Origin: Phoenix dactylifera
Lineage: Eukaryota; Streptophyta; Magnoliopsida; Arecales; Arecaceae
Direction: 5' to 3'
DNA length: 64,000 nt
NCBI RefSeq assembly: GCF_009389715.1
Contig: NC_052400.1
Coordinates: forward strand, 3,100,001 to 3,164,000
Part shown: one piece after another, positions 1 to 64,000 of the stretch
Layout: each line of letters starts with the position of its first letter
Numbering within the stretch: position 1 is the first letter of the stretch
Position numbers and translations under genes: made by a program
Notes under the pieces: model-generated
Told to the model about the DNA's origin: nothing
The model's database searches: none
What the model saw: the letters and a program-made list of their open reading frames with translations, nothing else

Positions 1-410
1 CCACGACATACATGTACATTTCAGTGGTCCCTCGGACCCTTTTAAACCTTATCCCTCATCCAATAATTTACCACACCGCCAAAGAACAACGAGACAGATG
101 GTAAAGCAGAGGATCCCCAAAAGATTTCAAAGCTTAAGCCCCCCATGTCTTCCCTTGTCCTCTCCTTGCAAAGCCATGGAAACTCCATGATCCAGAATTT
201 GGAACACAAATCAAGCAAGAAAGACTTCTTCTTTTCATGTCAGGTTGCAATTGTCTATACCAAGAACTCACCATATTATTACCATTCTCTCTCTAGTCTC
301 TCTATATATAAAGCAAAGAGAGATCAGGAAACATAAGAAACTTATATTACTAGTTATATTAAGGCAAGACTACATATAATGTCGCCATGATGAAGCTAAT
401 AAGGGAAGAA
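1..410. other. 3' flank of the OXS3-like gene, no gene seen
   Basis: AT-rich sequence with several short direct and palindromic AT runs. It lies downstream of the minus-strand OXS3-like stop codon and probably contains that gene's 3' UTR and poly(A) site. I see no convincing second gene; the short open frames here have no recognisable protein signature. Confidence 0.5.
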
Positions 411-1352
411 CTAAACGTTCTGGAGATCAGAGAGGGAGAAGGACCTAGGGGATCTAAAAGCCTTCTTGATCTTTCTTCCTTTGGTGCCATGGGGTGGAAG
501 GGGAGCCAATGTGGATGCTTCTCCACTGCTCCTCTGGTCGCCTTCGGCGTCCTCTTCCTCCTCCTCCTCCTCCTCCTCCTCCTCTGCGATGCGAAGAGGC
601 GGCAGAGGTGGAGCGAGTGAGGCGTAGGAAGCTCTTCTTGGTTTGGAAGCCATCAGCAGCCGCCGCCTCTTGTTGAAGGGATTTTCTGGCTTCGTGAGGT
701 CTCTCGCGGTCGCGGCGGCCACATCCGCCAGGCTCGCAAACGATTTTGATTTCCCGGAGAAGAAATTCGACAGCCCTCGCCTGCAAAGATCGAAACACAG
801 AAGAACGTAATTTTTCTTAAAGAAGATTACTATGTTTGTCCAAGATCGATCGACTTCGAGAGATTAAACAAAAGAAAAAAAATCGTAGAAACAAAATAAT
901 ATACATCCAGCAAAAATTCTAAGTGATATGAAAGCCACAAAGATCTCATGACAAATTAATTATTTTTTCTTTTTAAAGAAAAAGTAGAAAAGGAAGAAAG
1001 GAATTGTTGCTCACTTGATGGGAAGGGACTCCTCTAAGGAATCCAAGGAACCGAGAGCCCCATCCTTTGCCTTGCTCTGAACTTCCTCATCGTCGCCGTC
1101 CTTCACCGACGACGAATCCGACGACTGGAATCCGATGGAAGAGGTCTCGGAGGAGTCCTCCTTCACCTTCTCCTCTATAAAGAACCGATTCCTCTCCTCC
1201 TCCTCCTCCTCCTCCTGCTGCTGTTCGTCCCCTTTGCTGCTGCCGTTGTCTCCGTGCTGCTGTTGCTGCAGGTACGCCGGGAGGCTGACGTGGTCCTTCA
1301 TCCCCACCGTGCCCCCCCCGGCCACCTCGACGCCGGCGAAAACCAGAGACAT
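411..1352 (-). CDS. OXIDATIVE STRESS 3-like (OXS3/O3L family) protein, two exons
   Basis: Two coding exons, 1352-1015 and 780-411, joined by a 234-bp GT-AG intron, give a 235-residue protein; the phases join cleanly (PIK|RGLSNFF). What is seen: an N-terminal VGMKDHVSLPAY segment, a Gln/Glu-rich low-complexity stretch, Ser-rich SSIGFQSSDSSS, then LDSLEESLPIKRGLSNFFSG and KSKSFASLADV across the splice junction, KPENPFNKRRR, an acidic Glu run and a C-terminal SFSLSDLQ. The LD-LEESLPIKRGLS/GKSKSF block, a KPENP(F/Y)NK motif and the SFSLxDLQ end are hallmarks of the plant OXS3/OXS3-like family, nuclear stress-tolerance proteins implicated in oxidative and heavy-metal responses. The start is the first ATG of the open frame. 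Molecular activity is unknown for the family. The Glu tract is encoded by a (CTC)n-type repeat on the plus strand and is likely length-variable. Confidence 0.85.
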
Positions 1353-1920
1353 CCCCCTCCTCCTCTACCCCTCGTTCCTCCCGTCCTCCGCCTCAGCTCC
1401 CTAGTCATCAATCGGACGGCTGGCGGCGGCGGAGGGGACAGGATAAGGGGGCGGCGGCTGCTCCTGGGGCCCAACTTAGCGCGGGGTAATGGCCATGCCC
1501 TCTGCTCTCTCTCTCAGTCTCTCTCTCTCGCCTCAACCGGACTTAATATTTTTCTTTCTTTCTTCAAGTCAGATAGGGGTAGAGAACGAAATGAGAGAGA
1601 GAGAGAGAAAGAGAAGGGACCAAGGGAAATAGAAGCAGAGGGGCCGTAGCGACGGGCTTTGACACGTTCCTGCGGGCTCTCAAACGCGTCTCCCTTTGCG
1701 ACAGTGACGCAGCCCTCATAAAACCGCACCCTCTCCCTCTTTCTCTCTCTCTTTCTCCGGGCTCCGGGGGTTTACAACGACCCAGACGCATAGAAATGCA
1801 CGATGGGATACGCGTCCACTCTATCGAGCCGGGATTAGATTTATCAACCTGATATGGTGGGATTGCTGTTTTTAAATGGTGAGATAGAGAGAGCCAAATG
1901 CATGTACATGTTCCCATTTC
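1353..1920 (-). promoter_or_regulatory. 5' UTR/promoter of the OXS3-like gene, GAGA/CT-rich
   Basis: Directly upstream of the OXS3-like ATG. It contains three GA/CT dinucleotide-rich clusters (about 1500-1533, 1590-1615 and 1729-1757) in otherwise GC-rich DNA, a usual composition for plant core promoters and 5' UTRs. No unambiguous TATA box is close to the ATG. A CTATATAG on the minus strand near 1974-1981 is the nearest candidate, about 620 bp upstream, and would imply a long leader. The transcription start is not resolved. Confidence 0.45.
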
Positions 1921-2878
1921 AGGCTGCTAGCACTTGAACATGATGAAAATGTTAGAAATTCCTGCAGCTTAAGCTATATAGAATACAAATTGCACCATCA
2001 AAAACATGCCAAGATCAACTAGATTTGAGAAAATGCAAGATATATTTTGCTTGATATTCTTTTAGATTTGGGTGTTTATAGATCATATGTAATTCTCATT
2101 CAAGATTCAACATGTTTAGTGAATACATGTAATATGATATCATCAATTCTTCATTGCACCACATTCATAATAAAAGAAAATGTAATGGTGTGTTCTGATT
2201 GATCTTCTCGATTGCCTCTAAATCAATCAGACAAGAAATTGTGTAAGAGAATAGAGTTGTCGATGATCTCCTATTTGTCGGATCTAAAGAACAATGTAAT
2301 GCCTTTTGTGACCAAAAAAGACAACAAGCCATCAAAATCAACAAGACAAGTAGAAAAAGACATGGATAGCCTAAAACCTTAGATATAGAAAATATCTTAA
2401 ATTTAGGTAAGTATTACATGTTTACTGGGTAGGGTTTTGATCGAACCCTTATGTAACATAATACAACAATATTGTTAATTTTAGGTGACATGCAAGGGAG
2501 CGATTTAGATGTAGGTTTCACTCATTTAAACATATTAAACCTTGCAAATAGCAAAATGCTCAAAAATTCATACAATGTATATCTAGATCATTACCAACTT
2601 ATCATGGCATGAGGCTCGCTGAAAAGGAGTTGCAATGGCATATTCCAATTAATATTTTAATACATAAACCATTGATATATAAGAAAGGGGAAGGAAAATA
2701 ATAAGAATGCTAGTAATGTTTGACATCAAATTTTTAAGGAACATTGCTGGAGAGCAAAAGTTGATGACAAAGATCTCTAATGATGCTTTGAATCTAATAA
2801 ATGAAGCAATGCTTTTTTTTATCCATTAAAGAGAATTTAGAAAAAAAGAATCTTTTATAATGACAAATGTATAACACC
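1921..2878. other. AT-rich intergenic DNA
   Basis: Nearly 1 kb of AT-rich sequence with no long open frame, no splice-consistent coding signal and no clear repeat boundary. It ends at the ACC duplication that flanks the CACTA element. Confidence 0.6.
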
Positions 2879-3689
2879 CACTACAAGAACATTTGGCATT
2901 GCCAATGCTTTTTAATGGAATTGCCTATACGAAAAGGTGTCGTGAGTCAGATTTTCGACGCTTTCTAAAGCATTGCAAAAGCGTCGACAATGCTACCATG
3001 AGTTATAACACATGATGCTAAAGCATCGTTAATGTATATTTTAATGAAGCTTTAAAGCGTTGCAAGAGTAAATTATTTTTTTAAAAAATATTTAAAAAAT
3101 TTTAAAACTCTGTATATAAATATATACACCAAACACATACATAACAGAAGTCATATAATAATACATGTAATATATATAGAAATAGCAAATATTTATATTG
3201 TCAAATATAATTACATTTACGTTGTCAAACACGATTGAAAATCAATTTACTACTCAATGTGCTTCGAAAAACATAAAAAATATATACATAAAATTTCTAA
3301 AAAAATAGTCTAAGGGCTACATGGGGTCGATGGTAGCATTATCATCATCTTTACGACTATAGAAAGTATCAGAAATCTACAAAGAAAAGATAAAAATTTT
3401 AAAAGTTAAGAATACAAAAATCTCAAAGTATTACAAATTATTAAACTCGTACAAAAATGCATGATAATTATGTAAAATATTTAAATTGATGTAGTTATAT
3501 ATCTGACGAGGGACAAACCTATACAACAAAGATGCAATTTGGTCAAGTTGAACCCTCAAATATTGTATCTCTATCTGATAACTCTGCCTCATCTCCGTCT
3601 GATGGCTCTACCTCATCTCTGTTTGATAGCTCTGCCTGTTCTCCTCCATCTCTGCCTTCACACTATAAACCTTTGCAGTGCTGCTATTA

Positions 3690-4545
3690 TGTCTAGCATT
3701 CTAGGTATATCTGTTTACCGCAAACAACTGAGTGGGGGCAACTTCAATACCATAATTCTTCACTCGACCATAACACTTCAGTCCCATCAATTCAGCGAAC
3801 ACATGAGCTTCGATTGACTGGTCTTAGCAGATGACGATGATTTTCCGACACGTTCTGCAATAAAGAATGTAGCCTCGTCATATATTTTAGAAAAAAAAGT
3901 CACATATTAATTATTAAAAAAATAAAGCTACAAATCGTTGCACAAATCGATTATCAATATACACAACTATCTCTCTCGACTCCTTCCGGACAAAGCTGTA
4001 ATTTCGGTGGGTATGAGTCATCCTATAGAACTGCATCTTACTAGACTCTCGCCTATGCTCTTCCACCTACAACAAAAAGTATATATTATAAACTACATTA
4101 TCCATAATACGTAATATATGATAAAAGGTACACGGTTCATGAAACACATTATATGATTCATGATATACATTATATGATACACGATATACGATACTTGATA
4201 CATAGTTCAATATGAAGAATAAAGTTTCAGTTTGAATTAAAGAAGTCAAAAAGTTTTAATAATACTCATAAGTATCATGATACATTGTACATGATACATG
4301 TTACATAGTTTCATTAAGAAGCATAAGTGTTTCAATATAAAACAAAAGGCAATCATGTGAGAAGAGTTTCAATATAAGTATTCATTGAGTAGTTTGAAAT
4401 ATGACAAAAAAACTTAAAAAATATATACGAATTTATCTCTATGCCTCACATAACTCTTGGAGCCTGATGTGTGAGGAACCACCTGAGATGCCTGTATAGC
4501 TCTACCAATATCGAAATATGTCTGCCAAAAAAAGTAAATAATATA
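3690..4545 (-). pseudogene. Decayed TNPA/Ptta-like transposase exons inside the CACTA element
   Basis: Minus-strand translation gives three coding-like blocks separated by intron-like AT-rich DNA. Near 4540-4440 is a block containing VVPHTSGSKSY, matching the IPHTxGSKSF-type motif of plant En/Spm Ptta proteins. At about 4067-3925, after a TTGTAG acceptor, is a block with HRRESSKMQFYRMTHTHR and FVRKESREI, matching the family's F..THt...gsfvd.rs.e motif. At about 3830-3695 is a block with VFAELMGLKCYGRV and a following NYGIEVAPTQLFAV. Stops after each block and the missing remainder mark it as non-functional. Exon edges are estimates. The identification rests on motif recall, not on an alignment. 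Confidence 0.6.
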
Positions 4546-4830
4546 ATATATTCGATGTATATATTTGCAATCTATATTAATAATAAATACAATATAAGAT
4601 ATTCAAAGAGTATACATAATCTGTCCTCTATCAGAAAATCAGTAATGAAAAAGCTTCCTCCATTGATGATAGTATACATCAGGAGGACAATTATGACTCC
4701 TCCTCTATTATACTATCGCCCTTGTAGTCCATCTTCAACTTCTCTTTATATTCTTTTCATTTGCGGTTGAGAGACTTTAGTGACCAATCATGGCTCTCTA
4801 GAGGGAGCATAAACTTACTATAAGCGTTGA

Positions 4831-4920
4831 GACCAACAAAGAGGGAAAGGAGGAGAAGGAGACCGGCAAAGAGGGAAAGGAGGAGAAGGAGACCGATAGA
4901 GAGGCAAAGGCGGAGCTCAG
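4831..4920. repeat. 30-bp minisatellite, three units, inside the CACTA element
   Basis: Units at 4831-4860, 4861-4890 and 4891-4920 share the pattern GACC..CAAAGAGGGAAAGG. The first two differ at only two bases and the third is more diverged. The period is a multiple of three, so the plus strand reads as a 10-residue Lys/Glu repeat, but no initiation context supports translation. Confidence 0.85.
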
Positions 4921-5335
4921 CGGTGGCAGTGTTACTCTAGATTAGAGAGAAAAGGGGACTGATCAATGGTGGGTCAGTTGATGAAATTGGGAAAATATAT
5001 CGAACCCAACGATGCTTATAAGCGTCATCTTGTTATTGGCTTTCAACAATGCTTATTCGCATCGTCTTATTATTTGCTCCCGATGATGCTTGTAGAAAAG
5101 TGTCAGTAAATCATCCCCGATGCTTATGTGCGTCATCTAATTATTGGCTTCCAACAACGCTTACTAAAAAGCATCGGGATAACCACTTCCTCAACTCCCG
5201 ACGTTTTTAAGTGTCATAATATACCGACGTTAGTAAAAAGCATCGGCAAATTTTGGCGCGATAACCAAATTACCGTTGCTTCTTTCTAGCATTGGCAGAT
5301 CACAGTCGAAAATTTCTATTTTTTCTGTAGTAACC

Positions 5336-8300
5336 TCGAGACACCATTATTATTTAAGAACTACATGGAACCTACACTTAGCATCCACTTGGCATAAAAT
5401 TTGTGGCTACCCATACATCATCATTCTGGCACTAGATACTAGACACTCCACGTGTAGGTATTTCTACGTGATAATAGTTCAACTTGAGCATAGTTTCTTA
5501 TATGCCATGAAAGCTATAACAGCACCACCAGCCACATGGTGCTCATCCAAAAATAGATTTATAAATCACAATTCTAGATGTGGTCAAAAATTTGCAGCGT
5601 AGTTTTTCGCAAAATTATAATGGAGTTATGGATAAGAGATTATGTCACAATGTCGATAAAATTATAAGTAAACATCGGTAAATCTATGATATATCTCAAT
5701 TTACAGTTGTTGATAAACTTTTATGCACAAGATTAACTTTAATTGGCTTAGTTAGAAAATGATATATTCTAAGTAAAACAGAACTTTATAAAAAAGAAAA
5801 GATACCCATGGTGACTCCCTCTTGCGTGCTGCCATATAAAATATTTTTATTATACTATAAGCACAAATATACCCATGCGCTCTTAAGTGTACATACAAGA
5901 GGATGTCAAGGGGCCAAGCTAGATATAAGAATATTTTTTTTGAACTTTAAATGTAAGGGCATGAGGTTGAACTTCAATCCAATTTTAGGCTTAAGCTTAA
6001 AAAACTTGAAAATAAGAGAGTTTAGCCCAATTTGAGTTCTGGTTGCTTCCATGACCACCTCTATAGTAGGAAGTTACATGCTGAAATTATTATTTTAATT
6101 TTTAAACTTAATTTTAACTTGAATGTTATAGCGTTTATTAGCATTTATTTCAAAGATTTTTTTAGCTGCTTCATACTTTCACTGTATTTATATCACAAAT
6201 GCACAATTTCTAAGTTTTTCATTGTGTTACTTCATAAAATATCACTGTGTTTCTTTCATGAACAATAGTAAGAAACCAATTCTGCAATGACCTAATATCA
6301 TATAAATGATTGATAGCGATGCCCTTGGGATATGCTCAACCTATTTGCAACTACCAATCCTTATCCATTTAGGTTTCTCTCCATTGTTTATCTAGCGTGA
6401 TTTCTCTCTAGTCTTGGTCATATTATTCAGCACCTAATCTCCAAAATTTATCCATTCCTCTAATCTCTCTCGCTATGCCTTTTTATTTTGTTCATTGTTT
6501 TTAGTCTAAACGACCATAGTATGCGCATGTGCACTAATTTCAATAAAGATTTTGTTTCTGATAAAGGATTATGCCCTAAACAAGAACAGCACCAGATTTC
6601 CTGAAACACACATAAGCTGTTTTAATTAGGCCTATGAGTAGGACTGTTACATTTTAAGTTTATCTATTGCTATTCATTAAAGGAGGAACTTTAAATAAAC
6701 AGGTCAAAGTTAATTCTTGTGGTTGTATAGCTTCATGGAAAATTTGAGTTGGCTTTAGCTCCTGTTGAGAAGAGATTTGCTCATTAAAAAAAAAGAGGAT
6801 TGCCCCTTCAATTGTGGTGATAGTTGATGTTCGCATGAAAAATGGTTATGAAATTTCTGCAGTTAAACATATGTGCTGGAACTCTTCGGGTTGATAAGGA
6901 TGAACCTCGCATGAAGAGAGCTTTATCAATAATACCTCATCAAAGAACAACCATTTCAACTAATCCTTGTTTATCAGCATGGGCATTTAGATAATTTCCA
7001 ACACTATGGGCATATTGCTTTGGCAAAAAAGGCCCAGGGACAGTATCATTATATTCTGTGGTTGGGTTTTTAGATGCGAGAGGACTTAAATGGGTACCGG
7101 GAGACAGATATTCTAAGCAAGGTTATTATAAAGTTGAGGAAGTAGGGGGAGAGGGGAGGGAAGATGTGGTCAATGGACACTAGACAACCAAATTGCTTGG
7201 AGGTTGGTTGGGTTTGGACCAAATAAGATCCCCATCATCATTACCATCTTAAATGTTCCACCATTTGTCCCCCACCTTATCTCCTATCTTGTGAAAAAGT
7301 TATGAACCATCCGTTGCATGAGATTTTCATATATCTTACGAAGCAATAGGGTATTTTCAATGCATGAAATTGAACTGCCTCCCACTTCCATAGAAGTGGG
7401 GAAAGATATGTAGAATCTTTTGCTTGAGGAACATGGCCTGCAACTATTATATTAGTCACAAAAGAAAAAGAAAAACAGAGAGGGGAGAAGATATTACCAA
7501 GGAGGAAAGAATAGATGGATGGTTGGTTGGTATATAGAATTTAAATTAATATATTCCCTGTAGATTACGAAAGATAAGGTGAGTGATGTTTTGTCCGGAA
7601 GTTGTTGCACGCAAGTGGGCTCCGCATGGAAAAGGATGGACGGAATGCTTATCCATGGTATGTCTCTGCTTGCTCAGTTTATACTTCCTTTCCTATTCAA
7701 GGATTCTCGTGATTGTCCCTAACCATTGCATGGATAAAGATATCCTCCCATGGGTATTCTGTTCTCTTTCCGGCATTCTCCCAGGCATATCTTGGCCACC
7801 TTCCTACGATGGTGTGATCTAATCCAGTGGTGGAGATAGGAAGGTGCATGTTGAACCTTTTGCTTTATTTTCTGATTCTCACGAATATATTTACTCTAAA
7901 GTGGTATAATAAAATCAAATTTACCTAAAAAAAAGAGACTCCTCTCTTGACTTGATTGTATCAAACACTGGACCTTACAATAATTCTACATACAAGAACG
8001 TTCGAACTTGGCATGATCCCACCAGTTGCAAGAAAAGAAAGTTCATAGTCCGGTGCAAACGTGCAAGACGGACTTGTGCTGGCCTACTCTGTATTAAAAG
8101 AGATTGCTATTCTTTTGGTGAAGGATAAAGATCGGACTGTGGGTCAAATAGGCTTGAGGACTTAGAAGGCACGGCGGTAAAGGAGAACACATTATTACAT
8201 TAATGTGCTACGTAACCATGGAACATGTGTTGGAGTCCAAAGTTCACAAGATTGTTTGAAATATATATATATTATAAAACGGATAAGATCGACAGTACGA

Positions 8301-9949
8301 CTGTACGAGGGAGACAAAATGGCAAAGAGACTTGGTAGCATAAATGAACATTGCGTGAAACTATTTAGAAAAGAAGCCAGTGATAGAAGATTACAAGCTG
8401 GCAGGCCCAGATAAATTGTGACATAGGATTTATTAGGTGAAGGTGAAACATTTAAAGGGCAAAAAAAAGGGAATGGGGTAAAATTCACAGACCCGTCCAT
8501 TAGAAGTCCTGCTGAGTCCTCTGGTTTGACATGTTCCACTGGAAGGCATAGGCAGATTGGATCTATATAGCCGGTACTACTATGACTGATAACAATACAT
8601 CCCGGACAGTGGGAGAAACAATTGATCAATTCCAGTGGTGTCAGGTTATCATGATCGTCCCTGAAGGACCACCTCAAATGCATCCAAATAATTGAGAACC
8701 ATCCATCTAGGCATCATTTAAATTGAATCTGCCGCAGCATGAACCCTACTCAGTCTCCACTGCAGCAGCAGCCGGAGACCGTCCCCATAACTACGAACTT
8801 CATAGGCATATAATTGATGAGAGAAAGGAAGATGGAGTAGTTATTGATTGAACTAGGTCCACCAGCTCAACAGTGGACCAATTAGACTACAAAAGAACAC
8901 ACTTATGCACGGACGAAAAGAAAAGAAAAATTATTGCCTACTCTGTGTCCACTATGTGGCCATGGATGCAGGCAATAATAGTCATTAGTTCTTATGGGCC
9001 CTATTTATCAAGTATATATCTTAGCAGACCACCATGGAAACAAGCGACATGCACGGTTATGTTAGTACATATAGTATAGGTAATAATATCCGAAAAAGAA
9101 ATGGAAGGAAAGAAGAGCCATACAGATGTATCCCTTGGTTGGATTGGTCTACTGCTGAACTGGTGGATTTGGTCCAACCAATAATTTACCAACCCGGCAT
9201 CGAATCATCTGAATAAGGGTCAATATCAAGAATACTGCAATCCAATAGCATGAGAATTGGCCGCCATGGTGGGTGAGGACACATGAGGGCCAGAAGAGGC
9301 TCCACGCTTTCTTCATCCCACCAGCTTCTGAGAAAAAGAGTGGTCACATAGAAAACTACTACAAAGCTGAGGCATAAAATGGCGAGCATCGATTTAGCCA
9401 GAAAATCTGGAGCCTTGACTCGTTTGATGGGTGAAGATCTCAATGATCGGAAGGAGAGCTGGAATCTATAATGTAGTTGTAGGTAGTGAGACCCTTCTGG
9501 GAGAAGATGGTAGAATTGCTGACCTGATAAGAAACTGGACTCATTTGAGATGCACTAAAACGCCCGATGGTGGCGCTGTTTCATCGGACAGCATCCAGGG
9601 TTACACCATCCACCACGGCGTGTGATGAGATGAAACCTGAACAAAAACATTACTTTTGAATCAACTTTTCCGAACGCTGATGAACATTTTTTGAAGGCGT
9701 AGGTTGCGGACACTCGGCTACAAGCTGGAACATGCAAGGAAAGAGGATCCGAGGCTGATGAGGTTTACTGCTATTAGTTCACATTTTGGATGATGTATTA
9801 CATAATTTTTGTTGCAACATGCATAACAAGATTGACAAGCAAACCAAACCAAACCAATCTGATTGCATGGAACAGAAATAAAGGGGATGTTCCACCTAAA
9901 TTGAGAAGCATAATAACAAAGGCTTATAACTCTGCAATAAGTAATGCTA
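5336..9949. other. Intergenic DNA without a recognisable gene
   Basis: About 4.6 kb of AT-rich sequence with many stops in all frames. Scattered open frames (for example 5276-5602, 8195-8683 minus, and 9186-9443 minus with a hydrophobic segment) have no family signature. No transposon ends with target duplications were found here. Confidence 0.55.
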
Positions 9950-10112
9950 GGGGCTCTCATTATGTGCGCATGAACAATTTTCTTGCCATGCAGCAAGAGT
10001 GAATTAGTGCAACTCACAGGATTTATTGGCAACATGGTTTGGTTAAGCATGGACTTGCCAAACCAGCAGTTGAAGCCTGATGAACTTTTCATGCGCGCAT
10101 AATAGGAGCCCC
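9950..10112. mobile_element. Short inverted-repeat (MITE-like) element, about 163 bp
   Basis: The left arm reads GGGGCTCTCATTATG then GCGCATGAA, and the right arm read on the other strand gives GGGGCTCCTATTATG then GCGCATGAA, so about 28 bp match with few differences. The similarity weakly extends outward (AATGCTA versus AAAGCTTC). No target-site duplication is clear, so the superfamily is unassigned. It could be a MITE or a palindromic relic of a larger element. Confidence 0.6.
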
Positions 10113-10747
10113 GAAGCTTTTTCCTTCTAACTGCAAGCAGAAGAAAATATTGCCATGAGAAAATAAAAGATATGGAAGCCAATATTCTTGAGCAAACAAC
10201 CACCAAATACTTGAATTTTCCAGATATAACAATACTAGCAGGGAAGCATAAATTTGAGTATCAAAAGAAGATGAATTGGACAAGGCTCACACTTAAACAG
10301 GAGCTTGTCAAGGAATGACAAATGCATCATCGCAAAAATAATTACATGAAGGCTACAGACATACAAAAGAACATCTGCAATCTGATATTCATAAAAATTC
10401 CTTATGTTGTTGCTTTTCAGCATTAAAACATCCCTCTGCTTCTCAATTCAAGTCTTACCCCGTTTCTTCATAAGACAAACGTCATTTTGACAATGCAGCA
10501 GCCTGTGGAAGGTACTATTTAGGATGGTAAAGCTGTATTCTTTGTCATTCCATCAAGATGTGACTCCCGATCAAATTGGCATGGTTATTCTGAAAGTGAA
10601 TGACAAAGAAGCTAAATCTCACAGTATCTCATCTCCATTTCTTTTGGCATTAATAATTACCTCTTAATTCGGTCCTTTGTGACAAACTCTAAGCACACAA
10701 TCTAAATACACTCATATCAATTGTTTGCCTAACTTTTCTGCATGTAA

Positions 10748-11470
10748 TCACCATGGAGAGCATACTTGCAAACATGAACTATTGACAAAGAGCAACAATT
10801 TATACTATTGAGAAATGCAAATGGGCCATACAGCAGGCCATAGTCAACTCCTCACCATGCATCATATTTTGTGCTAACAAGAATTGAAAGCATTTCTTTT
10901 TCTTCCATTTATGCAACAGCTCTTTCTTGCACATAATGAAGCTTTTACAAAAGACCTCATAGATATTCACCTAACTTTTATATTACAGAGCCACTATGGC
11001 AAGCATATTTAGAAACAATAATTATCAACAAAGCACAACAAATTCTTCTATTGGAAATGCAAATGGGCCACGTGGTATGACATTGCCAACTCTTAATCAT
11101 GCATAATATTTTGTCCTGACAACAACAAAAACCATTTCTTTTTTCTTTTTCAGTTGTGCAAATTAGTTCTTTATTACATATGGTGAAGCTATTGCAAGAC
11201 TTCATAGATAATCACGTGACTTTTCGACACGAAATCACTATGGCAAGCATATTTAGAAACAATAATTATTGAAAAGGAGTGACAATTTGTGCTATTTGGA
11301 AACGCAAATGGGCCACATGACAAGTCATCATCAACTCCTCATTATGCATAGTCATTTTTGTTAACAACAATTGCTAACATTTATTCCTTTAATTTTTATC
11401 ATTTCTGCAACTTAGCTCTTTCTTGCATATACTGAAGCTTTTGCAAAAGATTTCGTAGATAATCTGATAA
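10748..11470. repeat. Three-unit tandem repeat, about 240-245 bp per unit
   Basis: Three consecutive diverged copies begin near 10748, 10988 and 11233. Shared landmarks in order are CACTATGGCAAGCATATTTA, then ATGCAAATGGGCCA, then CAACTC.T.ATGCAT, then TTTCTTGCACATA, then TGAAGCTTTTGCAAAAGA, then CATAGATAATC. Copies 2 and 3 are most alike, and copy 1 starts CACCATGGAGAGCATACTTG. No coding potential is seen. It lies about 4 kb downstream of the EXO70 stop codon. Confidence 0.82.
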
Positions 11471-12304
11471 ATAAAACCTTTCAAGTGAACTTTCCCACTC
11501 AGGAAAATGCTTTGATCTTTTATCTGTCCTGAACCAACAAAATATGGTGCACCCTTCTAAATCAGACTAACCTACTAAACCTTTCTTATCTTCAGGAACT
11601 CCATTTCCCTCAAACAATTAAACTATTCTTCCAACAGAATCTAGGAATTATTTGAGCTGCAAATGAATATTGAGCAGAGCAATATTAAATTTGACTCCCT
11701 AGAACCAATTTCAACCAATTGCTTAAAAATACTATCAGGGTCGTTACATACACTAAAGTTTATTTAGATTTTCTAATCTGGACTCCTACCAAATGTTCTA
11801 ACAATCCTGTCTTCTTAACCATCCTCTTGATGTATCCTAAAAGAAATATCCTTAAAACTCTCAACAAACTCGAAGCCTCTTATCACTGTTGTTGCTGCTG
11901 CTGTATCAATCTTTTCCAAAGCAAGTCAACTCATCTTCTCATGCATGCACAGGAGGCTTGGAGCATGCTATAATGTTGCTAATATGCGTCCCACCTCCAG
12001 TCTCCAATATCACTTGGCTCAGAGTATTTTAAGCCTCCATGAATCAAACACAATGAACCCTCTAAGACAAATCATCAATTCTAGGGTAATGCAAAAGGTA
12101 ACATTTGGAAACTCTATGTAAGTTATTCAGAGATCAGACAAAAGATTAGAATTTCTTAAAACCTTGGAATAAAAACTAAGCCCTCCAATTCAGAAAGAAA
12201 TCAGAACAAACACCGTATAAAAGCCAAAATATTAATAATTACAAAAGAAATTACATATACATGTGCATGTAGATGTTCACAATATGTATGCATATATGTG
12301 TATG

Positions 12305-12305
<1 letters not shown>

Positions 12306-12333
<28 letters not shown>
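12306..12333. repeat. (GA)n microsatellite
   Basis: About 14 uninterrupted GA dinucleotides. It explains the artefactual Ser/Leu open frame on the minus strand. Confidence 0.95.
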
Positions 12334-12335
<2 letters not shown>

Positions 12336-13315
12336 GGCATAAGCTTCTTGCAAGTGAGAGAATCCCCTCTTATACTGTTATACACAGGATTTTGAGAAAA
12401 ATAATTAACACCCTTCGATCCTAGTGTCTCCTCTTCTTTCATCGTCCTCACTCTATCTCTGCACCCCGAGGTGCACCCCCTAGTCGCCACCATTCTCATC
12501 TCCCCTCACACCATCCCTCTCCTCGATTCCTCTCATCTCCCTCCCATCCATGGCTCCCTCTCCTATTGTCCCCTCCTTATCTTGTTTCCCTTCCTTCTCC
12601 ATCACACCAGGAGTTCCCCATTTCTCCACCGGCTCCTCCCCTCATCTAACCTCCAAGCATGTAAAAGAAGAGGAAGTGATGAGAGGAAGAGTGATTGAGA
12701 TAGTTTGGTCAGGTAACCAGAAAGAGAGAGAAGAAGGTGCATCATTTAAGTATCTAAGATCTAACAGATCCTGCTACCTTTCTCTTTAATCAAAAGGGGA
12801 AATTTAGGGAAGATTCCTTCTCTTCTTAATAGAAGCTAGTCCAACTATACAAATGCAAGTATGTACACATGCATATGTCCACAAATGCACATGCATAGAT
12901 ACACATAAACAGGATTTTCAACAGAATTTTCTTTTTATAAAAAAAAAAGCTCCAAATCTCAGTTATAATAACTAATGTAATTTGCAAACAATACATAAGC
13001 GATAGCCTGTATGGAGTTTTGTCCCTCTCTCTTCTTCCCTCATGTCTACCTTTTTCTCTTAACCCTCAGTTCCCCTCCTCTTTCAATTTGTCCACCCATC
13101 ATCTTAATCCTTAATATACAAAAGCATGTTTTATGGCTTATGTTATCCTTCTCATTTACATAACTTGGTAAGCTAGATTTTTTACAATCCTCATCCCATA
13201 GTTTGATACAGAAGTAAATGCTTTCAAGATCACAACAGAACCCTTGGATGTCCTTTCTATTCCTTTATCAAGAACGCCAACATAATTTTTTTACATAGTC
13301 ATGCTTGTGCAGGTG

Positions 13316-13342
13316 TCCCCCCACCCCCACCCCCACCCCACC
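13316..13342. repeat. C-rich tract with G-quadruplex potential on the minus strand
   Basis: Runs of four to six C separated by single A residues. On the minus strand this is at least four G-runs of four or more with one-base loops, an ideal G-quadruplex pattern. It lies about 2 kb downstream of the EXO70 stop codon and probably outside the transcript. Confidence 0.75.
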
Positions 13343-15366
13343 TTATGGAACACTTAACTATTTTAAATCACATTGTTTAGTCTTAACTATTTTCAATCAC
13401 ATTGTTTAGTCCCCTATACACCATGGTGTTTTAAGGAAGTTAAAGATTGCTATATTTTTATTGCCTATCCTAAAAGGGTAACATAACAAGCATATGCCTC
13501 TATAGATAACTGACCAGATATGTTCAAAATGAAAAGCTTATAAAAGGCCTCTTAACTCATAATATGCCTCTCTCAATAGCATAGACAACCATTTGTCTTG
13601 ACAAAAATCCGAGAAAGATCCTTCGTCGAAAAAAATCCAAGAAAGATCAGGTGCTTTTAAGTTTGTTGTCTTGGACTCTGCAACTACCTCTTTGAAAATA
13701 GTTGGGTTGGGAACGGAATATAGGGCCTCTTTTCCCTTTTTGCAAGGAAAGAGGGGGAGGTTGGGAGCATCCCAGACCAGAGGGCATTCAAAACCTTGGT
13801 TCTTAATTCCATTAATATGCTCCTTGTAGTGTGAATAGAAAATGAAAGAAGGTCAAGAGGCCTTCTACCTTCAAAATTTTGGGCAGTGATACGGACAACG
13901 GGTGGAGCTAGGGATGTGGTGGGTCTGAGATCAGGCTTCGTCTAAGCATATTTGATTTCTTTTTGTCTGTTTTTTTATTTTTGAATACTAAAGAAAAAAG
14001 TAGGCAGAGTAAATCTGCACCAACAGCCATCCACAGGCAAGGCACTAAAAGAAAACCTCTCATTTAGCTCAAGATAGGGAGGCTCTTTGATATGATAGGA
14101 ACTTTCTGCTTGTCTAAATTCTTAAAATGTCATCCCAACATATGCAGTTGGAATTTTTGAACTCCATAAGTATGATCTACATCTCAATTCAAGTATATTT
14201 TGTTTAAGTTACCATGAAGACCTATCAAGAGTGATAAAAAGACTTCGCAAGGAATTTCAGGAATAATCCCTGCAAGGCAGGGCTTTGCTTTTTCTAATTA
14301 TCGAATTCTAAAGCAAACAGCAATAAGAACAGTGAATCTATGAACAAGTGATATAATTTTGAAAACTATAAAAGGTGCTAAGGTTAACACAGCCTGGGGC
14401 TCTGTATTGCTAGGGGGGGTACTAAATATTGTTTTTTAATGCCATGAGCCATGTTTTCCAAATATGAAGTTGAACATGTTGAAATCTATTTCTTTTCACT
14501 ACAGCAAAATTCTAATACATTTTATTTGCACTGATTTGAAACAAAGCCTACTACAAGCAAGGAGTGTGAATAAAGAGTGTGCAAAAGATTTCAAACAAAT
14601 AATTTAACGTGCAAAGCGGCAGCCAGATTGTAGCATCACCTTGATCATGAGAAAAGGAGGGCAATTGCAATCACAATCAACAGAAAATATGATAACTACA
14701 TATGGATATCACATTCAACTTTCATTTCAAAGTCCAACTTATTTAGCTTCTTGTGTATGCATGTACGGCAGCTCCCAATATTCAGAGCAGCTTTCCAATG
14801 ATGGATGTTTAAGAACAAAAATGGAGGAAATCCTTACAAGCAACAGAATTTAATGAATTCTACATATATCCAAGCAGCATTACACATATTGGCTCTTCCG
14901 ATCCTAAATGCCTAAAATGAATGATTACAACCTAAGGAAAAAGTATTACATGAAGAGAGGAAAGTAGAAGTCAAAACATGGAATTTAAAGGAGAGGATCA
15001 TAATTTCTACCAGCAATGTGCCGAGGAACCAATCCCATCATCACCATCTACAGAATTTGCTCTTCCGAAGCTTATGGTCATGCGACTGCTCTCAGCACCA
15101 AACAGGCCATGCAGGGAACCGGTTTTTTTCATACTTCAACTGTGGCTAGTCTTTGCATCCCTGCTAATCTATCACAAATCATTTGAAAAAATTTCATGTA
15201 AATCCGCCAACGCATGCCACGTCTGCAAGTATCAGCATATGCACAAACACAACCAGTGCCGAGACACCAATTGCCGTGCAATCCATTTCTAAACTTTTGG
15301 ACTGATGGGCAAACAAATAAAAGCATATCCCTTTTCCTTCAACTTAGCCAATGGAAAAGGCTTTGA

Positions 15367-17409
15367 TCACATTACAACCGAAGCGGAGCAAAATTGGCTG
15401 GCCATGACACTGTTAACTTTTCCATTGGAGTGCCTAACCCTAAAGCTTGCAGACTTCCCAGGCTTATGCTGAAAGAGAGATGTGAGCATCTTCTCCAATG
15501 TCGGGGCCGTGTACTTGGCATACTTGCTCGCACTCGCATCCTGCTCCACTAGAGGACCATAGTTCTGCATATAGCTGCGATACACGGGAACGATCGCTTG
15601 CACCACAAGATGGCAAGTCTTCTCCCTCAAGTCCTTGTCCGATATGACCCAATTTGACTGCCTCTGATACATCTCATCGAATGTCTCATTGAATGCCTTC
15701 AACCTCTTCTTCACCAAATCCCGAGCCGTGGCCCTTCCCCCGGAAAACAAAATCAGGCCCTCCCTACTCAACAAAGAGGGGAGCTTTCCCCAGCTCTCCT
15801 TCAAGAACATCGCAGCAGAGTACTCTTTGTACTGCTCGTGCTCCCTCAGCCATGCATCCCCTAACAACTCGCCCAGCTTGGTACCTTTCAAGTGCTTGTA
15901 GAAATGCCAGTGCGTGTTCATCATGAAGAGGTAGGAGAGGGTCGTGTCCTCGTATCCCTTGGACCAAGTCTCGAAATTTGCCTCCAGGGCCTTGATTATA
16001 TTGAGAATGGCATCGGTCAGAAGCCTCTCCTGGAACTTCTCCTGCTTCCAACTCCGATGAATGATCAGAACCTGTGTGAGAACCGGGTGGTAGTCCTCGC
16101 CGAGAAGCTTGTTGCAATAATCCGTGATGAAGCTCACCAGCCTCGGGACGGCGCCATCCGAGGGCGGCGGAGTCTGCCTCTGTAGCTCCACCTGAACCAG
16201 AAGCTCCCAGAAGATGTCGCAGGCTCCATCAATCACCCGCCTGATGAGATCTCTGGTGAGGTTCTGGATCTCGACGCAGGCCTTCCCGCCGAAGAGGCGA
16301 TTGAAGTCCAGCCTCAGCTTGTTCAAGGAGTTGAAGATGTCCAAAAGCTTGAGGAGCTTGATAGGGTCCTTCTTGGCCTCGGTGACGGTCTTCCCGAAGC
16401 GGAGGAAGGCAAGCATGCCGGCCTGGGCGGCGATCTCGGCGAAGCAGGCAGCCCAGACTTCAGGGGGACCGGCGCGTTCGAAGACCTCGCCGCAGAGCTT
16501 GTACTCGGCCTCAAAGAGGTGCTTGACGGCGAACTCGAGGTGGCGGCCCCAGCGGTCGATGTAGGGCTCGATGCTCTGGACGTCGTCGAATCCGGCGGAG
16601 GTGATCTCGAGGTAGTCGAGATTGAGGGCGCGAAGGCTGGCGCGGACGTTGGAGCCCCGGACGTCGATGTACGCGGCGACGCAGCGGTCGAGGCGGTTGC
16701 TCGCGGTCATGCGCTCGAGGATGGCGAGCAGCTTGTGGATGACCGGAACCGGAAGAGGGGAGGGGGCGATAGCGACGCCACCGCCGTCATCGGCGGGGGA
16801 GGAGGAGGAGGAGGGCATGGGGAGGGGGGTGCTATGGTCGGCGAGGAGGCGGCGGAACTCGGCCTCGAGCTTGTCGAGGGCGGCGTCGAGGAGGCCGCCG
16901 TCGAGGGGGGAGGAGGAGGTCTTGAGGGCTGCGAGGGAGGTTTTCAGAGCAGATAAGAAGCGGGGGTCGGCCACCGAGTGGTCGTCGAGGTAGTCGACGA
17001 TGTCGTCGAGCCACTGGATGGCGAGGCTGCAGTTGTCGGAGAGGAAGCGGAGGGCCTCCTCGAGGCGCTTGAGGACGGAGAGGTAGCCGGGAAGGTCGGC
17101 TTGGGGGTCGGAAAGGAGGGGCAGCTCGAGGCCGTGGACGGCGTCGAACACCTTGAGGACGGCGGCCGCGGGACCGACGGCACGGTCGATGTGGCCGCCG
17201 ACGGCGGCGAGGGCGTCGCGGTGGGCGCAGATCGGGCGGACGGCGGCCTCGAGTGTGGGGAGGCGCTGCTGGATCTCGTCGAGGCGGGGTCCAGCGCGTG
17301 CCAGCGCCGCCGAGAGCGCCTGCGACTTGTCCAGGCTCGCCCGCAGCGACCGCCGGGCAGCCACGAGGCTGGCGATGCCCCCCTCATCCGCCGGATCCGT
17401 CGTCATCAT
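15367..17409 (-). CDS. EXO70: Exocyst subunit EXO70 family protein (EXO70G-like), single exon
   Basis: A 680-residue intronless open frame. The first in-frame ATG is at 17409; the codon before it, GTG at 17412, is not a plausible plant start. The protein opens with an amphipathic helical region (SLVAARRSLRASLDKSQ, ARAGPRLDEIQQRLP) followed by GHIDRAVGPAAAVLKVFDAV and SVLKRLEEALRFLSDNC, which I associate with the EXO70G clade. From roughly residue 270 to 660 it matches the Exo70 C-terminal domain, including RRVIDGACDIFWELLV, YLFMMNTHWHFYKHLKG and the helix around FNETFDEMYQRQSNWV. EXO70 binds plasma-membrane phosphoinositides and brings the exocyst, hence secretory vesicles, to exocytosis sites; plant paralogues are specialised by tissue or pathogen response. 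Length is normal for single-exon plant EXO70s. GC content falls strongly from 5' to 3', as in many monocot genes. Family confidence is very high, clade confidence moderate. Confidence 0.95.
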   Translation of the reverse strand: MMTTDPADEGGIASLVAARRSLRASLDKSQALSAALARAGPRLDEIQQRLPTLEAAVRPICAHRDALAAVGGHIDRAVGPAAAVLKVFDAVHGLELPLLSDPQADLPGYLSVLKRLEEALRFLSDNCSLAIQWLDDIVDYLDDHSVADPRFLSALKTSLAALKTSSSPLDGGLLDAALDKLEAEFRRLLADHSTPLPMPSSSSSPADDGGGVAIAPSPLPVPVIHKLLAILERMTASNRLDRCVAAYIDVRGSNVRASLRALNLDYLEITSAGFDDVQSIEPYIDRWGRHLEFAVKHLFEAEYKLCGEVFERAGPPEVWAACFAEIAAQAGMLAFLRFGKTVTEAKKDPIKLLKLLDIFNSLNKLRLDFNRLFGGKACVEIQNLTRDLIRRVIDGACDIFWELLVQVELQRQTPPPSDGAVPRLVSFITDYCNKLLGEDYHPVLTQVLIIHRSWKQEKFQERLLTDAILNIIKALEANFETWSKGYEDTTLSYLFMMNTHWHFYKHLKGTKLGELLGDAWLREHEQYKEYSAAMFLKESWGKLPSLLSREGLILFSGGRATARDLVKKRLKAFNETFDEMYQRQSNWVISDKDLREKTCHLVVQAIVPVYRSYMQNYGPLVEQDASASKYAKYTAPTLEKMLTSLFQHKPGKSASFRVRHSNGKVNSVMASQFCSASVVM

Positions 17410-17412
17410 CAC

Positions 17413-17830
17413 CCCGAAACCCTTTACAAATCAACCGGGACTTGAGAAGCGGCGCGTGGAACTGGACTCGATTGATACCCTCCGAGTCTAGCCTGGAGAG
17501 AGGATGGAGAAGAGAAGGAATGGCATTCTTATTATAACGTTGGAAGAGATTAGGATGATGGGGATTGATGAAGGGGAGTTTGGGGGTTGAGACGCGGTGG
17601 ACAAACTAATGTTGACCGGATTGGAGATAGGAGGTGTTTTTGTGGTTTACAGGTGCCTTCAGAGGAGGGGTTTTGGTAGGAAAAATAGAAGGGGAGATGG
17701 GTTTGTGAGAGGAGAAAGAGGGGAGGAGTTGAACGTTGCACAAAGGAAGGATGGAGATGGGCGGATGGTGGAAAGCTGAAGCTAAGGCTGCTGAGGGAAG
17801 GATATATAAATCCACTTATAAAAAAAGTTG
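17413..17830 (-). promoter_or_regulatory. EXO70 5' UTR and core promoter region
   Basis: On the minus strand a TTTATATATCC at about 17803-17812 is a good TATA candidate roughly 395 bp upstream of the ATG. A second weaker GTTATAATAAG lies near 17525-17536, about 120 bp upstream. Which is used cannot be decided from sequence. The intervening DNA is purine-rich on the plus strand (pyrimidine-rich in the transcript sense), as in many plant leaders. Confidence 0.45.
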
Positions 17831-20582
17831 AGGGAAAAATGAAAGCTATGGTGGAAAGTGAGAGACAGGAAGGGAGCTTTCTGAGATGATGAGGTTGGTG
17901 AGAAGGGGATGGAGAAGGATGGGGGGGTTTATTTTATCTCGTGGGGATGACTCGGAGGTGTCCGGTTCCAGAGGAGCTTGGGCTTTGGTTTTTGTTCGCT
18001 TCTTTCGTGGTCCACTGGTCCTGCGGGGCTTTGGTTGTCCGTCGAGTTCGGATGGGGATTTGGCCGCAACGAGGACGGGTTTGGTCGTGCCTTTCTTGTG
18101 ATTTTTTTTTTTTGTTTAGCTTCTGAAGGAAAAATTATCTTTTAAACCTTTTTTCATTTTAAATTTTTTAATTGAATCTTCCAAATCGTGTCTTAGTGCA
18201 CCTTTAATCCATCTCCTCAATAGCATCATTTAGAATGTGGTCAATAATACATGCATGAATTACATTATTGGTTACTGCTTTTGGGTGTGATATAATCTAT
18301 TACCGTAGATTAAAATTAGGAGTGCATATGGGTCTGGTTGGATCGGATCATGAGTGATCCTGATCCAACTCAGTTCCTCGTTCAAGTCCTAATGTTGGAC
18401 TTGGATCCAGATCTAACTCAATGGAAGATCGGATCAGATCTAACTCAACATGTCAGTCGGATCGGGGCAAGTTTTTGTATAACCCGATCCAAACGCAAAA
18501 AATTTGGATCCGAGATGAGTTTAAGTTTCTGCTCTCTCTGCAAGTTGGTCCTTCTTCTCTAAGCTAACTGTGGAACCTCAAAATGACTTGTCATCCTTCT
18601 TGTGCATCTTTCTCTTTTAAATTACAATGGATGCTTCAATCCGATTTTTAAGGTCAAGGACCTTGTTCTTCGTCGACAAGTGCATTGATGCTGTCAGAAA
18701 CTCTTCCGGGTCAAGCACTTTAATAATAATACTCTCATAGATTGCATCTCGAAGGCTTGACCTCTTATTCTTTCATAAAAAGAAAAAAGCCCAACTCATG
18801 AAATAGATATCATGAAATAGATAATTAGAGTGACTATGCTTCTTTTTCTTCTAACAGTAATGAGAATTAGGGAAACTAAATAATACTATCTCATAGGCAA
18901 GTTCTTCCAAGACATACTGTCGGAAAGAAAAAAAAGATCATTTTTTTACTAGTTAGATGTTTGATTATCTGTTATGCAAATTGATGGTTCTCTGGTAAGC
19001 TTCACTGAAAATGATAGGAGGCCAAGAATCACGTTGAAAGATGTAATTTGCTATCTAAATAATTTGCAAATTATTAAACATAACATAGCAGAATAGTCTT
19101 TTTCATTATTTATATATGATTAAAGCAACAAGTGGACCTAAATGACGGAGTCAAAAGAATAGGTACAAGGATCACTCAGGGAAGAAGCATGACTTATCAA
19201 TATCAGTTACCACGCTAAAAGGTTGGGATGGGAAATGTATAAAATTCTTGCACAGATAAAATAAAAGATTGCATTCAAACTTATATACATTATATATATA
19301 TATATATATAATTAACTAAAGTAGCAAAAAAAAATATAATTTTAGAGTAAAGTCTAATTACATAAATGGTTTGTGAGCCCAAATAGTTTATTAGGTACGG
19401 GTCGGGTCGTGTCGTAAGGTTGAAAATCCAAAATTGCCCAAATTTTAAATAGATTGGGCTTGGTCGGATTGAGTCAGAATTCAAAAAATTCAGACCTGAC
19501 TCCAAAAATGAAACGGATTTAATTTTAGAATTCAACTGGCTCGTAAAACACACCGAGCATGACGAAAGCCCGTATAAACGGCTCATAGCTCGGCACCCGA
19601 AACCGATATATCGAAGATATTGCCTTCTAACTCAGAAGTCCCTGAGATATAGCTTGAAATTCAAAAACCCTTTTGTTTCTCTCTTTCCATATACACCAAC
19701 ACGTTGTGGAGGACACGCAGTCCCATCCTACTTTCTTCTTATTACCAACTGAAGATTTTAATTTTTTCTAGGAGCGGGGGCTTCCAGTTGAGGGTTGCGA
19801 AGTGCGATGTCATTCCTCCATGGCTCAAAAGAAGATTTTGGGGATGTTCCATTTCCAACATACGATATCTTCTTCAAGGATGAGCGTTGTCCTATCTATA
19901 AGGCTTTGCAGTTGATTTAATTCAATTCATTCCTGGATCTCAGCAAGACCCATTTGCAGCCTATGATAAAATAAGTGTGGCCAAAACCTTTAGAGATGAG
20001 AAGATCTCATGCATGGCAAGTGGAAATAGGAATCTCTATCCTCGAAGACTGTCAAATAATAGAGCAATGTTCAGAAGCAACGAGGCAAAAGATGCAAGGA
20101 AAAGAAAGAATTAATTTCAATTCAGTCCATGAAGAGCCACTCGTCCATTAACTCGAAAAAAAAAATTGTTAAAAAAAATATTATGCGGATAAAGAAGGTG
20201 GAACGCAAGCGGCAGACCAAAACCGCCCTGTAATTGCATTGATGCCAGCTTTCAAAAAAAGAATTATTACTTTCCAGCTGGGCGAAGTCAGATATAGTAC
20301 GCGCTGGCATTTCTTTGGCACCAAGGAATAACGGAAGCGATTGACAAACCCGGCCGAATCTCGGACGTCTCAGTACGGATACTGCATCAACTCTCTTCCT
20401 TTTTTATTATTTTCTAAACACTCATGCGTATTTAGTACAAATATATCTAAAAATATTAAAATATAATAAATTACGGAGCACTATAAGCAACTTTTTTTCA
20501 TCCGTTCAGAAAACTTCCCAAATGATTAGCTAAAACAAAAAAACATCAATCCGCAGCTTCATTAGCCTATTTATAGATGAAC
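17831..20582. other. AT-rich intergenic DNA
   Basis: No gene is seen. It holds scattered GGATC/CGGGTC-rich stretches (about 18320-18500 and 19380-19600) that look like old dispersed-repeat debris, and a TA microsatellite at about 19290-19310. No terminal repeats or target duplications were found. Confidence 0.55.
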
Positions 20583-20585
20583 TTA

Positions 20586-21121
20586 GACCCTGTTTGGGGA
20601 GCTTTTGGAGGGCCAAAAAGTACTTTCTGGCGCTCCAAAAGTACTTTTAGATAAAAAAAGGTGTTTGGTAAATTTTTCGAAAAATTGTTTTAGCTTTTGC
20701 AGGAAATTGAAAACTGTTTTTGGGAAGAAGCTACAATTTGGAGCTTTCCGAAAATGTTGTTTTGAGCTTTGTCGGGAAGCTGTTTTTTGGACCAAAATAC
20801 TCCCATTTAAATCTCATTTTTTCTCCAAAACCCTCATCCCACCTCTTCCTCTCTCATCCATCCTCTCCCTCTCCCTCTCCCTCTCTATCTTCTTCTTCCT
20901 CTCAATGCCGCCTCCTCTCCCTCTCTAATACTGGTAATATCCTTTATGGTCATTTTGTCACACAAAAGTACTTTCTCAGTTTGTTTACCAAATACATGTT
21001 AAAGTGCTACAGCACTTTAGAAATGTAGTTACCAAATAGCAAACAGCTTTTTATAAACGCTCTACTTCCAACAGTTCTACTTCCAAAAGCTCTACTACTA
21101 ACAGCTCTCCCAAACAAGACT
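20586..21121. mobile_element. PIF/Harbinger (Tourist-like) MITE, 536 bp, TTA duplication
   Basis: The left end reads GACCCTGTTTGGGGAGC and the right end, read in reverse complement, AGTCTTGTTTGGGAGAGC. TTA flanks both sides (20583-20585 and 21122-21124), the usual Harbinger target duplication. Subterminal CAAAAGTAC / AGCTTTTGGA motifs recur in inverted orientation at both ends. The interior contains a pyrimidine-rich run near 20850-20930. There is no transposase, so it is non-autonomous. Confidence 0.78.
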
Positions 21122-21124
21122 TTA

Positions 21125-24100
21125 ATCCGGAAGGTAATATCACGGCTTACTATGCTCTAGATATTCCAAAGTAGAAGGTAACAGCTACCAATGCCACCGG
21201 TGGCTATCACCACTACATTTTTAGTAGCCAAGTTACTTTCAAACAGGATGCGTCAGCCAGTAGCACACACAAAGCAGACACAAATTAATCTAAGCTGCCT
21301 TCAGCTCTGTCTCAGAAATTAAAATATCGGCACCATTCCTGCCACCTCGAAAACACACATTTAAATGATCGAAGAAGAATGGAATAGTATAGGAATTGGA
21401 ATCTGGATCTCGTCTACCGCTACCTCCCCTGTGCGATGCGCCCCACAGTGCTTTCGCATCTTGCAAAACCATCGAAATCGGACGGGTAAGAAGCAGCGGG
21501 TTGTCTAAGTTTTCCCTTCCTCCTTTTCGCATTTGGGAATAAGCGGCGTGGGGAATTAACTGTTATACCGGATTATGATATCATACAACACAATGCTAGA
21601 ATTCAGGAGAAAAATTCCACGATCTATGAGCAACTGGACTATCCGCATCATGCATCAGGTGGAGGGAAAAATGGACCGGTGATTGGACCGCATAGTTAGG
21701 CTATCCACCCATACATGATATTTTAGATAAGATAAACAGGATTACCAATTCCAACAGTACTCGAATACGTCTAATGAATGCCAAGGCTTCATTAACGATG
21801 GAAACCCAATGGATATATCCCCCATGAGAACAATAGTTATCATTAAAATGAAAATAATTTCCGTTATCTGCACTGTTCATCCTTGGAAGCATTTATGTGA
21901 GAATAGCATAATGACTTCTTCAAGATAGTTTTATTTCAATTTTCTCTTCTAGTTACATTGTTTTGATATAATTTGTGAATAAATAACTAGAAAAACTATG
22001 ATGTTTTTGTATTACAGATAGCTTATAATATTACTCTAATAAAATAATTATGCTTGTCATAAACAAGTTTGATCGTTATAGCCCTTTCTCACCTATACTT
22101 GCTTTCCAGGGATTGTTTTGCAAATATAAGAATTATTCAACATCTTATCCATTTCTATGCCTAGATCGAGCATCGCCTTGATGCTCTTAGTTGATATAGA
22201 AACTAGTATCTTAAAAAATATTATCTGAATCATCTTTTGAAGCTATTGCATGATAATCGACATTCCTATTACATAGAATATGCCATAATGAAACAACTAA
22301 CTATGTGCTACATTGCACATAAATTTTGTTTCGAGGGGATAAGGTTCCCCAAACAAAGATGAGAGTGTATTAAAATATGTTTCATCTTATATATGATTAT
22401 ATTAACCATGATTTTTTATCTTGTGCGTTGCATATTTGTGCCTAACATGATTTTAGTGATAAGCTCCCAAGAAATCCGGACTTCCAGATCCTAAGTGCTG
22501 AATCCCAATAAACTGCAAACCCCAATTGGCTCTGTGTTCAGTTTCACTTCCCTCGCAGTTTAAAAGAGGAAGGAGTTGTAGAAGAGAGGGGACTGGTCCT
22601 TTACCAATTTGCCATGGTTCAAATAATACAAAGTAACAAAAATAGCCGTTGTCTTTAAGCCGTGGGGGCTATCCCACTTATGCTGTTCCTCTGGGACGAG
22701 AGGGACAAGAGGAGGGGGAGGCGGTGGAATATCTTATCTCGCACCGTCCAAGACGGGCTTCGCGTCTCTATCCGGACAGTTTGGTCGAGCGCGACCGTCG
22801 GATCTCCGAGAGGCCCCGAAGGCGAAATGGTTGGATCCGTGGACCCCACGAACTTGTCTTGAAAGGAATGGGCTCCCGTCCTCAAATCCATAAAAGCGTT
22901 AGTTTCTCGATTTTTTATTTAAAAAACCTCTGCCGGCCCAGAAATTTCACATGCAATTCACGTGAGGCACCGGGATTCCACGGTTGGGACACGTCAGATG
23001 ACGTCGGATGTGGTGTATATTTATCATCCTGACCTTAGTATGGATACCATTCTGATTTCGGTAAAACTCGAAATCAATTTTATCTTAGTATTGGCCCAAC
23101 TATGGGATCAATAATCATCTCGAAACTCTACAACTTCTAAGCTTTCTGCTGTTTTCCTAAAATCCAATTGACTTAATAGTTAGAGGGTCTTCGGGCGGAT
23201 GAATTCCGACAAATGAACTTTTTGTTCTATATTTAGGTCGGCAAAATGGTACCAAGTGATCCATTCAGCTCGAGTTGTCATCAAATATTTTTATCAACTC
23301 TTAAGCTCAATTTTAAAACTTGAACCCTAGATAATCGATCTTATCTATCCATCTTGATTTCGGACCGAAACTTAACTTCTTCGTTCGGATTCAACTTCTT
23401 AGTGTTAGGAGATTGGAGAATAGGGATGACCTCGTGGTAGAACTTCTAGCACTCAAACATATGTGTCCCTAAATGCCGGTCGCATCTTGAAGGCAGTTAG
23501 GGTTGCAAAATATCAATCCAAGATTTGTCCAGAGGGACAGCTGGCTGTTTGATGTGACATATGTCAGTGTTGGATCCTGTGCATGCTGAGTCATGGAAGT
23601 TGTCCAGGGAACAAACGTACTACAAGTATCCATGGTAGATGGAATAATATAAGCGGTTGAAGTTGTCTTGGCCTTGCAGGTCCACCTAGTGATAAGATTT
23701 GCCAAAGCAATTTCTTACTCTATGAAGTCATGCTACGTTTACGAGCAGGTGATGGAGCCTTAAAAAGAGGAATGCCGAAGTAGTTTGCTCTGTCAAATAT
23801 GATTAAAGAAGAAAAAAAACCCAACATGAGACATTACGACATGAATATAAGTCGGGATATTAGTTAGGAGAGCAATGCTACGGCGACTCCGGAAATGACT
23901 CAGAAAAGTCACTCAGGTCTAATTCACTAAAGACTCCGCTTCATTTTAGTGCGGATGCCAAATAGGGAGCCAATAAGAATACACCACACCAGCTATGTGA
24001 CTTTCTTGGTGATATTTGTTGGAGTAACTATAGCATTTTTATTAGTCGTGAACGTAGATGTCTAAAATCCCTTGATGAAGTGTCATGCTACGTACAAGGT

Positions 24101-26360
24101 TGCTGCCACCTATATGGTAAACCGGCAAAAAGGATGAGATAATTTGTCGACCAAGACCTCTTGCTTTTGTAAATATTTCGAGGTTTATTGAGGCTCCCTT
24201 TGAAAGGGGAAGGAAAATGCTCTCTTTAGATGGCGTTCAAGCATCAGAGCTCAACTCAAAAGTATAATGATGTTTGGATATTTCTATAAGATTGAATTAG
24301 ACCACCCATTTAAGTGTGGCTCTATCAACCAAACATCTTCTGGCCTTAATCTTATGAGAAGTGAAAAAAAGATTTGCATGGATTTTTTTTTTCCCTATGG
24401 CCTAAAAGCTAGGATTTAGGTACGACCTTAGAAGATGTAAATTGGATGGATCAACAAGCTTGATTTCTGCAGAATTTTCAGCCTAATTTTATGGAAATAT
24501 CCTAATAGGTCCTAAAGAGGTAAAAATAAGATGAATTGTTATTGTTTATTGTTAGTTAGGCTTGAGCAAATCAAAACCCAAACCAAGATCTTCATTGTTA
24601 GGCTCCAAGATAACAAAGACTAGGTTAGCCCACCAGCCAAGCCATTCCCAACTTGGTAATAGTGCCTGTTGGATTTAGCCAATCTATCAACCATTCCTTC
24701 TTCTATTATGAGAAGGAAAAAATCATTAGAGGAGTTTGGCATGTGGATATGGTTGAAAACTTGTGATCATATAGCAAAGCCCACATGTTGCATGCGCATG
24801 ATTTACGGTGGTTGTTGATTTAAATTGATAGGGCTAACTAGACACAAAAGAAGTAGAGTTTTTTCTCGTCTACATAGACAAAGAGAATGAAGTCGGATCT
24901 TGACAAAATAATAAGATTACTCCATTGAAATCTGGATATCATGAATTCAAAATACAAAAATAGACGTTCACCGAATTGCTCTTATTTATGTAAACAAAAC
25001 ATTGTCTTAGCTTTGGGCCGAGAGGCCTCCGGGCTTATGTGCGTTTGGCACCAGCTCGGATAACCTGTACATTAGTTTCTCATTTCCCTCTCCTCATGGA
25101 GTCTATGGAGGTCTGTCTACTAATTGGCGAATGAAGAGTGCAGAATCTACCAACGGCTGCAGTCTGCAGCTGGCTAGCAATTGTCGGATATGAACAAACC
25201 AACTAGAAACATTCTAACTTTATGAATGCTTAGCGAATATTGAAAGGGAATGACAATTATTATATTAATCAAGTAATCCACGAAGAACAAACATCATGAT
25301 CATATATCAAAATATGAGGAGAACATCAACCCATGTTATGTCAATTCATTGACAAGCTACAACTATGACATAAAATAAGCATAAAGAGCAAGAATCATCT
25401 ATCAATTTGAAGAAAGCACTTCAATTCTACAAGTCAACATGTATAACTAATATAAATCAAAAAGATGTTTCTTGTTCTTGCATGTTGCAATAACTTAGAT
25501 AGACTGCTATCCATCATTTTCTATGAAAGCATTGGCAGTGCTCTGGCAATTTTGTTCTTTTTCATGGATCGTGCAACTTATCATATAAACAAATGCATAG
25601 GTTGTAATATTTTTAGGTGTGGTCGTTTCTGAGTAGGCCATTTTCTTTATTTAAAGCACCATGAGCCGTTTTGAGCTACCGCCCGCCGTTTCTCCGGACT
25701 CTGGCACGGTACTTTCAAGGACCGGCCCATGTAAGGATAGCCCATGATGGCGAGCGCCTTAAAGACCGTGTCAAGTTCAAGCCCAATTAATGTTGCTGGG
25801 CCAAACTCGGAAATATTTAAACTTACACTAACACCCTGTTCTGCACTATGTTTCAAACCCCGGCAAATGTGACGAGCTCTTCATTCGTTTCAGAGGATTT
25901 GTTTAGTACCGAAGAGCAAAAAAATTTAGTCTAAAATACTAGAAAGTAGAACGGTTTTTTTTTTTTTTTCAATTCTCGGAGAAGTACATATAGACCATGG
26001 GAGAAAGCCCATAGAGAGACGCAAGGGTTGATTCCAAATTGTTGTTCATCTAGAAGGCCATGCATGTATACTCTATCAAAGGTATAGCCATGTCATATGC
26101 CAAGCCTAGTGATGGAGAGCATCACAGAAATGGTATCAAAGCAAAGTTTTAATCTACTTTAATTGACTATGCAATCAAAACATGGCCATGTCATGATGAA
26201 TGTAAGCTCAAAATAATTTCATCTCATAAATATGTACTTAAAATAATTAATACAGAATACATGTTCATGCATCTGAATTTTGATAATTATAATCTCATAT
26301 TAACACAAATAGAAATCCCATCATGTTCGAAATCTTTAATCTAGACACCTAACCTCTTGC
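21125..26360. other. Intergenic DNA, no supported gene
   Basis: Mixed AT-rich DNA with a GC-rich island at about 22650-23000. A stretch at about 23190-23270 has the feel of LTR debris but I could not find ends. No splice-consistent gene model emerges. A weak inverted-repeat element at 23874-24037 is listed separately. Confidence 0.5.
23874..24037. mobile_element. Possible MITE with imperfect terminal repeats
   Basis: Left AATGCTACGGCGACTCC and right (reverse complement) AATGCTATAGTTACTCC match at 13 of 17 positions, 164 bp apart. No clear target duplication is present. It may be chance or an old element. Confidence 0.35.
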
Positions 26361-26402
26361 TATATATATATATAATGTGTGTGTGTGTGTGTGTGTGTGT
26401 TT
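26361..26402. repeat. Compound (TA)n(GT)n microsatellite
   Basis: About six TA units run directly into about twelve GT units, followed by a degenerate GT tail. Confidence 0.95.
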
Positions 26403-26410
26403 GTGTGCTT

Positions 26411-29400
26411 TATGAGTGGAACAGAGGGAGCAAATCACTTCTTCTTAATATTAATTAAAAGTATCAGTATATACTCTATGTGTGCGTCAGTGAACATAAT
26501 ACTTCTTTCTTTTATATAAATCATGTGTAGCTTGCCCTCTGAGCAAGGTCCTAAAGCTATCTATTTTCCTTTCTAAAAGAGAAAATAACTAGTAGTGATT
26601 CCCTAATATTTTTTGCTCGTTCTGTTTTCAATCATATAAAACTTCACGGTAACAACTCGCCACGCCTTAAGATCTTGATGCATCAGGAAGATTGATTTGG
26701 AAAAGAGATATATCAACAAAATTACGATGCCTCCTTAACTTTGTAGACTTAGATATGTGTTTCTTTGAGAACTTCAGGAAAAGTTGAAGAGATGACCCAT
26801 TCATACACTCAAATTGCAAGATAAAAGCTGAAAGCAGCCAGGGCTGCGAGCCTGTGAGTTGAAATAGAATGTCTCCGGTACTTGCAATTTCGTTGTTGGG
26901 AGTTGGGGACATCAACCATGAGATGCCACATGATCTAAACCTAATTGATAGGTGGATCCTTGGATAAATTATAGTGTTTTTTCCCTCATCAAATTGACCA
27001 ACTTCTCGCAACTCTCCATGATGGTATAATACAATTTCTGAAGGGTAAGCACACTTGTCCAAGATTTTTCTACACATTTGACTTTTACAATATATATGGC
27101 CAAGAAAATAAATTTGAACCAAATAGGATTGGAGAGAGAGAGAGAGAGAGATAGATGACAATGGCCTGCTAGAAATCCAAAATCCAATCCCCTGAATTTG
27201 TCAAGTGCCTCACATGTGCATGCTAGATTACAATTTATTTATAATACAATCGGGAAGTAATTTTGTCTTTTCAAATTTGTGAATTAATCCAAGTCCTCAT
27301 TCATGAAATAATCGAAATATCGTTTTACGAGATTTTCCATCTGTTCCCTCTTATATTAGGCTGAAATCAGATTGAATACTAGCATATCCATATCCATATT
27401 CGTTTTATTTGACGAATACACATACGGATAGGAATATTAGTTGGATGCAGAAATTCATATCTATATTTGCTTTAGAAGGAAACAAGTATAAATCAGATAT
27501 CAAAAGTATGAATATAAATATGGATATAAATCGAATAATTAAACTTTACGACTACATAATTAAAGATAATGCTAAATAATTGATAAATCAAGTTAATAGT
27601 ATGTTAATGTACTCGTTTATTTTTTTAAAAAAATCATTAGTGATATATAAAATTAAATAGGATTATAAATGGAACCTGATATTCAAATACAGATCGAATA
27701 GTTGTCGATTTACATCCATTTTCATTTTTCTTTAATTGATATGGATATAGGTATGATATTAGTTGGATGTTCAAATTTTTATTCATATCTTAAATTTTAA
27801 TATAAAAATTAATTCCGATGGATATTATTCGATCCACGAGCTTATTTTTTAGTTACTAAGCCCTTGAGCCCGAAGAAAACGTTTTTATTACCTGGTCAAT
27901 GGTCTCGTAATCTACAAAGGACTGTTATCCAAAGTTCCGGTTTCTAAAATCTAGAGCCAAAGCTTTTGACTTTTATCCAAATAAAGCAGGGTCCAAATCA
28001 AAGTAAGAACAAATCAGTCGTAGGTCAAGTTCGACATTACCGAGGCAATGAGTCGTGGCAAAAAGCTATAAGCCTCTTTCCTTTTCTTGCTTGAAAGCTT
28101 GGTTGCTGATCTTTTCTCTCTTCAAGGAACGTGACCATCAGCATTCATCATAGTTAAAATCTGCTACCATGTAATTTGTGACTTTTTTTTGAAGGTATAA
28201 GCGGTGCCCTACACGCCTGATCTAAATGAAGTCGTAGGACTTTTATTTTTCTTTCCCGGCACCAAGTCAATGTTAAGTTTTCACGCTTTTTTGACTATTC
28301 TTGAGCCGAAGGTTCTTCTACCTCACGTTTGTCTCCTCCCCCGGCTCCCATAAGTCTTAATCAGCTGCTTACGCTAGCTTATGTTGTTGAATTCCAAAGT
28401 CCAATGTAAGAAAAGTCCATCAAATCAATGGCCATGATTAATAATCACTACACTAACATACCATGCGAATATTTCTATCAAATTAGGTTAAAAATTTTGT
28501 GTGAATCCAATTTGTTATCCCACCTGACTTGTATTTTTTAAGAATCTATTCAAACTCAGTCCACATCCTAATTTTTGGTTAATATACCATCATGCTTAAA
28601 TAAATGAGCGGCTCAATTCATAAAATCTATAGAAATTTTAGTCCGGTCCGATAAAAATATGGGACGAGGCTTTTATTGAAAAGGACCCATCAAACGGCTA
28701 AAGTTTGTCAAAAGCTGCACAGTAAAATTCATCATGTACGACTAATTTGAGATTTTATTTTTTATTTTATTTTATTAGAGCGCCATCTGATTTAAACATC
28801 GAAGAATCTTTCAAACTGCTCGCCAAATTGTCGTGTCTGGAACGGCAATATACCAAATCTATTTAGGCATCAAAATTTGCTAACATAAGTAATAGGACAC
28901 AGAGTAGAATTTTCTTTCGTGCCGGCTATTACTGAGTGTTTCTGTGGGGTTTCATGACTCGGCTGGGACCTTGGCAACCTTCGCCGCTTAACCTAGAATT
29001 AGGAACGAGTTGCCATCAAGTGGAAAAGGAAAGGACGAAAGAGAAGCGGACCTTCTCAGGCCCAACCAACGGCGTTGAAAGCTATAACTGAGAGATGTTC
29101 CATGTCCTACCGCAGTGGGTGGTGGGACCCAGAAGACATTAATGGCGTGCGATCTTTCTCCACAAGGCCACAACCTATGTCAAAGCGCCTAGCTGGCAAT
29201 GCTGTCGCTAGTTATGACCAGGTGGGCCCACCCACATCTCGAGGTCACCGTGGCTCATGGACTCTTGCCCCCTCGAACATCCCCTAACCATGGTTAACTT
29301 TGCTGCCGGTCATGGAATCCCAATTGAAGACAAGTAGGCAATCCTGACCTAAGATTATGTTCTCTGGACTATTGTTTTTTTTTTTTTTTTTTTGCCCCTT

Positions 29401-29462
29401 TAGTTGACCATGCGATGAGTAGGAACTGTTGTTATTGTAGCCTTCTCTATAAAATTATCTTC
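26411..29462. other. Intergenic DNA with a dispersed-repeat relic
   Basis: No gene is supported. From about 27385 to 27835 is an AT-rich dispersed repeat dominated by ATATGGATAT / ATATCCATAT motifs that recurs at about 37375-38290 and 57772-57848. A GC-richer patch at about 28980-29290 has no recognisable coding sequence. Confidence 0.5.
27385..27835. repeat. Dispersed AT-rich repeat, copy 1
   Basis: Contains ATATCCATATCCATATTCG, TTTTATTTGACGAATAC and TTAGTTGGATGCAGAAATT. Similar ordered motifs occur near 57779-57848 and, more loosely, 37375-38290. The family and true ends are unknown. Confidence 0.5.
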
Positions 29463-29467
29463 ATGGC

Positions 29468-30150
29468 TGTTGTGGGATGGGGTTCCCAGTTTAGTCCCAT
29501 ATCGGATAATCAGCGGAAAGGTCTGTGCCTTAAATAGGGGGTGCAAACACCTCTTCTCACCGAAGGCCCACGGGCTGGAGGTAAGAGGGTCCCCCTACGG
29601 GGGGACAAAACCGTGAGGGACACCTGTCCAGCTGCCACGCGCCTGCAGGTGGGTCCGCCACCGTGCGAGCCAAAGCGCCCACGGTTCCCAAAGCGGACAA
29701 TACCATATCGCTCTGAGCTGAGCTGCTCCAGCACTCTCTCATGACCGAAGGCCCACGGGCTGGAGGTAAGAGGGCCCCCCTACGGGGGGACAAAACCGTG
29801 AGGGACACCTGTCCAGCTGCCACGCGCCTGCAGGTGGGTCCGCCACCGTGTGAGCCAAAGCGCCCACGGTTCCCAAAGCGGACAATACCATATCGCTCTG
29901 AGCTGAGCTGCTCCAGCACTCTCTCATGACCGAGAGCCCTTTTGTAGGACAAAACCGTGAGGGTAGGGGTAGTACCTCCGCGGACCCCCGCGCCGGCAGG
30001 GCTCGGGACTGTCATTGGGCCACGGCCCTGGGCGACCTCCTGCAGACCCGAAGCGGCAATCCCAGAGCGGACAATACCTCGGGGAGGACGCGGATGCTTT
30101 CTCTGCTCGTCCGGTGTGCGGGCTGGTGTTGGGGTTCCGACCCCACATCA
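29468..30150. mobile_element. Solo LTR (683 bp) with 5-bp target duplication
   Basis: The segment begins TGTTGTGGGATGGGG and ends GACCCCACATCA, so it has TG...CA termini and imperfect inverted ends (TGTTGTGGG versus TGATGTGGG). The five bases ATGGC occur immediately before (29463-29467) and after (30151-30155). The sequence AGTCCCATATCGG near the left end and TTAAATAGGG at about 29530 (a TATA-like box) are common in plant LTRs. There is no PBS, polyprotein or second LTR, so this is best read as a solo LTR left by recombination. A TRIM-type element is the alternative. Confidence 0.78.
29559..29928. repeat. Two-unit 185-bp tandem duplication inside the solo LTR
   Basis: Units 29559-29743 and 29744-29928 are nearly identical; I see only about two differences (GGTCC versus GGCCC, GTGCGAG versus GTGTGAG). 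A third diverged, partial unit starts at 29929 (GACCGAGAGCCC...GACAAAACCGTGAGGG). The near-identity shows the duplication is recent relative to the third unit. Confidence 0.93.
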
Positions 30151-30155
30151 ATGGC

Positions 30156-32862
30156 CATTTGTAATTGTCGAGTGGCTCTAAAAGACATATGTGCTGGTTA
30201 TAGTTACGGCCATGAATGAGCCAAGCCATCCATGAACAACTGCAGCTTGGCTTGTATTCCTGTGATCGTTCCATCTCATTTGTTTAATACATGAGCCGAG
30301 CTCAAGCAGTAGAATCTTGTGGCTTGGCTTATAGGTCAGAAGAGGCTGAAAGTCTTCAGATTCCACTGCTATGGCATCGGCAATACAGCAAATTCATACA
30401 ACTCATGAGCCGTTCTGCCATAACTATGGCCAAGCTTGGCTTGAGGTCTAGTCGGGCTCGAACCTGCTATTGGCTGAGCTGTCAATTGAGCCCGGCTAAC
30501 TTTGTTCGCCGGCCGACCTAATTATGAGTTTTGACAAGAGGTTTGTATTGGTTAGCTTAATGACCGCAGCATAGAATGCTATGTAGCTCTTAATAATTGC
30601 TAACATAAGACAGGATGACTTTCAAGTAAAATGATCCATAAGTATACATCATATTTGATGGTCATCCATTTTTTGATAGCAGTCATGAAGAACTGCACGA
30701 TACTTTGCTGTACGCCTGGTGCGCTGCATAGAATTCTAATACCTGGATATTTTAATCCTTGAAATATGATAATCTAGAAAGGTTATCTGGAAATAATTCG
30801 GTCATCGACATGCCATAGCGGTATTGGGGAGACTTTAATTAAGGGAGATACGATGCCCGTTGATGTTCTTGTTGTCATATTCCACCAAAGGGCATGCAAA
30901 GTGGGCATTGACTCATCCCACTAACCCCATATTAGTACTATATTTGCTAACTTCCACCCACTAGGATTAATAAATGGCTCCATACAAGAAAGTGACATCG
31001 AATTATACGAGAGTACGATAAAATATGGGATAAACTTCAACAATGGGAGCATAATACTTTTTCTACGCTTTCCGGTGTCGTCAGTTGATTAGCCCGGGCT
31101 TTAAGTCAACAGGTTCCAACGGGTAGCAAATCAAAGCCAATTGGTTCGGTTTAGATTCGGTGGCGCATGGAAAGGGGAAGGTGGGTACGAACGTCTCCCA
31201 CTACGGCAAATTAGTCAAATCAGATGTCACTAGAAGATGGTACACCCAACTATATTCTAATACAAAGCCAACCATTCTTTAGTCTCTACCCAAGTGCCCT
31301 TCCATATTGTAAAGTTTCCATTCTGCATTTGCCAAATCTTACCTAGTTTCCCTGGATTCTATCTTCCCCTAAGGTGTGCAGAATTTATGGGCAAGCAATG
31401 GAAATAGGATTTTTCTAAAAGTTCCCACCGCTTCCTCCGAGTCTCCGTTCCCTAGAAGCAATTGCCATCTCAAGAAACCATTTCCTCGGCCACTCTTTCA
31501 AAATATTAAAAGTTGATGGGCACAACAAGATGGTTTTTGAAGTCAAACATATTTTCGAAAAAATAAATAAGACTGCAAAAAAATTGTTGGATTCTTCAAA
31601 ATTTATTATTTTCTGATCTTATTTTATATATATATATATAAATCAAAAAAATATTTCCTCCAAATATATTAAATAAATTATTAACTTACTTAATATATTA
31701 AATAAGTTATTAAATAAGCAATTGTCACTTAATATCTTTAATAAAAAATAAAAGACAAGCGTGACGGCTGAACAAAGAGAAGAGATCGAACACCCAAGAA
31801 AAAGCCATCCTTATCGAAGCACCAAATTTCATCTCAGAGCACAAGGACTCTGGATAACAGTACCCTTCATTTGATCTTGAATTGTTTAAGTATAAAAAGT
31901 ATTTGGTTTTGAATTGTTTAAATATAAAAGGTAAGTCCATCTAATGATAAGACCATGTATAAGGCTTTCCTCTTTTTTTTTTTTTTTTTTTGTTTAAGGA
32001 TTCGCCGATGGGGCTTTCACACACAGCAAGTAGTCCTTTCCGGTTTCTTAGACATATCCATTACCGTATGAGTGTTGCATTAGGCAACACTAGCAAGCTC
32101 CAACGCCACAAAAACGTTTACTGTTGTGATCTCTTTTCTTCTTCTCTCTTCCCCTGGGGGTAGAGTATTAACAAAAGGGAGCGGACAGAGGGTTCGCGAC
32201 AATGGCATGGAATCCAACCCATCACATGCATCATGCATGGGGAAAAAAGAGTATCAACAAAATATAATATAACTCTGTAGAATTTGGGCAAAGCTGAGGG
32301 GTCAAATTGTAATTTTGGAAAAACGGCATATTATTCACAGTTCATTAAAGCTGACGCCAGTCAACGAAGACAAAAGAGAGACAGCGGGGACCACCGCCCC
32401 CACCACCAGCACCACCACTCGCACGGCCCCCACCACCCCGATTGACCGATTCCCACCCAAAATACGGTTACAGTCTTACAGCTCATGGGCCCCACCTGGC
32501 GGATAGCCACGCCTTTTGACCACCACCCGGCACGCCGGACGAGGGAACGCGATCCCCGGACTCGAAACCACTCTCAAATCCGCTTCAGGAAATGGCACTC
32601 CGCGACAACGGCTTCAATTCCGTGGCCTTTGCTCCCACTCCAGTGATCCGCTCGTTTTGGCCAAATTTCCACGATTTTTCTTTTCAAACTTCCCGATTCC
32701 TTTTTACATAATATCAAACCTCTCCGAAGTTCTAAACTCGGAGACGAAAAAAGGATTTACACAAAAAAAAAAAAAAACATGGAGCGCGTCCGACATCGCA
32801 CGACATTGGAAGGACCATCGGATGGACGGACGACATCGCAGCAACCGCTCGATCAGATCGGA
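30156..32862. other. Intergenic DNA and WRKY 3' flank
   Basis: AT-rich with a T-run at 31972-31991 and an A-run at 32761-32776. Pro/Thr-rich and other short open frames near 32300-32500 lack any family signature. The last few hundred bases probably include the WRKY gene's 3' UTR. Confidence 0.5.
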
Positions 32863-34032
32863 TCAGATCTCGCGGGAGGAGGCGAACATGAGAGCATCGG
32901 TGGGATCGGGTACAGGGTTCTGGGTGTGGCGATGCTCCCCTTCGTACGTTACGATCAGCATCGAAGGGTCGTCCGGCGCCCGCTCGACGTGCTTCCTCGC
33001 AGGGCAACCCCTCAGGCTGCTGCACTTGTAATAGCCCCTGAGAGAGAGAGACCCATTAGATCGACTGCAGGCCGTTCGATCTCGATCAAACGGAATGGCA
33101 GAAGATGGATGCTTACCGCGGGTAAGGGGAGCCCTTGATGGGCTTCTGCCCGTATTTGCGCCACGAGTACTCGTCGGGAGGGATGTCGGCCATCTTCGAG
33201 CTTATCGCCGGCACTCTGATCGTCTTCTTCACCCGAGATTTCCTTCATTTTTTTAATTAAAAATTAATTTAGTGGAAAAAAAAAGGAGAATAAAAAGCGT
33301 CCAAGCTGTGAAGTGCTGGGTGGGGGGTTTGTTGATTTATGGTTACCTTCTCTTGGAGCAGTGGCAGCGGCCGCCGGTGACGGCGTACTTGCCGGAGACG
33401 AGCTCGGGGTGGGCGTGCTCGTGGCACTTCTTCTTGTAGGAGGACGAGAGGGGCGGCTTGCCGGCGGAGACGGCGGCAGAGGGGGCGACTGGGGGGAGGA
33501 GGAGGGACGATCCCTGCTTGCCGTTGGAGACGCTGCCGTCGCCGGTGATGGACGACAAGAACGAAGAGTTCGTCGAAGACATCGGGGTCGAGATGCTGAA
33601 GCTCTCCTTGGTGTACTGGCTGGTGGCGATGTCGCCGCCTCCAACGACGACGGAGCACGGGCCCGGCTTCGGCTTGGTGAAGTCCAGCGTCAGGGTCTGG
33701 GGAGGCGGAGGCGGAACCGCCGGCTGGGGTGGCTGCGCCTGGAGGGGAATCGGGGATAGGGTCAGGGTCTGAGTCGCCGGCGAGGGGGGCGGGGGAGGCG
33801 CTGCCGTTGTGCCACGGCGGAAGCGGGCGTGGCCGGTGCGGTTGAGGATGGAGATGACCTTCTTGAACTTGGAGACGGTGAGATCGGTGATCTCGCGGCA
33901 GTCGAGCTGCTGGGACTTGCGGTGGGAGATCTGGAAGATGAGGTGCTCCAGGCTCCGGAGCCCCGCGGCGGTCGCCTCCTGGATCGCGATCTGGTCATCC
34001 ATCTTCGAGTAGCCCATCATATCAACAGCCAT
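32863..34032 (-). CDS. WRKY: WRKY transcription factor, group IId, three exons
   Basis: Exons 34032-33347, 33242-33117 and 33037-32863 join with GT-AG introns of 104 and 79 bp to give 328 residues. I start at [14 protein letters not shown] rather than at the upstream extension, because group IId proteins begin this way. Domains in order: N-terminal helix (residues 12-35); calmodulin-binding C-motif with [20 protein letters not shown] (about 50-73); Pro-rich linker; plant zinc-cluster region with CHEHAHPE and [10 protein letters not shown] (about 205-230); WRKYGQK at 256-262; zinc ligands C276, C282, H306 and H308 (CX5CX23HXH). The intron inside the WRKY domain falls between PYPR and GYYK, the expected R-type position. 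These nuclear proteins bind W-boxes (TTGAC) and mostly act in defence and stress signalling, tuned by Ca2+/calmodulin. No broken residue is seen; it looks functional. Confidence 0.96.
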
Positions 34033-34180
34033 CTTGATCGGAGGCGAACGCAGTCGCCGGTAAAAAAAATAAAATAAAGAGATCCCGACCTCAATCTCTC
34101 TCCCTCCGTCGAGAAGGAAGTACCAGGCCAACGGAGGGGGAGGATGAAACGAGGAGTAAATGAAAGGAGCCGGAAGAGGA

Positions 34181-34190
34181 TTATATAAAG
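34181..34190 (-). promoter_or_regulatory. TATA box of the WRKY gene
   Basis: Minus-strand TTTATATAAT, about 150 bp upstream of the chosen ATG, the usual spacing for a plant gene with a leader of about 120 nt. Confidence 0.7.
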
Positions 34191-34221
34191 TGGAGCGGGC
34201 CAAACGGGAAACGGAGATACG

Positions 34222-34227
34222 AGTCAA
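34222..34227 (-). promoter_or_regulatory. W-box (TTGACT) upstream of the WRKY TATA box
   Basis: TTGACT reads on the gene's own strand about 30 bp upstream of the TATA box. A second TTGACT is at 34565-34570. W-boxes are the binding site of WRKY proteins, so auto- or cross-regulation is plausible, though a six-base motif also occurs by chance. Confidence 0.5.
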
Positions 34228-34267
34228 AGGAGCGTTTCCATCACGCGGCTGTGATCTTATTTAGTTT

Positions 34268-34296
<29 letters not shown>
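34268..34296. repeat. 29-base poly-C homopolymer upstream of WRKY
   Basis: An uninterrupted run of C on the plus strand, thus G on the WRKY gene's strand, about 240 bp upstream of its ATG and 80 bp upstream of its TATA box. Homopolymers of C this long are rare in plant DNA. It may be a sequencing or assembly slippage site in length. Confidence 0.95.
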
Positions 34297-34298
<2 letters not shown>

Positions 34299-35059
34299 TC
34301 TAAACTCTATTTTATGAAGACAAAAAAAAAAAATTAAAACTTTTTATACGGGCATAGAGCCGGTGGAGGGAAGCTTCAGTCGTAAGTTGGACCAATGGAC
34401 TCGTCGTCTTTCGGGAAAAAAATATTTTTAAAAAAAAAGCGGTAGTCCGGGTACATGTATCGCGAGATTATGTTCTTATTTTCTAATCTCGGCATATCGG
34501 GCCCTCCACACCCTCTGATGAGTGGACTTTGTCGCTCCGGTCATAGGGACTACATCTGGTCAGGAGTCAACCTGCAAAAATTTGGAAAAATAATAGTAAT
34601 CAATCAAATCAGGCCTCTGGATGAGGTATTAATCAAATGATGCGTACCTTGAAGGAATCCAATGCACGATTTTTTTGTTGCTCTAAGAAGATCATCGCCC
34701 GTTCGTACACTGGAACTCGATGTATTGGCCGGTGAGGTGACCGCTTGGGGGGTGTGCGACTAGGGGCTTGGTTTGGTTAGTATAACGTGGTTTTGGTGGT
34801 GGTGGACTCACACGTAGCGGATGGTGGACTTCTAGATTATTTGAGTAGTTGTGCGGTGGTGACGGATGAATCACGAGAAAAGCACCAAATATACTGCGAG
34901 AAAATCGTCAAGAAAAGACTAATGCTAAGCAGCTTCGGGTCCCACGAAGAGCGGGTACAAACAAACGGCCGTCATAGCTGTTTTCGTATGGGATCAATCA
35001 CATGGTACATATAATGAAGGGAAAAAAGGGGTTGAGCATCGAGCAATCTAAGAGAGAAT
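34297..35059. other. Distal WRKY upstream region
   Basis: No gene is seen. It has A-runs at 34321-34333 and 34423-34438, and a GT/GGT-rich patch near 34750-34870. It runs into the LINE remnant. Confidence 0.5.
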
Positions 35060-35415
35060 ATCATATACAAGACGGATGCTCGGTGCTGAGCAGATGTACA
35101 TCAAGAAAGACTCGTCGACGGTGATCAAGTGGATATAGAGTGCAGACTGATATATGGATGGTCATCCACTTATACGCGATACATGCAAACTGGTTGTTGA
35201 GCTGGGCGAGCATCAGGTTGCGCATGCTTTTCGAAAAGCGAACAGGATTGTAGACTGGATCGCCTTCTATATTGCACGATATTTCGGAGAGTTCTTGTGG
35301 ATATTCCCATCCCTATTGTACTCTTTACTTTTTTTTGACTTGGCAGGATGTACTTACATTAGAGCTATATAAATTACCGTTTTTACTAAAAAAATAAAAA
35401 TAAAAATAAAATAAC
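35060..35415 (+). pseudogene. 5'-truncated LINE (non-LTR) remnant: RNase H-like 3' end plus A-rich tail
   Basis: Plus-strand frames contain SSTVIKWI, then (35154-35372) HPLIRDTCKLVVELGEHQVA, followed by FRKANRIVDWIAFYIAR and LAGCTYIRAI before the stop. This is the signature of the RNase H-like domain at the 3' end of plant L1-type reverse-transcriptase proteins (the ...FREANxxADWxA... motif). In-frame stops occur just upstream (in the ...WI*SAD* region). An A-rich segment at 35386-35415 resembles the poly(A) tail of a target-primed insertion. The left boundary is an estimate. Confidence 0.65.
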
Positions 35416-38400
35416 AACAACTTAGATACTAGAAATAATGATTATTATTTAACTTTATATTGTCCACTGATGTGGTTAGCATTTGACCTGAGCTTGGTGT
35501 GTAGGTCGGCATCATCCTAACTGTGCTAGTGACCGAAATAAATTTCCCTTTAGTCTTGGACGGGGTGTTGGATGGGTGGAACTTAGCAGTGGAAAAATGT
35601 CATTTGTCTCTCATTGAAGTCTATTTAAGGATTGTTAATGCCATCAAGCAATGATTACAATCTTTTAGAACCTGTAGTTAATTTCTACCCATATGCATGA
35701 CTTGGTAGTCATTACTGAACCCTCTTTTATATATAGGCAACCTGGGGACCATCTTGTAAATAATATTTCTCTTCAAAATTTTTGTCTCTCTCTCAAACTC
35801 TTCCTATGTCCCTAGAATCCAGTTAAGTTAATCATCAAAAGATCTCTTGTTGGACAAACTCCGACAATCAACCTGTTTCTTCTTCTTATTTTCAAATCGG
35901 CGAGCCATTGTTCAACTTGAGCTCAAGTTTATTTACTAATATCGGCTTCTACCAACTCTCCAGCAAGTATCACGCTTGGAGCTTCGTTACAAACTTCAAC
36001 TCTTCACCTCAATTATCAACCAACTTCAATTTTTCAATTCGAATTCCAGCAGCAACATCTATCTACATAGGTACAACAAATATGACCAACATCATTGCTC
36101 ATATTCCGTGCAATTAAAAATTATTAAAGAGTAAAATATTAATTATCACAATACACCTGACCATATTACTATTTATTAAATAAAAAATTCTATTTTATCT
36201 AGTTGGTGCAGTTATTGGGCAAAAATTGGGAAAACCAACCAAACAGTGCCTATCACTGTATAATACTGTAGATAAATGATTTTGAGTTATTTTAACCTTT
36301 GATTGGAGAGCGAAGGACATGGGCTGGTTTCTGGCCCGGTATCGTTTTTTGCATGCACGTGGTTTTCTTTTCTAGAAGGGTAAGTCAGGCTTTGCTCCTT
36401 ATTAAAAGGAAAACCGAGACCGTTGCTGACTAACGTGGGGACCCGGGCATTTGCTTCTGGAGCGAAACAGTTGACTGACCGGCACCGCTTGGGTGACCGG
36501 GAGTAGACGGTGAGCCATCTCAGCCGTCGGCTCGCTTAGCCGGATGGGTGTAGGCGAAACGGTAAGTTTGACCAAGAAAGGAGAGCATACGAATAATTAA
36601 AGTGTGTCTCGAGCTAGCGATTGTAGACACGTGGCGTTTAGCATCCGCGGTGATGAGGATAACTGGCGTCATTGTAGGGGACGAAAATCGTGGAAGCGCA
36701 TATATATTATATATATGGATGGATGCATGCATGCATGAATGCATGCATTAGCTGGTTCAAGCGCCCACGTATGCTTATTGGATGGGCTTTGACATACACA
36801 TTGGCCCATAAGGCCCGATTATATTGATGTTTCTAGTTTTCCCTCTCTTTCGTCCATGCTTACAATATTGCTCTGGTTTTAAGAATATCACAATTTATTC
36901 TTTGCCTTCTTTATAGCTGCTTTGCCTCTTTCACAATTATTTTATTGATTTCGAGTTTTATGTTGCAATGTTTCTATTTGTTGCATTAGTAAAGCTAATA
37001 GCGAATAAATCCCCATTTGTTAGTGTTCATGATAATGCCGTTTAACAAACATGTTTGATATATTGTACTCTCTTGTAAGCTTGCATCAAAAACAATATTT
37101 TTTGAAATAAAAATTTATGATGCATTTAGAAAATGAACTAATATTAAAAAATTTCCTTATCAACAAATCTATATTGTATCCATGCATTCTTTTGAATAGA
37201 GGAGAGGTACCAACATTTTGGGTCAAAAACTATCTTGGTCTCCTTCACTCTTAGCAGCTGCAGTAGATTTTGTATGCCAAACAAAAAAAATAAAGGATAA
37301 AGCAATATTCTTATTAGATGTCATGCATTTCTTTTGTAAAAATATTATACCTATCTATATTCGTTGGGGCTGAAAGTGGGTCGGATTATATCTGACTGTA
37401 TTTGTTTCCCTATATAATTTGGATCGGATTCAGATACTAGTTTTTTGGTTCGATCGGGTCTAGATACAAATTTGAATAGTCTATTCAAAAAAATTTCAGA
37501 TATGGATACAATATGATTTTTTCAGATTCGGATCTGGATCTGAATATCTATATAATAAGAGTAAGTAAAAAGAAGAAGTTTAAGTTAAGTTAAATCAAAG
37601 AACCAATTAAGTGATTAACTAAATGTAAACTAAAAAAATCTAAATATCGGATGATCGTCATTTAAAATAATAATCCAAATACAGAATACTTGATTTGAAT
37701 AAAATTCTTTGAATCACTTCGCATGCTTGAAAGGCTCAAACCTCTCATTCGTCTATTAATTTCATCCTTCTTTCTTCTTCGTCATCTTCAAACAACTAAA
37801 GTTTCAAAGGTTCTTTCCATTTCCTAGTTGCCACTCAGTGATTGCAACCGGCCACAACCATGAGATGCCTTAGAGGTTTCATAGATCCGGTTTATTTTGG
37901 CGACAAGCAACCTTTAGTGGTATATCCTTTATAAATTGTCAGTTTTTATTATTGATAAATGCTTATTAGAATTATATTTTTTAAAATTGAATATTTTCTT
38001 TATGATCATATCTTTATTGTTAATTTTCATGATTGAATTTTACTCAAATTTGATTAATATCCAAAAAAGTATCCAATTTATATCCTATTTAAATAAAAAA
38101 TATGGATATGTTTAATATCCAGTTCATTTTGGTATCCATTTATAATAAATATGGATATGCTTAACATCCGATTTGTATCCACGTCTATTTAAAATAAATA
38201 TGGATATTAATTTTGATATCCGTTTAATATTCGTATCTGTATCCATATTGATTAAAATATATAGATATATCAATATCCGATCCAAGCCGATTTATTTTTA
38301 GCCCTATTATTCGTAGGAACTATAGTATACTGTATCATGGGCTACTGGGTCTAGAATTCTGTCTCTTTGGACTTAAGCCCATCAAACAAATTGCTTACCG

Positions 38401-39557
38401 TCATGACAAATGTGAGGAACATGGGCTTAAGTAATGGACCTTGTTGCCAGGGTAATATGGGCCAGGTGCAGGTGACGTTTCCTACTGGTCCAAGCCTGTA
38501 ATGGCTATTTTATGAATTCTGGAATCTGGATCCTTATAATGGGCCATAAAATTATGACAGCATTTATTTATTTATTTGTTATATTTGTTTTATAAATAAC
38601 TACATTTTGGAAGGTCTCACTCAATCTTGACAGTTCCATGGACTGTGAACGGCCTGGAATTGCTCGCCATAATATTAATTCCACAAGGCATGATGGAATT
38701 TTCTGCGGCAGATGAGAGATTGGTGGAATTCACAAGGTATCCATTGCATCCAAACACATGTTCGCATGGCAACCTTATTTGCGTAGCACTCAATAGAGAT
38801 CTTTAAATCGAATGTGACATGCAGATTGTGATCCAGAATTAAAACTGCAGCCCCGAAATTGGAGAGAACTATCTCGCACTTGATCATGAACGCCAAGAGT
38901 TCATTTATGCCCTTGTTCGATAGAACTTCATATATATATATCCTCGAAAGAAAAAAAAATACATCTCTCATGCACCATGGCAATCAGATTGTCTAGTTCC
39001 TAAAAGCTGCATTTATTATATGCTCATCTCGATAATTGGCTCATAGAAATTGGACGACTTGATTAGTATAGTGTCTGATTTTGCCCAACAAAAGAGATAA
39101 TTTCAAAGGCATATCCTTCTCCTCCTTCTGATGTTTGAAATCATTGCGGTGCAACATTGGATTATTTTTTAAAATTTGTCATGGCAACTTTTTGCGAAAA
39201 CTATTGCATATGGTTGATATGTCTAGTAAAATTATTGGAGGGTAAGCAAAAAGGTCAATTTTTTTGATCTCTAGATTAATTCATGATACCAAGTGCGCAG
39301 ATAGTCCTGGATATAACAATCACACAATATTTTAGCCATACCCTATCTTATTTTGTTATTTTTCTTCTCTTCTTTGTCATTTTTCAAACCAGTGGGATGC
39401 TGGATTTTTTTTTTTTTTAATATAATTTCCAAGGTCCCAGGTGGTCCCAATGGGCTCCTCCGATCTGTTTATGGGGGGACCTCATAATGGGATAATGGAC
39501 CGAGCCTGAGCTGATGACATGATTATTTTTTGAAGGACTTGCACATCGTGGCCTAAA
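35416..39557. other. Intergenic DNA
   Basis: No gene supported. It includes an ATGCATGC-rich stretch at 36718-36750, a GC-richer patch at 36420-36540, and an AT-rich dispersed repeat at about 37375-38290. The open frame at 38675-38983 (minus) has no recognisable family. Confidence 0.5.
37375..38290. repeat. Dispersed AT-rich repeat, copy 2
   Basis: Many ATATGGATATG, TATCC(A/G)TTTA and GGATCGGATTCAGATAC-like motifs recur. In style and words it matches the repeats near 27385 and 57772. The ends are undefined. Confidence 0.45.
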
Positions 39558-40084
39558 CAATCTTCAAAAAAAAAATTGCCGACATATACATACTGACGCT
39601 AGATAGAAATATCGATAATTTTGACTCCGACGCCAAAATTTGCTGACGCTTCTAAGTAGTATCGGCAGGGGTCATGGAAAGCAAATTGTTAGACGAAACT
39701 TATAAGCATCGTCAGAGGCTAAGGAGGGAGAGAAAGGAGTTGACGATGCTTAAAAGCGTTGTCAGACTCCTATGCACTAACCTCCTCCTCTTAACACTAA
39801 CTTTCACTAAACTCCGCCTAAACACTAACTTGAGACGATACTTATAAGCGTCATCGTTGGCCAAGAGGGGAAGCACCAGACAGCGCTTAAAAGCGTCGTC
39901 GGACTCCTAAGCACTAACCCCCTCCTTTTAACACTAACTTCTACTAAACACTGCCTAAACACTAACCTAAGACGATGCTTATAAACATCGTTGGAAGCCT
40001 AGGACCTAAGATGACACTCGTAAGCGTCGACGAAAGCCTAGGACCTAAGACGCCAACACAACAAACCCCTTTTTAGAAGAACCC

Positions 40085-40620
40085 ATCAAACTTTTCTGCT
40101 TTCTCCAACCCTAGCCCCCTTTACCTTCTCTCTGGCACCTCCGAATCCCTTCTCTCAGAACAACGGCAACAACAACAACAAGTGCTTTCCTCTTGCTTCG
40201 CCTCTTTTTCTCTGTTGTTCTCGTGAATTTTGCTACTACTGCTAAATCCTTTCTCTTCTAAGCCGACCGATGAGATCACCACCGTCTCTGAGAGGATCGA
40301 GGGCATCGATCCCCTCCTCGAATGCATCCAAGCCCTTAAGATCAAGAGCTCTCTCCCCCTCTCTTCCCTCAACTCCAGAAAATAGCCTCTTTCTGGTTCG
40401 CTTCTCATTTTATTCTCTTCTTCGATGGATCGTTGCAGACCACGCCATTGTTGAAATCTCTGCCTCCTTCCGAGAGCTCCTTGACGGATATTCTCGTGAG
40501 GAAACCCTCCTCCACCTCCTCTGTATCAGGTGAAGAAACCTTTCGAGAGCTCCTTTACTTTTTTATTACATGTTTCTGGAGAAATTTAAAGGATGGATTC
40601 AACTATGTGCTCTTGCTTCT
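40085..40620 (+). pseudogene. Unrecognised gene-derived segment inside the Pack-CACTA
   Basis: GC-richer sequence with a 5'-UTR-like CT-rich start. One plus frame (about 40262-40382) reads DEITTVSERIEGIDPLLECI followed by QALKIKSSLPLSSLNSRK and a stop; after an intron-like TTGCAG (about 40436) another reads LLKSLPPSESSLTDILVRKP. It looks like exonic DNA from a cellular gene but I do not recognise the family. It lies immediately upstream of the P450-reductase piece, so it could be a second captured gene. Confidence 0.4.
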
Positions 40621-40626
40621 CTGGTA

Positions 40627-41300
40627 GAGGTCGGGTGGCGAGAAGGCCACCTGGCAATCAATCCCCCGCGGCCGCTGGCAGTCGAGGAGGAGCCAGAGTA
40701 CGAGCTTGATGGTGGGAGAAAGAAGGTCACCATCTTCTTTGGCACCTAGACCGGCGCCGCAGAAGGCTTTGCTAAGGTCAAGATCTTCGATTTGATTACG
40801 CCGCACTTCTTATCTTGGAAATTATTCCCTCTCAAAAAAATGTTTCTTTTATTTTTATTTTCTTTTTTTCAATTTCTTTTCCCTAACTTGAAAAATCCAT
40901 GCCTTGACCAATCTCCGCTAAGGAGGCAAGGGTGTGATATGAGAAGGTCATCTTCAAAGTTGTTGATCTTGTATGACTTTTTCTACTTCCTTGTCTTTTC
41001 TTGGAATATTATTAGATGAGTCGAGAATTCCGACTCGTTTGATTGATTATTTGTGGTTTGATCTTGATCATTGGCTCGTTTTTGTTTGCTCCACTATTCA
41101 TAGGATGATTACTCAGCTGATGATGATGGATACGAGGAGAAGATGAAGAAAAAGACATTGAAGTTGTTCTTCTTTGGCAATGTGAGTTGTAATTTGTATG
41201 TTATTCTTTCTTTCCAGTTTCCCCTACAATTATTCTTTTATTTACCAATTTTGGGTGAGCCAACGGATAATGCTGCTAGGTTCTATACATGGTTTATCGA
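40627..41300 (+). pseudogene. Captured fragment of NADPH-cytochrome P450 reductase (FMN domain), decayed
   Basis: Three exon-like blocks in the order and sense of a plant P450 reductase. Block 1 (40627-~40790) ends PEYELDGGRKKVTIFFGT, stop, TGAAEGFAKVK, matching the FMN phosphate loop FFGTQTGTAEGFAK with Gln changed to TAG (40747-40749). Block 2 (~40915-40970) reads KEARV, stop (40935-40937), YEKVIFKVVDL. Block 3 (41104-41181) reads [20 protein letters not shown] then LFFFGN, and the following piece (41252-~41300) reads [16 protein letters not shown]. The real enzyme has YEKA.FKVVDLDDYA...[20 protein letters not shown] here. GT...AG intron-like gaps remain between blocks, so capture was from genomic DNA, not from mRNA. 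The NADPH/FAD part is absent. It cannot make an enzyme. Confidence 0.85.
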
Positions 41301-41704
41301 GGTTAGAGGAGATTTTAATAGCCTTTAGTAAAACTGTCTTATACTGTGTTGTCTTTTGCAATAGCGTATTGAAGGCAGTGTCTGGGCCTCTGGCTGTTTG
41401 GTTTTAGGGGAAGGAGAGGAAAGTTTGGCCAAATTGTAAACAGTTTATACTAATCATGCATCTTTTAAATTATTTTTTTTTAAAAATAATTATAACGATG
41501 CCTTAAAGCATTACTATTAGAAGCGTTGCTAATTAGCGGTGCTTATAAGCGTCTCTAAATGTAGTGTTGGCAGTTAGCGACGCTTTCTCCAAATGTCGGT
41601 AAATTTTTTTACAATGCTAATATTGTTAATACTTTTGCGATGCTTTATAAAGCGTCGGTATACGCAATAAAAAGCATTGGTACTGTCCGATTTTTTTTAT
41701 AATG

Positions 41705-43176
41705 GGTGTAGATGCGTAGAACTATGCTGCAAAATCTCGCGTGAATTCTTTCGTGCATGTCTTGCTGGTTTTAGTGATACTGTGAGTTATTTTAACCTTC
41801 ATACTAACAAAACTCTGAAGCTCAAATAAATATTTTTTTTGAGGGAAAATTCACTCATGTCACTTCCTTGGATATTCTGACAGCACGGATCACTCACTCT
41901 TACTGTGGGAGGACTGCCTGATATATAATGTGGGTTACAGGCAGCAAGGAGGTGACACTTACTGGCAACCAATATCTCTGTCATCTTTGTATAAGCAAAA
42001 GGAATAAACAAAGTTCTTTGTTATCTCTCTATTATCTTTGCCAAAAAAAAAAAAAAAAATTCTTGGGAGTCTAAACCAAAAGCACTGTGTGCTCCCTTAC
42101 GCCATGGCATGCTTGGCTTGAAACCAGTAATAACAGTGTGACCCACTAGTTGATAACCCATCAAGTCTCTTAGCAGGGTGGCAAAAATCCAGGAGGCCAT
42201 CACTAAAGAGACATGTGGGAGGATCCGAAGATTGTAATAATCTTATTACTTCTACATGAAAGGTGGCTCCTACGTTTCTAAATTAGGTTTGCAAGATCTT
42301 GGGTGATGCATTCAGAGAGACTGATGTTTGGGATCGATTTGGTTGTCTCATATTAACTTTGCCAACAATATTTTATATCCAAATAATTTATTTGAGTGTT
42401 TTTCCAAATTTGTTAGTGTAAATATATATCAGGCTATTAAAGAAATACCAACAACTCTAGGAATCGGTATAGTTGAAAATAAAAGAGTAAGTGGTGAGAA
42501 TTGTATTTCTATCTGTCTTTTACAATGTATAGGAGCAGCCCTTATATAGTACGAGAAGACTGATCAAGTTTGGCACAATCAATCACAAATCAATTAAAGT
42601 CCTAATCAATCATATTATTCTAACAGTATGATTATTTCACATGTGCAAAGTGGCTACATTGCAAACAATCAAGTATTTATTTGTATAATTAATTGTGAAC
42701 TCTAGAATCATTAACCATGATTTGTAACATTAAAATTGGTTAGAAATCAAAATCATGCATTTTTGATATTTTTTATCCGTGCAACAACTGAAAACAAAAT
42801 TGTCCTTCACATTTCAATTTGATCTATAGTTTAGAAATATCTAAATTAGTAAAAATTTGATCAGTATATATTTTAAAATATTTGAACTAAAATCAACATT
42901 TTGAATTGCAAATTATATAGTTTATTTTATGTTTTTGTTCACTAGCTATATTTCCACCATTTTTTTAAAATAAAAGAATCAATTTCTAAGTATTTTATAT
43001 TTTTTAGATCATGGTTAATGATATATTTTCATTTTGAAAGTCGTTTATTATTGTTAACTAAGAAGTATTTGGAATCAAATAATCTCACAAGCATCCAAGT
43101 CTCTTTCTCTCTCTCATCTACATACACACATACATACATATGTGTATATATACAGAGAGAAAGAGAGCTGAACCTG
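41705..43176. other. Intergenic DNA
   Basis: AT-rich with an A-run at 42043-42058 and no recognisable gene. A CT/GA-rich near-palindrome (CTCTTTCTCTCTCTC ... GAGAGAAAGAGAG) spans about 43099-43168, directly before the fold-back element. Confidence 0.5.
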
Positions 43177-43506
43177 GTTACACTCAAGTGGATCTCACTC
43201 AAATTTGGTCAAGTCTAAATTAAACAACGGAAGTTCAATATCGTTGATCTAAGCCATTAGATATGATTTATCTTTAAATTACTTATTCACAAAAAATTAT
43301 ATGATTGGAGTCCTCTAGCTTATGCATCAAGTAATAAAAAAATATATAATTTAATTTTATTTAGATTGTCTAATTTTTTAACTATTTGAAGAATAAGTTA
43401 GGAATCTTCAAATTACATAATTTTTGACGTATAAGTATTTAATTTAGAATCCCACTATCTAATATAGATCTCACTATATTTGAACGGAGATCCACTTGAG
43501 TGTAAC
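43177..43506. mobile_element. Fold-back MITE-like element, 330 bp, 20-bp perfect terminal inverted repeats
   Basis: The left end GTTACACTCAAGTGGATCTC is exactly reversed at the right end (43487-43506). Inside, weaker inverted similarity continues (AAAAATTATATGATT versus AAAAATTATGTAATT), so the whole unit could fold on itself. No target duplication was found and the superfamily is unassigned. Confidence 0.72.
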
Positions 43507-44479
43507 TAAATGTTACTATCTTTTTATACACACACACATATATATATATATATAAAATTAACTATGTTGAAGGAAGTAATTAATTAAATATACTTAGCAT
43601 GTGCCGGTATTGAAGAAATATCAGTTAGCGAAAGCTTATCTTAGTAGTAGATTATTAATGGCGATGCTACTTGTTCGAGCAGTAATGATTAATTTAAACA
43701 AGAGATTAGCTTAACCCCAAGATCTAGCACCACGGCGGAATGGAAGGGTATCCAATGCAAATATTCCCCCAGTCCACGAATTCCATCGGCAGGGGGCTCA
43801 CTCCTTTTCCCTACTTTATTTCATGTCGTGAGAGGACCCGAGCAAAAAGACAAAGGAATCGACCATCCCATCGTAATCTTCTTGGGATTGGCAACGAATC
43901 TATACGCAATTTATATATTTCCAAAGTAAACGGTCTGTATATTTGTGTTCATCAGATGTGATCGGTGACACGTCACCTAGCTTCCTCTCCTTCTACGCTT
44001 TCCACACCCTTTTTTATTTTTTTTGGTTATATGCATGCATGGTTACAGGAATGCAGGAAATTAAAAGAAAGAAATCCAGGTGGCAAGTCAAGCAATACGC
44101 TCCAAGGGTGTCCCAACCAAGTGGATGTCTCCATCTTTCATTTCCTTGTTGTCTGCATGCATATTTGTTACTGTACCTTCTCATGCTAGATCATTTCATT
44201 AGATCTGTGTTTGTCACTCAACAATTTGAGTGACCCATTAGCAAAACTTGGTTAGCACTTCGTATATGTTCGACAACACTGAAATCTGGACCTTTTAGCT
44301 ATGTTTCTATTGTACCCAGGCCTAGAACGTGCAATTAGTCTCCTGCGGAGATGACCTTTTCATGTTATCGTGTGTATAGTTGCGGCCATTCCAATACCTT
44401 GCCATGCTCATTGAAATGTATGCTGAAACCCTCTATGTATCTCTTAGATACTAAGGGCTCGGGTAAGAGAGGTTTTGCA

Positions 44480-44718
44480 ATTTTAGAATCTAGTCAGATG
44501 ATTTGGTTGAAAATTCTAAAAAATATATAGATTAGTCTAATACAACTAGCAAAATTTTAGGATTACAGGTTGGACCAGATATATATTCATAAATATCCAA
44601 AAGGTTGGACCAGATAGACCTATTCTAGTTTGTAATCTTATGATTTTGTTAATTGTACTGATCTAACTAATAAATTCTTCAAAATTTTCAGTCTGATCAT
44701 CCAAATAGATTTTTAGTA
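44480..44718. mobile_element. Fold-back MITE-like element, about 240 bp
   Basis: Left-half words GATTTGGTTGAAAATTCTAA, ACAACTAGCAAAATTTTAGG, ATTACAGGTTGGACCAGAT reappear inverted in the right half (GATTTGGATGATCAGACTG, ACAATTAACAAAATCATAAG, ATTACAAACTAG). The two arms are imperfect copies around a short spacer near 44585-44610. The borders are approximate. Confidence 0.6.
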
Positions 44719-47700
44719 ATGTTTACTCTCAAACTATTTTATAGGATCAAATGCAATTAATAGAGTTCTGCTCACTCATGTTAGAAGTGCTCATGCATGT
44801 TCTCCATACATTACCATTGATTCCTTAATTGAGATAAGTTTCCACTGATCAACAAACCTAATTAATTTGCGCTACCATAAAAACAAGGGAAAATGCACAA
44901 TACCATACAAACACACTCTCTTTAACACTCCATTTCTGCAGGCACCTGCAGGGAATTTTTTTTCAAGAAAAAAAAAATCCTCCATTTAATGGGGCCCATG
45001 CATGGGAGGACGAGGTTAAGGACCTAGTTGCTAAGTTTTAGGTATGTTCTTTATTATTTATTTTAGAGAGATAAATTACAGTTAATGATGTGATGGGAAT
45101 AAATGCCATTCTTTTTTTTTTTTTTTTTTTGGAAGCGTGGGGGGAGAATCTTTCCTTCAATTTTTCCTTCCCCTCATTCCATGTGCTGCTGTGCATGGTG
45201 ACGTCTAGAACACGTGAAGAGGCTTCACCTTATCAGTCCTGCCATCTTAGGTGGACGCACAAATATCCAAGAGTATTTAGGCTGCATCTTAGAAAAAGAG
45301 GGAGGGGACCCTCTTCCTTCTTTCCTCTAGCCCACAAGGTGTTTGTTTTCGGACAAAAAGCTTTTCACAAGAAGAAAATAATATAATCCCAAAGCCCGTT
45401 TCGGCCACTTACACTGTTTCTTGTGAACCTTGCGATCTCTCACGGATCTGAAGCACTTTCTTTTTAAGTCTCCTCCACTTGCTTCTTTTCTTGCTGTGTA
45501 TTCCTCTAATGATTCCTCTCCTTGTCTCCAGATTTTATTTATGTCGTGATTAGTTTTACTAAAGCAACCTTCCTTATCTCATATAATTACTATACCCACC
45601 TTCCTGACCAAACCAAGTGTAGTGGCATTCCTCAGAACATGCCTTAGTCCACTACATCACAAAATATTCTAAATAAAATTAGTCAATAAAGTCAACATAG
45701 AATATATTGCAATTTATGTTGAATAGGAAAATTGGATTGGACGCTCTATGCATGGCACTTTTATATTACCGCAACATTTCAGAAGATCTTGTTTGTGCAA
45801 GAAAAGCCTAGCCCTTCGTTGCGCTTTTATCCACTGCTGTATAGCAAATGGCTCTATATTAGGCTTCTGGCCACTGCTGCCTGCTTCTATCTCTTCCTAT
45901 GTTTTAGATACCAAAGTAATATCACCAATCAACAAATAAGACATAGTGAAGTATCTTATTTCTTCAGAAAGTAAACTCAGTAACGAATCAGTTGGAAGCA
46001 GTAAGCAATCGATGAAAAAAAAGGTATAACAAAAGTGAAAATCCATGCAGAAGAACAAGAATGCTATCATTGGAACATGACAAACTATAATGGAGACATT
46101 AGTTCTTCTGCGAGGATTGGAATCGATCACTAAAAGGTTTTGAACATGCCCCTGCACTGGAATTGTCGATTGTGTTGTCTTTTGCTTGGTGCTGATCACA
46201 ACTGGAAAGAAGCCATACTTCGACGCATCCAAAGAAAGAAGATGCACACAAACAGTTCTACCATGGAGGAAGCTTTCTGAGCTGAATAGTTCACCAAGCA
46301 AGACAGGACTAGCTAGGCCCCAACAGACTGACCACCTACCCAACATATCTTCTTTTTGGGAATTTACCATCAAAAGAGTCTTTGAAAGTTTTGTGATGGC
46401 TATTCTAGGGCAGAAACCAATTGCCAACACCCAATCTAGCATAAAAACTGCTCCTGTCCCACAACAAAACCACTAGAACAAGATTTCCATTGCAGAGATT
46501 AATTGAGCTGCTAAGGACTGCCTCTGTCTCTCCACTGGAACATCCTCATGAATAGTTGCGGCACATGGCAGATTTCATCGAATTAGTAAGACCCAGTGAC
46601 GGAAAAGGATAGAGAAAGCTAGTAGTAACGTACAATCTTCACCAGGTGGTCCTGAAATCTATGATCCTCCTGCAAGCAAGCCATGCATCCAAATTGAATG
46701 AAAGGTTGCACCCCACTGGGCTAATTTGGTCGGGAGATCAAATCAGACATCAATTAATGCAAACTTAGAAGATTGTGAATCCTTTCATTTGAGGAAAGCA
46801 GATGGCCATGGCCACCTCTTGGAGCATCACATCATCACATCGCAATCATTCGATGTATATGGATGCTATTACCATGTTTTCTTCTTCTTTTTCCCCACCC
46901 TTTAATAGATTAAAGAAATGGCGTATTAGTTAAACTAAACCTGAATGGAAAGCCTAACTCCTTCCAACCCAGCAAACGCCATGTGGCTCGAGCAGCTTTT
47001 GCCTACCACCCCGGCGAGAGATCTGGGCAAGGAACATGTAGCTGCCGAAAGAGAGTGGCATTTTAGTAGTTTTCTGAAAATTGAGGGGCTGTTCTATGTG
47101 CAGTGTTATCAGGTAACGCAGTCCTTTTCCCAGCTCTATTATTGAAAATTCTTCCTTTTGGGATCGCAGATGTTTTACTGACAAATTGACAAATATACCC
47201 TTTGGCAATTTTGTTTTCTACAAAATTGTTCGCTCCATTCAAATGGCCCTAAGGACCCACAGTCACAATTTGCGCTCACCGATTGAACGGTTAAAATCTT
47301 ACCGATTTATCTCTCTAATGAAAAATTATATTCTATATATCATGTATCCGTACATACTTTTAATCATAATTGCTGATTCTTATAGGCTCTATTCATCAAG
47401 TACTCGTCTCGATGCTTTCTTACCGAACACGCGGGGGAATCGGTGCTTTCCCCGCGTGAACAGCTAAGGCCAGAGGTAAGGCAGCCTTAGCTCTTATTTA
47501 GCTATTCTCTTAGGGTCTGGCCTTCTGTCCTTTTTACAAGTCGTACCCTTCTGAACCTTCCTCCTCCTCTCATTCCTCACACAATCACTCTCATCCCCTT
47601 CCTCTCTTTCTTCCGTCACTATTTAACTCCTTTGGCGCTGCTTCTCTTCATAATTCTGTTCCTCTCTTTTCTCCTTCCTCTCTCCTCTCAAAGATCCACC

Positions 47701-47828
47701 ATCACCACGATTCCAATCCTCTGCAAGCTTTCTCCTTCCTCTCCCGAGGTCCTTGTGGCCTAAGTACTTCGCTGCATTCATTTGTTTGGGATCACCCGGC
47801 GTGGCCTTGGAGGCGAATACCAGTCTCG
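44719..47828. other. Intergenic DNA and SMR promoter/5' UTR
   Basis: No gene supported before 47829. The open frame at 45897-46442 (minus, 181 codons) shows no domain and is not matched by any convincing neighbour exon. From about 47530 the sequence becomes strongly pyrimidine-rich (CTCTTTCTTCC, CTCCTTCCTC), consistent with a 5' UTR of the SMR gene. I see no confident TATA box. Confidence 0.45.
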
Positions 47829-48140
47829 ATGGGTTCCGAGATCATCGCAGGGGAATTACCCTCGCTTGCACCCATAAGGACGATTGCGGTCCGAGACGAT
47901 CCCGTCGAAGGTCCTCCAGAAGCCAGCAATGGCGTGGAGGAGGAGGAGTGCGTGACACCGAAGTCGGAAGAGCACATGCTCAAGCCAGTGCTTGCCTGTC
48001 CGCCGGCACCGAAGAAGCCCCGGCCGGCGAAGAGGAAATCGGGGCCTCCGTCGCGAGCCTTCTACGCTGTGCCCTCCGATCTCACCTCAGTCTTCCTTGC
48101 TCTCGCCAGCTCCCCTCAGAAGAGAATCCGAGTAGGTTAA
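47829..48140 (+). CDS. SMR: SIAMESE-related (SMR) cyclin-dependent kinase inhibitor
   Basis: A single-exon 103-residue protein starting MGSEIIAGELPSLAP. The family signature is at residues 40-66: ECVTPKSEEHMLKPVLACPP followed by APKKPRP, matching the SMR motif EC.TP.S.E......CPPAPKK.RP. A basic stretch (AKRK) follows, then FYAVPSDLTSVFLAL (78-92), the second conserved SMR block with an F..P.DL..(V/F)F pattern. SMR proteins bind CDK-cyclin complexes in the nucleus and promote cell-cycle exit or endoreduplication, often in response to stress or DNA damage. The small size, acidic N-terminus and absence of introns are usual. The CT-rich leader upstream is consistent with real transcription. Which SMR subgroup it belongs to is unclear. 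Confidence 0.88.
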   Translation: MGSEIIAGELPSLAPIRTIAVRDDPVEGPPEASNGVEEEECVTPKSEEHMLKPVLACPPAPKKPRPAKRKSGPPSRAFYAVPSDLTSVFLALASSPQKRIRVG

Positions 48141-50477
48141 TCTTGGTTTCGTGATAATGTCTCGCTGTAATTTCCTTCTTTTTCTACTCTTTTCCACGTG
48201 CATGGTAAATGACTTCATTTTTTATTTTTCTTTCTGGAAATGACGTAAAAGATTATTGGGAGGATTACACTAAAATGCTTTTGTACAACCTTGTTTAGTT
48301 TCTATAGAGAATGGATTCCGAGAGAACTAACTGAGATAACGCTATATCTACCTGGTTTAATTAGTTTCTTTCTGTAAATTTTTCATGGTTTTGTCACTGA
48401 TGAAGGCAGCGTACTTTATTTCTACAAATTAGCTGTTTCTTTTTTTTCATCTTTCTGTGTAAATTATCTCATGATAGGTAAATTCTCCTAGTAATTAATG
48501 TGATCCAAAATTCTCTTAGTTATTAGCTATAATTTGTGATTTTCTTATGGGTATGAGCCAAAGAAGGCAAACTGCTCGTATCTTCTAAAGCAGTCCTCTA
48601 TCTCAAGCTTTTGATGGTGAAAAAAAGATGTTCATGTAAATTTGCTTATTGGTTTCATCCCAACACCTTTCTTTATTTACCGGTGTTTCCTTGCAATCAG
48701 CTGGTTTAGTTTTAAATTTGGCCACGGGTGTGATCCACAAGTCTCTTACACGCGTTTGATCTCAAGGGTGGAAGCTGCTTTTTCTTCATATGGGTTTTCT
48801 TTGTCGTTAGTTTGTTTCCTTTGAATTGTTCATGAGTTTGATCCACTTACAGAGAATTCTTCCATTTGAGACTTGGATACCAAAGTAAGAGTAACCCTTC
48901 TTGTGACCTGGAGATGGAGAGAGATTCTTGGAGACAAAAGGAACATGATCGAGTGCAATACAAGGCAGCATCCGTTGCTTAGGACAACTAGAAACTCACA
49001 CATCTCTAATAAATCTCAATATTGGTGGCTCCATACAATAGAATTTATTTCACTCTAGATCTACGGTGGAACTGATTCGCCTAATAATTTCTTAAATACA
49101 AAGAGCTTCCATGGCAAGGCGCCAGTTAACGTACATACATAACAACCTTCCAAGACACTTACATCTGCCATCTGATTTATCAGGATCATGATGCGTGGAC
49201 CCATATAGGCAATCACATGTTGAGTTGGTCTTCCACGATGGGAACCGGTGTGCGATCATACATCCAATCAAGGTGTACCTTATCCGCATCTTTTTCCTAG
49301 GACAAGGGTTTGGTAAGTTTTGATGCTATGTATGCACTAGAAGCCCACTGCTTGGCTTGATTTCTATTACAAAATGAAAAATTCCCCATGCATTGTGTAC
49401 AAGATAAGTGCAAAATTTACAAATGGAGTCAATATATTGAGCGACAATTTTGGTTGCGCCTACGCAACTGATCTCTTAGGACCCAAACTCTTCAACTTGA
49501 GAGAAGCTCATCAAGCTTTGTACTCGAACCAGTAACATATACCTTTCTTTTCCTCCCCTTCGGTGGACAATTCTCCTTTCCATCTATTAAGTAAGGTAAT
49601 TAGTATCCTAATAGAGCCCGAGCAACCAATAAGCTAGATGGTTTTCTATTTGTACCACAAGTGCTATATATCTTTGCTTCTATAACTAGTTTCCTAATTA
49701 ATTAAGGATATTCTACCAAGATAACTATGGCTTCCATGGCAGTGGATGATGACACAAATGAGCCTCCAGTTGGCTAGGATGGCAAAATTGTGTGCCATTA
49801 GTAACCACATATCATAGTCTTAATTTCCTAGGGATATGGATGTAAGCGTATGGATGGGAATGAGGCAGATTCCTTCCATTTGGCTGCAGTGAACACATGG
49901 TTAGCATTTAAAAGCTGCATTGCCATAGTGGCATAAGCTTGTACAAATGATGTGTGACCCACCAATATATACAGCTCAGCTTAATGGTACATGCCTTACT
50001 AAACAAGCAAAGCAAGGTAACCTTTTGAGCATCTTGCCTTTTGACGACAAGGCTTTCCACCTCCCCTCACACTCTTTTATGGACCACCTCTTGCTGTCAA
50101 GAAAGAGGCCCCATTTTTGTTTTAAAAGCTATCCTGATACTGTCCAGAAGGACTTGCTGCTCTAAACGATCAAAAGGTTAAAAAAGTGGTATCTCTTCCT
50201 GTCTCTAAGAAGTGAGGTCCCATTTATACAGAGAGACACCTTCACTGCAACGCGACAGGAACGCTGCCCTCAGCCGTCCGAAATATAAATTAAAGAAAAG
50301 GGCCCGAATCAATCTCTTCATGCAATTGTCTTTTAAACTAAAACATGAAATATACGCGAGGCGGGTCCTGTGAGCTAAACGCATTCTCCTAAAGGGAGAA
50401 TCAGCAATAGTGATTGACTGAATACGGAGTAAGGGGCAGAGGAGGATGGGAATCCTCTGCTCTGTGATATCTGATGG
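48141..50477. other. Intergenic DNA and SMR 3' flank
   Basis: AT-rich, T-rich DNA without recognisable coding sequence. Short open frames have no family features. Confidence 0.5.
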
Positions 50478-50690
50478 TTGGCAGCAGACTGTAGCACCTT
50501 TCGAGCTGTGTATATGTACCGGAAAGTAAAGAGAGTCACAGACTGGGTCGCCGCATATGCATCCCAGCACTCCGGAGAGGCTTTCTGGCTACAGCTGGGG
50601 GTCGCCCCTCCAATACTCTGTTATTTTCTCTCTTTTGACTATATTGGCTGCGCGCACGCCAGAGTAGCATGAGCCGCCGTTATATCTAAA
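50478..50690 (+). pseudogene. LINE RNase H-like 3' end, second copy, truncated
   Basis: The plus frame 50478-50672 reads RAVYMYRKVKRVTDWVAAYA then SQHSGEAFWLQL and FDYIGCAHARVA before the stop, followed by an A-run at 50682-50690. This is the same RNase H-like C-terminus (REAN-x-x-ADWVA style) as at 35060-35415, but a different, diverged family member. The pieces upstream are too decayed to read, so the insertion's left edge is unknown. Confidence 0.6.
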
Positions 50691-50929
50691 AAAAAATATG
50701 AAATTTTCTATTTATTTTTGATGATAAAAAAAACATAAAATTCTCTCTCAGCTATTACCTTATTCTCCTTCCAAAAAGATGTGTGAAAATGAAATAACTG
50801 CTGTTGATAAAAACAACTTTTCAACATCTTTGTAATATCCGGAGGCCAACTAAACACATGGAGTAACCCTTGCGAACAAAGGCCAATTATTTTATTTTCC
50901 AGAGAGTGAGACAGAAATTACGATATATT

Positions 50930-51195
50930 TGGTTTGGAGATATTGAGCTCTGGAATAAGAATGAGAATGAGCAACTCTCGTTTTAGCTATTTAGTTGGAA
51001 AAAATTTCATTTTCATTCCGATTTTAAGAGGGATGGGACTGGCTCAATCCTTCTAAATCTAATCCCGACTCTCCGGTAGTATTTAATTTCAATTCTGATT
51101 CCAATTAAGAATCACATGCATCAGGGAATATGATTTTTCTAATTTTCATTCTAATCAATTTTAATTTTTATTCTGATCGTGAACCAAATGTGCCC
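50930..51195. mobile_element. Possible MITE abutting the Harbinger MITE
   Basis: The left part (ATTTGGTTTGGAG, then GAATAAGAATGAGAATGAG) is mirrored near the right end on the other strand (CATTTGGTTCACGATCAGAA, then TTAGAATGAAAATTAG). The right end stops exactly at the TTA that flanks the next MITE, suggesting the later element inserted at or beside this one. The borders are soft. Confidence 0.45.
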
Positions 51196-51198
51196 TTA

Positions 51199-51679
51199 GG
51201 GCTCGTTTGGTTCGCGGGAAGCATTTTCCTTCCTAGGAATATGATTCCTGGGAAACAAATTCCTAGGAAGAGGATGCCTAGGAAAGTATTTTTGGCATGT
51301 TTGGTTGACCATGGGAAAGTGACAAATTTCCAAGGTGCTTATGTTTGGTTGGCCATCCACTTTCCTAGGAAAGTTATATATAATTCCTATTATGCCCTTA
51401 ATAAAAATTAGATTTTTAATGCCTCTTTAATGCTTCTTTAATGCTGAAGGGACTTTTTGGGAAAAAGTAAAAATAGAGTGATTCCCGCCTCATGGGAAAG
51501 TAACTTTCCCATGTTTCTCATGGGAAAGACTTTCCCATGAAATGTGGGAATCACATTCCCATGGGAATATAACTTTCCCTTCTCTCTCCTTTGAAAACTC
51601 CAACCAAACAAGAGGCATCTCATTACTTTCCCGTTGACCACACTTTCCCCCCTTCTTTTCCCGCGAACCAAACGAGCCC
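51199..51679. mobile_element. PIF/Harbinger (Tourist-like) MITE, 481 bp, TTA duplication
   Basis: Perfect 22-bp terminal inverted repeats start GGGCTCGTTTGGTTCGCGGG (51199-51220 and, reversed, 51658-51679). TTA flanks both sides (51196-51198 and 51680-51682). The interior is rich in TTTCCCATGGGAAT-like palindromic words. No transposase is encoded. A diverged fragment of the same family lies at 60012-60101. Confidence 0.9.
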
Positions 51680-52599
51680 TTAATGCCATACAAATTCACC
51701 TGGTACTAGCTTTTGCTACTCTTGAGCATAACATAAAAGCTGCCCCTCTATTCCATTGCCTCCGATCATTAAAGAGTGTTTACTACGTTTCCCTAGAGAG
51801 ATTGCTAGTTACAAGATGTGCATGCAGCTGGACGCGGTTACCTAAATTTTGACTTTCTTTCTTTTTTTTTGAAGAAAAAAAAGCAAACACCCTGGCTGCA
51901 GTCCCACTTGAAAAGTGCAGGACATGTATTTTTTCGTCATCACCTCATGGATTGTTCCATTTTTAATTTACTATCCAATAAAAAAAAAAGGGATTGTTTC
52001 ACTGGGTTCATTCCTTTCACGCTTTCTTTACACCATGCACTTGGAACCAATCGGAGAAGGGGCCAAAATATAGAGAGTCCGTAGACAACCCCAGGTTTGG
52101 GACATTTCGAGAACCAAAGCGTTGGATGCATTCGCCACTTCCTTCCAAATCTCATATTGCTGTACACCAGAGCCTTTTCTGCAGTAATATTTTGTATTTT
52201 CTGATTACGGGAATACGAGACATAAGAAATGGCTTTCCGCGTTGAAGGCAAAAGAAAGAGGAAAACTCCAAGAACCTCCATGAATGGCAGTGGAATCCTT
52301 CCTAGTCACGACTTTGTTATTTGGGATCCGTCCATTTGTTGAGAAAACTATAGACCGACAAAAAATCAAAAAGAATAAAAAGATCAATTAAAATAAAAAT
52401 TATAATGAGATATAAGTACTGTTAGAATAATTTTAGAATCACGTAACAATCTGCACCATATGATAACTTTCTTTATCAGCGTGATTTTGTGTCAACCTAT
52501 ATTAGTTTTTTTCATTAACATAATCTTGTTAGAGTAATTTTGGAGATCACATGGTAACTTGTAAGTATAATATATGATGGGATGCGGTTAGCCAAACTG

Positions 52600-53135
52600 T
52601 GCTGGCTCTTAGAACTTCAAGAAGTTATATGTCAATTTGTACATGATCTTAAATGTGCTTCTGGAAAAGGATTGGTTTGCAATGAGTATTTAGTTGCAGA
52701 TTCGGTACGTAGAATCAATTTTTGATCGAAGATCTGTGACCGGATGTCGCACATATGTTGGAGAAATTCAAGGACGGGAGCTGAAGCCGAATATAGGGCA
52801 ATGGCTCATACTGCATTTGAATTGATATGGATAAAGAACCTATTACATGAGTTAGGCCCTCATGTAAGCCATCCCATGAGGATGTTCTGCAACAAAAAAA
52901 AAAAGCAATTTTCATTGCCAATAATCTAGTGTTCTATAGAAAGAAGAAAGCATATAGAAGTTGACTATCATTTCATTTGTGAACTGCTATGACCAAGAAG
53001 ATTATGATGACAACATAAATGAAGTCCCAGAACTAGTTGGGAGATTTTTTTCAAAAGCTCTTGGGTTCCATAAGTTTCAGATCAAGTCTTCCAAGCTGGG
53101 CATGAGTGGCATCTGTGCTCCAGCTACAGGGGGAG
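52600..53135 (+). pseudogene. Decayed Ty1/copia pol 3' end (RNase H region)
   Basis: Across shifted plus frames I read LKCASGKGLV, then AEAEYRAMAHTAFELIWIKN and LLHELG, PMRMFC, VDYHFIC, and finally FQIKSSKLGMSGICAPA. The order matches the RNase H end of plant copia polyproteins (AEAEYRAM....ELIWLK, PM...CDNQAA, H...EVDCHFIRE, SKLGM.DI). Several stops and frameshifts break it. The reading ends in a purine tract (CAGGGGGAG, 53128-53135) that is the likely polypurine tract before the 3' LTR. Confidence 0.82.
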
Positions 53136-53381
53136 TGTCCAATGTCTATTTGTAGACTTTGGTTAGGAAAGACCTGTTCTTTTATGTGCTTATATTGAGC
53201 CGGACCATTAGTTGCGGGAATTTTTGCTGTTATAAATTAAGCTTCCTGCAGATCGCTAGCTTGATGACGTATTTTGTTTAGTCGAATGAGTGGACTGTAC
53301 ATATCTATCTCACTTCCTTTTTCATCCAGTTCTTGTTCTCTATTCCTTGATCTTGATCTTCTCTTTCTTTTTATTCCATCA
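53136..53381 (+). mobile_element. Probable 3' LTR of the copia remnant
   Basis: It begins TGTCCAATGTC directly after the polypurine tract and ends near ...ATTCCATCA, giving TG...CA termini and about 246 bp. It has TATAAATTAAGC at 53231 (a TATA box typical of small copia LTRs) and a CT-rich end. No matching 5' LTR is found in the window, so the assignment is by position and composition. Confidence 0.6.
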
Positions 53382-53837
53382 ATACGAGAGTCATGATATA
53401 ATTGGCAAGACTGCAAGTCTCTGAAGTTCGTGATCTTCGAGATTGGATCTGGACCTAGATCCAACAAAATACTAAGGTAAAAAAACTTATTTATTCTTAC
53501 ATATATAAGATAAAAAATCACCTTTTGAAATGGGTGATGTGGTCCCTATATTCTCTCGGGATATTATTTCTTTCTTCATGGTGTTGCTTCTCTTCGAGTT
53601 GGTTCGGAGAAATATTTGTTCACGGGGGATCCTGTGTGGCATCCAAACAGGCCCTAGCTTGAAACCTATATATGTTCAGCTGCATAAACCGGCTCAAGTT
53701 GCAGAGCTTCTACATCTATCAACAAGAAAAGCTGATCAAAGGCTACTTGATCACGAATGCATGCATGGCTACCACCATTGCAATGCTTATTGTACTTCAA
53801 CAAAATTTAGAAGAAATCAATATGCATCCGATCTTTT

Positions 53838-54456
53838 TCAGAGGATGGTACAAATGGCCGGGTCATCATAGGTTACGTATCCGACCACAACTGGCCGGCA
53901 TGCGTCGCAGCATGATGGCAAGGGCTTGCATGGTTCTGGCTCCTTGGGTTTGGGTGGTGGTTCTTTTTTGGGCTCTTCCTTCTTGTAAGGACCAACACTC
54001 TCGATTTTCACCCACTTCTTGATCTTCCTCAGCTCCTTCACAACGATGACCGGATCAACATCTCCTATCACCGTCAGCAAACCCTTCTCTGCGTCTATCG
54101 TTATCTCATTTATCCCTGTCAAAATTTTGATTAATTTAGCTTTTGTTTTCGAGGAACGCCAGCTCTTTGGCCATTAGGCTGAGAAGCTGGAGAAAAATAT
54201 ATCCCACTTCTCTAAACTTGGAGCCCTTCTGATTCAAGCAAACTAACCTTCAACCTTGGCGACAGCTTTCATGGCACAAGCCTTGCACTTGAGGCATGCG
54301 ATGCTGATCTTTAGCACAATCTTCTGCAATTTATTTAAAGCCAAATTAAGGACAAGGTTAGAGATAAAACGCATAGAATGTGTTGGGTTAAATGAGCATC
54401 GGTCTTTAGGAAATTAGATGAGCAGGGCAAGAGAGTGCAAGTATGCTTACCTTCAT
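53838..54456 (-). CDS. Heavy-metal-associated isoprenylated plant protein (HIPP/HMA family), three exons
   Basis: Exons 54456-54451 (ATG AAG only), 54323-54248 and 54115-53838 join by GT-AG introns into a 119-residue protein. Residues 1-70 form an HMA fold: KKIVLKISIACLKCKACAMK with the CxxC pair C12/C15, then GINEITIDAEKGLLTVIGDV and PVIVVKELRKIKKWVKI. A Lys/Pro/Glu linker follows (KKEEPKKEPPPKPKEPEP), a Cys-rich patch (CKPLPSCCDAC) and the C-terminal CTIL, a CaaX box predicted to be prenylated (Leu at the last position favours geranylgeranyl). HIPPs bind transition metals and sit at membranes or in the nucleus; some, such as rice Pi21, modulate immunity. The two-codon first exon is characteristic of many plant HMA genes. 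A TATA box lies about 75 bp upstream. Metal specificity cannot be told. Confidence 0.92.
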
Positions 54457-54530
54457 GGCACCACAAATGACTGGGATGGAGGTCGGGGGTTCTCTTGATC
54501 TCCAAGATGCCAAGGGATGCAGATTGGTCT

Positions 54531-54538
54531 GTATATAG
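54531..54538 (-). promoter_or_regulatory. TATA box of the HIPP gene
   Basis: Minus-strand CTATATAC about 75 bp upstream of the ATG. Confidence 0.55.
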
Positions 54539-54540
54539 GA

Positions 54541-57500
54541 TGTCCATGGTTACGTTAGCCTTGCATATGGACTTTTATGTTCTTTATTGTTTGACTTTAA
54601 TAAATTCACAAAGGTCCTTGAGATCTGAACTTAAACTAACTTCCCGGCCACCGGATTGGTGTGGAGATACCATGTGAAAAGTTTCAACGCGGCCTCTCTC
54701 ATCAAGCAAGAGGCATTACACCTCTACACTCCCATTGTAAGTATTGTATTAATAAATTGCAGGATGGTTGCTTTCAACCTCCGTTTCCACCATCAAAAAA
54801 AAAAAAGGGATTCGTTTGGATCCTCAATTCCACATGTTAACAACTCTTGTTGACTATATTCGAACTGGGCAACAATTAAAACATATTTGAATACCAACAC
54901 TTTGAAACGTTCGGAACACTCATATAAATTAGTAAGTGCCATGTCTGTTTCCTCGTTGAATATTGGCTTCGAGGTTTCTTAGTTTCCTAAGCTATCATTT
55001 TTTTTCTGTGCTGTTCTATTCTTTTCTTCTTCTAGCTTTATGTGTTTTCTGATCTTTGTAAATACCTTTCTTTTCTGATTCAATAAATCAACTCGTAGGA
55101 GCCCGTCTTAGCGCTCCTCCCTTCTCTCAGCCCGTCTTATGAAATGATTTTTTTCATGAAAAAGATCAACTTGATACTATTGCTCGGTCTCCACCTCCGC
55201 CAACTTTGACAGCCTCATGGAAGCGAGGACTTCACGCCGGAGCCCCACTTCTTCCTGACTCTTCACAAGTGCAAGAAAAAAAGCATGCACCAAGGAGTGG
55301 TTGGCCGAATTGCCAACAGTGGCTCTTAGGTCAAATCCAATAGTTTTCAATGCCTGTTACGTGCTGGCGAAGAGCAGTATTGTCATAACCTATCATTTGT
55401 GATTGCAATAACAATGTTAGTCATCGGTTGGTCATCTGTTAGGGAAGAAAAAAAAGAAAAAAAGAGTTGTTTATAATTCTTTTAGGGATGGAGGAATAAG
55501 TTCAACTTAAAAAAATAAAGTTGTTCGGTTCGGTTACAAATGTTGACGCTATAGAGAAGACAAAGTCATTAGATAATTAACTCTAAATTGAACATCACGT
55601 GATTAGTAGCAAATATTTTTGCTCTTTTATTCCACCAACTTCATGTCCCATTCAAGGAAGAAATTATTGCCTACACTATCTACATCCCATAGCCATGCAC
55701 CCAACTAATCATAACAGCGATGGTTAATATGGGCCTCATTCATCAAGCTTGCAGCTTAGTGCACAACTACAAAAATCAATATGCATGCATGCATGCATGC
55801 ATACATACATTATATATATATATAACCCCCAATATGAATCCTCTTAGTTTGCCGGTACTCTGAAAATCCTAAAGACAAAGTGATGATCACTCAAAATGGA
55901 TGAAAGTGTACATATATATAAGCATATCTACAAGAGGAGTCCATGCAATAAAGCCCTATGAAATGAGGGCCTGAGAAGAGGCCCTGTACCCTTCTGTTCC
56001 CTATAGCCCACACTGAAATTCTTAAAGCGAAACATTATTTAGGTTGGGTTTGAGCAAGATTGCTTCAAGTTGTATAAATTTTGATTATATCACTGATCAA
56101 ATAGATACCTTACCATGACAGTGATTTTCGTAGCTATGCCTAGAACTGATTCAATGATGAAGCTAAAAAATAATAATAAAAAAAGGAATAACAATGAGTG
56201 TAATATCTCATATTGCCCGTGTTGGATGTTCATAATGAATGTTATGGACTCTGAACTGAGGAAATAGAGGTAGTGAATATTGTAATACAGATATGATATT
56301 CTGCCTCAAATGATATAGATGTGATATAGCTAAGGGATAGCAGGTCGTATATATTATGATTTTCTTATCTAGGATTATCCTCTCCATGTCTCTCTCGAGA
56401 ACAAAAATTATGATTTCTCATTCTTGCAATGTTGTATATATAAGCTGTCCAAGTGGATGGTTACAGGAAATGGTATGATTTGCTCAACCAAAAGAAGAGT
56501 ATGCTCATCCTCTTAGTTGGTTTATCGTGCTCATGAATTTGTCATCAGGCTGCATCTCGTTCTCTTTTGTAGCCAAGGGAGAAGGAAAAGGCTACTCATA
56601 TACATCGTACCCATTATAAACTGGATATCTACATCATCCATCATCCAAAATTGAAACTTTAATAGGGTACTTATCCCTCCAATAAATAAAGAAACTAATC
56701 TTTGCAAAGGATGAAATAGCTAAATGTCCAGCCTAATAAATATACTTGCCATCTTTATAAGCTGTTAAGGCAACGACAACTACTAGCGTACTCCAATGAA
56801 GATGCTCAAGCGAAAAATATTCATATCTTCGGTGTTTGGATCTACTCTTTTGTAACGAGAATTTGCATATCTTAGATTCTTGACATAATTTCACCTATTG
56901 TTTTTCCTCCATTTGTGCAACTCCTAGAACACGTTTCTTCCTTGTTTATCATTAAAAATTTCTTATGGTTCGAACTCAACATCTTGTGAAGTGCAATCCA
57001 AACATGTCCACCTTGAATATATCATTTAATTTGTGTATCTTTTAATTAAGGCAAATATGGTATCACCATTTAAAGATGAAATAATTCAAGCTAAACAATA
57101 AAATTACATAAGAAAGAGGAAAGGTTAGAGATGAAACTTTATAACATCCACAGTAATGCGAGCGAAAACTCTACTAGAAAGAGAATAAATAGATGTATGT
57201 GATCTCGAGGCATTAAAATGAGAAGAAATCATAAGAAACCTTAACTCTGCCGCTCTAATCTCGCCCTCGATTTACGGATCCCCGGCTGTAAACATCGATA
57301 GTACAAAAAAAAAGATAAAAAAGGAAGAGTAACTTTTCTCAAGAAAGAAGTGGATTGTTTATGTTTTACAAAGGGGAAAGTGATATGACTTGTTCTTTCG
57401 TGATGAGAAGATTTGTTTTTAATTATATTTATTGAGCGAGTCAAAAAAAAAAAGTTACCAAAGCACATCCATTTTTGCTAACGTCATGGTCGAGGGAGAA

Positions 57501-57771
57501 GTAAAAACGGACATATCTCTTTCTATCTCGGATCCATTAGAACATAAACGGTATTCCCATCTTGACGAGTTTGAGATGTTAGTAGAATGCCTTGAACATC
57601 GTTGGATTCATTCAAAAAGGTTGAGGATGTGCGCATTTCTTCTATTCATTCAATAATATTCAAGATATACCCTCTTTGATTTGAATGAGTAGGAATGATG
57701 GTGCCTTTTCTTAAAAACTGTCCTATATTCATTAGACATTGGAACTATGTAAAGCTCATATACGAAGTAGA
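54541..57771. other. Intergenic DNA
   Basis: No gene supported. It includes an A-run at 54796-54807 and a compound ATGC/TA microsatellite at 55780-55823. Short open frames lack family features. Confidence 0.5.
55780..55823. repeat. Compound (ATGC)n/(ATAC)n/(TA)n microsatellite
   Basis: About five ATGC units, then two ATAC units, then TA repeats. Confidence 0.92.
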
Positions 57772-57848
57772 TATTACTATATCCATATCTATTATTTTAT
57801 TTGATAAATATAGGTACATATATGGATGTTGATCAGATGCAAAAATTT
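57772..57848. repeat. Dispersed AT-rich repeat, copy 3, cut at 57848
   Basis: ATATCCATATCTATTATTTT, AAATATAGGTACATATATGG and CAGATGCAAAAATTT parallel the copy at 27385-27470. The similarity stops abruptly where TGTCACATCCC begins, suggesting that an LTR element inserted here. Confidence 0.5.
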
Positions 57849-59990
57849 TGTCACATCCCAAATCCAACACCACCTAGGTCAGCTACGTGACATGGCCGCA
57901 AACTTCTTAAAACAATGCCTCAGAGAATATGCAAGACCTAAAAATTTATTACAATCTTAATATCACTAAATAATAATGATCTCAATTCATAACGAACAAC
58001 AAAACTAGTGCAATTACAAAATTTAATTACATAACCAGTATCAAGTGATGGTTTATTTTATCCTTGCACCCATGATCTCAACCATAGCCACGTCCCAAGC
58101 GATTTGCAACTCTGAAAGGAAAAGAAAAGAGGTGGTTTGAGCTTTACGGTCCAGTAAGAATCTTCATACATCTACACCAACATAATAATATAAGTTTGAA
58201 AATAGTAAGTAATCGTCCCACACATCATGAAATCACAAATTGACTGTCAATAATGCTCGAATAAACAACATACATATGCACATCAAATATCAATAGAAAT
58301 CCAACTACTCAAAAGTAATATATCATGCGATATCTCATAAATCTTCAATGGTATTTTCAAGCAGCTTTTCATTTCATTTCTTTTTAACCCAATCCGGATC
58401 CAAGATCAATTATCTTGACTTTGGGCCAAATATGGGTCATGTTTTTTGACCGTATCAAGGCAATCAATAAGTGTCACGTTTTTCGCATGTGATAGAGAAA
58501 TCGATAGAGCCATATTTCCAACTTGTGATGGGACAATCGATGATAATGAGATCAACCCAGAGTTCTTATTCATTCAATCAAGTTCACATCCACACGTTAA
58601 TTCTTTTTATTTCGGCTTTAGACTATCCATGGTCTTTTTTTTTAGTCGTGATGGGGCAATTGATAAGTATCATATTTTCAGCCAGTGATGAGACAATCTA
58701 TATAACATGGTTGGTCAAGAGCACTGCATCTATTAGTTCGATTATGCAAATATAAGTTATACTCACATATTCATCCATCGTACTATCAATCATAAGCATA
58801 TATGATAAAAATATAATTTAACATGAAACTGTCATAAAAGAATTCTTGCATCTTACTTATCTTGATTATGAACATACAATAACATATGTGTACAAAATAT
58901 CTATAATCATGCAAGCATGTGTATAATGATTCTTACTTCTATGCTGATAATTCAAATAAACTAGTCAACTGTCCACACTATGATGTATGAACCAAGGTGT
59001 GCAGAACCTTACTTAACGTCCTCTTGCCTAAAAGATTGTTCTCCTACAGAATCAATTTAACATCAAAATTATTCGAGATGACCAACAACTAGAACTCTCT
59101 ACTGGTCCTGTAAGAGGTCCACTACCATGTAGCAACTTAGGACCACCCACCGAGTCCCTTCCACCCAAAATTTCTCTGAACCAACAAGAGAGAAAAACAC
59201 CAAGATAGAGAGAGAAAAGTGGCAGAAGAAGAAAGAAAAACAAGAAGAGAGAGAAACTAGAGAGAGAAGAGAGAGAATAAGAGAAGAAAAAGAGAGAATC
59301 GTGAGGCTCTCTCTCTCTCCTTCCCAAATGGAGGAAGGCTGCCTCAAGTGACGGCAGTCGCCGGTGGACAGCGGTCCCTTGATGGCATCGACGGCAAGCC
59401 ACACCCGGTGGCGACCAGCAAAAACAAAGAAAATAACATAAAATAGGAGAGACCTTGTTTATCATCAATTCGGCGCCTTGCTGGTCGGATTCATGGTGGA
59501 AACAATTGTTCAAAGATCAAAAAAGATAGGGAAGAAGGGTTAATAACCATATATCGCCTTTGGAGAGCTCTAATGGCCTAATCGAGAATGAGATTCCCAA
59601 GAGATCTTCCATGGAAAACCCAAAAAAACCTCTTAAAATCGGTTGTGATGGAGGATGGCTTCAAAGGTGGGGCGCCTAAGAAGAAAAGGATGACATTCTT
59701 TTAAAGAGGAGCCCTAAGGCTCCGAGAAATTGACCTTATTCATAAGAAGGGTTTGCAAGATGAGTAATAGCGCTTGCAACTGCATGCAGACAAGGATTTA
59801 GCGGGTGGTACATCCATATTCTAAAGATAATTGTGAACCACTGATTGCTAGATTGCCCAAGGAGGTAAAGATGAGAGTTGCTTCCTTACCAAACCATCCA
59901 TAATTTGTTAGATTTTAGATATTGTCGTATGGTGATGCATACACTCGTGCAGTAGTATCAAAGCAAGCTAATGTCTGACTATATGATCTC
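57849..59990. mobile_element. Probable LTR-retrotransposon relic
   Basis: It starts TGTCACATCCCAAATCC, a form common at the ends of large plant Ty3/gypsy LTRs, and interrupts a dispersed repeat. The interior includes GAGCTTTACGGTCCAGTAAG, low-complexity GA-rich DNA (59190-59330), and no readable polyprotein. The downstream end and target duplication were not found. The limits are guesses, and the large minus-strand frame at 59052-59513 reflects composition. Confidence 0.4.
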
Positions 59991-60011
59991 TGGAGAACTA
60001 GTTTTTGCATA

Positions 60012-60101
60012 TTTGGTTGATCATAAAAAAATGGTATATTCCAAAAAGACTTATGTTTGGTTGAACATCTATTTTTTAGAAAAATTATATCTAATACTTA
60101 T
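60012..60101. mobile_element. Fragment of the 51199-51679 MITE family
   Basis: TTTGGTTGATCATAAAAAAA, TTCCAAAAAGACTTATGTTT and GGTTGAACATCTATTTTTTA follow the same order as TTTGGTTGACCATGGGAAAG, TTTCCAAGGTGCTTATGTTT and GGTTGGCCATCCACTTTCCT in the intact MITE (about 51299-51385). It lacks both terminal repeats and ends about 70 bp before the gypsy LTR. Confidence 0.65.
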
Positions 60102-60173
60102 TGGAAAAAAATATTGGATACCTCGATCTTAGGCCAGACCTGCCCTCTTGAACTCGGATGTAAACCGAGAAAA

Positions 60174-60579
60174 TGATGGGGACATCAGCTAGATCCCCAT
60201 TTTATTTGCATATTTGTTTATTTTTATTCCTGGGTTTATTTGTGTTTAGGGTTTATTTGTGGTTTATTTTATTCTGGGCTTATTTGCATTTTTAGGGCTT
60301 ACTTGTGGGTTTATTTGGATTTATTTCTGTGTAAGGGGATTTATGCAAATTTTGTATTTTGGCCCTATATATAGGGACCATTTTTCATGATTAGGGTTTA
60401 ATGAAAGATTAACAATTTTCTTCCCCACGTTTCTTCTTCCTCTCTTTCTCCTTCTCTTCTCCTTCTTTTCTTCTTCTTCCTCCTTCTCTTCTCCCTCTTC
60501 TTCTGTTCCTGATTTAAAATTGCAACGTGAGTACATTGAAACCACTGAAGTCTACCTTCCCGGATTTGGTCCTACATCA
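60174..60579 (+). repeat. 5' LTR of the gypsy element
   Basis: It starts TGATGGGGACATC and ends CCTACATCA, so the termini form a short TGATG/CATCA inverted repeat. It lies three bases before the primer-binding site. A TATA box (CTATATATAGGG, 60365-60376) and a downstream CT-rich run (60418-60505) fit U3-R-U5 organisation. The 3' LTR is outside the window, so the start is inferred. Confidence 0.7.
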
Positions 60580-60582
60580 ACT

Positions 60583-60594
60583 TGGTATCAGAGC
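60583..60594 (+). other. Primer-binding site, initiator tRNA-Met type
   Basis: TGGTATCAGAGC is the classic complement of the 3' end of plant initiator tRNA-Met, three bases after the LTR end. Confidence 0.93.
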
Positions 60595-62772
60595 AAGGCT
60601 GGTTTTGCCCCTGCTGCCAAAGCCCCGATCCATCTCCCGGCTACTTCTTCCAAACCAAAAAAAAAAAAAAAATTCTCTCTCTCTCGGTTCAAACCAGAGG
60701 AAAAAGGAAACCCCTTTCCACCGGCCACCGCCCTAGTCATCCACTCCACCAGAATCTCACTGAAGTCTCCCCCGATCACCTGAGACTTCATCTGTCTCTT
60801 CCCTCTCGGTTCTCATCAAAAAAAAAAAAAAAGAAAAGAAAACTTTCTGTAGCCGAGAGAGGAGAAAGAACAGCAGCCCCTATGCCAGATTCTCCCTGCC
60901 CGTCGGCGCACTTGATCCGCCGCCGCCATCAGTCGCCGCCGCTTCCCCCACCACCGGCAAACACTGTCAGCCGGTGTATGGCCGAGCGCCGACGGATTCC
61001 CAGATTCCTGTGGCCGCACGAATACTACGTAGTACGTCAACCACGGACACCGGAGCGCATCGAAGGGCCACGTGTGACTCCCGCTGCCGGAAAGAGGAAG
61101 AGCGTCGCCGACCTATTTTCGACCTTGTCCCTCGGCACTGTCGACGCACCCGCCGACCACCGCGCACAAGGAAATTCCGGCCGCCACCACGACCAGCCGC
61201 CGACAACGGAGCCACGGCGGCAGTCTCCGTCGCCGTTCCGTTCGGCCGCTCCGCAACCGCCGCCGAAGCGACCGGAACGCCCTCCCGAATCGATCGGGAG
61301 GTTGAAGAAGAAGTTACGGTAACGGGTCGGTTCTAAACCCGTTACCCCAACCCGATAACCCGGGTCTTCAAAAAAAAAAAATCACGTGATCTGCACGTGC
61401 TGTGCTTTACAGTTATCGGAGCGGATTTCATTCAAAACCCGAAACCGATAACCCGAACCCGTTAAGGTTCAAAAAAAAAAAAAAAATTCCGTAGGATCAC
61501 GTGACCTGCACGTGTTTCCAAAAAAAAAAAGAAAAAAACTAACCTCTGTTTCTGTCGAACGGAAACCCTAGGGTTTCCGCCGCCGACGCCATTGCCGCCG
61601 CCCCTGCCGTGCCGTCTCTGCCGCCGATGCCTTCTCCTCCGTCAACCGAGCCGCGCCGCCCCTGTGTCCGTGCCGTCCGTGTCGCTCCGCCTTCGCCGCC
61701 TCCGCCTTCGCCGCCTCCGCCCGTGCCGCCTCCTGCCGCCGCCGAGATCCGCCAAGCGCTCCTCTGACGCATCCACCCGAGCCGTTGCCGCCCGAAGAAC
61801 CTCCTGCACTGTTTCCGGCCGTCACGCCTCTGCAGCATCTTCCCGATTTCGGCCACCATCTCCGCCGTCACCTCCCTCATCTCCTCTCCCTCTCTCACTT
61901 TCTCCAAATTTCCTCCTCTCCATCGCCGTCGCACGCCCCTGCAGTTCCGCCTCCTTACCACTGCCGACCGCCGCCTGCTGTTTTCCTCTTCCGCCGAGAA
62001 GCACCGAGCCCCTTCCCCCTAACTCCACTTTCCCCACCCCCTGTTGCATTCCTCCAAGCTACCATCGCGGGCTTCCTTGGCCCGCCGTCCACTAAACCCC
62101 TCTTCTGGCCCTGTTGCCACTTGTCCAGCAGGCCGCATGCCCTGTTTCAGGCCCAAACCAGAGTGTTCTTCAGCCCAATTCAACAGCCCAAGAAGCCTTG
62201 TGCTGTAGATGCAGTTCCACAACTCCAGCTAGCTCTGCCCGGCGCCCACTTCGTGTTCGAGACTCCACGAGCAGACGATCCTGGTCAACTGCATTCACCA
62301 CAGGTAATAGGTTCTTCCTCCTTTGGGCTTGCTTATCTAAATATGTTCTAGTTCTCTTGCATGACAGCCCTATTTTGAAACTTATTTTCTTGTCAAACTG
62401 CAAAACCTAGAACATTTTCCACCACACCCGTCCTACCTACCAATTAAATCTAAATATTAAATTAGCACACCTTAGCGACAGGACATCATCAATATCCATA
62501 GATCAGATTACTTTCGGACTTTGAATGACTGTAAAACGTGTTTGCAACCTAACTTCTTATAGTGACTAATTTTCTACTTTAATTCTGAAATAACCAAAGT
62601 ACAAATTAGTAACATTTAATTTTAAGTTACTTTTGTGAAAAGTTGCTGATTTCTGAATTCATAGTAGGTTGCATTAGTGGGTTGCATCAGTAGGTTGTCC
62701 TGCATCACATTTGGACAATTAGGGTTCATTAGTAGCATTGCATATCATATCACCAACTAGAGTAGTTCCTGT
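60595..62772 (+). other. Untranslated leader of the gypsy element, GC-rich
   Basis: About 2.2 kb between the PBS and the gag ATG. It includes Pro/Arg/Ser-rich open frames (60882-61322 and 61592-62095) produced by CCG-rich composition, A-runs at 60657-60671, 60819-60832, 61370-61381 and 61472-61487, a diverged direct repeat (GATAACCCG....CACGTGA.CTGCACGTG) at about 61350-61402 and 61450-61515, and an 18-bp palindrome at 61561-61578. I regard the open frames as non-genic. Confidence 0.6.
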
Positions 62773-64000
62773 ATGCCCACCCGTAGTGGTAGAGAGTACC
62801 TCCTCACTGACTCTCAAACCCCTTTATCCACCATGGACCCTAGAGTTATACAAGATATTCTGGAACAATTAGCTGCAATACGAGCTGATCAAGACGAATT
62901 CAAACGTGAGATCCGTGCTCTAGTACAACACCCTAGGACTCCGGAACCATCATCCCCAATCGCAGCTTATCCGGAGTTTGGTTTGACCACACCGCCTGTA
63001 GCTTTTCCCCATCCCCCTAGGAACCAACTTCATCCTGATCACCAGCGCGATCTTGACGAGCGACTACTTCGTATCGTGCGAGTAGAAGCCCCTACATTTG
63101 CTGGTCAATTAGAGCCGAGCGTGTACCTTGATTGGAGAGCAGCCATGGATAATTATTTTGAGTGGTACGATATGACTGATGATAGAAGAGTACGGTTTGC
63201 CAAAATGAAGCTTATTGGGCAAGCTCACTGATACTGGTATAACGTTGAACATCGGCGTGAGACCCAAAGGCTTCCACGCATCACCACTTGGGAGGATATG
63301 AAAGAAAAACTGAATGAGAAGTATCTGCCATTCTCTTACCGACAACGCCTTATGGATAGGTGGCAGAAACTAACTCAAGGAACTTCAACTGTTGCCGATT
63401 ACATTGCACGATTTGAGGAGTTTCACATGAGGTGCGGTGTAATCGAAGAGGAGACTGTTACTCTTTCTAGGTTTCGAGCAGGACTCCGCGAGGAGATCCA
63501 GAAAGACTTGATCCTCCGAGAGATTACTACCCTTGGCCAGGCATACCAATTGGCTCAAGATGTGGATAGTTTTTTACGAGTCCCTGTGGTGAGACGTACC
63601 GACTCTCGGTTCTTACCCCCAGGAGCCCGACCTAATCAAAGCCATCTTCCACAACCCAGACCACTCTCCAACCATCCTTCCCAGCCCGGTTCTAGCCAAA
63701 CACCGACTAGGACGTTCCCGGTGCCTGCTCAAAGTACATCAACTGATAAAGGAAAAGGCATATTAGGGTCCAACCCGCCCTTAAGAAACCAAACCCAGTG
63801 TTTCAGGTGCCAAAAGTTTGGCCATATTGCGTCCCAATGTAACGCCAAGACCTATTTAATGACTGAACTGGAAGCAGGAACCCAGGATACTGAATGTGTC
63901 GAAGAAGTCTATGAACCAAACATCGAGGATTTTGTAGATGACTTTGGAGACGAAAAGACCGGGTTAGAGTTTGTTCAGACTGAATACCAAAATGAGCCCA
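62773..64000 (+). pseudogene. gag: Ty3/gypsy gag with an in-frame stop, incomplete at the window edge
   Basis: The frame opens at ATG 62773, has a single TGA at 63229-63231 (…KLIGQAH, stop, YWYNVE…) and then stays open to 64000. N-terminal helical region; retrotransposon gag core with YLDWRAAMDNYFEWYDMTDD, WEDMKEKLNEKYLPFSYRQR, VADYIARFEEFHMRCG and FRAGLREEIQKDL; Pro/Ser-rich linker; zinc knuckle CFRCQKFGHIASQC (CX2CX4HX4C, near 63802-63843); acidic tail. Gag packages the element's RNA into cytoplasmic particles. The stop sits where relatives have an Arg or Gln codon before W, consistent with a single transition. The rest of the polyprotein lies outside. Confidence 0.9.

Follow-up and report, generated by a model that had tools for sequence, protein, structure and literature searches.

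An old CACTA element of Phoenix dactylifera that very probably carries fragments of a P450 reductase gene and a second host gene

The window analyzed here, 64,000 nucleotides of the Phoenix dactylifera genome (C9:3100001-3164000), contains what is very probably an old Pack-CACTA transposon that combined the 5' parts of two unlinked host genes, one encoding NADPH-cytochrome P450 reductase (CPR) and one that we refer to as gene X, and that now occupies at least three places in the genome. This element, element A (39558..41704, + strand), is a decayed, non-autonomous CACTA element whose ends align to those of a second element in the window, element B, and to those of sister copies elsewhere. Capture would have taken place at the DNA level by template switching while a broken or gapped element was being repaired, and element A would have moved with a CACTA transposase acting in trans. 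A second family, family F, took exon 1 of another CPR gene independently and much more recently. The genome searched comprises 773,078,369 bases in 2391 contigs.

Element A and its two captured fragments

The left end of element A is placed to within about 5 bases and the right end at 41704; the element is written on the + strand because its left end is the counterpart of the transposase 5' end. The 5' subterminal region (39560..40052) contains six GACGCTTATAAGCRTC-type palindromes, at 39695, 39745, 39837, 39882, 39974, and 40013, as well as a 137-bp tandem duplication, and belongs to a genomic repeat family with at least 50 matches (40 of 184 candidates scored). The 3' subterminal region (41480..41704) is recognized by subterminal motifs, an end match to element B, and the sister copies. 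A scan of both strands of the window for the CACTA-type palindrome GACGCTTATAAGCRTC, allowing up to 3 mismatches, returned 21 matches compared to 0.63 expected. These matches fall at 11 places, 10 of which are inside A or element B, so that both elements display the subterminal arrays of short repeats that are a trait of the CACTA (En/Spm) superfamily.

The termini of A are less well preserved. The right terminal repeat (41694-41704) reads inwards as CATTATAAAAA against CACTACAAGAA, agreeing at 8 of 11 bases, and the left terminal repeat is poor, with roughly 5 to 7 of 10 to 11 bases agreeing by eye. The flanking bases are ACA or similar on the left and GGT on the right, and a target duplication is not recognizable. 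The left and right ends of A resemble each other slightly, with 2 of 300 shuffles scoring as well and a repeat of the test giving a score of 26 against a best shuffle of 24. We found no transposase sequence inside A.

We used the better-preserved element B (2879..5333, - strand) to identify and orient the ends of A. Element B has a perfect CACTACAAGAA left end, a right end that reads TACTACAG inwards, and an ACC/ACC target duplication. Pfam profile matches place Transposase_24 remnants at 3917-4066 and 4417-4602 on the - strand; the two pieces are consecutive in the profile (E 0.062 for profile positions 29-49 and E 0.0007 for 51-91), and both fall short of the curated cut-off. The right end of A resembles the left end of B, and the left end of A resembles the right end of B, with none of 300 shuffles as good for either pairing. 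Among the crossed pairings, left with left was equaled by 17 of 300 shuffles, whereas right with right was equaled by none and stood one point above the best shuffle. When the outer 200 bases were compared against 200 shuffles, the matched pairings scored 41 and 43 (best shuffles 26 and 28), and the crossed pairings scored 20 and 21 (best shuffles 27 and 25). The matched end pairings indicate that A is one element lying in the orientation opposite to that of B, and the original prediction that the flanks are CACTA ends is borne out by both this match and the sister copies, which have both ends and target duplications. From the orientation of A it follows that the gene X and CPR pieces both lie in sense relative to the transposase end. 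Antisense effects on the parental reductase had been raised as conceivable; relative to that end of its carrier, the CPR fragment of A is in sense, not antisense.

The CPR gene fragment occupies 40601..41429 on the + strand; it begins in exon 1, where the membrane anchor ends, and reaches just into exon 5, so that it includes introns 1-4. The BLAST match covers 40609-41429, and the first bases, from about 40601, were placed by eye via the sister copy on C2. On reading 38000-44500, we recovered all four reductase landmark blocks where the original prediction had placed them, in order on the + strand; reductase sequence is indeed present across the predicted 40627..41300, but the fragment is longer on both sides and includes the start of exon 5. 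The intron-like gaps between the blocks are genuine introns, as the closest CPR gene, on contig C284, aligns through exons and introns alike. The exon 1 remnant (40601..40776, + strand) has TAG at 40747-40749 where the C284 gene has CAG, and the exon 2 remnant (40912..40970, + strand) reads TGA at 40935-40937 in place of the CGA of that gene, so that both predicted stops are real and each is a single C-to-T change. The exon 2 acceptor has changed from CAG to CAA. A 10-bp insertion at the start of exon 2 was considered and rejected because the C284 exon begins TCTCTGACC and it is the acceptor of A that is altered instead. The exon 3 remnant (41104..41181, + strand) keeps its AG and GTGAGT splice sites and has a one-base insertion near its end, while the exon 4 remnant (41254..41301, + strand) has lost its acceptor and first bases to a 24-bp deletion. 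The match to the gene stops with the start of exon 5 (GKERKVW; 41408..41429, + strand).

Protein-level comparisons agree with this assignment. The joined landmark blocks, with X at the first stop, matched the PDB CPR chains 5gxu from Arabidopsis (E 9.3e-28) and 7sux from sorghum (E 1.5e-27), and the next best match was at E 7.5e-6. In exon 5, GKERKVWPN extends the PDB match to GNERGVWLN, and 6 of 1000 shuffles of the local stretch were as good. The CPR piece also matched Flavodoxin_1 in Pfam above the cut-off (E 1.4e-7). When both CPR proteins were compared by tblastn to the whole window, the best matches were at 41104-41301 (E 2.4e-10) and 40696-40776 (E 9.5e-8), with the exon 2 block weak alone (E 0.07 and 0.84), and no reductase pieces besides these blocks were found at E <0.1. 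An Rfam scan of the window found nothing. A processed (retro-) pseudogene carried along by chance is an extremely improbable origin for the fragment and was rejected: we found no support for it, and the fragment retains introns 1-4, each of which can be aligned with its counterpart in the C284 gene.

The captured DNA had been described as a single piece of a reductase gene. The reductase origin stands, but the element carries two gene fragments, since part of gene X, previously unseen, lies upstream at 40134..40587 on the + strand and consists of the 5' leader, exon 1, intron 1, exon 2, and part of intron 2 (exons by eye). Positions 40134-40533 match C2:3108679-3109096 at 85%, with a further match at 40554-40587, and the C2 locus reads by eye as a multi-exon gene with open exon peptides. 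The gene X pieces in the window had no match in the PDB at E up to 10, and the donor exons had none above the cut-off in Pfam, where the best were DUF3150 (E 0.052) and LOH1CR12 (E 0.091). Within A, the stretch at 40053-40133 has no assigned source. The junction between gene X and CPR (40588..40600, + strand) matches, with 1 mismatch, a site approximately 75 to 90 bases upstream in gene X intron 2. This corresponds to a backward jump inside gene X, which suggests template switching, a reading that rests on one short junction.

Donor genes, sister copies, and decay of the cargo

A CPR protein search of the genome returned 26 matches, which include four CPR genes, a contig-edge copy of one of these genes on C573, the piece in the window, two sister elements, and nine places with exon 1 only. 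Within the stretches examined, CPR exons could be followed as far as the C-terminus (query residue 618) in C284 and C573, to query residue 592 in C203 and C7-5.76M, and to query residue 226 in C7-1.37M, where the examined stretch ends. A search for the parental gene in the same genome had been proposed, and the closest CPR locus that we found for A is C284, on another contig, at 84.2% over 868 columns with four introns included. The next best is C7-1.37M, at 70.1% over 854 columns. The loci on C284 (L034) and C573 (L036) are 99.8% identical, and their alignment of 8909 columns contains 18 gaps but not a single mismatch. The C284 frame is broken near query residues 460 and 605, and C573 has neither break; because the two loci differ by gaps only, these breaks may reflect misassembly.

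Two sister copies of A were identified, on C2 at 16.29 Mb (L031) and on C15 at 4.82 Mb (L001). The C2 copy aligns to A over 39566-40787 and 41039-41660, and the C15 copy aligns in pieces over about the same span. Both carry the same cargo as A and share with it the gene X/CPR and CPR/carrier junctions. Both also lack 40788-41038, which covers most of intron 1, exon 2, and part of intron 2, and have a similar short filler there. The C2 copy ends in CATTAC and GTAGTA within a GTT/GTT target duplication, and the C15 copy ends in TACTATAG and GTAGTG, with the right end intact, within AAG/AAG. Three places with the same junctions, two of them with 3-bp target duplications, imply that the cargo moved with the element. 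Element A thus combines host gene fragments inside a non-autonomous element with joint movement of that cargo, as in Pack-CACTA elements.

The sister copies also bear on whether A could instead be what is left of a local CPR gene, tandem or dispersed, with CACTA elements having inserted later on either side of it. As the terminal repeats and target duplication of A have decayed, the window by itself is compatible with two nested insertions. However, the junctions among gene X, CPR, and carrier recur at three places, target duplications surround the whole unit at two of them, and no second CPR piece was found in the window, which makes a local remnant very unlikely. A tandem remnant had been set beforehand as the outcome that would count against capture; instead, the closest gene lies elsewhere, and the cargo is present at two other places.

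The capture itself had been described as old and decayed, and the divergence from C284 agrees with decay without constraint. Between A and C284, 49 of 375 exon bases (13.1%) and 32 of 437 intron bases (7.3%) differ. Between the C284 and C7-1.37M genes, the corresponding values are 38 of 375 (10.1%) and 93 of 366 (25.4%). Judged by these proportions, the CPR genes are under constraint, and the exons of A have no sign of it. This picture is plain only for A and appears weaker in the sister copies, where exons differ less than introns: 33 of 316 exon bases (10.4%) and 37 of 267 intron bases (13.9%) for C2, and 40 of 238 (16.8%) and 44 of 201 (21.9%) for C15. With C284 taken as the starting state, 50 of the 82 differences in A are C>T or G>A and 13 are the reverse; the counts are 37 and 18 of 73 for C2 and 44 and 18 of 87 for C15. 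Such an excess is as expected for methylated transposon DNA. The TAG at 40747 is absent from both sisters and therefore probably arose in A only. Given this unconstrained decay since capture, the cargo of A is most likely of no present use to the host and looks like dead DNA.

The substitution rate of palms is 2.6e-9 per site per year. At this rate, the intron divergence of A and its two sisters would correspond to approximately 15 to 50 My, and the copies of family F would be at most approximately 4 My old, all of which are poor dates. A single capture would explain the unequal intron distances of A (7.3%), C2 (13.9%), and C15 (21.9%) only with unequal rates, and this counts against the explanation that we otherwise favor.

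A second CACTA family with CPR exon 1

The nine exon-1-only places in the CPR search constitute family F (L037-L045, e.g., L038 4236-5675), a CACTA family of about 1.3 to 1.5 kb per copy. All copies begin with CACTAC and end with GTAGTG (once ATAGTG), and a 3-bp target duplication was seen by eye in 9 of 9, although the TTT of L040 lies in a T run. Because the copies on C11 and C589 align together with their flanks (99.6% over 9006 columns), the nine copies represent eight distinct insertions. Pairwise differences between distinct insertions range from 0.56 to 2.2%, and the low values, down to 0.6%, suggest that the family moved fairly recently. The captured piece, F bases 376-790, matches the C203 CPR gene at 98.3% over 415 bp and C7-5.76M at 85%, and it spans the CPR 5' leader and start codon, the membrane anchor, and the beginning of the FMN domain. 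When this piece was used as a query against the genome, 13 matches from 13 candidates were returned, namely the nine F copies and the four CPR genes; the search did not recover the A family, and more diverged copies may thus be missed.

The left end of F resembles the right end of A (56 against a best shuffle of 27), and the right end of F resembles the right end of element B (32 against 22), while the score of the F right end with the A left end amounts to almost nothing (25 against 23). As oriented from its sequence, the CPR piece of F is antisense to the transposase direction, opposite to the situation in A. Different donor, orientation, and junctions make F a capture event separate from that of A.

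These features raise the question of whether captured CPR pieces act on the host, either through small RNAs that would dampen CPR genes or as exons in chimeric transcripts. Element A is decayed and just 84% identical to its closest gene, and F is the better candidate, with about 415 bp at 98% to C203 in antisense to the carrier, from which RNA complementary to C203 might arise. CPR has been captured at least twice, the anchor reading frame of F is intact in 6 of 9 copies, and the differences from C203 that are common to F copies are mostly silent (3 of 4, with 1 replacement at the junction). On the other hand, the frame is broken in 2 of 8 insertions (3 of 9 copies), by a TAG in L039 and by shifts in L042/L043, and of the private codon changes in the six intact copies, 6 of 7 alter the amino acid and 1 is silent. 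The private changes argue against selection on the protein since capture, and we consider an effect on the host unlikely.

Relatives of F indicate that such elements may exchange their interiors. Among the 40 candidates scored out of 959, the first 265 bases of F, or most of them, recur at 91 to 98% at a minimum of 31 places other than the nine copies of F itself. Two of these relatives, L055 and L056, keep pieces of the F flanks and hold a MYB-like piece between them, as seen in the left end and interior that were examined; the piece in L055 matches PF00249 (E 3.5e-13), and L056 reads alike. In F, a 13-nt direct repeat, GTTCACAATCCCT, brackets the CPR insert at F 365-377 and 788-800 (L038 4600-4612 and 5023-5035). 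When the joined flanks were used to look for an empty insertion point, the 40 candidates scored (of 80) matched on one side only, and a 26-base pattern had no occurrence with 2 or fewer mismatches. The simplest reading is that interior DNA of F-type elements was replaced during repair.

A different route of capture has been published for Pack-TYPE elements and is described in PMC8903248 and PMC13317346: two adjacent CACTA insertions fuse and move as a unit, in place of template switching inside one element. The duplicated subterminal stretch on the left side of A is compatible with such a fusion. However, the two fragments in A best match donors on different contigs and meet at a backward jump, the F insert lies within a 13-nt direct repeat, and the same flanks enclose another gene piece in two relatives. 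Simple fusion predicts neither the A junction nor the F flanks and is therefore disfavored, and we regard it as a possible but less probable alternative to template switching. A bolder reading holds that CPR would be a preferred recurrent CACTA cargo, that F would be a living source of small RNAs tuning CPR, and that related elements would retain their ends and exchange what lies between them, such as MYB for CPR, through break repair. We think this reading improbable as a whole; if it were true, the predicted F small RNAs would act on an enzyme that serves as a hub, since microsomal P450s depend on it.

Comparison with known elements and other features of the window

Gene fragment capture of this kind is already known, and the present case is a further member of Pack-CACTA. 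PMC8903248 reports Pack-CACTA elements in Arabidopsis, rice, and maize, with maize cargo often derived from more than one locus. As here, the elements described in that paper have non-autonomous CACTA ends around host coding DNA, are mostly of low copy number, and vary in cargo between elements with similar ends. The present case differs in its host genome and in that CPR was taken twice, from two paralogues and in opposite orientations. The CACTA set of that paper is stated to have 5-nt target duplications, whereas those found here are 3 nt, and a 3-bp target duplication is given as a CACTA feature in PMC8978399 on Chenopodium. According to the latter paper, captured fragments of Chenopodium CACTA elements lie in the 5' region beside subterminal repeats, as in A, but outside the coding sequence of the element, which is still present, whereas no transposase sequence was found in A. 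Tgm-Express1 of soybean (PMC1947982) resembles A in that it, too, is a CACTA element in which pieces of several unrelated host genes retain both their introns and their exons; it has five fragments and is spliced into transcripts of the gene it occupies. Among the titles listed for CACTA elements and P450 reductase or palms, none reports this capture, which is no proof that it is unpublished. What is notable here is the repeated capture from one small gene family, together with apparent cargo exchange. The case is also a well-documented instance of natural gene-fragment shuffling, in which donors, junctions, sister copies, and two independent captures can be read in one genome. Family F is a clean collection of copies in which the uptake and exchange of host DNA by CACTA elements can be studied, along with the question of whether near-identical captured exons feed back on the donor gene.

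Apart from the two CACTA elements, the window contains an intact-looking exocyst gene, a single open frame of 687 aa at 15367-17430 on the - strand with a match to Exo70 (PF03081, E 1.3e-103). An open frame at 33343-34260, also on the - strand, matches Plant_zn_clust (E 1.2e-5), which occurs in some WRKY factors. Two tandem repeats are present as well: a G+C-rich unit of 185 bp at 29559-29933, in two copies that are 98% alike, and an array at 10728-11370 with a 245-bp unit, 2.6 copies, and 72% matches.
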